A DNA stretch of 33,372 bases from a virus: IMG/VR virus record IMGVR_UViG_3300005525_000065, positions 1 through 33,372 of that record. One strand, 5' to 3'. A model generated the notes under the pieces. The model had not been told where the DNA came from. It worked only from the letters and a program-made list of their open reading frames with translations, and did not search any database. The first letter of the stretch is position 1, and the number at the start of each line of letters is the position of its first letter. This document shows positions 1 to 33,372 of the stretch, one piece after another. The translations under genes and the position numbers were made by a program.

Positions 1-387
1 GATCATGGGCGCCAGGCGCTGGCGGCTGTAGCGCTTGGCCATGTCGATGGTGGGCTGCACGATCATCACCGGCCCGGGGTTGGTGTCCACCAGGTAGCCC
101 AGCCAGTTGGAGCCGATGCGCGTCTTGCCGGTCTGCGCGCCCCACATCAGCACCACCTCTTCCACGGTGCTGTGCTGGCTGAGGCAGTCCATCGGCTCGC
201 TGGCGTAGGGCGTGCGGGCGCTGCGGTAGGGGCCGGGCTCGGCGCTGTCTTTGGCGCTGAGGATGATGGAGCGCTCGGACCACTGGGCCACGCCGATGCG
301 CGCAGGCATGGCCGCAAACTCGCGCAGGATTTCATCGACGCGCTGCTGCGCGTCAACGAGCTGGTGCGGGAGGTCGCGGGCGCCCAT
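1..387 (-). CDS. terL: Terminase large subunit, GpA family (3'-truncated by window edge)
   Basis: This is the first 129 codons of the packaging motor that cuts concatemeric phage DNA and pumps it through the portal. Translation from the ATG at 387 stays open to base 1. The sequence GAQTGKT at about residues 88-94 looks like the Walker A loop of lambda gpA-type terminases (Phage_GpA, PF05876). The flanking residues, an early NPGP segment and a QPT motif, also fit that family. GpA proteins usually have about 600 residues, so most of the gene, including the nuclease domain, lies outside. The start follows the TerS stop after 3 bases (TGA-CGC-ATG), which implies translational coupling. Joining the frame to the other window end gives a stop after five codons, so the gene does not wrap around. 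Family recognition is from sequence memory. Confidence 0.9.
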   Translation of the reverse strand, partial: MGARDLPHQLVDAQQRVDEILREFAAMPARIGVAQWSERSIILSAKDSAEPGPYRSARTPYASEPMDCLSQHSTVEEVVLMWGAQTGKTRIGSNWLGYLVDTNPGPVMIVQPTIDMAKRYSRQRLAPMI

Positions 388-390
388 GCG

Positions 391-927
391 TCAGGTGGCG
401 GCGGTGAGCTGCGACATCACCTGGCGCAGCTCGTCCTCGAGCAGGCCGTGGATGCGCGCCTGGTCGGTCTCGGCGGCCAGCTGCGCCGCCAAGCGGGCGG
501 GGATCTGCAGCAGGCCTTCGCGGAAGGCGGCGGCGCGCTTGGCCAGGGCGGCGGCCCAGTCATCGGCGCGCACCAGCTGGCCTTGCAGCTCGGCCAGCTT
601 CAGCTCGGCCAGCTCGGCCTCGGCCCGCTCGCGCCTGGCGCGGCTCTTCCAATAGCCGGCGGCGTTGTCTTCATCGTCGTCATCGTCGCCAGCGGCGGTG
701 CCGCCGGTGCCGCCGCTGCCGCTAAGGTTGACGTCGTCGGTGGCCCGGCTGCCCGCCCGCACGCGCGTGTTGCGCGCCCACTGCGCGTCCGCGGCCACGG
801 GGTCGATCTTGCCGTTGATGAGGCTGATCCGCCCATCGCGCACCGCGCGCCGCACCGCGCCCTCGGTGCAGCCGCGGCGCCGGGCGTACTCGGCCTGGGT
901 GATGAGCTGGACCGTACCGACAGGCAT
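391..927 (-). CDS. terS: Terminase small subunit (Nu1-like)
   Basis: This 178-residue protein probably recognises the phage cos site and recruits TerL. Residues about 8-45 form a helix-turn-helix typical of Nu1-like small subunits (QAEYARRRGCTEGAVRRAVR, then a GRISLINGKIDP stretch). A Gly/Asp-rich linker of about 25 residues follows, including a run of acidic residues. The C-terminal half is helical and charged (an Arg/Glu/Ala/Leu-rich coiled-coil segment), suited to oligomerisation and TerL contact. It sits directly upstream of TerL and directly downstream of the cos candidate at 968-1001, the same order as lambda cos-nu1-A. Domain assignment is by resemblance; the role follows from context and family. 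Confidence 0.85.
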   Translation of the reverse strand: MPVGTVQLITQAEYARRRGCTEGAVRRAVRDGRISLINGKIDPVAADAQWARNTRVRAGSRATDDVNLSGSGGTGGTAAGDDDDDEDNAAGYWKSRARRERAEAELAELKLAELQGQLVRADDWAAALAKRAAAFREGLLQIPARLAAQLAAETDQARIHGLLEDELRQVMSQLTAAT

Positions 928-967
928 CAGCGCACCTTCAGCCGTACAAAGTCCGCGCGGGACCGAC

Positions 968-1001
968 TAGCGAAAACGCGGGGTTCGAATTACCCGCGAG
1001 G
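968..1001 (-). other. Candidate cos site upstream of TerS
   Basis: Read in the terminase direction, this contains CCTCGCGGG (993-1001) and, 16 bases later, TTTTCGCTA (968-976). In phage lambda the same two nonamers are contiguous at the left end, just after the 12-base cohesive end. The 16-base insert creates an inverted repeat, CGCGGG (977-982) with CCCGCG (993-998), around a TTCGAA palindrome. Upstream lie two direct copies of GGTCCTCCC. The position, 41 bases before the TerS start, matches lambda. The lambda comparison is from memory and the cut positions are not known. Confidence 0.45.
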
Positions 1002-1026
1002 GGGAGGACCAGGGAGGACCCAGACC

Positions 1027-1062
1027 GGGGGGTGGGCAGGGGGTGGGTGGTGGGGTGGTGGG
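1027..1062 (+). other. G-quadruplex-forming tract next to the cos candidate
   Basis: Six runs of three or more G lie on the plus strand at 1027-1032, 1034-1036, 1039-1043, 1045-1047, 1052-1055 and 1060-1062, separated by 1 to 4 bases. This satisfies the usual G3+N1-7 quadruplex pattern with short loops. The tract fills the spacer between the gpZ-like stop and the cos candidate, on the template strand for late transcription. Formation in the cell is inference. Confidence 0.6.
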
Positions 1063-1069
1063 CCATGGT

Positions 1070-1873
1070 TCAGGTGCCACGTGCCTGCAGGCGCTGCAGG
1101 CTCTCGGCGATGGAGCGCTGGACTTGCACCGGCAGGTTCTGCGCGGCCAGGCGCTGGCTCACGCCGTCGAAATCGAAGCGGGGTTTGTAGTTGGCGCCGC
1201 GCACGAAGATGAACACAGGCGTGACGCTGCGACCGATGAACTCGCGCTGGTAGATGCCTGGCTGCACCTTGCCCTTGCCTGGAGGCACGACGTAGTAACG
1301 GCCACCAGCACGGCGCTGCGCTGCTATCTGCTTGCGCGCATCGCCGCTCATGTTGCGGTTGGTGCCAGCCACCAGCTGCACCCGCAGCTGGCTTAGCACC
1401 TGCAGCACTTGGCCGCGGCTCACGTTGCCGTAGGCGTCCAGCGTGGCGCCTTGGCCTGGCACGGCCAGCCAGCCGTCAGGCAGCGCACCTAGCGCACGCA
1501 GCGCCACCTCCAGGCGCTTGGCGCGGCGCTCGCCGCCCGTGATGTTGGGTTGCAGGTACTTGCCCGCGGGCGTCTCGCCGGCGCCCAGGTCCCTGAAGGC
1601 AATGGTGGCGCCACGCTCGTCGGTGACGTTGACCACGTTGAAACCCACGGCGGCGGCCAGGCGGTCGGCCTTGGCGGCCACGTAGCGCAGCTGCCGCGTG
1701 GTGTAGGGCGTGGGCCGGTCCAGCACGCGGGGCATTTCGATCTGCACGGCGTCACGCACCTGCACGGCGGTGCGCGTCAGCGCGGTGGCCATGGCCGCGT
1801 TGAAGCGGCGGTCGCTGAACTGCGTGAGCTGGGCCCGCACCTCGGCGATGTTGGATGTCAGCGTGACGCGCAT
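1070..1873 (-). CDS. Putative minor tail protein, lambda gpZ-like
   Basis: This is a 267-residue basic protein. Its opening (an N-terminal helical segment about AMATALTRTAVQVRDA) and later RxYVVPPGKGKxxPGIY and PVFIFVR segments resemble prophage minor tail protein Z or tail-completion proteins found in siphoviruses. In lambda, gpZ acts at the head-proximal end of the tail. Here the gene lies apart from the other tail genes, between the replication block and cos, so it would be at the right end of the linear virion genome. It starts 3 bases after the stop of the preceding gene with the junction TGA-ACC-ATG, and in the same frame. The family call is tentative; a fully unrelated structural or DNA-binding role remains possible. 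Confidence 0.5.
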   Translation of the reverse strand: MRVTLTSNIAEVRAQLTQFSDRRFNAAMATALTRTAVQVRDAVQIEMPRVLDRPTPYTTRQLRYVAAKADRLAAAVGFNVVNVTDERGATIAFRDLGAGETPAGKYLQPNITGGERRAKRLEVALRALGALPDGWLAVPGQGATLDAYGNVSRGQVLQVLSQLRVQLVAGTNRNMSGDARKQIAAQRRAGGRYYVVPPGKGKVQPGIYQREFIGRSVTPVFIFVRGANYKPRFDFDGVSQRLAAQNLPVQVQRSIAESLQRLQARGT

Positions 1874-1876
1874 GGT

Positions 1877-2206
1877 TCAGGCCCTGCCGTAGAAGACACC
1901 CCCCCGGGGGGGGTGTTTTTTTTCTGAAGTCACCCGAGGCGGCCTGTTACCCGCCAGTGCCCCCACCACCGCGCCGCCTTCGCTGACACGCAGCGCAGGG
2001 GCTTGATGGGGCTGGGCGTCCAGCCATTGGTCTGCTGCAGCTTGGCCCTGCTCTGCAGCCCGCCTGGCGTGCTCACGCTGCAGGCGCAGGCCTTCGCGCA
2101 GGGCGGCATCCACCCAGGCCTGGCCGAACATCTGGCGCAGTTCGTCCACCAAAGCCGCAGCACCCGGCATCTCATCCCTCAACCCGCCCTTCGTCTTCTC
2201 ACTCAT
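1877..2206 (-). CDS. Hypothetical phage protein
   Basis: This 109-residue protein has no recognised function. I chose the ATG at 2206 (MSEKTKGGLRDEMPG) because the longer open frame to 2452 runs through the repeat-rich candidate origin and translates there into low-complexity repeats. Residues about 15-60 are predicted helical and charged (LVDELRQMFGQAWVDAALREG), while the tail is Pro/Gly-rich. The final codons read through a homopolymeric segment of eight A, then runs of C and G, encoding EKKHPPRGG, which also looks like a terminator on the other strand. No convincing Shine-Dalgarno precedes the ATG. It lies between helicase and gpZ-like genes and precedes the latter by 3 bases in the same frame. 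Confidence 0.6.
   Translation of the reverse strand: MSEKTKGGLRDEMPGAAALVDELRQMFGQAWVDAALREGLRLQREHARRAAEQGQAAADQWLDAQPHQAPALRVSEGGAVVGALAGNRPPRVTSEKKHPPRGGVFYGRA
1896..1923 (+). terminator. Intrinsic-terminator-like hairpin, plus strand
   Basis: ACA followed by seven C, eight G and TGT can fold into a very stable G+C stem, followed directly by eight T on the plus strand (1916-1923). This is the textbook form of a rho-independent terminator for rightward transcription. Leftward it lacks a U-tract. No plus-strand gene lies to its left, so it would stop antisense transcripts coming from the terminase side. It overlaps the 3' coding end of the gene at 1877-2206. Confidence 0.45.
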
Positions 2207-2211
2207 GGTTT

Positions 2212-2437
2212 GGTTACGTGATGGGGGTGTTGGTTGCGGGGTGGTTGCGCGAGTGGTTGCGCGACATATGCCCGTGGTTGCGCGAGTTACGCGAAAACCC
2301 GCGTAAAGAGGTTGCTGGTGGAAAAACACTTTGGGTGTTTTGCTCATGTGTGCGTGAGCGCGAAAGTCGCGTAACTCACGTAACCACGCGGGTTTCCGGC
2401 GCAACCGCCGCGCAACCGCCGCGCAACCCGCGCAACC
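2212..2437. other. Candidate replication origin: iterons and nested inverted repeats
   Basis: The 242 bp gap between the helicase stop and the next start is densely structured. On the left, TGGTTGCGSG-type units start at 2231, 2242, 2254 and 2275, at spacings of 11, 12 and 21 bp, close to whole helical turns. On the right, four inverted copies, GCGCAACC, start at 2399, 2410, 2421 and 2430. Longer perfect inverted pairs are nested inside: GGTTACGTGA 2212-2221 with 2376-2385, GAGTTACGCGA 2284-2294 with 2367-2377, and AAACCCGCGT 2295-2304 with 2386-2395. A local hairpin TTACGCG/CGCGTAA lies at 2287-2306. The centre, 2322-2341, is A/T-rich (AAAACAC/GTGTTTT). Adjacency to helicase and primase suggests an iteron origin; an operator array is the alternative. 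Confidence 0.55.
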
Positions 2438-2448
2438 GGTGGGGCGTG

Positions 2449-3942
2449 TCATGTGTCGCCGTCCTCGCTCTTGCTGCCGCCAAAGTGCCGGCCAAAGCGG
2501 GCCATGTCGCTCTCAAAGGCCGCGCAGCTTTCCTTGGCCCACTCACCCATGGTCTGGCCGTCTGGTGGCCCGGCCTCGCCAGGTATCCACACGCGGATGG
2601 CCTGCTTGCCGTTCTGCCCCTGGTCCAGCTTCACGCTGTGGCAGCGCAGCTTGCCGCGTGCCGCCTTCTCCACGCCCTTGCTGAAGACCACCTGCGCTGG
2701 TGGAAAGCGCTCACCCGTGGCCTGGGCCCAGCGCTGAAAGGCGCGGTAGAGCTGCTCGGTGCTGCATACCCTCAGAGGGAGGGGGAGATAACCCGCCACC
2801 CATTCGCGCACGAAGCGCTCCTGCGGGCGCAGGCCCAGCTCGATCAGGTCTTCTTTGGCCCGCGTCATGGGCGGGATCTGGAACTCGTCAAACCCGTCCA
2901 GCGGCAGCGTCATGAGGAACTCATAGAACGCCTGCGCGCCGCCGTTGGCCAGGCACTGCGCCACGCGGGCGTACAGGCCCTGCTCATCGCGCGGCGGGGT
3001 GTAGACCACCATGTACCGCCGGTCGCCCGGCTCCAGGGCCAGGGGCTGCTGCTCGTTGCTGAGGAACACCACATTGCAGTGGTTGGACTCGGTGCGCAGC
3101 GGCATCATCTTGGCGTTGATCTGGATCGTCTCGCCCGTGATGAAGCTCTTGAGCTTGTTCTTGTGGTGGTACAGCTCGGCCCGCGCCACCACCTCGTCCC
3201 CGATCAGAAACAGCTTCATGCTGGCCCAGTCGTTGAACTTGTCTTCGAGCTGGTCCTGCCCCACCACCAGGGCATATTTGCCGTAGATGCCGGCCACGAT
3301 CTCGAACAGCAGGTTCTTGCCCGCGCCCTGCGGGCCGTGAAACACCAGCGCGCTGCGCATCTTGGCGCCGGGGCGCTGCAGCGGCAGGGCCAGCCAGCGC
3401 AGCACCCAGGCGCACACCTCGGCGCAGCCCTCAGGCGTGGCTGCGCTCTCGCCGCACAGGTACTGCAGCAGCTCGATGATGGCGCGGCAGTCGCCCTTCT
3501 TCGGCTGCATCTCGAAGCCGTCGAACAGGTTGATGCAGGGCGCCTCGAGCTCGCGCCCGGGCTCGAACTGCAGCTCCTCGGGCTTGACCATGCGCCGCTC
3601 CGGGCTGTTGAGCCAGGCCTTCACGGCGTCATTCGTCATGGCCAGGCGCAGCGCGTTGACGGGCACGATGCGCCGCGTCTCGTCGTCCCACACGGTCTGC
3701 GTGCCGTAGATCAGCGCAAAGCTCTCCAGCAGCCGGCCCACCGCGCCCGGGTTGGCCATGCGGGCCTTGCGCGGGCGGCCTGGTGCGGGTGCGCGTGGGC
3801 GCTTGCCCTCCACGCCGGCCATGCGCACCAGTTGCGACAGCAGCTCATGCAGGCCCCCTCCCCCCTCGCTGGGCGCGTTTGCGCCGGCCGGTGGGGTGGG
3901 AGGTTCTTCTGCCATTCGGATGACGTTGTCAGGCTGCGACAT
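2449..3942 (-). CDS. Phage SF3-type replicative helicase (DUF5906 family)
   Basis: This 497-residue protein probably unwinds phage DNA at the origin. The Walker A loop GPQGAGKN is at about residues 204-211, after the segment SALVFH. A Walker B-like hydrophobic strand ending in acid (LFLIGDE) follows about 40 residues on. Later SNEQQPL and RRY segments resemble the sensor and arginine-finger region of superfamily 3 helicases of the primase-helicase DUF5906 type. The N-terminal 60 residues are Pro/Gly-rich and probably disordered. The gene overlaps the Toprim primase by 14 bases, so the two form a split primase-helicase pair. The candidate origin begins just past its stop codon. No DNA polymerase or dedicated initiator gene is visible. 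Confidence 0.85.
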   Translation of the reverse strand: MSQPDNVIRMAEEPPTPPAGANAPSEGGGGLHELLSQLVRMAGVEGKRPRAPAPGRPRKARMANPGAVGRLLESFALIYGTQTVWDDETRRIVPVNALRLAMTNDAVKAWLNSPERRMVKPEELQFEPGRELEAPCINLFDGFEMQPKKGDCRAIIELLQYLCGESAATPEGCAEVCAWVLRWLALPLQRPGAKMRSALVFHGPQGAGKNLLFEIVAGIYGKYALVVGQDQLEDKFNDWASMKLFLIGDEVVARAELYHHKNKLKSFITGETIQINAKMMPLRTESNHCNVVFLSNEQQPLALEPGDRRYMVVYTPPRDEQGLYARVAQCLANGGAQAFYEFLMTLPLDGFDEFQIPPMTRAKEDLIELGLRPQERFVREWVAGYLPLPLRVCSTEQLYRAFQRWAQATGERFPPAQVVFSKGVEKAARGKLRCHSVKLDQGQNGKQAIRVWIPGEAGPPDGQTMGEWAKESCAAFESDMARFGRHFGGSKSEDGDT

Positions 3943-4912
3943 TCAGCGATTCCGTGAGGATTTCCGAGCCGAGTACGTAGAACGCGTGCCGCAGCTGCCG
4001 CCGCACCACGCCCAGGCCTGCACTCAAGTGCAGGTCGTTGAAATCCGTGTCCTTGGGGCCACGGGGCATGCGGGCCCAGATCGGCCAGGTGTAGTGGCAG
4101 TCCTCCACCGCACGGCTGGCCTGGTGCGCCTTCAGCCGGCCAGGGTTGCCCTCGGTGCGCCAGTCGTCGTCGGCGCAGATCAGCAGCGGGCTGTGCGGGT
4201 GCAGGCCGCGCAGCAGCTGCGCCACGTGCAGCAGGTTGCCCGCGTCCAGGCCCACAAACACGGGCAGCTTGCGGTCCACCGCCATGCGCAGGCTCAGGCC
4301 CGTGGCCCAGCCCTCGCAGATCAGCAGCGGCTCGCCCACCACCACGTGGCCCAGGCGCAGGCAGCAGCCCGGCTTCTCAAAGCCGCGGGTGAAGCGCTTG
4401 CTGCCATCAGGGCGGATCACCTGCAGCGCCTTGAGCGCCTGGTCGCGCGGCAGGTCATAGCGCAGCAGCGGGATGACGATGGAGCCGTCGCGCAGGTAGC
4501 GGCAGCCCTCGGCCTGCACGGCCTTGCGCTGGAGGTAGGGCACCTGGCCGATCGGTTCACGCGCGGCGCTGGCCCACAGATCGGCAGCCGTCATGGCGGC
4601 CTGGGCGGCGGCAGCGGCGCGGGCTTGGGCGTCGGCCTCGGCCTGCGCCTGGCGGCGGGCCTGCAGCGAGTCACGCTCGGCCTGGCTGATGCCCTGCCAG
4701 TCCACCTCCACGCGGTGGCTCTCCTGGCCGCGCCAGTTGCCAAAGCTGCCGGTCACCACAAACGTGCCGGCATCGGTGCGCACCTCGCGCAGGCGGTACC
4801 AGTGCGTCTTCTTCGGGCCAAAGCGCCGCACGCGGCCGGTCAGGTCCAGCGGCAGGGGCGGCACCTCCAGCCCTGCTGCCAGCATCTGGCCGACCACGTC
4901 TTGAGGGTTCAC
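3929..4912 (-). CDS. Toprim-domain phage DNA primase
   Basis: This 327-residue protein probably lays down RNA primers for phage replication. The C-terminal half carries a Toprim-like fold: LLICEGWATGLSLR supplies the conserved Glu at about residue 200, and LLICADDDWR supplies the Asp cluster at about residue 245. The N-terminal third includes an Ala/Gln-rich helical stretch (residues about 85-110) and a middle segment common to phage Toprim_3 primases (YLRDGSIVIPLLRYD). No zinc-finger is seen. The start is GTG, overlapping the preceding stop as GTGA. It is co-transcribed with the SF3 helicase and overlaps it. Family is recognised from motifs; priming activity is inferred. Confidence 0.8.
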   Translation of the reverse strand: MNPQDVVGQMLAAGLEVPPLPLDLTGRVRRFGPKKTHWYRLREVRTDAGTFVVTGSFGNWRGQESHRVEVDWQGISQAERDSLQARRQAQAEADAQARAAAAAQAAMTAADLWASAAREPIGQVPYLQRKAVQAEGCRYLRDGSIVIPLLRYDLPRDQALKALQVIRPDGSKRFTRGFEKPGCCLRLGHVVVGEPLLICEGWATGLSLRMAVDRKLPVFVGLDAGNLLHVAQLLRGLHPHSPLLICADDDWRTEGNPGRLKAHQASRAVEDCHYTWPIWARMPRGPKDTDFNDLHLSAGLGVVRRQLRHAFYVLGSEILTESLNVAA

Positions 4913-5202
4913 GGCTGGCCCACCCTCGTCAACAACCGGCTGGCCACCCGCTCGTGCATGTCAAAGCCGTCCACCGTGGGCCCTTGGCGCAGCACCACGT
5001 TGTGCTCATCGACGTAGCCAAAGCCCAGCAGACGGTCGGGCCGGTCTGCCGTGGCCGGCTCAATGCGCAGCAGCTTGCACACGCGGCCCATGCGGGTGAG
5101 GTACAGGTTGCCAATGCGCGCTTCAAACTGCACCACCACCTTGCGTCCAGCGGGGCTGGCGCGGCCGGCAGCGGCCTCTCGGGAGACTCGTTGCCCTGCC
5201 AT
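4909..5202 (-). CDS. Hypothetical phage protein upstream of the primase
   Basis: This is a 97-residue protein of unknown function. The first 20 residues are basic and polar (Arg/Ala/Ser/Gly-rich). The remainder looks like a small beta-rich domain (VVVQFEARIGNLYLTRMGRVCKLL, then LLGFGYVDEHNVVLR). The stop overlaps the primase GTG by four bases, so translation is probably coupled and the protein may belong to the replication module. An AAGGG sequence eight bases before the ATG is a reasonable ribosome-binding site. I do not recognise a named family. Confidence 0.6.
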   Translation of the reverse strand: MAGQRVSREAAAGRASPAGRKVVVQFEARIGNLYLTRMGRVCKLLRIEPATADRPDRLLGFGYVDEHNVVLRQGPTVDGFDMHERVASRLLTRVGQP

Positions 5203-5514
5203 CAGCTCAGCCCTTGCGTGTGCTCAGTGCCCGCCCTGGCGCCTGCGCAACCATGGCGGCCATGGTTCAGGCTTGCCAGGAAGTGGGAAGAAAAAACGCG
5301 CCGCCGCGCATGGCCGTGCTCGAGGGTCAGGAGAACCCGACGGCCATGCCCGGCAGCCGGCATCACGGCCGGCCAGCCTGGCGCAAAGGGGCGGCGGCTG
5401 GCGACTGTGAGAGCACCGCTGCCCGTGGAGACTCGGTTGGAGATGAGGAAGGGCGGGCGCCCCTTGCGATTTACGATGGAAGTTCTCACGCAGCCATCCA
5501 CGCAAGGAGCACCC
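5203..5514. other. 312 bp stretch without a convincing gene
   Basis: I see no gene here. It contains one copy of the recurrent gene-junction motif CCATGGTTCAGG (5260-5271). On the minus strand this gives a TGA-ACC-ATG junction between two very short frames: 14 codons before it and 18 codons after it (5207-5263). These may be decayed gene ends. The last 15 bases provide the AAGGAG ribosome-binding site (5503-5508) of the plus-strand zinc-ribbon gene. A promoter for that gene or for the 5202 gene could be here, but I find no good -35/-10 pair. Confidence 0.6.
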
Positions 5515-5736
5515 ATGAAGCTGAACTTGGACTCACACGCCATCGAACTCACCTGCCCGAGTTGCCGCGGCAAGTTCACGCACACGCTCGGGCAGTTGAA
5601 GAACAAGACAAAGATCGCCTGCCCCCGGTGCAGCGTGGACATTGCCCTGGAGCAGGGAGACTTCCGTCGAGAAATCGCCAAGGTCGAGCAGAGCCTGGCG
5701 CAGCTTGGGAAGACGGTCAGCCGACTCGGCAAGTAG
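5515..5736 (+). CDS. Small zinc-ribbon protein, antisense to the neighbouring gene
   Basis: This 73-residue protein has two CxxC knuckles, CPSC at residues 14-17 and CPRC at 38-41, separated by a Gly/Lys-containing loop. Together they should bind one zinc ion. A charged helix follows to the end (FRREIAKVEQSLAQLGKTVSRLGK). Small proteins with this layout are common, mostly uncharacterised, in phages and proteobacteria. An AAGGAG ribosome-binding site ends six bases before the ATG. It is the only plus-strand gene left of the repressor, and 204 bp of it is antisense to the minus-strand gene at 5533-5952. That arrangement suggests an independently acquired gene or mutual regulation. Function is unknown. 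Confidence 0.7.
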   Translation: MKLNLDSHAIELTCPSCRGKFTHTLGQLKNKTKIACPRCSVDIALEQGDFRREIAKVEQSLAQLGKTVSRLGK

Positions 5737-5952
5737 CTGCAGGTCGGCCATGGCATCGGCCGAGTCCAGCATCAGGCGCACGGCGGGCTCTGCAGTGAAA
5801 TCCCGTGCACAACCGCAACCCTGGCTGATGGCTGCGTGCAGGGCCTGGGCCAGATGAGTCAGGCCGTCAGCAGACACGCTGTCTGGGAACATCACCCCGG
5901 CAGAGACTTCTCCACCTGCCTTGCGCTTGACGACGATGGCTATGCGTCCCAT
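5533..5952 (-). CDS. Hypothetical early lytic protein following Cro
   Basis: This is a 139-residue frame starting 3 bases after the Cro-like stop (TGA-ACC-ATG). The N-terminal half looks like a real protein (MGRIAIVVKRKAGGEVSAGVMFPD, then a segment with GCGCARDF). The C-terminal half is the antisense of the zinc-ribbon gene, so its sequence may be constrained by that gene instead. It follows Cro in what should be the first lytic transcript, the position occupied by cII- or YdaT-type genes in other phages. No such domain is recognisable. The C-terminal part could be non-functional. Confidence 0.5.
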   Translation of the reverse strand: MGRIAIVVKRKAGGEVSAGVMFPDSVSADGLTHLAQALHAAISQGCGCARDFTAEPAVRLMLDSADAMADLQLLAESADRLPKLRQALLDLGDFSTEVSLLQGNVHAAPGAGDLCLVLQLPERVRELAAATRAGEFDGV

Positions 5953-5955
5953 GGT

Positions 5956-6249
5956 TCAAGCAGCCTCCTGCGCCGCCACCTGCGGCCGCGCGATGTCGAT
6001 GACGGGCCGGCCGGCGGGGTGGGGCCAGGCGGGGTCGGGGATGCGGGCCCAGTGCACGTCGGGGCGCAGGGTCTCGACGGTGACGGTGGCCTGCGTGGCG
6101 CGCTCGATGGCGGGGCAGCGCTCGCCAGGAATTTTGCGAACCCCAGCCACCCACTGGCTCACTGCTGCGGATGAAACGCCAAGTGCGGCAGCCAAAGCCG
6201 ACGGGCCTCCCGCTGCGCGCACAGCTGTTGCTGAAGGGTTTTCTTTCAT
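5956..6249 (-). CDS. Cro/YdaS-like transcriptional regulator
   Basis: This 97-residue protein has a helix-turn-helix at about residues 15-40 (ALAAALGVSSAAVSQWVAG), of the YdaS/Cro type. The ending WxRIPDPAWPHPAGRPVIDI resembles the tails of many prophage Cro-like proteins. It is divergent from the CI-like repressor with a 72 bp operator region between them, and it heads the leftward lytic genes. Its role is presumably to shut off the repressor and tune early transcription. A possible -10 (TACTAT on the minus strand, 6256-6261) ends only six bases before the ATG, so the mRNA could be leaderless. Some relatives are called YdaS antitoxins, but no toxin partner is visible. Confidence 0.8.
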   Translation of the reverse strand: MKENPSATAVRAAGGPSALAAALGVSSAAVSQWVAGVRKIPGERCPAIERATQATVTVETLRPDVHWARIPDPAWPHPAGRPVIDIARPQVAAQEAA

Positions 6250-6321
6250 GCGGGAATAGTAGCACTGCTAAATGCTATTCCGCAAGCCCCGCTAAAACTG
6301 CCGCGCTCTAGCATTGCTTAC
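6250..6321. promoter_or_regulatory. Divergent promoter/operator region between Cro and repressor
   Basis: A perfect palindrome TAGCACTGCTA (6260-6270) lies over the likely Cro promoter: minus-strand TTGCGG at 6280-6285, an 18 bp spacer, TACTAT at 6256-6261. A second near-copy, TAGCATTGCTT, lies at 6309-6319 beside the repressor start. A further TGCTA half-site occurs at 6273-6277. GGAATAG (6253-6259) and CTATTCC (6275-6281) form a flanking inverted repeat. Both start codons lie six to seven bases from the -10-like boxes. The sites are read directly; binding is inferred. Confidence 0.65.
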
Positions 6322-6783
6322 ATGGAATCTGACCACCAGCAGGAGGGGCAGCGGCTTGCGCAGTTGCTGGCTCGAAGCGGCATCACCAACAAGGCCGAAT
6401 TCGCACGCGACTGGAAGCTCAAGGGCGGCGCGTCCATGCTCTCGCAGCACATCTCGGGCAATCGCCCGATCTCGCTGGACGCGGCCGTCGTTTACTGCAC
6501 GGCCTTGCGGGTGCCGCTGGAGGAGGTGTCGCCCAGCATTGCCGAGCAGGTGCGCATCGCAGCCAGACTGCTGCGGCCTAGCTTAGGCGTCCATGAACCT
6601 GAGCTGGCCAGTCCTGTCGCCGCGCTTCCTTCCCGGGCCTCTTGGCCGCACAGAGCAATCACTGAGCGGGAATGGCACCAGCTCACCCCAGACGAGCGCC
6701 TAGAAGTAGAAGGCGCCATGCTCAAGGAATACGGCCGGGTCCGCAAGGAGCGAGGCGCACAGCAAAGACGCGGAGCGGCGTGA
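6322..6783 (+). CDS. CI-like phage repressor (HTH, no peptidase domain)
   Basis: This 153-residue protein has an N-terminal DNA-binding region at about residues 10-70 (AEFARDWKLKGGASMLSQHISGNRPISL), of the kind found in phage repressors that begin with a P22 C2-like helix-turn-helix. The PLEEVSPSIA segment is also typical. The C-terminal half lacks the Ser/Lys S24 peptidase seen in LexA-type repressors, so induction would not use RecA-stimulated self-cleavage. It ends in a basic tail. It is divergent from Cro and upstream of the early operon. No Shine-Dalgarno precedes the ATG, and TAGCAT at 6309-6314 could be a -10, so the transcript may be leaderless like lambda PRM cI. The operators TAGCRNTGCTA are its likely targets. 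Confidence 0.75.
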   Translation: MESDHQQEGQRLAQLLARSGITNKAEFARDWKLKGGASMLSQHISGNRPISLDAAVVYCTALRVPLEEVSPSIAEQVRIAARLLRPSLGVHEPELASPVAALPSRASWPHRAITEREWHQLTPDERLEVEGAMLKEYGRVRKERGAQQRRGAA

Positions 6784-6791
6784 CGCAAAGC

Positions 6792-6810
6792 GCCAAGGTC
6801 TATCCTTGGC
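6792..6810 (+). other. Hairpin after the repressor gene
   Basis: GCCAAGG (6792-6798) and CCTTGGC (6804-6810) form a perfect 7 bp stem with loop TCTAT, eight bases after the repressor stop. There is no following T-run, so it is not a standard intrinsic terminator. It might stabilise or weakly end the repressor mRNA. Confidence 0.4.
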
Positions 6811-6881
6811 CAAATCGCCACGGTTGCCATCCCCCAAAGGTTATAGACACACCGCGCAGAAGCTGATTTCGAAAAAGCATG

Positions 6882-6921
6882 TAGCGTTGCTATTGCTCAA
6901 ACCATAAAGCGTTGCTAACAT
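6882..6921 (+). promoter_or_regulatory. Early-operon promoter with two operators
   Basis: TAGCGTTGCTA (6882-6892) and AAGCGTTGCTA (6907-6917) are copies of the operator family seen between Cro and the repressor, set 25 bp apart in the same orientation. Between and over them is a possible promoter: TTGCTC (6893-6898), 17 bp spacer, TAACAT (6916-6921). The first gene, with a GGAGG ribosome-binding site, starts at 6970. By analogy with lambda PL, this promoter would be repressed in the lysogen. The -35/-10 match is modest. Confidence 0.55.
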
Positions 6922-6969
6922 TCGCATCCACGCCCCAAGACAACGGCACAGCCGGGGGCGGAGGATGCG

Positions 6970-7101
6970 ATGGACAACCTGCACCCCGACCTGGCGGCCC
7001 TGGCCGCCGCCCTGGCCGCTGACGCTGCCGAGCACGCCCGCGTTGAACAAGCCACCGCCTTTGCCCGCGCCTGGGCTGCGGTGGGGGAGGCGTTGCTGTG
7101 A
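6970..7101 (+). CDS. Small Ala-rich helical protein, first gene of the early operon
   Basis: This 43-residue protein (MDNLHPDLAALAAALAADA at its start) is almost entirely predicted helix and rich in Ala. GGAGG five bases before the ATG is the strongest ribosome-binding site in the operon. The stop overlaps the next start as GTGA. There is no domain or named relative I recognise. It is the first gene after the operator-controlled promoter, so it would be expressed very early. Confidence 0.6.
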   Translation: MDNLHPDLAALAAALAADAAEHARVEQATAFARAWAAVGEALL

Positions 7102-7484
7102 GCCGCGCCCGCACAGAGCAGATCGCCAGCGTGCTGCTGGCCGCCGCCATCGGCGTGCTCTTTGCCGCTGCCGTCGTCCACTGGATTGACCTGGAAGGCA
7201 TCACCAGCGGCCAGGCCGCGCACGCCGCTGGCCTGCTGGCCCTGCCCGGGCAGTGGCTGCGCCGCTACTGGGCCTGGGCGCGGCACCACGTGCGCCTGGA
7301 CACCAACCGCCGGCAGCTCAAGTGGATCGAGGAAGACATCCAGCACATGGAGTCTGAGCTGGCCTTCCTGCCGCAGCACATCCGCTACCTGCGCGGCGAG
7401 GCGGCGCGGCTGCGCGTGTGCATTGCCGTGGCCGAGCGCCAGGGCCCGCAGCTGCCGCCCGCCCACACGGAGCCCCAGCCATGA
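7098..7484 (+). CDS. Single-pass membrane protein with coiled-coil tail
   Basis: This 128-residue protein starts at GTG. Residues about 9-30 form one strongly hydrophobic segment (IASVLLAAAIGVLFAAAVV), preceded by Arg residues, so the short N-terminus is probably cytoplasmic. The region after residue 60 is charged and helical (RRQLKWIEEDIQHMESELAFL) and could be a coiled coil. A membrane protein made early may alter the envelope, for example in superinfection exclusion, but nothing specific in the sequence shows that. It overlaps both neighbours by four bases. Confidence 0.65.
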   Translation: MSRARTEQIASVLLAAAIGVLFAAAVVHWIDLEGITSGQAAHAAGLLALPGQWLRRYWAWARHHVRLDTNRRQLKWIEEDIQHMESELAFLPQHIRYLRGEAARLRVCIAVAERQGPQLPPAHTEPQP

Positions 7485-7885
7485 GCGCCTGGGTGCAGGG
7501 CGTGGTGGAGCGCACCTTCCGCTGCAGCAGCATCGCCCCGTCTGCACCCGGCGTGGTGCAGGCCCAGGTGCGGGTGGTGATCCGCCAGCACGCCATGGCC
7601 GGGCCGCGCGTGCACGCCCTGCTGAGCTGCGGCTATGGCGAGGCGGGCGAGCAAACCGCCGCCCTGCTGCGCAAGCGCCTGAAGGCCGGCCGCGCCTGCA
7701 CCGCGCAGGGCAAGTGGCTGGCGCCCCTGCAGCAGAGCATGGACCTGCTGCTGGTGGGGTGCTATGAGATCCACACGGATGAAGACGCGGCCACGCATGC
7801 CGAGGCTGAAGCATTGATCGGGGCGGGTGCCTCTGGGAGCACCCGGGGGGTGCAACACCCGCCCCACCTGGAGGCTATGGCATGA
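7481..7885 (+). CDS. Hypothetical early protein
   Basis: This 134-residue protein is of unknown function. The first 60 residues look beta-rich (VVERTFRCSSIAP, VVQAQVRVVIRQH). A Gly-containing, basic middle region follows (LLRKRLKAGRACTAQGKW), then a hydrophobic strand (MDLLLVGCYEI) and a variable polar tail. The pattern could fit a small OB-like or nucleic-acid-binding fold, but I recognise no family. It is coupled to both neighbours through four-base ATGA overlaps. Confidence 0.6.
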   Translation: MSAWVQGVVERTFRCSSIAPSAPGVVQAQVRVVIRQHAMAGPRVHALLSCGYGEAGEQTAALLRKRLKAGRACTAQGKWLAPLQQSMDLLLVGCYEIHTDEDAATHAEAEALIGAGASGSTRGVQHPPHLEAMA

Positions 7886-8247
7886 CGTTCCGGGTACCTG
7901 AAAAGCACCGCATCCGCGAGGGACGCATGGGCAGCGACAGCGGATTTGGCTGCAACGGAGCCTTTGAAGTTCCACTCAAGCACGGCCAGCGTGTGTTTGT
8001 CATTGCCTCAGACCAACTCGGTTGGGAACACGTCAGCGTGTCCCGCAAAGACCGCCCGCCGCTGTGGGATGAGATGTGCCAAATCAAGGCCATGTTTTGG
8101 GACGAGCACGACTGCGTTATCCAGTTCCACCCGCCCCGCAGCCAGTACGTCAACAACCACCCGAACTGCCTGCACTTGTGGCGGCCCATTGGCCCCAGCG
8201 TGCCAATGCCGGATTCATTGCTGGTGGGTTTTAAGGATCCATCATGA
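7882..8247 (+). CDS. DUF7694-type phage protein
   Basis: This 121-residue protein belongs to a conserved but uncharacterised phage family. Recognisable blocks are the opening PEKHRIREGRMGSDSGFGCNG, the central FVIASDQLGWEHVSVS, and WDEMCQIKAMFWDEHDCVIQ, followed by HPPRSQYVNNHPNCLHLWRP. The many conserved Trp, His and Asn residues suggest an enzyme or a ligand-binding protein. No catalytic site is established. It sits just before the dNMP kinase, with which it overlaps by four bases. Confidence 0.75.
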   Translation: MTFRVPEKHRIREGRMGSDSGFGCNGAFEVPLKHGQRVFVIASDQLGWEHVSVSRKDRPPLWDEMCQIKAMFWDEHDCVIQFHPPRSQYVNNHPNCLHLWRPIGPSVPMPDSLLVGFKDPS

Positions 8248-8906
8248 CCCTCGACCCCATCGTCATCGGCCTGGCCGGCCACGCCGGCGCCGGCAAAGAC
8301 ACCGCCGCCGCGTATTTGGTGCAGCGTTACGGCTTCGTCCAGGCCGCCTTTGCGGACCCCATCCGCAGCATGGCCCTGCTGCTGTTGGAAGAAGCCGGCA
8401 TAGACCACCGCTGGCTCACCGACCGCGCCTACAAAGAGCTGCGCATACCCGGCCTGGGCGTGAGCGCCCGCGCGCTGATGCAGACCATCGGCACCGAGGT
8501 GGGCCGCCACCTGCACCCCAGCATCTGGACACGCCACATGGCCCTGCGCCTGGGCCTGGCCGGCGCGGGCCTGCCCAACACCTACCCGGTGCACGACCGC
8601 ATCGTCATCAGCGACGTGCGCTTTCAGAACGAGGCGCACTGGGTGCACTTGGTGGGCGGCAAGGTCATCCGCCTGCATCGCAACCAGGCCGCCGCCGTTC
8701 GCGCCCACGCCAGCGAGGCCGAGCTGCTGACGCTGGACGCCGACGTGGACCTGCACAACCACGGCGAGCACTTTGCCGGCCTGCACGGGCTGCTGGATGG
8801 GGCGATGGCTGAGTGGGGGGTGGAGGAGCGGGCGTGGCCAGAGCGGCACCTGCCGGCCGACCCGGCGGCGCTGGTGGCCGTGGACAGCGAGGGAGGGCTG
8901 ATCTGA
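8244..8906 (+). CDS. Deoxynucleoside monophosphate kinase
   Basis: This 220-residue protein likely phosphorylates dNMPs to dNDPs, feeding phage DNA synthesis. The P-loop GHAGAGKDT at residues about 12-20 is characteristic of phage dNMP kinases (T4 gp1-like, DNMK family). AFADPIRSM, a central segment with IGTEVGR, and SDVRFQNEA are further family signatures. The length is close to other phage members. The C-terminal 30 residues are variable. Start and stop both overlap the neighbouring genes, in a run of small early genes. It is the only gene of this operon with a clear metabolic role. Confidence 0.9.
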   Translation: MTLDPIVIGLAGHAGAGKDTAAAYLVQRYGFVQAAFADPIRSMALLLLEEAGIDHRWLTDRAYKELRIPGLGVSARALMQTIGTEVGRHLHPSIWTRHMALRLGLAGAGLPNTYPVHDRIVISDVRFQNEAHWVHLVGGKVIRLHRNQAAAVRAHASEAELLTLDADVDLHNHGEHFAGLHGLLDGAMAEWGVEERAWPERHLPADPAALVAVDSEGGLI

Positions 8907-9415
8907 TGCCCCGCGCTGTGCAGCGCCCCAAGCGCACCAAAGCCTACCGCCCCCGCCCGGTCAACCCCGAGGCCCATCTGGTGGCCATCCAGGGCGTGGC
9001 CTGGCTGAGCCGGGACGACCAGACCCTGTGGGCCTTGGCCATTGACGACGCGGTGCGAGCCGTCGCCCGCGGCCAGGCCAGCCAGAAGCACTGGAGCGAG
9101 ATCTTCCACGCGGTCAACCTGGTCGAGCAGCTGGTCATCATGCGCAAGGCGCAAGACCCGCACGGCCTGGTGCAGGCAGCGCAAGACGCCTGCACGGCCA
9201 TGCTGGACCGCCAGCGCGAAAGCGGCGTGCGCGCTGCGCGTGCTGCCGAGCTGGCCGCCCTGGACGCGCTGCGCGCGGGCTGGGTGGAGCTGATGTCGGG
9301 CATTACTCAGGCTGAGCGCTTTCAGGCCGGTGAGGCCGTGGCGCACCGCGTGCGCCGGGCGCTGGCCGGCGGCGAGCCTGGCGCGCGCGTGATTCATCTG
9401 CAGGAGCCCGCCTGA
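8906..9415 (+). CDS. Hypothetical phage protein with basic N-terminus
   Basis: This is a 169-residue protein of unknown function. The first 20 residues are strongly basic and Pro-rich (RPKRTKAYRPRPVNPEA), and the rest is predicted to be almost all helix (ALAIDDAVRAVARGQ, LVEQLVIMRKAQDP, AMLDRQRESGVRAARAAEL). Proteins of this pattern recur in early regions of Burkholderiales and other proteobacterial phages without assigned function. The start overlaps the kinase stop by one base (TGATG), and the stop overlaps the HNH-like gene in the same manner. Confidence 0.65.
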   Translation: MPRAVQRPKRTKAYRPRPVNPEAHLVAIQGVAWLSRDDQTLWALAIDDAVRAVARGQASQKHWSEIFHAVNLVEQLVIMRKAQDPHGLVQAAQDACTAMLDRQRESGVRAARAAELAALDALRAGWVELMSGITQAERFQAGEAVAHRVRRALAGGEPGARVIHLQEPA

Positions 9416-9981
9416 TGTCACACCCCCACGGCACCTACCTGGGCGGCATCCGCACGCTGGAAGACTTGCGCATCCGCTGCGCGGTGGACGACGACACCGG
9501 CTGCTGGCACTGGCGCCTGAGCAAGTGCGACGGCGTGCCCAAGGTGCACGTCACGCACCCTGCCTTGCCCAGGCCCGGCCACATCATGCGCGGCCGGCGC
9601 GCTGCCCTGCTGCTGGCACGCGGGCGTGATCTGCCCGCCGGCCACGTGGCCTATGCGCGCTCGTCGTGCACGTCGAAAGACTGCGTCAACCCCGCGCACT
9701 GCCAAAGCGGCGACCGCGACGCGCACGGCGTGTACCTGGCCAAGAGCGGCCGGGTCAAGGGCCTGCTGAGCAAGGCCAAGGCCAGCCGGGCGATGTGGGA
9801 CAAGCGCGGCCGCAAGGTCACGCCCCAGATTCGCGCGCACATCCTGGCCAGCGAGGCGAGCACCTACGCACTGGCCAAGGAACTGAGCCTGAGCCAGTTT
9901 GCCGTGTGGAGCGTGCGCCAGAAGGGCGCCGTGCACACCCCGCACCTGGCGCAGGCCAGCGCGTTCACGTGGAGGCCCTGA
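9415..9981 (+). CDS. HNH-like zinc protein with C-terminal HTH
   Basis: This 188-residue protein resembles phage HNH endonuclease-like proteins. GCWHWRLSK at about residues 26-34 and the SSCTSKDCVNPAHC block at about residues 83-96 match the Cys/Trp and C-x-CVNP-x-H landmarks of that group. The first catalytic-type His is not obvious: the position after PAGHV reads AYAR, not DH. Residues about 140-175 (ITPQIR-like start, ALAKELSLSQFAVWSVRQ) form a helix-turn-helix. It could be a DNA-binding regulator that has lost nicking activity, or an active nuclease. It is not adjacent to terminase, as packaging HNH proteins usually are. Confidence 0.65.
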   Translation: MSHPHGTYLGGIRTLEDLRIRCAVDDDTGCWHWRLSKCDGVPKVHVTHPALPRPGHIMRGRRAALLLARGRDLPAGHVAYARSSCTSKDCVNPAHCQSGDRDAHGVYLAKSGRVKGLLSKAKASRAMWDKRGRKVTPQIRAHILASEASTYALAKELSLSQFAVWSVRQKGAVHTPHLAQASAFTWRP

Positions 9982-9983
9982 GC

Positions 9984-10286
9984 ATGGCTGAGCACGCGCC
10001 CACCCAGCAGATCCGCCCGGCTCGGCGCGCACAAGCGCCGGCACGCGTGATCAACACCTTGCCCGACAAGCTGCGCGCCATGGCCACCCGTGGCCACCAG
10101 GTGCGCGCCGCCGACGTGGCCAACCTGGTGAAAGCCGCCCACGCCATCGAGGCCCAGCGGGCCATGCTGGACCACGACCTGCGCGTGTATGCGCAGCTGA
10201 TTGGCGACCTGGTGGAGACCCGCACCCAGCTGCTCAGCCTGCGCGAGTTGATGCAGGCCGGGCTGGATAGGAGGGATGAACTGTGA
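9984..10286 (+). CDS. Hypothetical helical phage protein
   Basis: This 100-residue protein has no recognised function. The first 25 residues are basic and Pro/Ala-rich. Residues about 27-100 are predicted as two or three helices (LRAMATRGHQVRAADVANLVKAAHAI, and LLSLRELMQAGLDRRD). GGAGG eight bases before the ATG supports this start. The gene begins two bases after the HNH-like stop and ends with a GTGA overlap into the next gene. Confidence 0.6.
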   Translation: MAEHAPTQQIRPARRAQAPARVINTLPDKLRAMATRGHQVRAADVANLVKAAHAIEAQRAMLDHDLRVYAQLIGDLVETRTQLLSLRELMQAGLDRRDEL

Positions 10287-10519
10287 CAACGATGATGAAA
10301 GACGATTTGCACCAGGCCATCGAGGCGCTGGACGAGGCGGCCAACGTGCTGACCTGGCCCGGCTTTGCCCAAGGCGCGAAGGCGCTGCGGCGGGTGTTGG
10401 AGGCGGTGGAGCGCGTGGAGCGCGCTGGCTCCGAGCACTGCGCAAAGGTCTGCGAGGCCAATGCTTTCAAGATCGAGATTCGGCGGCTGCGGGCAGCGCT
10501 GAAGGGGGCGGAGGCATGA
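10283..10519 (+). CDS. Small helical early protein
   Basis: This 78-residue protein starts at GTG overlapping the preceding stop; an in-frame ATG three codons later is a possible alternative. It is predicted nearly all helical (LHQAIEALDEAANVL, GAKALRRVLEAVERVERAG, IEIRRLRAALKG) with heptad-like Leu/Val spacing, so it may form a coiled coil. I recognise no family. It overlaps the next gene by four bases. Confidence 0.55.
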   Translation: MTTMMKDDLHQAIEALDEAANVLTWPGFAQGAKALRRVLEAVERVERAGSEHCAKVCEANAFKIEIRRLRAALKGAEA

Positions 10520-10863
10520 CCACCGCCACCCCATGGGACGCCCTGCTTCGCAACCCGCGCAACATCCGCGTCAGTACTCGTGCGCATGACTCGGCAGATG
10601 ACGCACCCCAATCAAGCGGCAAGACCGCTGCGCTGCTGGCCGAGCTGGCCCACGCCGGCAGCTTGGCCACAGTGACGCTGGGCGCGCTGTGCGAGCTGGA
10701 AACGCGCCACGTATGGGGGCTGCTCAAAGGCCCGAGAGCGCGCGGACAGGTTTCTTTTGACGCTGGACGCTGGAGCCTGAACCGTGACTGGCACGGCAAC
10801 GAGATTGAGCGCGCAGCGGCACTGTTGCGTGACGCGGGGTGGACTGTGAGGGCGCCGATATGA
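10516..10863 (+). CDS. Small winged-HTH-like protein
   Basis: This 115-residue protein has a polar N-terminal 35 residues followed by a helical region resembling a winged helix: LLAELAHAGSLATVTLGALCELETRHVWGLLKGPRARGQV, then a short beta-wing (SFDAGRWSLN). Phage proteins with the block LLK-x-PRARGQV have been seen as small putative regulators. DNA binding is inferred from the fold pattern. Target and role are unknown. It overlaps both neighbours by four bases. Confidence 0.6.
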   Translation: MTTATPWDALLRNPRNIRVSTRAHDSADDAPQSSGKTAALLAELAHAGSLATVTLGALCELETRHVWGLLKGPRARGQVSFDAGRWSLNRDWHGNEIERAAALLRDAGWTVRAPI

Positions 10864-11102
10864 CCACACAACCCGAAGCCCTGCGTCTGGCTGAGGCGCT
10901 GGAGGACGCCTGGCGCGGCGTAGAGATGGACGAGGTGGATTGCCAAGCCGCCGCCGAACTGCGCCGCCTGCATGCGGTGAACGCGGAACTGCTGGAGGCG
11001 TTGATCCACATCGGATTCGCAGCCATGGACATCACATGCGAACGAAAAACCATTCGTGACGCCGCCCGCGCCGCCATCGCCAAAGCGGAGGGGCAAGCAT
11101 GA
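10860..11102 (+). CDS. Small conserved phage protein, coiled-coil type
   Basis: This 80-residue protein has the widespread phage layout of an N-terminal TTQPEALRLAEALED segment, a central ELRRLHAVNAELLEALIHI helix and a C-terminal AAIAK. I set the start at the ATG at 10860, which overlaps the preceding stop as ATGA, over an upstream in-frame alternative at 10839. No function is known for such proteins. It overlaps the next gene by four bases. Confidence 0.65.
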   Translation: MTTQPEALRLAEALEDAWRGVEMDEVDCQAAAELRRLHAVNAELLEALIHIGFAAMDITCERKTIRDAARAAIAKAEGQA

Positions 11103-11320
11103 CCGTCAAGCTCACCAACGACAGGTCAGCCGCCGTCGACCAGGACTATTTCTGGCGCCCCCTGCACACCTGCCCGCTGTCGGCCAAGGTGCAGTTATTG
11201 ACTGCGGGCGGCGTCGCCGTGTACGGCCAGTACAGCCCCGGCACGGGCGGCTACCTGGGCTGGGCACCGCTGCCCAAGCGCCCGCCGTGGATGCAAGGCA
11301 GCACCCCCCACGGGTACTGA
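11099..11320 (+). CDS. Small Trp/Gly-rich phage protein
   Basis: This 73-residue protein contains the blocks FWRPLHTCPLSAKVQLLTAGGVAVYG and GWAPLPKRP, common to small proteins of unknown function in many phages. The pattern suggests a compact beta-barrel. The start overlaps the preceding stop by four bases. A 29-base gap with a good ribosome-binding site separates it from the next gene, so translational coupling is broken here. Confidence 0.65.
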   Translation: MTVKLTNDRSAAVDQDYFWRPLHTCPLSAKVQLLTAGGVAVYGQYSPGTGGYLGWAPLPKRPPWMQGSTPHGY

Positions 11321-11349
11321 GAACAACGAGCAAGAGGAGAGAGCACACC

Positions 11350-11661
11350 ATGACCACCACACAAGACCTGAGCAGCATCCAGGCGCAGATCGACGAGCTG
11401 CAGCGCAAGGCCCTTGAGCTGCGCACCAGCATGGACGACCCCGAGCTGCCCGCCGCCTGGCGCAAGCTGCAGGCCGGCGCGAACTGGTACCGCTACGTGC
11501 AGCTGACGCCCGCGCAGGGCGAGCTTTTCCGCCAGGACGGCTGGGAGCCGCTCTACCGTCGCCAGCAGCGCATGGCCGAGATCAAGGCCCGCACGCTGGC
11601 CAGAGCCCACCGCGGCGTGGCGCTGGTGCGTGCGACTGAAGCGCATCACGGGATCCATTGA
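11350..11661 (+). CDS. Hypothetical phage protein
   Basis: This 103-residue protein begins with a helical segment (DLSSIQAQIDELQRKALELR) with coiled-coil character. Aromatic-rich WRKLQAGANWYRYVQLTPAQ and FRQDGWEPLYRR segments follow. AGAGGAGAG seven bases before the ATG is a good ribosome-binding site. I recognise no family. It is one of only three genes in the operon that do not overlap the preceding gene. Confidence 0.6.
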   Translation: MTTTQDLSSIQAQIDELQRKALELRTSMDDPELPAAWRKLQAGANWYRYVQLTPAQGELFRQDGWEPLYRRQQRMAEIKARTLARAHRGVALVRATEAHHGIH

Positions 11662-11696
11662 TCGCAGACCAACCACCAACCCACCGAGACGACACC

Positions 11697-11927
11697 ATGA
11701 GCCTGATGACGCAAGCGTGGCTGCTCGACAAATACGGCCCGCGCCTGAACGTGGACCAGATGAGCCAGGTGCTGGGCATGGCCCGGCACACCATCAACAA
11801 CCAGATCAGCGACGGCAGCTTCCCCGTGCCCACCTACCGCGACGTGGGCAAGCGCTGGGCGGATTACCGGGACGTGGATGCGTACTTGGACAGGTGCCGC
11901 GAGGCGGTGGCGGAAGTGGCAGCATGA
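11697..11927 (+). CDS. Excisionase/AlpA-like HTH protein
   Basis: This 76-residue protein is essentially one MerR/AlpA-type DNA-binding domain: LLDKYGPRLNVDQMSQVLGMARHTINNQISDG, with the fold closing in RWADYRDVDAYLD. These features (helix-turn-helix, short wing, RDVxxYL ending) are shared by phage excisionases and AlpA-like regulators. Because an integrase gene lies 0.7 kb downstream on the opposite strand, it is a good Xis candidate, made from the early operon upon induction. I chose the ATG at 11697 over one at 11658 because the intervening codons look unlike a protein domain. Its binding sites may be among the repeats at 13656-13824. Confidence 0.65.
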   Translation: MSLMTQAWLLDKYGPRLNVDQMSQVLGMARHTINNQISDGSFPVPTYRDVGKRWADYRDVDAYLDRCREAVAEVAA

Positions 11928-12199
11928 GTACAGAAGCCACCGACTTTGAAGCCCTGCGAGCGCAGCGCAATGAGGCGTTCAAAAAGGCAACGCAGCGCAT
12001 TGCTGCCGAATTCAACTGCGAACCCGAAGAACTGACGACCACCTTTAACCCAGGCGCTTGCTACTGTGCCTGCACCAGCGGCGGCCCCTGCGAGCACCGT
12101 TGGGACGGCAAGCCCGTGGAAGAAGGCGGCCTGCGGACCACTACCTGCTCGCGCTGCGCGATGTGGGCTTTCAGCCATTCGATGAGGACTGCACCATGA
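11924..12199 (+). CDS. Cys-rich phage protein (CxC...CxHxWDG type)
   Basis: This 91-residue protein has a helical N-terminus (DFEALRAQRNEAFKKATQRIAAEF) and a Cys/His-rich C-terminal half. CYCACTSGGPCEHRWDG and TCSRCAMWAFSHSMR supply at least seven Cys and two His as likely zinc ligands. This C-x-C-x-H-x-WDG...CSRC pattern recurs in uncharacterised phage proteins. The start overlaps the excisionase-like gene and the stop overlaps the next gene, each by four bases. Confidence 0.65.
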   Translation: MSTEATDFEALRAQRNEAFKKATQRIAAEFNCEPEELTTTFNPGACYCACTSGGPCEHRWDGKPVEEGGLRTTTCSRCAMWAFSHSMRTAP

Positions 12200-12399
12200 T
12201 CCGCCTGACAAACCCCTATCACGGGGGCGTTCAATACGTTCACCCGCAAGCCATTGCGCGCGTCATTGAGGCCGGCGCCTCCAGTCAGTGGCAAGGCGTT
12301 CGCTCCTTCGTCAAGACCTTTGATGGTAAGACTCTGGAGTGCAGCGAAACGGCGTATGAGATCAGTGTTGCCATTGCCAAAGCACAGGGGCAGCCATGA
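12196..12399 (+). CDS. Small hypothetical early protein
   Basis: This 67-residue protein is of unknown function. It looks beta-rich at the start (MIRLTNPYHGGVQYVHPQAIARVIEA) and again at VRSFVKTFDGKTLECSETAYEI, ending in a helix. The shape resembles small phage proteins with an embedded WYL-like or SH3-like barrel, but I recognise no family. It is coupled to both neighbours by four-base overlaps. Confidence 0.6.
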   Translation: MIRLTNPYHGGVQYVHPQAIARVIEAGASSQWQGVRSFVKTFDGKTLECSETAYEISVAIAKAQGQP

Positions 12400-12608
12400 T
12401 TCGCCTGAATACCGCGCTGCTGGACTGGAGCCTGTACGTAGACTGCCCGAATTGCGAATGCAACAACGACTTGGCAAGGCCGGGGCACGACATCGAGCAT
12501 GACATTGCGCGTCGCATCTTCACAAATGAGTGGGACAAGCTCGCAGGCTGGGAAGTGACGTGCGAGCACTGCGGTCATCAGTTTTTGCTTGATGGCGTGG
12601 AGTATTGA
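12396..12608 (+). CDS. Small zinc-binding protein, last gene of the early operon
   Basis: This 70-residue protein has a likely zinc ribbon: CPNCECN at residues about 17-23 and CEHCGHQF at about 56-63. The Cys pairs are separated by about 35 residues that include several His and Asp. Function is unknown. Its stop codon ends three bases before the integrase stop on the other strand, so the two transcripts converge with no room for a terminator between them. Readthrough of the early operon would therefore produce RNA antisense to the integrase. Confidence 0.65.
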   Translation: MIRLNTALLDWSLYVDCPNCECNNDLARPGHDIEHDIARRIFTNEWDKLAGWEVTCEHCGHQFLLDGVEY

Positions 12609-12611
12609 AGA

Positions 12612-13631
12612 CTAACGATGCAAATCTTCCGGCCGCAGGTTGGTGTACCGCCGAAGGTGCCGCCAATCCTTGTGGCCGGTCACCAGGGCCACCTGCTGCA
12701 CCTCGTAGCCGGCCTCAAAGAGGCGCGAGGTGCCCTCATGCCGCAGGTCATGAAAATGCAAGTTCGGGATGGCCAGCGCCTGGCAGGCCCAGCGGAAATA
12801 CTTGCTCAGCGTCTGCTCATGCAGCGGAAAGATCAGCTCACCCTCGCGGGGCTGGCGCTGCAGCAGCGTCCAGGCGTCCCCCAGTAGCGGGATCCACTCG
12901 TCGTTGCCCAGCTTGCGCCGCGGGTGCTTACGGTCACGCACCAGTACCAGGCGCTTGGCTTCATCCACATCATCCCAGCGCAGGCGCACGATCTCGCCGC
13001 GCCGCATGGCCGTCAGCACCGCAAAGCGCACCACGTCGGCAAAGGCCTGACCGTGCTGCGCCTGCAGGTAGTCCACCAGGCGCTGCAGCTCGTCCTCGGT
13101 CGGCCGGCGCTCGCGCTTGCCGCCGCCACCAATCAGCCCCAGGTGTGACAGCAGCGGCCGCGCCTGGCCCACCACATCAGGCAGCGTGAGCTTCTTGGCC
13201 AGGGCCGCGTAGCGCAGCACGGTGCCGAGCTTGCCGATGTCCATGTTGCAGGTGTAGGGCCCGGCGCCTTCGTCTTTGCGGGCTGAGCAGTAGCCCACCA
13301 GGTCCTGAGCGGTCAGCCTCAGCACATCACGCGCGCCGAGGTGGTGGTCCAGGTGGTTGAGCGTGTAGTGCTCGGTCGAACTGTCGCTGATGGGCCGCGC
13401 CTGGTCGCGCAGCTCTCGGTAGGTCTTGATCAGGTCAGCCAACAGCACCACGCGGCTCACGGCGGCCGCCGGCGAGCCTGCGCCCACCTGCCCTCGATCG
13501 ATGTCCACCTCCAGCTGCCGCGCCCAGCGCTCGGCCGCCGATTTGGTGGTGAAGGTGCGCGTGTAGACTGGCTGCCCCTTGCGCCGCACCTGCGCCCGCC
13601 ACTTGCCCTTGACCTCGATGATGCTAGCCAC
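12612..13631 (-). CDS. int: Tyrosine-family phage integrase
   Basis: This protein integrates and, with Xis, excises the phage. It has 339 residues if translation begins at the GTG at 13631, giving the family-typical opening (V/M)ASIIEVKGKWRAQVRRKG. A TTG eight codons upstream would add an atypical leader. Numbered from that GTG, the N-terminal arm-binding domain spans about residues 1-50, the core-binding domain about 60-165, and the catalytic domain the rest. Catalytic residues are Arg211 (AMRRGEI), His294 and Arg297 (HDLRH), His320 (TGHKD) and nucleophile Tyr329 (RRYTNL). All are intact. AAAGG lies nine bases upstream of the GTG. An inverted repeat and TAGCA-type repeats begin 25 bases upstream. 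Confidence 0.9.
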   Translation of the reverse strand: MASIIEVKGKWRAQVRRKGQPVYTRTFTTKSAAERWARQLEVDIDRGQVGAGSPAAAVSRVVLLADLIKTYRELRDQARPISDSSTEHYTLNHLDHHLGARDVLRLTAQDLVGYCSARKDEGAGPYTCNMDIGKLGTVLRYAALAKKLTLPDVVGQARPLLSHLGLIGGGGKRERRPTEDELQRLVDYLQAQHGQAFADVVRFAVLTAMRRGEIVRLRWDDVDEAKRLVLVRDRKHPRRKLGNDEWIPLLGDAWTLLQRQPREGELIFPLHEQTLSKYFRWACQALAIPNLHFHDLRHEGTSRLFEAGYEVQQVALVTGHKDWRHLRRYTNLRPEDLHR

Positions 13632-13655
13632 AGCGCCCCGCCTTTGCTGACCCAA

Positions 13656-13824
13656 GTGCTACCGATAGCACTCGGTAGCACTGAGGGATGGAAACGGGGG
13701 GATTGTGGGGCTGGTTGGAGGGTAAGTGCTAGAGGAAGAGCATGGTAGGCTCCGGGGCAGCCCGCCGTAGTTCAATGCGCGGAATTCCCTCGTAGGGACT
13801 CACGCGGTAGCATTTTTGGTAGCA
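13656..13824. other. attP-like region with clustered heptamer repeats
   Basis: The 175 bp spacer between integrase and holin holds four copies of the heptamer TGCTACC or its complement: 13657-13663, 13674-13680 (inverted), 13806-13812 and 13818-13824 (both inverted). The first two belong to a perfect 10 bp inverted repeat, GTGCTACCGA/TCGGTAGCAC (13656-13681, 6-base loop). AGTGCTA recurs at 13725-13731. The unrepeated centre, about 13770-13800, contains GGAATTCC and CCCTCGTAGGG and could hold a core. This is how arm and core sites are arranged in an attP, but the core sequence cannot be set without the bacterial site. Confidence 0.5.
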
Positions 13825-13830
13825 GTCAGG

Positions 13831-14346
13831 CTAGCTTTTGGCCAGGAGCGCGGTCTTTGCGGCTGACCCTGCCGAGCTGCCGAAGTAGTAGGCCACCACG
13901 CTTGCCCAGGCGCCGCCCAGGGCGCCCAGCATGACCAGCAGGGCGTCGCCGCCGGCCTCGGGCTTGCCTTGCGCCAGCAGCCAGCTCAGCACCCCAAAGA
14001 AGCCCACCGTGATGCCGATGGCCAACAGGCGCGGGGTCCAGGTGTCGCCGCTGGAGGCCTCGCGGTTGCGGGCGCCGTCGCGGTCGGCCTGGTGGATGCG
14101 CTCGAGGTCGATGTCGAGCTCGCGCATGCGCACTTGGAAGGCTTGCTCGGCGGCCTTGAGCTTGGCCAGGGCGTCGGCGCCGCCCAGGGTGACGGCTTGG
14201 GCCAGGTCGGCCTCGCTGCCGTCGGGCCGGCCCAGCAGGGCGTCAGACAGCGCGGCAGCGGCCACGCCGGCCAGCGGGCCGCCCAGGGCGGTGGCCAGGC
14301 TAGGCGCTACGGCGCCGACGATCTTCTTCCAGTCGAAGTCGGGCAT
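13831..14346 (-). CDS. Holin, 3TM / GTA type
   Basis: This 171-residue membrane protein likely forms the lysis hole. The N-terminal third carries a weakly hydrophobic Ala/Gly-rich segment (about residues 10-37: a long ALGGPLAGVAAAALSDALLG-like stretch). The centre is a charged helix (FQVRMRELDIDLERIHQADRDGARNRE). Two clear transmembrane segments follow, around residues 105-125 (LLAIGITVGFFGVLSWLLA) and 135-155 (LLVMLGALGGAWASVVAYYF). This is the layout of the 3TM holin family (PF11351). It lies four bases after the endolysin stop in the lysis cassette. The family call is from layout and length. Confidence 0.75.
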   Translation of the reverse strand: MPDFDWKKIVGAVAPSLATALGGPLAGVAAAALSDALLGRPDGSEADLAQAVTLGGADALAKLKAAEQAFQVRMRELDIDLERIHQADRDGARNREASSGDTWTPRLLAIGITVGFFGVLSWLLAQGKPEAGGDALLVMLGALGGAWASVVAYYFGSSAGSAAKTALLAKS

Positions 14347-14349
14347 GAC

Positions 14350-14826
14350 TCAGGACTCCATGAGGTCAGCGATACGGCGGGCCCAGCCGCGGCTGAAGGC
14401 GGGCCAGTTGGTCAGCCCGGTCATGAAGCGCAGGCGCTGGGCGAGTAGGCCGAGCTTAAGGGTGCGCATGTCCTGCGCGTAGGCGGCGGCCAGGGTTTGT
14501 GGGCCGATGATGCCGTCGGCCTCAACGCCCAGAGCGCGCTGCAGCCACAGCGTGGCCTGGCGGTGGCCGCTGTTGACGGCGGCGTCAAACATCAGGTAGC
14601 GCACACCGGGCGGCAGATCGTCGGCGCGGATGGGGCGCCAGTAGCGGTCGAGGTAGACGGTTTTCGCCAAGTCAAGCGGCAGCTCGCGCATGTCGCCCTG
14701 GTAGCCCGCCTGGCGGGCCACGGCCTCGGTGATGCCAAAGCGGGTTTTTCCGCCGGGGTCGGCCGCGTGGTTGGAGTAGCCGCCCTCGTGGCCAAGAAGA
14801 AGATCCAGCGCGGTGTCGAAGTTCAT
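14350..14826 (-). CDS. Endolysin, glycoside hydrolase family 108
   Basis: This 158-residue protein cleaves peptidoglycan glycan strands. HEGGYSNHAADPGGKTRFGIT at about residues 13-33 is the GH108 signature, with Glu14 as the expected catalytic acid. The C-terminal half, including GVEADGIIGPQTL at about residues 100-112, is the peptidoglycan-binding domain that pairs with GH108 (PF09374-like). No signal peptide or SAR anchor is seen, so it needs the adjacent holin for release. The length matches stand-alone family members. Confidence 0.9.
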   Translation of the reverse strand: MNFDTALDLLLGHEGGYSNHAADPGGKTRFGITEAVARQAGYQGDMRELPLDLAKTVYLDRYWRPIRADDLPPGVRYLMFDAAVNSGHRQATLWLQRALGVEADGIIGPQTLAAAYAQDMRTLKLGLLAQRLRFMTGLTNWPAFSRGWARRIADLMES

Positions 14827-14833
14827 GCGCAGC

Positions 14834-15193
14834 CTACCTTCTGACTTCGTGTTTGAAGGCCTCCCACGCGGCCAGGGCCAGCCAGCCGGCGGCCACCCAC
14901 AAGCCGGCCGTCAGGAACTTGGACAGCACCTCGGCCTTGAGCTTGGCCCAGCCGTCAGCGTCGCGGATCTTGCGCTCGTGGGCCATGCGGTGGCCGTGTG
15001 GGTCACCGTCGGGGAAGGCCGAGGCAAAGGTGGCCCGCAGCGCCGCAAACTGGGTGTCCATGTGCGCAATGATCTTGGTCTCGTGGGCCTGCATGGCGTT
15101 GGTGAGGGCGGTGGAGATCATGAGCTGCACGCGGTCTTCAGTGAGGGCGGCCTGGCGGCGCTCGGGGCCGGTGTAGCTTTGCTGGTCTGTCAT
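14834..15193 (-). CDS. Lysis-region membrane-anchored protein
   Basis: This 119-residue protein has a soluble, charged N-terminal 85 residues (GPERRQAALTEDRVQLMISTA, later FPDGDPHGHRMAHERKI). One C-terminal transmembrane segment follows at about residues 92-112 (LTAGLWVAAGWLALAAWEAF). Such proteins are common just before endolysin genes in proteobacterial phages. It may tune holin activity or act as a second lysis factor, but no experiment-backed family is recognised. It ends seven bases before the endolysin start. Confidence 0.65.
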   Translation of the reverse strand: MTDQQSYTGPERRQAALTEDRVQLMISTALTNAMQAHETKIIAHMDTQFAALRATFASAFPDGDPHGHRMAHERKIRDADGWAKLKAEVLSKFLTAGLWVAAGWLALAAWEAFKHEVRR

Positions 15194-15235
15194 ACGGCTG
15201 CGCCCTCCTGCGCGGCGGGGGTGGGTCGGATTGAA

Positions 15236-15775
15236 TTAGGTGGGCCAGACCAACGGCGGCAGCTCGCCCTCGATCTCGGCAAGGCTGGCCGGGATCGGCC
15301 GGGTGCCCGCGTTCACCTCGTCCAGCATGGCGTAGAGCGCGTCCCAGGTCTGGGCCCGCACGTCGCGGCAGTAGGTGCCCTCGATGTTGAACCGATCCAC
15401 CGAACAGCCGGCGTAGTCGCTGGCCGACTTGATGTCGTCGTAGTTGCGGGTGCGGGCGAAGGCGTCGAGCCGGGCCTGGGCCTCGGCCACGATCTGGTTG
15501 AACCGCGCCCTGTTGAACGCCGCGAGGTTGGCCGCCGACTGTTCCTCGGACAGCGCGTAGACCTCCCACCGCTGCTCGTAGACGCCCTCCACCAGCTCGG
15601 GCGCGATCTCGCGCACGGCCTCGGTGATGCTGTCGTGCGCCGGCTGCGGCGACGGAAAGACCCAGGCGTAGGGCTCGGGCGGGCTGAAGGGCTGCGCGAA
15701 AGAGGTGTTGGGCATCAGCGCCCGGATGTCGTTCTCGGACAGCGGGTAAGCGTTGTTGCTGGTGTCGATCCACAT
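15236..15775 (-). CDS. Putative tail-fibre-associated protein
   Basis: This 179-residue protein lies ten bases downstream of the large tail fibre gene. The opening MWIDTSNNAYPLSENDIRA and the YAWVFPSPQPAHDSITEAVREIAPELVEGVYEQRW block resemble N-terminal regions of phage tail fibre assembly or chaperone-like proteins. The rest is helical and charged. Position and opening suggest it helps fold or attach the fibre. Assignment is tentative, and a structural part of the fibre is also possible. Confidence 0.6.
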   Translation of the reverse strand: MWIDTSNNAYPLSENDIRALMPNTSFAQPFSPPEPYAWVFPSPQPAHDSITEAVREIAPELVEGVYEQRWEVYALSEEQSAANLAAFNRARFNQIVAEAQARLDAFARTRNYDDIKSASDYAGCSVDRFNIEGTYCRDVRAQTWDALYAMLDEVNAGTRPIPASLAEIEGELPPLVWPT

Positions 15776-15785
15776 GGTGCGGTCC

Positions 15786-17738
15786 TCAAGCGATGGCGAG
15801 ATAGATGTAAGTGGCGCCCGACACGTTCAGATCATTGTCGGCGTCTTGAATCACGGTGAACCCCGCAGCCAGCGACCCGAGCCAGTTGGGCGTCCTGTCG
15901 GTGTTGGTCGTGTTGAGCGAGTTCGTGGGCTCTGTTGATGCGCCAATGCCCCGCGCCGTGTCGGCCACGTTCCAGCCGTTAGACAGCGAGCTGGTCGCGG
16001 GACCGTTGGCGCTGGTGCGCTTGACCATCACGAAGCGGGCGCCCGTGCTGAAGCCGCAGTCGATGTTCTGCGATGTGCCGTTGCCGGTGTAGGTGCCGAC
16101 CTTGCTGATTCCAGGCGACGTGGCAAACAGGTAAGCCACATAGTTGCCGGTGTTGGCGTTCACGTCGGGGTCCGTACCAACCGTGAACTGGGTCAGGGTA
16201 GGCGAGGTGTTGTTCCAATAAACGGAGGCAGTCGCCGCTGCTGCGGTTGAGTTCACCAACGCATATTGCGTGTTGCCCAGGCTCGCGTGGTAGACCGCCC
16301 AGTCGTTAGCGTTGTCGTAGCCCTTGACGATGATGAGTTCCGGGATCGCGCCCAGGGCGTGCGAAATGGCCTGCGCCACCCCGGTGCCCGTGTACGTCAT
16401 CACGTCAAAGAAGCCGGGCGCACGCTTGAACGCATAAGCGACCTGCGCCGCGCTTGAGCCGTTCAATCGCCAGTTGAAGTCCGAACCGAGCGCGTACCCG
16501 GTCGGCACCGTCAACGATGTCAAATCCTGGGTAGATGAGCTTGCGATCTGCTGACTTACCTGGGTCGAGCTAAGCCCGACTGTCGGGCCGCGCAGCCGGT
16601 CGAACCATCCGGTCTGATAGTTGACCGCCGACGGCGTGCGGCCAAGCAACAAGTCGGGCGCAAACCCTGGCGTGGTGATGGTGCGGGCCGCCGCCGTGCC
16701 GGTGTAGGTGTGCGGAGAGAAGACCTGAGTGGCGGACAGCGGGCGCTTAGTGGGGCGCCGGATGGCGACGTAGTAATGCACGCCGCTGTTGGTGTTGTAG
16801 CTGTTCGAGGTGCCAAACAGCCGAAAGCCGTCTGGCCTGACCCGCACCTGCCCGGCCTGGAGGATTTCGGCGTCGGTGTTGTTGGGTTGCAGCATTGCCG
16901 CTCCCGTGATCGACATCTCGCGCAGCATGTCCGTCAGCGCCCACGACACGGCGCCGTTGTTGGACTTGGTAAGCAGGAATTGTGGCTCCCAGCCCAGCGT
17001 TACGTTCACGCCGCTGGTCTGGTTCCCGGTGTAGGTGCCGCACTGGATGATGCCGTTGCTTGTCGTGTCGTGCGCGAACAGGTAGGCGACATAAGAGCCG
17101 CCAGAAGCGTTGATGTTGGCGCTGGTGCCGAGGGAAAAAACGCTTGCAGTCGGTGCGGTGTTGTTCCAAAAAGTGGTATCCGCCGTCGCCGCAGTGTTGC
17201 TGTTGATGTCGAGGTAATTGCCGGCCCCGGCGCTGACGTGGAACGCCCAAAACGGGTTGCCCGCGCCGTCCAGGCGTTTCACCATGATGAAGCCTGGAGC
17301 GATGCCGAGGTTGTGCGCGATCGTGCGAGCCGCCCCAGTCCCCGTGTAGGTCACGATGTCGAAAAATCTGGAGGCGCGGCGGAATGCCAACGAGGCGTAG
17401 CTGGTTCCGGCGCTGCCGTTGACGAAGCCCGTGCTGTCGGCTCCGACGGTAAACCCGTTGGTGTTGAAGGCCGTGATGGCGTTTGTGTCCGTGTAGGTGA
17501 AAAGCGACCCGCTGTCGGTGGCGATCTGCGAGTTGGTGCCGCGCACGGTGTCGGTGATCGAATGTCGCAGCGTGCCTGATCTGCCCTTGACCCACACCAT
17601 CCCGCCAAAGCCCGACAGGTTGATGCCGTTCTGAATGCTTTGCGTGGCCCCAGTGCCCGTGTGCGTCCAGGCGGCAAACACGTCCTCCGGGGCAAGCGCC
17701 CCGCCGCCGCCAGAAGTCACGGCCAGTTTGGTGCTCAT
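15786..17738 (-). CDS. Tail fibre, six ~105-residue repeats (DUF7483-like)
   Basis: This 650-residue protein probably recognises the host surface. Repeats open with a T-H/Y-T-G motif at residues about 25, 130, 236, 344, 448 and 549. They close with strands such as YVAYLF, YVAIRR and VAYAFKR at about 121, 222, 327, 438, 540 and 650. Repeats 2 and 5 are clearly alike (HNLGIAPGFIMVK against HALGAIPELIIVK, FWNNTAP against YWNNTSP), and this form resembles DUF7483. Repeats 1 and 4, and 3 and 6, also look paired, so the gene is a duplicated three-module block. It overlaps the preceding gene by one base. Confidence 0.75.
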   Translation of the reverse strand: MSTKLAVTSGGGGALAPEDVFAAWTHTGTGATQSIQNGINLSGFGGMVWVKGRSGTLRHSITDTVRGTNSQIATDSGSLFTYTDTNAITAFNTNGFTVGADSTGFVNGSAGTSYASLAFRRASRFFDIVTYTGTGAARTIAHNLGIAPGFIMVKRLDGAGNPFWAFHVSAGAGNYLDINSNTAATADTTFWNNTAPTASVFSLGTSANINASGGSYVAYLFAHDTTSNGIIQCGTYTGNQTSGVNVTLGWEPQFLLTKSNNGAVSWALTDMLREMSITGAAMLQPNNTDAEILQAGQVRVRPDGFRLFGTSNSYNTNSGVHYYVAIRRPTKRPLSATQVFSPHTYTGTAAARTITTPGFAPDLLLGRTPSAVNYQTGWFDRLRGPTVGLSSTQVSQQIASSSTQDLTSLTVPTGYALGSDFNWRLNGSSAAQVAYAFKRAPGFFDVMTYTGTGVAQAISHALGAIPELIIVKGYDNANDWAVYHASLGNTQYALVNSTAAAATASVYWNNTSPTLTQFTVGTDPDVNANTGNYVAYLFATSPGISKVGTYTGNGTSQNIDCGFSTGARFVMVKRTSANGPATSSLSNGWNVADTARGIGASTEPTNSLNTTNTDRTPNWLGSLAAGFTVIQDADNDLNVSGATYIYLAIA

Positions 17739-18784
17739 CAGAAGTTCTGCCCAACAGTCGAGGCGTACCAGTTGGTGCCGCCGTCATGGGTGGTGAGGGT
17801 AAAGATGTCCACCTTCCCGTTCGTGCTGGTCAGCGTTGGCGCCACCGCGTTGGCCCACTTGACCGCCGCCGGCCACGTCACCGTCCGCCCCGTGCCGTCC
17901 GCCGTGAACTGCAACAGCATCGTGTAGCCGAAGCCGGCCACCGGCGGGTTGGAAAGCGTCAGCGTCGTGATGTTGGCGTTCAGGCTCACCGCGAACACCG
18001 AGCCGGCCGAACAGTCAAGCGTCAGCGTGCCGGCGCTGATCGACGGCGTGGTCTTGGTCTCGCGCACCGACTTGAAATACGACGAGCCGCCGTTAGGCCC
18101 CCAGTAGATGTCGTAGTTGGTGGCGTAGTTGGCGCTGGCTCGGGGCTGCACCCAGAAGGCGCCCGAGGCGTAGGCGCCGACATCGAGCACGACGCTGGCC
18201 GCGCCGAAGCGGGCCACCGCGTTAGGGTCAGCCGCGCTGCCCGACGATGCCGGGGCGCCGCCCGAGATTGCGCTGTAGGTGTGCAAGCCCGCCAGCGGGG
18301 TGGCGACACCCTGGCTCAATTTGCCGGGGACGTAGAGGTCCTGCGCCACGGTGGCCAGCGCGGTCACGCTGATTGTCCAAGTCGAATAGGTGCCGCTGCC
18401 ACCCGTGGCCGTCACGTTGACCGTCAGGGCCCCCGTGCCGCTGTCGTAGGCAGTGATCTGGCCGATCATGAAGTTCGAAGGGGTCATCGTCATGGCGATG
18501 ATGACGAACTGCCCGAGGAACCACGTCTTGCCGGTCTGCGTGGTCAGCGTCTTGCTGCCGGTGCCGATCAGCAGCGAGGTCACCGACGTGCCGCCGTTGG
18601 TGGAGGCGTTCACCGCGCTGGTGCCGACGTTCACGACGGTGGTTGCCACCGCCACCATCTGCGACAGCGCAGGCACGAAGCGGGTGCGGTGGCCGCCGTT
18701 GGCAAGGCCGGTGCTCGCGTTGCTGTCGTCGGAGACGGTCGAGCCGTTGCCGCCCAGGTTGACGGGAAAGGTAACGCTGGCCAT
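17738..18784 (-). CDS. Tail fibre / tip structural protein
   Basis: This 348-residue protein is rich in Ser, Thr, Gly and Val with almost no charge, typical of beta-structured fibres. The C-terminal 100 residues (ANITTLTLSNPPVAGFGYTM, TVTWPAAVKWANAVAPTLT, NWYASTVGQNF) match a domain often found at phage fibre ends. A central segment YWGPNGGSSYFKSVRETKTTP precedes it. It lies between a distal tail protein and the repeat-rich fibre, with one-base stop/start overlaps on both sides. It is presumably the adaptor or a second fibre. Receptor binding is inferred. Confidence 0.65.
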   Translation of the reverse strand: MASVTFPVNLGGNGSTVSDDSNASTGLANGGHRTRFVPALSQMVAVATTVVNVGTSAVNASTNGGTSVTSLLIGTGSKTLTTQTGKTWFLGQFVIIAMTMTPSNFMIGQITAYDSGTGALTVNVTATGGSGTYSTWTISVTALATVAQDLYVPGKLSQGVATPLAGLHTYSAISGGAPASSGSAADPNAVARFGAASVVLDVGAYASGAFWVQPRASANYATNYDIYWGPNGGSSYFKSVRETKTTPSISAGTLTLDCSAGSVFAVSLNANITTLTLSNPPVAGFGYTMLLQFTADGTGRTVTWPAAVKWANAVAPTLTSTNGKVDIFTLTTHDGGTNWYASTVGQNF

Positions 18785-19644
18785 CAGATGATCTCCTTCA
18801 GTTCAAAGCTGCCGGTGAACCGCGTCGGGTCCGGCACGCCGATGCCGTTGAGCGCCGTCAGGCGGCCGGCAAAGGCTCGCAGGGGAATGTTCCCGGTGTC
18901 GTCGCTGTCCGGCACCAGCAGCACTTCGTTGTTCAGGCCGGCCTGGCGCTGCAGATCAAGCGCGAAGCTGTACGCCTCGGTGGTGGTCATCTCTTCGATG
19001 GCAAACCTGAACATGCGGCCCTTGGGTCGCGCATCGAAATACATGGTCCCCGACAGTGTGGTCACAGACGGCGAAGAGTCGAAGTAGTTGATTTCAGCGC
19101 CGTAGGCGTAGTTGGTGCCGGGCCGCCAGCCGCGAGCGATGATGCAACGCCCGATGTCGATGCAGCCGGCCGCGTTGGTGGTGTCGTCGATGTCCACCTC
19201 CCACCAGCGCAGGAACTGTTCTCTCGGCAGGACGTGGACGAACGGGCTCTGCAACCCGATAAGGTCGCCCGCCGTCAGCTCGCCCGTCCAGAAGTTGTCG
19301 TCCTCCCAGTTGCGCTGGCCCATGGCCAACGTGTCGGGCGGATAGCAGTCGAGCCAGCCGCTGTCGTAGGTGACGGTGCTGTAGCCGGCGGTCTCGTAGC
19401 CGAACACGCGCACTCGCCCGAACTGGCTGATCGTGTGCGCCAGCAGTGCCACCACGCCCACGGGCCGGGCCGCGCCAAGGTCGATGCGAAACTGCGTGGC
19501 CGCCAGGGTGGCGTTGGCCGTGCGGGCCACCCGCTGGATGATCGGGTTTTGCAGGTTGGCCAGCGGCAGTCCGGCACTCCAGGAGCCGCCGGACAGCGTG
19601 GCGCTGTCGATGCGGTTTTGCCAAGCCAGAAAGACGTTTGCCAT
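18784..19644 (-). CDS. Distal tail / tail tip protein
   Basis: This 286-residue protein has a beta-sandwich character in the first half (TLSGGSWSAGLPLANLQNPIIQRVART, then FRIDLGAARPVGVVALLAHTIS). This resembles galactose-binding-like, discoidin-type domains seen in distal tail proteins. Trp- and Asp-rich loops follow (LRWWEVDIDDTTNAAGCIDIG). Its place directly after the hub-like gene suggests a baseplate component. No lambda gpM, gpL or gpK homologues are recognisable, so this tail tip is of a different type. Confidence 0.6.
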   Translation of the reverse strand: MANVFLAWQNRIDSATLSGGSWSAGLPLANLQNPIIQRVARTANATLAATQFRIDLGAARPVGVVALLAHTISQFGRVRVFGYETAGYSTVTYDSGWLDCYPPDTLAMGQRNWEDDNFWTGELTAGDLIGLQSPFVHVLPREQFLRWWEVDIDDTTNAAGCIDIGRCIIARGWRPGTNYAYGAEINYFDSSPSVTTLSGTMYFDARPKGRMFRFAIEEMTTTEAYSFALDLQRQAGLNNEVLLVPDSDDTGNIPLRAFAGRLTALNGIGVPDPTRFTGSFELKEII

Positions 19645-19645
19645 C

Positions 19646-21199
19646 TCAGCCCCAAAGCGTCAGCGTGAACAGGTACTGGCGCAGGTCGGCCTGGATGCCA
19701 GTGATGACGAAGGCCTTGCCGCTGCTCATGCCGAATCGGTTGACTTGCAAAGTGACTGTCCTGCCGAGGTCGAGCAGCGGGGCCGTGGTGGCATCCACCC
19801 GCACCGTGACCTGATAGAAGTCGCGGCGCTGCTTGTAGATGCTCAGGCGCCGGGCCGCTTCTGTGGAAGCGTTGGCTTCCGTCACCAGCACGGTGTTGAT
19901 CTCGATCTCGGGGCTGGTCGGGTTGGCGGTGAGGATGGCGTTGTCGTTGGCCTCCACGCGCCGGTACTCGTTGGCCAGGAACTCCTTGCGCACCTCGGTC
20001 ACCGCGTTGGTGAGATCGTCCTGGGTGAACCAGATGCGCTGGTAGCCCATCTTGATCTTCCAGGCCGGCATACCCGCGCCCGCGTCGCGGCTGGCCACGC
20101 GATCAATGCTCACGATGTTGACCGCGGTCAGCGTGGTCACGCTGTTGGCGATGTTGGGCAGCACGAGCTGGGCGATGCGGTAGGTGCCGCCCGAGTCCAC
20201 CCCCCACCACGCGCCCACGCTCATGCACAGCATGTCGATGGCCTCGATGGCGCTCATGTCGCGGCTTTCGGGGACGTAGATGCCGCAGGCGTAGGGCGCC
20301 ACCGTGTCCAGCGCCGTGATGTCTGCCGAGGAGATCGCGCCGGCCGACACGCCGGCCTTTTGCAAGATCTGGCTCCACAGTTGCCCGGCGGTGCGGTTGG
20401 CCGTGGCTGCGCCCTGCGTGGCGTCGAACGTGAGCGTTCCCTGGGTGTTGTCCGCCAGGCGCACGTAACAGCCGGCTGTGGCGTCGTTCCAGACCCGGTA
20501 CTGGCCCGCCGCCGGGGCGGCGGTCTCCATGTCGGCCTGGGACGTGTAGACCGCCCCCGCCGTCAATGCCGCACCCCGGTTGTAGACAGCATCTACCGAC
20601 TGCAGGGCAGATCCGCTGTGCAGTTGGTAGATCTTGCGGGTGGTGTTGACGCACGGCGCGGCCGCGTTGAAGACCTGCCCGTAGATCAGCGGCTTGGGCC
20701 GGCCCTTGAGATCGCCCGCCACGCCGTCCAGGCCCGCCGGCAGCGCATTGGTGCCGCCGTAGCGCACCTGCTGCAAGGGCTTGGCCACGGCCAGCTGCTT
20801 GTCGCGCACCCGAAAGCGCACCGTCTGCCAGGACAGCTCGGCCTGCTCGATAAGGCCGTCGATGATGACGGTCCAGGTCGGCACCACGCCGGCCACCACG
20901 TCGGCCAGCCGGATGACGATGCGCCGGCCGCCGAAGCTGTAGTTCAGCAGCGCATCGAGCCCGCCGTCGAAGTTGGCCAGGACCAGCTCGCCGAAGCCGA
21001 GCTGCGTCTGGCCAAACGTCTGCTGGTTCTGGAACATCGTGCGCTGAAAGTTCCCGCCCTGGATGATGCGGTTGTCCCAGTAGGTGTTAGCCGGGCTCTC
21101 GGTCGGCCCGCTGACGTAGCCGTGCGTGGAGTAGCGCAGCGTGACCTCGCCGGGGATGGCGGTGTCGTAGGCGGTGATCTCGGCGGTGACGATCAGCAT
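19646..21199 (-). CDS. Tail tip hub-like protein
   Basis: This 517-residue protein lies directly after the tape measure gene, the usual place for the distal tail or hub protein. It starts one base after the tape measure stop. Segments such as YWDNRIIQGGNFQRTMF, GRPKPLIYGQVFNA and ESRDMSAIEAIDMLCMSVGAWWGVD suggest a mixed beta fold. The C-terminus (RRDFYQVTVRVDATTAPLLDLGRTVTLQ) resembles hub-domain repeats. I assign it by position and general likeness to uncharacterised phage tail proteins, not by a defined domain. Confidence 0.6.
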   Translation of the reverse strand: MLIVTAEITAYDTAIPGEVTLRYSTHGYVSGPTESPANTYWDNRIIQGGNFQRTMFQNQQTFGQTQLGFGELVLANFDGGLDALLNYSFGGRRIVIRLADVVAGVVPTWTVIIDGLIEQAELSWQTVRFRVRDKQLAVAKPLQQVRYGGTNALPAGLDGVAGDLKGRPKPLIYGQVFNAAAPCVNTTRKIYQLHSGSALQSVDAVYNRGAALTAGAVYTSQADMETAAPAAGQYRVWNDATAGCYVRLADNTQGTLTFDATQGAATANRTAGQLWSQILQKAGVSAGAISSADITALDTVAPYACGIYVPESRDMSAIEAIDMLCMSVGAWWGVDSGGTYRIAQLVLPNIANSVTTLTAVNIVSIDRVASRDAGAGMPAWKIKMGYQRIWFTQDDLTNAVTEVRKEFLANEYRRVEANDNAILTANPTSPEIEINTVLVTEANASTEAARRLSIYKQRRDFYQVTVRVDATTAPLLDLGRTVTLQVNRFGMSSGKAFVITGIQADLRQYLFTLTLWG

Positions 21200-21200
21200 G

Positions 21201-24200
21201 TCAATTCACCGCCATCGTGGTGGTCACTCGGAAGCTGTTGCTGCCAACGTCCACCGAGTAGGTCGGCGACGAGTCAGCCAACGCCGCGCTGGTTGCGCTG
21301 TTGCCGGTGTTGCTGGCAGTAGCCGCCGTGTTGGCCGCAACCTGGGCCTGCAGGTTGGCCACGTTCTGCGTGGCCACGGCCAGCGCGGCCAGCCCGGTGG
21401 CGATACTCAAGTTGCCGTCGCTGATGGCTTTTTCGATTTTGGCCAGGGTGTCGTTGCCGGCCTTGATCTGCTCGGCCACATCGCCAATCGCGGCTGTGGT
21501 GCTTTGCGCCTCGGGCAGCAGGCTGTCGAGCACAGCGGTGTTGGGCGCCTTGTCGGCCAGCTCGGCCAGCGAGCCCTCGATGTCGGCTGTCTTGAGCGCC
21601 TCGGTCAGCCGGGCAAACTCGGGCGCCAGCTGCAGCAGCGTGACCACCAGCTCCTGGCCCTGGGTGGTGGACACGTCCACCGACTCCACCAGCTTGCGGA
21701 ATTCCTCCTTGTTGGACAGGTCGCCCGCCGCCGTGACGCCGGCCGCCTCCAGCTGCTCCTTGAGCCCCTTGGCGGTCAGGCCGATTTGCTCCTGGGCCGT
21801 GTAGTAGTCGGCCACAAACTGGCCCGAGATGGCCATCAGGTTCTCGATGCCGCCGGCCAGCGCAATGATGTTTTCGCGGGCTTCGATGGACGACGTGGCG
21901 ATCTTGGAGAACACCCCGCCCAAGGTGTTGAGCGACTCGCTCACTTGCGACAGCGCCACGAGCCGCTGCATCGTGTCGGCGATGGTCTCGCCAGCCTGCT
22001 GGAACGGTGCGATGACGGCCTCGAACTTGCCGGCCAGCGCGTCCTGGTACGTCTGGAAGATGAGGTCGATCGCCTTCTGGTCCTCCGCCGCGTCGCCGGT
22101 CAGCTTGGCCTTGAACGACGTGGTGACCTCGGACAACGTGGCCGCCGGCAGCTTGAGCGCAGCCGCCCACGCCTTGGTCTGCTCGAGCACGCCCTTGGCG
22201 CCGAAGTCGAGCGCGGCCGACAGCGAATCGCCTAGCTCGGAAAACTCCGTGCCCGACTTGTTTGAGCGGAACCAGCCGCCCTTCTGGAACCAATCCTGGT
22301 AGCGCTTGCCCGTGGCATCGCCGCCGCTGATCGTGCCCTCGATGCCGGCGTCCTTCATCTCCTTGGCCTTCATGCCGAAGGCGCGGTTGACCAGGCCACC
22401 GACCACGCCGGCAATCGGGCCGATGCCGGGAATGGCGCTGGCGATGCCCGCGATGGTGTTGACCGCCCCGCCAGCGCTGTAGCCGCCAGACAGGGCCTTG
22501 CTGATGCCGTAGCCCGCAAAGCCGTTGCCCAGCATGCCCATGCCCGAGCCGAGCATGCTGCCCAGGCCCGTGGGCCCGGCGATCATGTTGCCGCCGATGT
22601 TCTGCAGGCTGCTCAGGCCCAGCGTCTGGCCCAGGCCGGAGTTCACCAGGTTGAGCGCGGCGCCATTGATGGTGCCGCCGCTCAAGAAGTTCATGCCGCT
22701 GGACAGCAGCGACCCGAAGCCTGCGCCAGCGCTGCCTGCGGCTCCTGTCGAAGCGGCCGCATTGCCAAACCCCAACATGCTGCCGATGGCCCCGCTGACG
22801 GGCGCCAGGATGGCCTTGATGGTGGGCTGCAACACCATGCTCTTGAAGGCGTTGACCAGGGTGGACTTGAAGGCCTCAAAGAACCCTTTGCCCGACTCGA
22901 AGGCGCGCATGAGCGCATCGGTCAGGCCGTTGTTGATGCTGTCGGTGACGCGCCCCCATTCGGCGTTGGCCTCCTGGGCGGCCTTGATGTGAATGCCTTG
23001 CTCCTTGGCGTCGGCCAGGGCGCGCAAGCCGGCCGCCTGCTGGCGGTACTGGTCAGCCAGCACGTCGTTTTCCTGACGCTCCATGGCCAGGATGGCGTTG
23101 CGGTCGGCGGTGGCGGCGGCGTCGCGCAGCTTGGCCACTGTGAGCTGGCCGGTGTAGTCGACGCCGGTCTGCGCGGTGAGGTTGGCGGCTTCCTGCGCCA
23201 GCACCTGCTCTCGCAGGTTTTCAGTGATCTGCAGCGCGGCGGCGTATTCCTTCTCGCGCGCCGCAATGGCCGCCAGCGTGGCCTTCTCGCCCTCTTTGAT
23301 CTGCGCCACCTGCTCGCGCATGGCGTCCATTTCCAGCAGCTTGGCGCGGGCGGATTCCAGCTCCTGGTCGGTGAGCTTCTTCTTGCCAGCGCGCACCTCT
23401 TCTTCGAGCTTGAGGATCTCGCTTTCGGTCTTGGTCAGCTCGCGGCCCAGGCTGATCTGCTGATTCATCGCCGCAAACTGCGCGTTCAGGCTCGCCAGGT
23501 AGTCCTGCCCAGCCTTGGCGGCTTGGTCGACGGACTCCTTGGCCTGCTTGGTGGCGGCGCTGAATTCAAGGGTTTTTTGGCCGGTCACGCCGTGCTGCTT
23601 GCCCAGGCGGTCCAGCTCGTTGCGGTTCTCCGCCGATGACAGGCTGTGGTTGTTCAGCGCGTCACGCTGCTGCAAGATGCGGTCAGTCATGCCCAGGATA
23701 GAAGCCTGGAACCTGTCCAGCTCCTCGCGCCCGCTTTGCGCGTCGGCCTTGATCATCTCGCCCACGCGGGTCCAGCCGGCGCGGCCTTCGGCGGAGAAGA
23801 TGCCGCCGCCTTCGCCCAGGGCCGAAAACTGCGCCACGATGCCGCCGATTTCGCGGCCCACGGACTTGAAGACAAACGCCACGTCTGAGGCCAGAACGAT
23901 CAGCGCCTCCAGCACGGTGCCCACGGTGCGGATGACGCCACGCATGACGTCGAATTGCCCAGTGGCTTGTGCAGCGCCGCCGGCCAGATAGTCGCGGATA
24001 GCGCCGCCCAGCAGCTGCGTCAGGTCGTACAGCGCAATCATTCCGGGCAGCAGGCCCAGGGCCAGGGAGCGCTTCAGGTCCTCGGTGCGCTCTGCCGCCA
24101 CGGTCATGGCGTCGTTGTATTGGTCGGCCATCTCGGCCTGCTCTGCCGTGACCTTGGCCACCAGCTCGCCGGTGTTGCCCAGGTCGCGCATGAAGGGCAG

Positions 24201-24746
24201 CAGATCGGCGCCGCTCTTGCCCATCAGCGTCATGGCCACGGCGCTCTTGGCCGAGCCGTCTTCAAACTGGTTCATGGCCTTGGCCAGCGCCAGCATCTTG
24301 TCTTCGGGCCGCATCGCGTTGAAGGCGTTGAAGTCCAGGCCCAGGGCCTTGAGCGCTGCGGCGGCGCCCTTGCTTTCCTCGGTGGAGCCGGCCATGTTCT
24401 TGGCCAGCTTGTTCATGGCCTGGCCGATGGTCTCGGCCGTGGTGCCGGTGAGCTTGCCGATCGAGGCGAAGGCGCTGAGGCTTTCCACCGTGGCGCCAGT
24501 CTTGATGCCCAGATCCTTGAGGCCCTCGGCGGCGTCGATGTAGCCCTTGACCATGCTGGTCACGGCGGCCAGGCTGCCAACGCCCAGCGCGGCCACTGCC
24601 GCCAGGCCCATGCCCTTGAGGGCGTCGCCCACCTTGAGGGTGGCGCTGTCCATGTCGCCCAGCTTGCTGGTGACTTGGGACAGCCCGCCCTGGACGCTGC
24701 TGACGCCCTCCAGGCTGAGCTTGATGCCGATGTCGCTGATGGCCAT
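21201..24746 (-). CDS. Tail tape measure protein, lambda-like
   Basis: This 1181-residue protein sets tail length and helps DNA entry. The N-terminal 200 residues resemble tape measure openings (GIKTGATVESLSAFASIGKLTGTT). A long, charged coiled-coil region occupies about residues 330-590 (LTKTESEILKLEEEVRAGKKKL). Around 595-650 is the lambda-family C-terminal motif (SINNGLTDALMRAFESGKGF...QPTIKAIL). A Gly/Ala/Met-rich hydrophobic segment (about 655-790) follows that may insert in the membrane during ejection. It is the longest gene in the window and follows the chaperone pair. By the usual 1.5 angstrom per residue rule, the tail would be about 175 nm, which is an estimate only. Confidence 0.9.
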   Translation of the reverse strand: MAISDIGIKLSLEGVSSVQGGLSQVTSKLGDMDSATLKVGDALKGMGLAAVAALGVGSLAAVTSMVKGYIDAAEGLKDLGIKTGATVESLSAFASIGKLTGTTAETIGQAMNKLAKNMAGSTEESKGAAAALKALGLDFNAFNAMRPEDKMLALAKAMNQFEDGSAKSAVAMTLMGKSGADLLPFMRDLGNTGELVAKVTAEQAEMADQYNDAMTVAAERTEDLKRSLALGLLPGMIALYDLTQLLGGAIRDYLAGGAAQATGQFDVMRGVIRTVGTVLEALIVLASDVAFVFKSVGREIGGIVAQFSALGEGGGIFSAEGRAGWTRVGEMIKADAQSGREELDRFQASILGMTDRILQQRDALNNHSLSSAENRNELDRLGKQHGVTGQKTLEFSAATKQAKESVDQAAKAGQDYLASLNAQFAAMNQQISLGRELTKTESEILKLEEEVRAGKKKLTDQELESARAKLLEMDAMREQVAQIKEGEKATLAAIAAREKEYAAALQITENLREQVLAQEAANLTAQTGVDYTGQLTVAKLRDAAATADRNAILAMERQENDVLADQYRQQAAGLRALADAKEQGIHIKAAQEANAEWGRVTDSINNGLTDALMRAFESGKGFFEAFKSTLVNAFKSMVLQPTIKAILAPVSGAIGSMLGFGNAAASTGAAGSAGAGFGSLLSSGMNFLSGGTINGAALNLVNSGLGQTLGLSSLQNIGGNMIAGPTGLGSMLGSGMGMLGNGFAGYGISKALSGGYSAGGAVNTIAGIASAIPGIGPIAGVVGGLVNRAFGMKAKEMKDAGIEGTISGGDATGKRYQDWFQKGGWFRSNKSGTEFSELGDSLSAALDFGAKGVLEQTKAWAAALKLPAATLSEVTTSFKAKLTGDAAEDQKAIDLIFQTYQDALAGKFEAVIAPFQQAGETIADTMQRLVALSQVSESLNTLGGVFSKIATSSIEARENIIALAGGIENLMAISGQFVADYYTAQEQIGLTAKGLKEQLEAAGVTAAGDLSNKEEFRKLVESVDVSTTQGQELVVTLLQLAPEFARLTEALKTADIEGSLAELADKAPNTAVLDSLLPEAQSTTAAIGDVAEQIKAGNDTLAKIEKAISDGNLSIATGLAALAVATQNVANLQAQVAANTAATASNTGNSATSAALADSSPTYSVDVGSNSFRVTTTMAVN

Positions 24747-24764
24747 CAGTGCGCCCCGAGAGCT

Positions 24765-25181
24765 TCAGTGGCGGCGCGCGCGCTGCTCATCGGCGCGGCG
24801 CTGGCGGGTCCACTCGACCAGGGTTTCGGCTTCCATGACCTGAAGGTCGGCGATGACCTCGGGCACGCGGGCACGCGGCACGAGGCGGCGCATGCGCAGC
24901 AGCGCATCCACGCCCGCGTAATCCAGGCCGATAGCGCCGGCAAAGCCCGTGCGCCACTGGGTGCGGCAGGCCAGCCAAACGGCCAGCACATCCTGATGCT
25001 CGGCCCACAGGTAAAAGACGCGCGGCTTGTGCGCCGCGGCGGCGTCATCCACCGCCACGAGGCCAAAGGCCGCCAGGGCTGCAGCCGACTCGTCTTCTGG
25101 GTCGTCATGGGTGGGCGGCGCGTCATCATCAGATCCACGGGTGAGTTCACCGCGCGCAAGCAGGCGCGCCGCCTCCCTCAG
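24765..25181 (-). CDS. Tail assembly chaperone, frameshift extension (DUF1799; gpGT-like)
   Basis: This is the downstream half of a lambda G/GT-type pair. The block FYLWAEHQDVLAVWLACRTQWRTGFAGAIGLDYAG is characteristic of DUF1799 (PF08809). The frame is open from the slippery site and has no natural start with a ribosome-binding site; the first GTG is at 25058, inside the domain leader. Reading through a -1 slip at 25181-25187 gives a 250-residue fusion: 112 residues of the upstream protein, then 138 from this frame. The linker is acidic (GSDDDAPPTHDDPEDE). In lambda the T domain recruits tail tube protein onto the tape measure. Confidence 0.85.
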   Translation of the reverse strand: MREAARLLARGELTRGSDDDAPPTHDDPEDESAAALAAFGLVAVDDAAAAHKPRVFYLWAEHQDVLAVWLACRTQWRTGFAGAIGLDYAGVDALLRMRRLVPRARVPEVIADLQVMEAETLVEWTRQRRADEQRARRH

Positions 25182-25516
25182 TTTTTTTCCTTGCCCTTGG
25201 CGCCGCAGGCCTCGATGTAGGCCTTGAGAACCAGGCCAGCCATGCCGACGATGTCCAGCAGCGAATGCAGCGCCGAGCCGCTGAAGGGCAGCTCCACGCC
25301 GTTATCGTCTTGCACGCCGGACCAGCCAACCACCACCGAGTCCAAAAACTCAGGCACGGTGCGGTCGTTGTTTTCGATGGCCAGGCGCAGCTCGGTGGCG
25401 GGCAAACGCCGGGCCGTCAGCGTGAAGCTGAAGGGCATGGCGCGGCCCGCGGCATCCGGCAGGCGCCCGGCCACGGGCACGCTGACGGTGTCAGAGACAA
25501 CCAGACGAAAACTCAT
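25178..25516 (-). CDS. Tail assembly chaperone (gpG-like)
   Basis: This 112-residue protein probably coats the tape measure protein before tube polymerisation. It is mostly beta-like at the start (FRLVVSDTVSVPVAGRLPD) and helical at the end (LLDIVGMAGLVLKAYIEACG), as in other G-type chaperones. The position between tail tube and tape measure is diagnostic. The last codons, GAA AAA AAC TGA, include the heptamer A-AAA-AAC, so some ribosomes should slip and make the G-T fusion. Standard termination gives this short form. Confidence 0.8.
   Translation of the reverse strand: MSFRLVVSDTVSVPVAGRLPDAAGRAMPFSFTLTARRLPATELRLAIENNDRTVPEFLDSVVVGWSGVQDDNGVELPFSGSALHSLLDIVGMAGLVLKAYIEACGAKGKEKN
25181..25187 (-). 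promoter_or_regulatory. -1 ribosomal frameshift slippery heptamer A-AAA-AAC
   Basis: On the coding strand the sequence is A AAA AAC in the phase required for tandem -1 slippage, followed at once by the TGA of the gpG-like gene. After slippage the frame reads CTG AGG GAG and stays open through the DUF1799 gene. This is one of the classic efficient slippery heptamers in bacteria. A purine-rich GGGAGGCGG just downstream could affect pausing. Confidence 0.85.
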
Positions 25517-25528
25517 GCCAGCACCCCT

Positions 25529-26491
25529 TTACAGGCAGACGAGCCGCAGCTCGTCGTTGCCAGCGGTGGTGGGCGTGAAGCGCAGGTTCTGCCCCATGTG
25601 AATGTCGCCCTCGTACTCGGTGTCACTCGGGTCGATGCGCTGCACCTGCGGGGCGTGCACGATGATGCCCACGCCCGCGCCGGTGCTGTGCGTGAAGCCC
25701 AGCGTGGTGGTGGTGTTGGCGTTGATGTCGGTGAGGAACGACACCTCCTGCGCGGCGGTGAGGTCCAGCTGCATGCTGCCCTGCACGTTGCGGTCAGAGA
25801 TCGCAACGGACTGCCCGCCCAGCACGGCCTTGCGGCTGACGGTGTTTTGCAGGTTGATGCTCAGGCCGCGAGACGGGTACACCGTGCCGCTGGCCAGAGC
25901 CCCGGCGCTGTAGCTGCAGCCCAGATTGATGTCGCCGCTGTTCACGTCAGACACCACTTGCGGGGTGCGGAAGGCGGTGAGGGTGACGCTGGGGTCTGCC
26001 GTGGCGGTGCGCCCGCCGTCCAGGCCGGCAAAAGTGAAGCGCATCATGGGCGCGGCGCCCTCGTTGAGCATGATTTCCACGTTGCCCATGCAGCCGGTGG
26101 CCACGCGGCGCACGCCGTCGATGTGGTAGTAAATGGTCAGGCTGGTGAAAGTGGCCGAGACGGGCGTGTACTCCACGCGGGCCGGCGTGGCCAGCACGCT
26201 CTCAGCCATGCCGCAGGCGCGCAGCAGTGGCGCCCAGGCCGGTGCGGTGCCGGCGGTGCCGCTGTTGGCCAGCTCGACCTCGAAGCTGCACTCCACAAAG
26301 CGTGTGCCGGCCAGCTGGCCGCCACCGCCAAAGTATGGGCGGATGAAGTTGCGCTCGACGTTGTTGTACGAGAGGTTGAAGCTGGCGTTAGACACCAGGA
26401 TGGCGTTGGCCGCGCCGGTGGGCACAGAGTCAACGCCGTAGGTGGCTTCCACCTTGGCCAGGATGGCGGTTTTGCGGATGAGGCGAGGCAC
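25529..26491 (-). CDS. Major tail tube protein
   Basis: This 320-residue protein builds the tail tube (Phage_tube_2-like). Features are the opening PRLIRKTAILAKVEATYGVDSVPTGA, the IRPYFGGGGQL motif at about residues 48-60, and repeated beta-strand blocks such as VERNF, GLSINLQ and GSMQLDLTAAQEV. It starts at GTG, nine bases after a CAGGAG ribosome-binding site inside the end of the preceding small gene. It lies before the chaperone pair, as in other siphoviruses. Its length is larger than lambda gpV without an Ig domain, fitting the tube-2 family. Confidence 0.85.
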   Translation of the reverse strand: MPRLIRKTAILAKVEATYGVDSVPTGAANAILVSNASFNLSYNNVERNFIRPYFGGGGQLAGTRFVECSFEVELANSGTAGTAPAWAPLLRACGMAESVLATPARVEYTPVSATFTSLTIYYHIDGVRRVATGCMGNVEIMLNEGAAPMMRFTFAGLDGGRTATADPSVTLTAFRTPQVVSDVNSGDINLGCSYSAGALASGTVYPSRGLSINLQNTVSRKAVLGGQSVAISDRNVQGSMQLDLTAAQEVSFLTDINANTTTTLGFTHSTGAGVGIIVHAPQVQRIDPSDTEYEGDIHMGQNLRFTPTTAGNDELRLVCL

Positions 26492-26497
26492 GGCGGC

Positions 26498-26668
26498 TTA
26501 CTCCTGTAGTGCGGTGGGGGTGGGGGCTGCTGCGGGGGCGGCGGCCTCGTCGGTTTCGGGCAGGGGCATCCAGGCGCTGCCGCTCCAGGTCCAGCAGCCA
26601 CCGCCAGGCGGGGTGCCGACTGGTGCGGCAGGCGCAGCAGGCGCGAAAGTGGCGGGTGTCTGGGGCAT
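26498..26668 (-). CDS. Small Pro/Ala-rich phage protein
   Basis: This 56-residue gene lies between the tail terminator-like and tail tube genes. It reads MPQTPATFAPAAPAAPVGT, then a Gly-rich segment, then CWTWSGSAWMPLPETD, then an Ala/Pro tail. The WTWSGSAW motif resembles a small Trp-containing fold seen in other phage tail proteins. GGAG lies ten bases before the ATG. Its last codons, CTA CAG GAG TAA, provide the ribosome-binding site for the tail tube gene, so translation of the two is linked. Function is unknown. Confidence 0.6.
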   Translation of the reverse strand: MPQTPATFAPAAPAAPVGTPPGGGCWTWSGSAWMPLPETDEAAAPAAAPTPTALQE

Positions 26669-26686
26669 GGTCAGATCGCTCCGGGG

Positions 26687-27136
26687 TCAGTTCTGCGCGG
26701 CCAGCGTGGTGCTGGCCGTGCGGTGGTTTACAAGCAGGTACACGGTGGCGGCGGCCACCGGGGTTTCGTTGTCGTCAAGCTGCCAGTCGATGGCGGGCTG
26801 CATGCGCACGTCCACCACGCCCAAGCCGGTGGTGTTGAGCGCCGACAGACGGGACCAGACGGATTCCAGCAGCGTGTCCACGGCAGCCACGGGGTCTGCG
26901 GTGCCGGTAGCGCTGCGCGCCAGGCACTCGACCTCGTAGCGGGTGGTCCAGTCATACGGGCCGCCCAGCAGCTGCGGCGTGGCGGCGCGCGTTTGCGCCA
27001 GGCGCACCACCACACCCTGGCCGCTGGCCGCGGCCACGGGGCGCGTGGCGTTGGCCCGCACGTTGCCGCTGGCCAGGGCGGGTGCGGCAGTGAGCGCGGC
27101 CACGATGGCCTGCTGGATGGCCAGGTGGGCGCTCAT
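26687..27136 (-). CDS. Tail terminator/completion protein (gpU-like)
   Basis: This 149-residue protein likely caps the head-proximal end of the tail tube. It has an N-terminal helix (IQQAIVAALTAAPALASGNV), a beta core (YEVECLARS, VVDVRMQPAIDWQLDDNETPVAAATVYLLVNH) and a loop region in between, the layout of tail terminator folds such as lambda gpU and related minor tail proteins. The position between head-tail joining and tail tube genes agrees. It overlaps the preceding stop at base 27136. Assignment by position and pattern. Confidence 0.6.
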   Translation of the reverse strand: MSAHLAIQQAIVAALTAAPALASGNVRANATRPVAAASGQGVVVRLAQTRAATPQLLGGPYDWTTRYEVECLARSATGTADPVAAVDTLLESVWSRLSALNTTGLGVVDVRMQPAIDWQLDDNETPVAAATVYLLVNHRTASTTLAAQN

Positions 27137-27414
27137 CAGGCGCGCTCCAGCAGCAGCCGGCTCATGCCGGTGCCGTCAGGCTCATGGGCTGCCACCAGGT
27201 AGTTGGTGGCGTTGACCACTGCGGCCACGCCTACGGGTGAGGCAGGCACGAGCGTGGTGGGCAGCGTCAGCATGGGTTGCGTGCCCGCCATGCCCAGGCC
27301 AACGTCGCCCATGGCAAAGCCGTTGTCGAATATGGCCTGCACCGCCTGGCCGGCCACGGTGCAGGACACACCGAAGTCGGCCGTGAAGGCGGCGAAGTTT
27401 TCGACGAGCTGCAT
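27136..27414 (-). CDS. Head-tail joining protein (FII / Gifsy-2-like)
   Basis: This 92-residue protein begins MQLVENFAAFTADFGVSCTVAGQAVQAIFDNGF, like the openings of lambda FII-type head-tail joining proteins and their Gifsy-2 relatives. The rest is beta-rich (MLTLPTTLVPASPVGVAAVVNATNYLVAAHEPDG). It lies between capsid accessory genes and the tail terminator-like gene. It is expected to form the ring where head and tail meet. The family relation is by pattern and position. Confidence 0.65.
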   Translation of the reverse strand: MQLVENFAAFTADFGVSCTVAGQAVQAIFDNGFAMGDVGLGMAGTQPMLTLPTTLVPASPVGVAAVVNATNYLVAAHEPDGTGMSRLLLERA

Positions 27415-27442
27415 GGTGGCGGCCTGATGTGCAGCTTGATCG

Positions 27443-27805
27443 TCAGACGATCTTCTTGACGCCTACCGCCGTCACGCTTACCAGCTGCGGGCCGGTGACG
27501 ATGGTGCCGACGTAGCGGATGTAGCGCCGCACCTGCTTGGACTGCACCGCCAGCACTGTGGTGGCTGCGCCAGTGCCTTTTTGCGCGAACGTCAAGCCTG
27601 AGACATCGGCAAACGTGGTGTTGTCGGCTGAATCCTGGATCTTGCCGTCCAGGGTGCCGGTGCCTGCGCCACCGTTTTGAGTGATCAAAATCGGCCCCTC
27701 GTAGTCGCGCAGGTCGATGCCCGTGCCGGTGACGGTGCTGGCCGCGCTTTGCGATGCGAGCAGCACTTCGGCGGTGGCAGCGCTGGGGAAGTTGAACTGG
27801 CTCAT
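27443..27805 (-). CDS. Possible head decoration or accessory structural protein
   Basis: This 120-residue protein is beta-rich and nearly without charge in its first two thirds (EVLLASQSAASTVTGTGIDLRDYEGPILI). Regularly spaced NGGAGTGTLDGKIQDSADNTTFADV and RRYIRYVGTI segments resemble carbohydrate-binding-like or discoidin-type domains in phage structural proteins. It lies two genes after the capsid, where decoration proteins are often encoded. No family is certain. It overlaps the preceding gene by four bases. Confidence 0.5.
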   Translation of the reverse strand: MSQFNFPSAATAEVLLASQSAASTVTGTGIDLRDYEGPILITQNGGAGTGTLDGKIQDSADNTTFADVSGLTFAQKGTGAATTVLAVQSKQVRRYIRYVGTIVTGPQLVSVTAVGVKKIV

Positions 27806-28035
27806 GTGTTGCTCCTGCGGCGCGTGGGTGCTGCCGCCTTGGGGGAGTTGTCGGTAGTGGCCTGAGCCTGGGCCGCATTGGGCTCAGGCGCCAGGCGCGC
27901 TTTGTGCGCGTTCAGCAGCTCGGCGGCCAGGCCAGCCGGAGCCTGGAGAAAAGCCCCCACCGGCTGCACGGCGCCATCCAGCCAGAAGGCGCGCAGCACC
28001 TGCAGGTTGACAAGGGCGGACGGTTGGGTCTTCAT
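27802..28035 (-). CDS. Small capsid-proximal protein
   Basis: This 77-residue protein follows the capsid gene. Residues about 8-45 (LVNLQVLRAFWLDGAVQPVGAFLQAPAGLAAELLNAHKARL) look like a small domain common just after phage capsid genes. The rest is a low-complexity tail ending in Arg-rich PTRRRS. No Shine-Dalgarno is visible before the ATG. Instead a very stable hairpin (28048-28073) lies between it and the capsid stop. Function unknown. Confidence 0.55.
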   Translation of the reverse strand: MKTQPSALVNLQVLRAFWLDGAVQPVGAFLQAPAGLAAELLNAHKARLAPEPNAAQAQATTDNSPKAAAPTRRRSNT

Positions 28036-28047
28036 GGCGCTGCGGCT

Positions 28048-28073
28048 GGGCCCGCGCCTTGCGGCGCGAGCCC
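28048..28073 (-). other. Stable hairpin with GCAA tetraloop after the capsid gene
   Basis: In the transcript, GGGCTCGCGCC and GGCGCGGGCCC form an 11 bp stem (one G-U pair) closed by the loop GCAA, a GNRA tetraloop. It begins seven bases past the first capsid stop, which is followed at once by a second (TGATGA). There is no U-tract, so termination is unlikely. Protection of the capsid mRNA from 3' decay is the simplest role. Confidence 0.6.
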
Positions 28074-28080
28074 TGGCTCA

Positions 28081-29973
28081 TCAGGTGATGCTGGTGGCGC
28101 GGCTGAAGGCGGCGGCGTAGCGCACGCCCACGTCGCAGGTCTGGATGGCGCGGATGCCGGTGATCGCGGCTTGGAAATTCGCATACGGGTTCATTGCAAT
28201 TTCCAGCATGCCCCAGTCGGCGATGATCACCTGGCTGAAGTCGCCGAAGATCATGCTGGCGGCGGTGAGCTGCAGCGAGCTCACGGCGCGGAAGCCGCTA
28301 ACGCGGCCGTCCAGCAGGTTGCCTTCCCACAGCGGCGTGTCGGTGCTGCTGAAGCGCTGGCGGGCGGACAGCAGGGCGGCCACAGATGGCGTGGTGACAT
28401 AGGCGCAGTTCTCAGCCAGGGCGTTGCCGCCCGCCACGTCAGTCTGGAACTCCAGGATGCCGGCGTAGGCCAACGAGGTGCCCGTGACCGATCCGATGCT
28501 GGCGGTGGAGGCGATGCCCGTGGGCTGGCCCGAGTTGCCCGAACCTTCCAGCGCGGCCAAGTCAATGGCAATGGCCACCACCCGGGCCAGGTCGTTCATC
28601 ACCAGCATGTCAACCGATGGGCTGGACTGCATCAGCAGCTGGCGGCTGATCTCCTGGTACGCGCCAACGTGCTTGGGGCTAAGCGCGACCTGACCGAAGG
28701 CAGCGTTGGTCTCGGTGATGCCCGTGGCTTCATTGGTCAGCCACATGGCGGTGTTGGCCGAGCTCTGGCGCGGGATGGTGACGTTGCCCTGCAGGCCGCT
28801 GAGCACCGTGGCGCCGAGCTGGCCCACGACGGTGCGGTTGCGCAGCAGATCAATGAAGCTGTTGCCCAGGTTGTCGGTCTGCACCAGGAAGCCGCCTTGC
28901 GAGCCGGTGCCGGCTGTCAGGTCACGCTTTTGCACCTCATACGGGACGAAGAACCCGCCGTTGGGGGCCTCACCGACGCCGGAGCGCTTCAAGATCGCCA
29001 GGTTGCACTCGCGCTCGAAGCCGGCACCCGTCCAGTCGCGGTCCACCAGGGCGCGAATGGCGCGGGTGATGCTGTAGCGCTGGGCTTCCTTGTGTGTGAG
29101 GCCGATGTCGGGCGTGGGCATGGGCTTGTTGGCCATGGTGCGCAGCACTTCGGCCTGGAACTGCTCGACCGTGTGGCCGGCCTGGATGGACTTGAGCGCC
29201 AGCTCGCCGGCGCCCTGGATGCTGGCGGCCAGCTTGGAGATCTCGGCGGCGTGGTTGCGCTGCTCAACGGTTTCGACTTGCATGGTGGTCCTCGTGGAGG
29301 TGATGGGCTGAGGGATGGAACGGTCGGCCGCCGGGGCGGCGGTGGCGGAGGTGCCGGCGGTTTGTTCGCTGGCGTCCTCGGCCGCGTCGGCGGCCGGGTC
29401 TTCTTCGTCGTCCTGGCTGCCGCTGACCATCACTTGGACCGTGACGGTCTCGAGGCTGCGGCCCACGCCGACACTGGCGTCGGCGGGCACGGAGACGAGA
29501 GAAACTTCAAAGGGCTCCCAGTCGGTGACGCGGAAGGTTTCAATGCCATCCTTGGTCTCGACCAGCTGAGCCTTGTGGATCATGTAGCCGACGCTGACGT
29601 TGCGGCGAATGCCGTCGACAACGTCGCGCCAGACTTCTTCAGCGCGGGCGCTGCGGCCAAAGCGCACGACGGCGCGGGCCACTTTGTCAGCGGCCAGCGT
29701 GATGGACTCCACCACCCCTACGACGTCGCGCGTGTCGTGGTCCACCAGCAGGTTGGCGCCGCTGTTCAGGCGGCCCATGCGGATGGCGGGCGCTGTGCAG
29801 TCCAGGATCTCCACGCCCCAAAAACGCTGGTAAGGCGTCTCGCTGGCGAAGGCCAGGGTGGCGGTGCGGGTAGCTTCGTCCACAGCGCGGCGTTCGACGC
29901 TGAAGGCGCGGTGCAGGGAGCCTGTCTGCAGCTGTTTGCGCAGGGCCTCGGGGATGGTGGTGTCGCGGCTCAT
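28081..29973 (-). CDS. Prohead protease-major capsid fusion (HK97-like)
   Basis: This 630-residue fusion starts with an HK97-family prohead protease (residues about 10-180). Likely active residues are His79 (VDHDT) and the Ser159/Ser161 region (EVSLVSVPAD). An acidic, Ala-rich linker spans about 185-225. From residue 231 a scaffold-like helical segment precedes the HK97-fold capsid (FLVQTDNLGNSFIDLLRNRTVV, then ISRQLLMQSSPSVD, ending near YAAAFSRATSIT). I chose the ATG at 29973 (MSRDTTIPEAL), 52 bases after the portal stop; a GTG at 29991 is an alternative. An internal ATG with a good ribosome-binding site could make capsid alone. Tandem stop codons end the gene. Confidence 0.85.
   Translation of the reverse strand: MSRDTTIPEALRKQLQTGSLHRAFSVERRAVDEATRTATLAFASETPYQRFWGVEILDCTAPAIRMGRLNSGANLLVDHDTRDVVGVVESITLAADKVARAVVRFGRSARAEEVWRDVVDGIRRNVSVGYMIHKAQLVETKDGIETFRVTDWEPFEVSLVSVPADASVGVGRSLETVTVQVMVSGSQDDEEDPAADAAEDASEQTAGTSATAAPAADRSIPQPITSTRTTMQVETVEQRNHAAEISKLAASIQGAGELALKSIQAGHTVEQFQAEVLRTMANKPMPTPDIGLTHKEAQRYSITRAIRALVDRDWTGAGFERECNLAILKRSGVGEAPNGGFFVPYEVQKRDLTAGTGSQGGFLVQTDNLGNSFIDLLRNRTVVGQLGATVLSGLQGNVTIPRQSSANTAMWLTNEATGITETNAAFGQVALSPKHVGAYQEISRQLLMQSSPSVDMLVMNDLARVVAIAIDLAALEGSGNSGQPTGIASTASIGSVTGTSLAYAGILEFQTDVAGGNALAENCAYVTTPSVAALLSARQRFSSTDTPLWEGNLLDGRVSGFRAVSSLQLTAASMIFGDFSQVIIADWGMLEIAMNPYANFQAAITGIRAIQTCDVGVRYAAAFSRATSIT
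29281..29293 (-). promoter_or_regulatory. Internal in-frame ribosome-binding site and ATG for free capsid
   Basis: The coding strand reads GAGGA-CCACC-ATG, a good Shine-Dalgarno at five-base spacing. The ATG is codon 231 of the protease-capsid fusion, right after the Ala/Asp-rich linker and a Ser/Thr/Pro-rich segment. Starting here would give a 400-residue capsid precursor, near the 385 residues of HK97 gp5. Confidence 0.6.
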
Positions 29974-29996
29974 GTTGGCATTGGGCCGCACGGGGG

Positions 29997-30024
29997 GGTG
30001 ACATTTCCACCCCTGAATGTCACC
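29997..30024 (-). other. Hairpin between portal and protease-capsid genes
   Basis: GGTGACATT and AATGTCACC form a perfect 9 bp stem with a 10-base loop, directly after the portal stop and 23 bases before the protease ATG. No U-run follows. It could slow translation or RNA decay at this junction. Confidence 0.5.
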
Positions 30025-30025
30025 T

Positions 30026-31693
30026 CTACCCAGGCATGACGGCCTCGACGTTGATGGGCGCAGAAACGTGCACCACGGCCGGCGCCTGCTCCAACCGCAG
30101 GTCAATGCGCTGCGGGGCGGTGGCGCGCTCGGTGACGGCGGCCAGGGAGCGAGTGACGGCCTCTAGCGCCTGCAGCTCCCGCTGCGGGGCCTCGGCGGCC
30201 GGTGAGCCTGCAGTGGTGGCGCCAGGCGTGGCCTCGTAGGCGTGCATCGTGACGCCATAGTCGGCGGCGAGCTTTTGCGCGGCGGCGATCTTGCCGAGCG
30301 TGGCGTCAAAGTCGTAGCCCATCTGCGCGGCCAGGTCTTGCGGGGCGATGAGGCCGGCGCGCACGCTCAGGATCTTGGCTTCCATGTCGGACTTCGGGTC
30401 CACCCATTCCCAGCGGCGGCCCTGCCACTCGTGTGGCGCAAACTTGTCTATCTTGGAGGCTGGCAGGGCGCTGCCGCCCGGCAGCACGATGGCGCCGCTG
30501 AGCAGGGCCTGCTGCAGCCAGGTGGTGTAGAGCGGCTCGAGGAAGGCGTTGATAAACCAGGCCTGGTCGGCGGCCCAGCGGTCGCGCTCTTCGAGCGTGC
30601 CGCTGCGGATGCTGCTGAAGCTCACGCCCTCGAGGTCATTGGCCAGGCTGTGGTAGGCCACGCCCCAGCCGCTGGCGATGCGCTGCAGCGTGGTTTTGAC
30701 GAAGGGGCCAAAGTTGTTGTCGGGGTAACGGCTCTCGAAGGGCGTGAAGCTCACGCCTGCGGGCAGGGTGTCAAAGGTGCCGGGCTGGGTGGTGGTGATG
30801 GGCTGCCCGGTTTCGTCGGCCGCGCCCACGGGGCTGATGCCGTCGGGGCTGGTGAAAAACCCAAAGTGGTTGGCGCCGTGCTCGGCGGCCAGAAGCGCGG
30901 CCAGCTTGAAGGCGCCCAGGTGATGCAGGCTCAGCATTCCCGGGGCCATCCACGGCACGCCGCGGGCCTGGCCTGGGGTGCCAACTTTGAAGCGGTGCAG
31001 CACCTCGTTGGTGCTGACGCGGATGCGGGTGCGGCTGGTGTAGGGGCCGTCGTTGGGGTGGCCATCGAAAAGGTGCAGCGCCAGCGGGCGGCCGAACGTG
31101 TCGCGCTCCACGCCCATAGTGATGCGATTGCCGCTGCCGGTGGCCGCGGTGTTGTAGCTGGTGTCGATGCGGTCTACATCGATGAGCTGGATGGCAAAGT
31201 TGAATCGGTTGCCGGCGTCAGGGCCGCGGATGAAGCGAGCAAGAAACTCGCCGTCGCTGGGCAGGCCGCCGATGAGCGTGTCGCACACGTCGCGCAGGCT
31301 CATGGTGCGGGTGATGTCACAGGCTTGAGCCCATTCGGCGAAGGCGGACTCGATGGCCTTGTTGGCCAGGCCGTCAGGCACGTCGGGGCGGTTTTCCACG
31401 CGGGCCTGCAGCTTGAAGCCGTCAGGGCCCACGATGTTGGTTTGGCACATGCCAACGAACTTGCGGGCGTAGTCGTTGTTCTTCACCAGATCACGCCCGC
31501 GCATGCGAAGTTTGTCCAGATCGGTGCGCAGTTCTTCGTTGATGCTGGCGCTGGTGCTTAGCCAGTTGCCGGTGAGACGGTCTATGCGCGCGGCGTCAAA
31601 GCGCCGCAGGGCCACGGGCGGAGTGCGGCGGTCGATCAGACGGGCGAGGCTTGAGCGCAGCCGCTGCGCCAGACCGGGACGTGCTGCGGCCAT
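30026..31693 (-). CDS. Portal protein, lambda gpB family
   Basis: This 555-residue protein forms the dodecameric ring at the capsid vertex through which DNA passes. Landmarks of the Phage_portal_2 family (PF05136) are the opening basic helix (RLRSSLARLIDRR), the RGRDLVKNNDYARKFVGMCQTNIVGPDGFKLQ block at about residues 86-117, IQLIDVDRIDTSYN at about 165-180 and SSIRSGTLEERDRWAADQAWFI at about 355-380. The length is close to lambda gpB (533). It lies between the connector-like gene and the protease-capsid fusion. Confidence 0.95.
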   Translation of the reverse strand: MAAARPGLAQRLRSSLARLIDRRTPPVALRRFDAARIDRLTGNWLSTSASINEELRTDLDKLRMRGRDLVKNNDYARKFVGMCQTNIVGPDGFKLQARVENRPDVPDGLANKAIESAFAEWAQACDITRTMSLRDVCDTLIGGLPSDGEFLARFIRGPDAGNRFNFAIQLIDVDRIDTSYNTAATGSGNRITMGVERDTFGRPLALHLFDGHPNDGPYTSRTRIRVSTNEVLHRFKVGTPGQARGVPWMAPGMLSLHHLGAFKLAALLAAEHGANHFGFFTSPDGISPVGAADETGQPITTTQPGTFDTLPAGVSFTPFESRYPDNNFGPFVKTTLQRIASGWGVAYHSLANDLEGVSFSSIRSGTLEERDRWAADQAWFINAFLEPLYTTWLQQALLSGAIVLPGGSALPASKIDKFAPHEWQGRRWEWVDPKSDMEAKILSVRAGLIAPQDLAAQMGYDFDATLGKIAAAQKLAADYGVTMHAYEATPGATTAGSPAAEAPQRELQALEAVTRSLAAVTERATAPQRIDLRLEQAPAVVHVSAPINVEAVMPG

Positions 31694-31702
31694 GGGGAAC
31701 CT

Positions 31703-32251
31703 TTACTGTTGGAAGCGCACGTACACGCGGCGCTGGTCGGGCAGGCCGGCGCTGACGCGCTGGGCGGCGTCTTCGCGGGCGACTTCGGCGCGGTAGCGGT
31801 CGCGCAGGGTGAGCAGCTCGGCCGGCGTCATGTAGCGCAGCTGGCGATTGCCGATCATGTAGTAGCTGACCTCACTGTTGGCGCGGCCCTCTATGACAGC
31901 CTCGATGGCCTCCAACGTCTTGCGAGCGTGGCTGCGGCCATCGGTGGCGGTGGCAAAGCTCGGGCGCACGCGCAGTGAGCCGGTGCCCACCGTGTAGACC
32001 TCGCCGGCCTTGGAGACCTGAGCGCGCCAGGTGTAGGTGCCGGCCACCCAGGTGGCGGTTGTGGCCGCGGCGACGGTGACCAGATGGTCGGCGCCGCTAG
32101 CGGCGGCGCTGAAGGTGTAGCGTTGCGCGGTGCTGACCAGCGTGTAGGTGAGCACCCAGCTCTGATTGGCGGGGTAGTCCTCCAGCGAACGCTGCCACTT
32201 GGCGGTGTCGCCAGCGACGATGATGTCGGGCTCAGTAGTGGGCACGCTCAT
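31703..32251 (-). CDS. Head-tail connector-like protein (C-terminal gpW-type segment)
   Basis: This 182-residue protein precedes the portal gene, where lambda encodes gpW. Residues about 105-182 (HARKTLEAIEAVIEGRANSE, then RQLRYMTPAELLTLRDRYRAEVAREDA) show the helix-hairpin-helix pattern of gpW-type joining proteins and recur in this position in many prophages. The first 100 residues form a separate beta-rich domain (AGDTAKWQRSLEDYPANQSWVLTYTLVST). The two-domain architecture is unlike the single-domain lambda gpW. The assignment is by position and pattern. Confidence 0.6.
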   Translation of the reverse strand: MSVPTTEPDIIVAGDTAKWQRSLEDYPANQSWVLTYTLVSTAQRYTFSAAASGADHLVTVAAATTATWVAGTYTWRAQVSKAGEVYTVGTGSLRVRPSFATATDGRSHARKTLEAIEAVIEGRANSEVSYYMIGNRQLRYMTPAELLTLRDRYRAEVAREDAAQRVSAGLPDQRRVYVRFQQ

Positions 32252-32652
32252 AGCGTCTCCTGCACCATCTGCAGCCCCATGCGGCCCATCGCCACAAACG
32301 GCTCTTGGTCGCTCACATCGGCCTCGGCAAACAGGTCGTCAATCTCGTCCTGCGTCACCGTCATGCCCTGAGCGCTGCAAGCCTCGTAGACCGTGATGGG
32401 GTCACCCGGATAGGCGTCCGTCTCCACCCAGGCATCGTCCTGCCACGCCCAGAACACGCACGGCACCATGCTGGCAAAGGCATCAGGAATCTGCCCGGAG
32501 GAGACGAAGTGCGTGGCAGGCTCGGTGCCTGTGGGGCTCAGCGGCGTGATCCACATGTTGGCGTTGTGCGCCGGGTCCAGCGTGACGGCAATCTCACGGG
32601 CCAGCGCGACCTGCGCGGCTGGAATCACCATTGAACGGAAGATGTCGCTCAC
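32248..32652 (-). CDS. Hypothetical head-region protein
   Basis: This 134-residue protein is of unknown function. Its opening SDIFRSMVIPAAQVALAREIAVTLDPAHNANMW recurs in uncharacterised phage proteins encoded with head or fibre genes. The remainder has HFVSSGQIPDAFASMVPCVFWAWQDDAWVETDAYPGDP and an acidic C-terminal helix. It overlaps both neighbours by four bases (ATGA). Being coupled to the head-fibre-like gene suggests a role in its assembly. Confidence 0.6.
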   Translation of the reverse strand: MSDIFRSMVIPAAQVALAREIAVTLDPAHNANMWITPLSPTGTEPATHFVSSGQIPDAFASMVPCVFWAWQDDAWVETDAYPGDPITVYEACSAQGMTVTQDEIDDLFAEADVSDQEPFVAMGRMGLQMVQETL

Positions 32653-33372
32653 AGTGTCACCCCCGTCTTCTGTGCTACCCAGCTTTCAGTCGCGCTGATC
32701 TGACTGGCGTTGGACTGTGCGCCTCGGATGATGAGGCTGTACAGGTTGCCGTTAAATGGCAGTGAAGCCCCACCACGGCGACCGATGTACAGCGCTGCGT
32801 TAAGGTAGTTGCCAGACCCTTGCGAGGTAGTCACCGCAGCGGCCTGCGCGCCGTTGGTTCTGATGACTGCCAGCGGCGCGTTGATGTCGCCAATGCCAGT
32901 CAGCACTTGAGTTGCCGGTGCAGCTATGGTCGCGACTGCGCTGGCGACAGTACCTCCAGCAGACACAAAACTAAAATTTCCTAGAGAGGCGTTGGGCGCA
33001 TTGATGTTGAAAATGCCGGTATCGGTTGCGCCCGTGTTCAACTCGACCAGCATGCCCCGTGCCGCATCACTCAACTTCCTCACCCCCGCCCAGACCGTCA
33101 TTTTGTCCGTCGCGGAGAAGTCCACGCTGTTGGTCAGCAGCGAGTCATCGGTGCCGTCAAACGCCAGATACGGCAGGAAGCCCGCAGTGTCGTAGTCCGT
33201 CGCAGCGGCAATGCGCTGGTATGCGTTGCTAAGCAGGCTGTTGGTGACAATGAGTTGAGCGCCCCAGAGAATATAGGATACGCCGCTAGCACCAGTAGTG
33301 CTTCCGTCCGAGGCAGCAGTTGAAATTTGAACTGTACATGCTGTGGCGCTATTATTAACTGCGCCAGACAAA
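32649..33372 (-). CDS. Head-fibre-like protein with LamG-like domain (5'-truncated by window edge)
   Basis: The last 240 or so residues of a larger protein are seen; the true start lies beyond the window. The block SGVSYILWGAQLIVTN, followed by NAYQRIAAATDYDT, is typical of phage head spike/fibre proteins with an IWGAQ motif. The rest (FLPYLAFDGTDDSLLTNSVDFSATDKMTVWAGVRKLS to LYSLIIRGAQSNASQIS) looks like a concanavalin/LamG-type carbohydrate-binding domain. It lies in the head module, upstream of connector and portal genes. By hand count the last 120 bases contain only 58 G or C, well below neighbouring genes, suggesting recent acquisition. Confidence 0.65.
   Translation of the reverse strand, partial: LSGAVNNSATACTVQISTAASDGSTTGASGVSYILWGAQLIVTNSLLSNAYQRIAAATDYDTAGFLPYLAFDGTDDSLLTNSVDFSATDKMTVWAGVRKLSDAARGMLVELNTGATDTGIFNINAPNASLGNFSFVSAGGTVASAVATIAAPATQVLTGIGDINAPLAVIRTNGAQAAAVTTSQGSGNYLNAALYIGRRGGASLPFNGNLYSLIIRGAQSNASQISATESWVAQKTGVTL

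Follow-up and report, generated by a model that had tools for sequence, protein, structure and literature searches.

The spacer directly behind the helicase gene of this phage (positions 2207-2448, minus strand) is very probably its replication origin, and the adjacent D5-type helicase its own initiator. This reading rests on sequence comparison and on predicted structures. The spacer is non-coding and consists of two inverted arms of iterons around a centre, and the same plan recurs behind the helicase gene in most of its relatives.

The window (the whole 33.4-kb virus record) contains the head, portal, tail and terminase genes of a phage. On the minus strand, a gene for a TOPRIM primase (3929-4912; Pfam Toprim_3, E = 3.4e-09; phrog_2249, DNA primase) is followed by the gene for a D5-type (DUF5906/VapE-like) helicase (2449-3942), which was assigned by Pfam (PF19263, E = 9.8e-20), by PHROG DNA primase/helicase families and by a structural model and fold search. 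Then come the spacer, a small ORF that matches no known family (1877-2206), a minor tail protein gene (1070-1873) and the gene for the terminase small subunit (391-927), which lies 1.3 kb from the array. The spacer is bounded by the helicase stop codon (2449-2451) and the next start codon (ATG, 2204-2206). Primase and helicase are encoded by separate genes with a 14 bp overlap; in many relatives they are fused into one protein of ~800 residues. Where this small ORF ends, a perfect hairpin of the C7/G7 type followed by a T run (1899-1925, plus strand) resembles a terminator.

The arm distal to the helicase (2212-2291, plus strand) contains GGTTGCG at 2232-2238, 2243-2249, 2255-2261 and 2276-2282, in steps of 11, 12 and 21 bp. 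In the helicase-side arm (2370-2437), which is inverted and reads on the minus strand, the same word occupies 2400-2406, 2411-2417, 2422-2428 and 2431-2437, in steps of 11, 11 and 9 bp. Both arms are lengthened by degenerate copies (GGTTACG, AGTTACG and GGTTGCT), among them GGTTACG at 2212-2218 and 2379-2385 and AGTTACG at 2285-2291 and 2370-2376. The positions confirm the four direct and four inverted iterons described in the initial annotation, as does a comparison with 500 dinucleotide shuffles, the best of which reached two copies in each orientation (2+2, against 4+4 in the spacer). No other 243-bp stretch of the window holds 3+3 copies of GGTTGCG, and all six exact copies of the longer motif GGTTRCGCG in the 33 kb lie in the spacer. 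The long perfect inverted repeats nested in near-mirror sides, also described at the outset, are present: TGGTTACGTGA (11 bp; 2211-2221 and 2376-2386), GAGTTACGCGA (11 bp; 2284-2294 and 2367-2377) and AAACCCGCGT (10 bp; 2295-2304 and 2386-2395). They sit within a 40-nt mirror (78%; 2255-2294 and 2367-2406). The iteron cores vary less than the remaining spacer, with 4 of 77 variable sites compared to 22 of 165.

Comparison of the spacer across relatives with the same helicase had been named beforehand as a refuting test. We collected 199 distinct helicase relatives from viral contigs, bacterial genomes and named phages, 192 of which have at least 380 nt downstream of the helicase stop codon and were used for array counts. 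The array finder looks for one 7-mer that is direct on one side and inverted on the other. At least 2+2 copies were found behind the helicase gene in 167 of the 192 relatives (87%), and at least 3+3 copies in 129; control windows of the same length, drawn from these loci, gave 2+2 copies in 26 of 1,944 cases and 3+3 copies in none. The proposal of an iteron origin next to the helicase is thus well supported, as a candidate, by conservation of an array to which the control windows offer nothing comparable. The simple 7-mer finder detected no array in the other 25 relatives (~13%), among them L077, L080, L030 and L028. Some of these show degenerate repeats, but L077 and L080 show none and also lack the alternating run described below. 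Degenerate words, other positions or loss of the array are possible explanations.

Named phages that carry the array include Stenotrophomonas phage S1 (word TGTGCGGG), Halomonas phage H4907 (word TCAGACAG), Pseudomonas phage LPPA56 and Moraxella phage Mcat4. The complete phages S1 and H4907 and four other phage records have no cluster of their own word outside the array. A blastn search of the spacer against phages returned no match; what is conserved is therefore the layout, not the letters. The iteron words fall into ~27 classes at the clustering cut-off used, and the same layout can recur with different words: the steps 9,12,12,32,9 / 9,9,43,12,9 are common to TGTGCAGG and TGTGCGGG, and 8,44,8,8 / 8,8,44,8 to GTTACGCG and GGTTGCG. 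Gap values cluster at about 21, 32, 43-44 and 52. A test for helical phasing gave 11.4, not 10.5, as the best period, and we make no claim of phasing. The gene that follows the array varies between relatives (tail protein, terminase small subunit, methyltransferase, ParB-like protein, polymerase processivity factor or antitermination protein), which indicates that the array belongs to the helicase. Two of these neighbours, the ParB-like gene in L062 (6617-7228) and the DNA polymerase processivity factor gene in L036 (3706-4860), lie directly after the array and thus place additional genes of replication or partition next to the proposed origin. Our literature search on the iteron word and the family name, with its limited coverage of subscription journals, found no description of these arrays.

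The initial annotation had seen no obvious initiator and expected a new binding protein. This is not supported, because the neighbouring helicase is itself the candidate. The model of the helicase (pLDDT 87) ends in a helix-helix-strand-strand arrangement (residues 395-454) of the winged-helix pattern, and the same arrangement is obtained when the C-terminal domain (residues 383-497, codons 2449-2796, minus strand) is modelled in isolation. In a fold search with the whole helicase, the nearest solved structures were the helicase region of NrS-1 (6k9c, E = 1.2e-20), which is also the only sequence match in the PDB, and PriRep1 of SaPI5, for which one matched structure entry includes double-stranded DNA. 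A Foldseek search of the PDB with the isolated C-terminal domain gave weak matches, many of them to winged-helix proteins. The 'P4 family' model TIGR01613 matched the helicase below its cut-off.

The C-terminal region of the helicase also tracks the iteron word, better than its ATPase core does. With similarity in the core removed, word similarity correlates with C-terminal similarity (partial r = 0.32, reached in 0 of 300 permutations, a value from which shared ancestry is not fully removed). The reverse partial correlation, of word with core, is 0.11, so that the C-terminal value is almost three times larger. Covariation in a sliding window peaks at residues 410-479, and among single columns residue 435, located at the wing, ranks first; some core columns rank high too. 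Parsimony of the word classes does not separate the two regions (41 changes on the C-terminal tree and 42-47 on core trees). Since the permutations leave shared ancestry in place and evolution is faster at the C-terminus than in the core, we take the covariation as support, but not proof, for the helicase as reader of the iteron word. A natural pair for locating the word-reading residues is provided by L132 and L064, which have a near-identical layout and cores that are 83% identical; their C-termini are 79% identical and the word changes from TGTGCAGGG to TGTGCCATG.

The moderate strength of the covariation, and the correlation of some core columns, would also suit an origin at which a different protein, of phage or host, binds the iterons and the helicase is recruited later, as for O and P of phage lambda. 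We consider this improbable. A partner protein encoded after the array is disfavoured by the differences in the following gene between relatives, and the helicase, although all loci share it by construction, also carries a predicted DNA-binding domain. Moreover, relatives of the helicase themselves bind downstream repeats: SaPI Rep helicases use their C-terminal domain to recognise iterons that lie immediately behind the helicase gene, and in the case of Cch2 from SCCmec, direct repeats downstream of the Cch2 gene are bound by the C-terminal domain in isolation (PMC7581432). Origins of the lambda O type differ in that the iterons lie inside the gene of an O-family initiator, whereas the array lies outside the helicase gene here; no O-family match was found among the scanned replication-module proteins.

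By all signs in the sequence, and by analogy, the array with its helicase would work like P4 alpha/crr and SaPI Rep/ori. P4 likewise combines a primase with a D5/SF3-type helicase, and the TOPRIM-type primase is found here too; its 8-bp type I repeats, direct as well as inverted, follow immediately after the helicase gene. On the P4 map, crr occupies 4291-4590 and alpha 4636-6969 (minus strand), with ori several kb away, and crr is the best-scoring P4 window in our array finder (2+2). However, crr and ori of P4 are separate, whereas there is a single two-armed array here: the window, S1, H4907 and four more phage records each contain one word cluster. Because a second cis region is missing, the arrays are not strict P4 replicons. 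They also differ in their words, in the alternating run at their centre and in belonging to independent phages rather than to a satellite. SaPI origins, which we compared by published description, share the position directly downstream of the helicase gene, and SaPI5 PriRep1 is among the closest solved folds; overall similarity is low, however (about 13-17% in the fold alignment), and SaPIs are firmicute islands, whereas the loci described here belong to proteobacterial phages and prophages. With its head, portal, tail and terminase genes, the window is not a satellite of the pathogenicity island kind. The helicase region of NrS-1 is the closest solved fold, but there it is fused to an archaeo-eukaryotic primase-polymerase, not paired with a TOPRIM primase, and the NrS-1 recognition motif TTTGGTTA concerns primer synthesis (PMC8718748). 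Functional repeats next to a helicase gene are known from P4 and SaPIs; the single two-armed plan with an alternating run sets the present arrays apart from P4.

In pRN1 and Bordetella phage BIP-1, the proposed origin is a stem-loop directly downstream of the primase-helicase gene, poorly conserved in sequence and conserved in architecture (PMC4234260). A folded strand, rather than iterons, might likewise be what the helicase-primase recognises here. The spacer, taken as single-stranded DNA, folds far better than its shuffles (z = -7.3), which makes this a reasonable rival, and the essential stem-loop of pRN1 has the same position relative to its primase-helicase gene (PMC4234260). The pRN1/BIP-1 origins are described as stem-loops without iterons, whereas the spacer has iterons in both arms in addition to its strong fold. 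What is conserved is a word repeated head to tail in each arm, and because the two arms are often spaced differently, they do not pair over their whole length. Both features favour protein-binding sites, and we consider recognition of a folded strand unlikely.

An operator is less likely still. The array sits between two genes of the same direction, and iteron-bound initiators often regulate their own genes too, so a repressor or the helicase itself could control the surrounding transcription. However, the array lies behind the helicase gene and not ahead of the replication genes, we found no promoter-like site, and the genes that follow are of many kinds. Two mirrored arms of three to six copies with a special centre also exceed the usual operator.

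That the region codes for protein is very improbable. An ORF of 191 residues (1877-2452) reads through the repeats; this frame stays open in the closest relatives too, beginning at an ATGA that overlaps the helicase stop codon (ATG at 2452), and the annotation of phage S1 has an ORF overlapping the array. On the other hand, variable sites by codon position number 10/4/12 in the spacer and 22/10/133 in the helicase gene, the frame is cut short in L010, L017 and L021, and the conserved thing is a DNA word in two orientations. The initial description of the spacer as lacking coding sense is therefore borne out by the absence of a codon pattern, but one frame does stay open through it. A packaging start (pac or cos) is equally hard to credit: the terminase small subunit gene, close by in the window and adjoining the array in some relatives, is replaced after the array by ParB-like, methyltransferase, processivity-factor or antitermination genes in others and lies almost 3 kb away in H4907 with lysis genes between, and the iteron word tracks the helicase.

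The centre of the proposed origin contains an alternating pyrimidine-purine run (2345-2356). Because of a base that differs from the closest relatives, it is 12 nt long in the window, compared to 18 nt in those relatives. In the first set of relatives the run averaged 17.7 nt, compared to 8.9 nt in 1,520 control windows. Of 120 non-redundant loci, 109 have the longest alternating run of their 380 nt between the arms, where length alone predicts 25; within the centre, the longest run averages 19.5 nt, compared to 6.6 nt in shuffled centres. Direct reading of the window also shows that one part of the centre (2317-2344) is richer in A/T and contains a small hairpin, AAACAC...GTGTTT. The A/T-rich centre noted initially is thus present in the window, but it is a weak feature of the family, given that the centre is barely richer in A/T than the arms on average (0.44 vs 0.42).

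If the helicase is the initiator, each of its subunits would bind one iteron through the winged-helix C-terminal domain, and the two opposed clusters would place two helicase rings in opposite orientation on either side of the centre. The rings would open the centre, the neighbouring TOPRIM primase would do the priming and forks would depart both ways. Head-to-head loading of two rings is known for viral SF3 helicases. We offer tentatively the further idea that the G/C-containing alternating run is a new sort of opening element. Its pyrimidine-purine steps are weakly stacked and possibly prone to form left-handed DNA under supercoiling, and two self-loaded rings may start unwinding there instead of at an A/T-rich element, while iteron word and winged helix would co-evolve to give each phage lineage a private origin. 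If the proposed origin is real, head-to-head loading of two rings could be tested in a simple phage system, and origin and initiator could be read from sequence in a large, mostly uncharacterised group of beta- and gammaproteobacterial phages and prophages. The ~27 word classes, together with the variable C-terminal domains, would form a natural data set on origin recognition by self-loading helicases.

Other origin markers added little. GC skew changes sign near the array in the window, but not at the array in the two complete relatives S1 and H4907, and we therefore set it aside as uninformative. There are no DnaA boxes in the array and no excess of them across the window, and an Rfam search gave nothing near threshold.

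Further upstream, a YdaS/Cro-like helix-turn-helix protein (5956-6249, minus strand) heads the replication operon, and a gene opposite to it (6322-6783) has a weak repressor match; the pair is likely to be a lysogeny switch. The window also encodes a deoxynucleoside monophosphate kinase (8244-8906; phrog_139), a phage gene of nucleotide metabolism.

Follow-up and report, generated by a model that had tools for sequence, protein, structure and literature searches.

A probable lambda-type immunity region with one predicted operator family at both early control regions of a temperate phage

Introduction

In phage lambda, the cI and cro genes are divergent and a three-site operator, OR, lies between them; a second multi-site operator, OL, lies at the early promoter beyond cI, which is read in the cI direction. 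Looping of the DNA between OR and OL is established in lambda, and the S24-type C-terminal domain is the part of lambda CI that forms the octamer.

The switch of phage 933W carries five repressor operators across OR and OL, as described in excerpts of PMC3317979. Lambdoid repressors without self-cleavage are known, and in Gifsy phages induction is performed by antirepressors (both from passages of PMC3121763). Non-proteolytic CI repressors require additional factors, according to an extract of PMC10432266.

Here we describe a virus record in its full length of 33,372 bases, referred to as the window. The region 5956-6783 together with OL is, with high likelihood, a lambda-type immunity region, in which CI and probably also Cro would recognise the palindrome WAGCNNNGCTW at OR and OL. 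A single operator family thus very probably serves both early promoters.

Results

Genome context and regulators

The window encodes a tyrosine integrase (12612-13655, minus strand; PF00589, E 1.5e-24), and the phage is therefore temperate. Minus-strand genes past cro include primase parts, and the plus-strand genes past OL include small genes and a nucleotide kinase. The first small gene downstream of the putative promoter PL (6970-7101, plus strand; 43 aa, MDNLHPDL...) is conserved across operator types. Two overlapping minus-strand ORFs, 2449-3942 and 3929-4912, match the same primase family, phrog_2249, the former in its C-terminal and the latter in its N-terminal part; the primase may be split, may be made by programmed frameshifting, or may appear in two pieces through a sequencing error.

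The cro-like gene (5956-6249, minus strand) encodes 97 aa, with a helix-turn-helix in the N-terminal half and a constant C-terminal tail. The protein matches Pfam YdaS_toxin (E 6.8e-24; 83.9 bits against a cut-off of 30) and P22_Cro (E 2.8e-10; 40.2 bits against a cut-off of 30.2), PHROG 35 transcriptional repressor (E 7.6e-18) and the solved Cro protein 3bd1 (E 1.3e-10). For this member of the YdaS/P22_Cro family, location opposite cI favours a function as Cro. An alignment of 11 sequences with differing operator types shows a near-constant C-terminal half and a wholly different DNA-reading half. The near-constant tail (5955-6132 in the window) is common to L011, L013, L014, L016, L018 and L022, and it may bind something that all these phages share.

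The cI-like repressor gene (6322-6783, plus strand) encodes 153 aa, comprising a lambda-CI-like DNA-binding domain (residues about 4-84), a low-confidence linker and a C-terminal helix. The match to PHROG 4 transcriptional repressor is weak (E 5.4e-4). In the AlphaFold2 model, block pLDDT is 92-97 across residues 11-80, and the best PDB match is the N-terminal domain of lambda repressor (E 1e-3, probability 1.00). No S24 peptidase domain was matched by Pfam in this protein or elsewhere in the window, in a search in which the controls matched; the domain is present in six of nine relative repressors (ten proteins scanned, the window CI included). Induction by RecA-stimulated self-cleavage is therefore unlikely for the window CI, and induction of this phage probably differs from that of lambda. 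An antirepressor or another route would be the likeliest replacement for self-cleavage. The window holds no LexA-like box of the form CTGT-N8-ACAG.

Operator sites and promoters

An earlier note on this DNA described four strings fitting TAGCRNTGCTA, at 6260-6270, 6309-6319, 6882-6892 and 6907-6917. All four are present at these coordinates, and the genome-wide scan that it proposed, run with at most one mismatch, matches those four places only (seven matches when counted by strand, where 1.46 are expected; none of 100 shuffles reaches seven). The note placed two sites at the Cro/repressor divergence. Sites of the same family do lie there, but they are three rather than two, all inside the 72-bp gap. 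The overlooked fifth site, AAGCCCCGCTA (6284-6294), sits midway between the first two; it departs from the earlier consensus in the central RNT and fits WAGCNNNGCTW.

This wider motif has exactly five matches in the 33,372 bases, starting at 6260, 6284, 6309, 6882 and 6907. The first three lie between cro and cI at spacings of 24 and 25 bp and constitute the predicted OR; the last two, with a spacing of 25 bp, form the predicted OL at the early promoter on the far side of cI. Dinucleotide shuffles give a mean of 1.05 matches and a maximum of 4, with none of 200 reaching at least five and never more than two per 700 bp; among 64 half-sites of the same form, WAGCNNNGCTW alone exceeds two in any 700 bp. 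As the motif was derived from the sites themselves, these chance figures are conditional, and the independent test lies in the relatives. Sixteen other records (14 to 61 kb) contain 2 to 11 exact matches in total, operators included, so that the operators are marked by clustering and spacing and not by absolute uniqueness. Five variants of the operator words, searched exactly, gave no match in phage-operator papers, within the titles and opening abstract text of an open literature that most subscription journals fall outside.

OR1, TAGCACTGCTA (6260-6270), overlaps the -10 box of the putative cro promoter PR (6256-6285, minus strand; -35 TTGCGG at 6285-6280, 18-bp spacer, -10 TACTAT at 6261-6256), OR2 overlaps its -35 box, and two bases separate OR3, TAGCATTGCTT (6309-6319), from the cI start codon. 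We infer the position of PR from reading the sequence and matching it to relatives. The first OL site, TAGCGTTGCTA (6882-6892), adjoins the -35 box of the putative PL on its upstream side (6893-6921, plus strand; -35 TTGCTC at 6893-6898, 17-bp spacer, -10 TAACAT at 6916-6921), and the second, AAGCGTTGCTA (6907-6917), overlaps the -10 box. PL is weak on its own and is aligned with TTGAC or similar boxes at the equivalent place in relatives. A scan of 6150-7010 with strict consensus models found no promoter and no terminator. The putative -10 boxes lie very near the start codons of cro (6247-6261) and cI (6309-6322), and no ribosome site was seen before either ATG; the cro and cI messages may be leaderless. 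The centre of OR2 lies 33 bp ahead of the cI start codon (the start site itself being unproven), a position that does not readily suggest activation of cI from OR2 in the manner of lambda.

Operators in related loci

Relatives were picked by a scan with aligned CI proteins, not by the DNA motif, giving 17 loci. Three of these (L048-L050) are the contigs L005-L007, of which L006 and L007 are near copies of L005 with the same five sites. In these contigs the sites are the same as in the window and the bases between them are altered; OR1 is kept despite changes on both flanks. An inverted repeat, GGAATAG...CTATTCC (6253-6282), frames OR1 in the window and is missing from L005-L007. In each of the other 14 loci (L051-L064), the 150 bp upstream of the CI match hold exactly three sites, at spacings of 23-24 and then 25 bp.

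Together with the window, L005, L085 and Acidovorax phage AP1 (L091), these 14 form a set of 18 loci, which includes close relatives (L056 and L058-L060; L051 and L052; the window and L005) and hence represents fewer independent lineages. All 18 have three OR sites, a counterpart of OR2 in the same operator class among them, and all 18 have an OL pair, at 25 bp in 17 and at 22 bp in L063. In 17 of the 18 the first OL site runs straight into TTG; in L063 the box begins within the site. For these counts the outer operator bases were relaxed, a G being needed for the OR of L085 and for one OL site in L053, L057, L062, L085 and AP1. In L056, L058, L059 and L060 (4.0-5.9 kb) a third OL site lies 22 bp upstream of the pair, giving three plus three.

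The operators of L085 end in G (TAGCNNNGCTG) and its CI recognition segment has V for L, and L035 has a 12-bp operator form with the OL pair TAGCGTTTGCTA. A fine-scale recognition code is a possible reading of these two variants. L035 was excluded from the tests below since, despite its OL pair, no Cro match was found; L024, L027 and L079 were excluded because their OL is not clear.

The earlier note had also suggested that paired distant sites could support looping. A DNA loop of about 570 bp bridged by CI between OR and OL would agree with the presence of the same operators on either side of cI in every class-A locus examined, as in lambda. However, the OR3-OL1 distance, centre to centre, is 573 bp in the window, 560 in L085, 832 in L005, 1767 in AP1, about 3.2 kb in L064 and about 5.2 kb in L057; it is not conserved, and a fixed helical phase is absent. 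The window CI also lacks the S24-type C-terminal domain through which lambda CI forms its octamer. These features are compatible with looping all the same, and we hold a loop in this phage to be possible but less likely than not.

Operator classes and their exchange

OR and OL change together and in step with the DNA-reading heads of Cro and CI. L011, L018 and L031, whose heads are different in both proteins, have TAGGNNNNCCTA-like operators at OR as well as OL. The best-pair similarity of OL and OR is 19-23 in the 16 cells of class A (window, L067, L071 and L085) and 20-23 in the nine cells of class B (L068, L078 and L031), compared with 16-18 in all 24 cells between the two classes. When about 3,160 positions are ranked by similarity to a type's own OR, its OL comes first in 9 of 15 types; the window OL ranks 14th of 3,163 positions and that of L083 ranks 77th. 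In the eight types outside classes A and B, several foreign ORs score equal to the own one. A plain 12-mer comparison of OL with OR gives a mean of 19.9 for own pairs and 17.8 for others, the own pair not being best for most types; this test is blurred because promoter letters are shared, and it separates classes A and B only.

The two regulators follow the operators to different degrees. In class A the CI recognition segment GG-SMLSQ is near-invariant with one operator, and the Cro heads vary more. This pattern would fit a division of labour in which only one protein uses all five sites, with CI on OR and OL, Cro on OR alone or on a subset, and OL a pure lysogeny-maintenance operator; the Cro of phage PY54 is reported, in the portion of the literature consulted, to bind a single operator site. 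On the other hand, Cro heads broadly track the operator class, mostly containing QW in class A (L054 is an exception) and being of other kinds in other classes, and the cassette boundary described below holds the Cro head together with OR and OL. An OL reserved for CI thus appears unlikely, though it deserves some weight, and we favour binding of the WAGCNNNGCTW sites by Cro as well as CI as the probable reading.

The boundaries of the exchangeable unit are visible in blastn comparisons with two phages whose Cro/CI DNA-reading heads differ from those of the window. The window matches L029 at 5962-6123 (97.5%) and 6925-7782 (96.5%), and L030 at 5955-6132 (95.5%) and 6915-7792 (95.4%), in each case with no match between. 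The block that has been exchanged thus comprises the Cro head, OR, cI and OL, and the breakpoints delimit an exchangeable immunity cassette at 6124-6924 that contains the DNA-reading half of Cro. L031 and L032 are 99.4% identical on one flank and nearly 100% immediately past OL (outer flanks 95-100%), with divergent islands at the Cro head, OR and CI head and again at OL; the C-terminal part of CI between these islands is about 80% identical. Two separate exchanges were considered for this pair and dropped, given a middle of about 80% against flanks of 95-100%, for which a single exchanged block, with C-terminal CI parts that are related, is the simpler account. The leader sequence, scanned against bacterial genomes, matched once, in Parvularcula (L047), which we took as chance.

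Homology breakpoints adjoining OL are also what would be expected if the repeats were recombination joints, or promoter-associated palindromes of an incidental kind, instead of protein sites. Yet the motif is swapped together with the regulator heads, its spacing is fixed at 22-25 bp, and it recurs in other phages chosen by CI protein alone, which makes this explanation very improbable.

Discussion

The earlier note claimed a single operator family for the two early control regions, arranged as OR and OL are in lambda, the second of them past the repressor gene. This claim is borne out by the sites, by the relatives and by the joint change of operators and proteins. From this arrangement we infer binding and repression as follows. 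OR1, OR2 and OR3 would cover PR and the start of cI, and the OL pair would cover PL of a second early operon beyond cI. In a lysogen, CI at OR1/OR2 and at the OL pair would shut both early operons, and occupancy of OR3 would shut cI. Cro would occupy the same sites early in lytic growth.

On balance, we consider that in this phage group the whole of the immunity specificity (the Cro DNA-reading head, OR, cI and OL) travels as a single natural cassette. Its borders would fall shortly inside the cro gene and a few bases past OL and the -10 box of PL, so that phages with near-identical early genes could become heteroimmune in one exchange. As part of the same, somewhat favoured proposal, S24 repressors would act on the WAGCNNNGCTW set in some phages and short repressors lacking S24 in others, and the induction trigger could thus change with the operators untouched.

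The sites define an operator class that was not found in the literature searched; with its matching CI head, it extends over phages from metagenomes, further virus records and a single named phage. The matched classes lend themselves naturally to assigning operator bases to the CI and Cro residues that read them. Where a short helical tail takes the place of S24 and the operators stay unchanged, it can be tested how a lysogeny switch survives when its induction mechanism is replaced.

Comparison with known systems

Lambda-type organisation is already known, and the window phage adds a further case. It shares with lambda the divergent cI- and cro-like genes, the three-site OR and a same-family OL at the early promoter beyond cI, and the DNA-binding domain of lambda CI is the best structural match of the window CI. 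It differs from lambda in its operator, the 11-bp WAGCNNNGCTW, in having two OL sites, in a CI without S24 and in a Cro of the P22/YdaS kind. Because its CI lacks S24, the window is best described as organised like lambda, which is not to say that it has the same induction.

Like 933W, the window has five operators over OR and OL; the operators and the repressor are different, and the 933W repressor is reported as non-cooperative in excerpts of PMC3317979. Gifsy-type lambdoid prophages likewise have a repressor without self-cleavage, and heteroimmune relatives that arise by shuffled immunity regions, as far as passages of PMC3121763 describe them. Those prophages have antirepressors, and the window differs in its lack of the LexA-like box CTGT-N8-ACAG.

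Acidovorax phage AP1 (OM049504.1) has a CI of 254 aa with a longer C-terminal part and an OR-OL distance of about 1.8 kb, in which it is unlike the window. It nevertheless has the three OR sites, an OL pair at 25 bp around TTGACA, and a CI DNA-reading head that is the same as that of the window.
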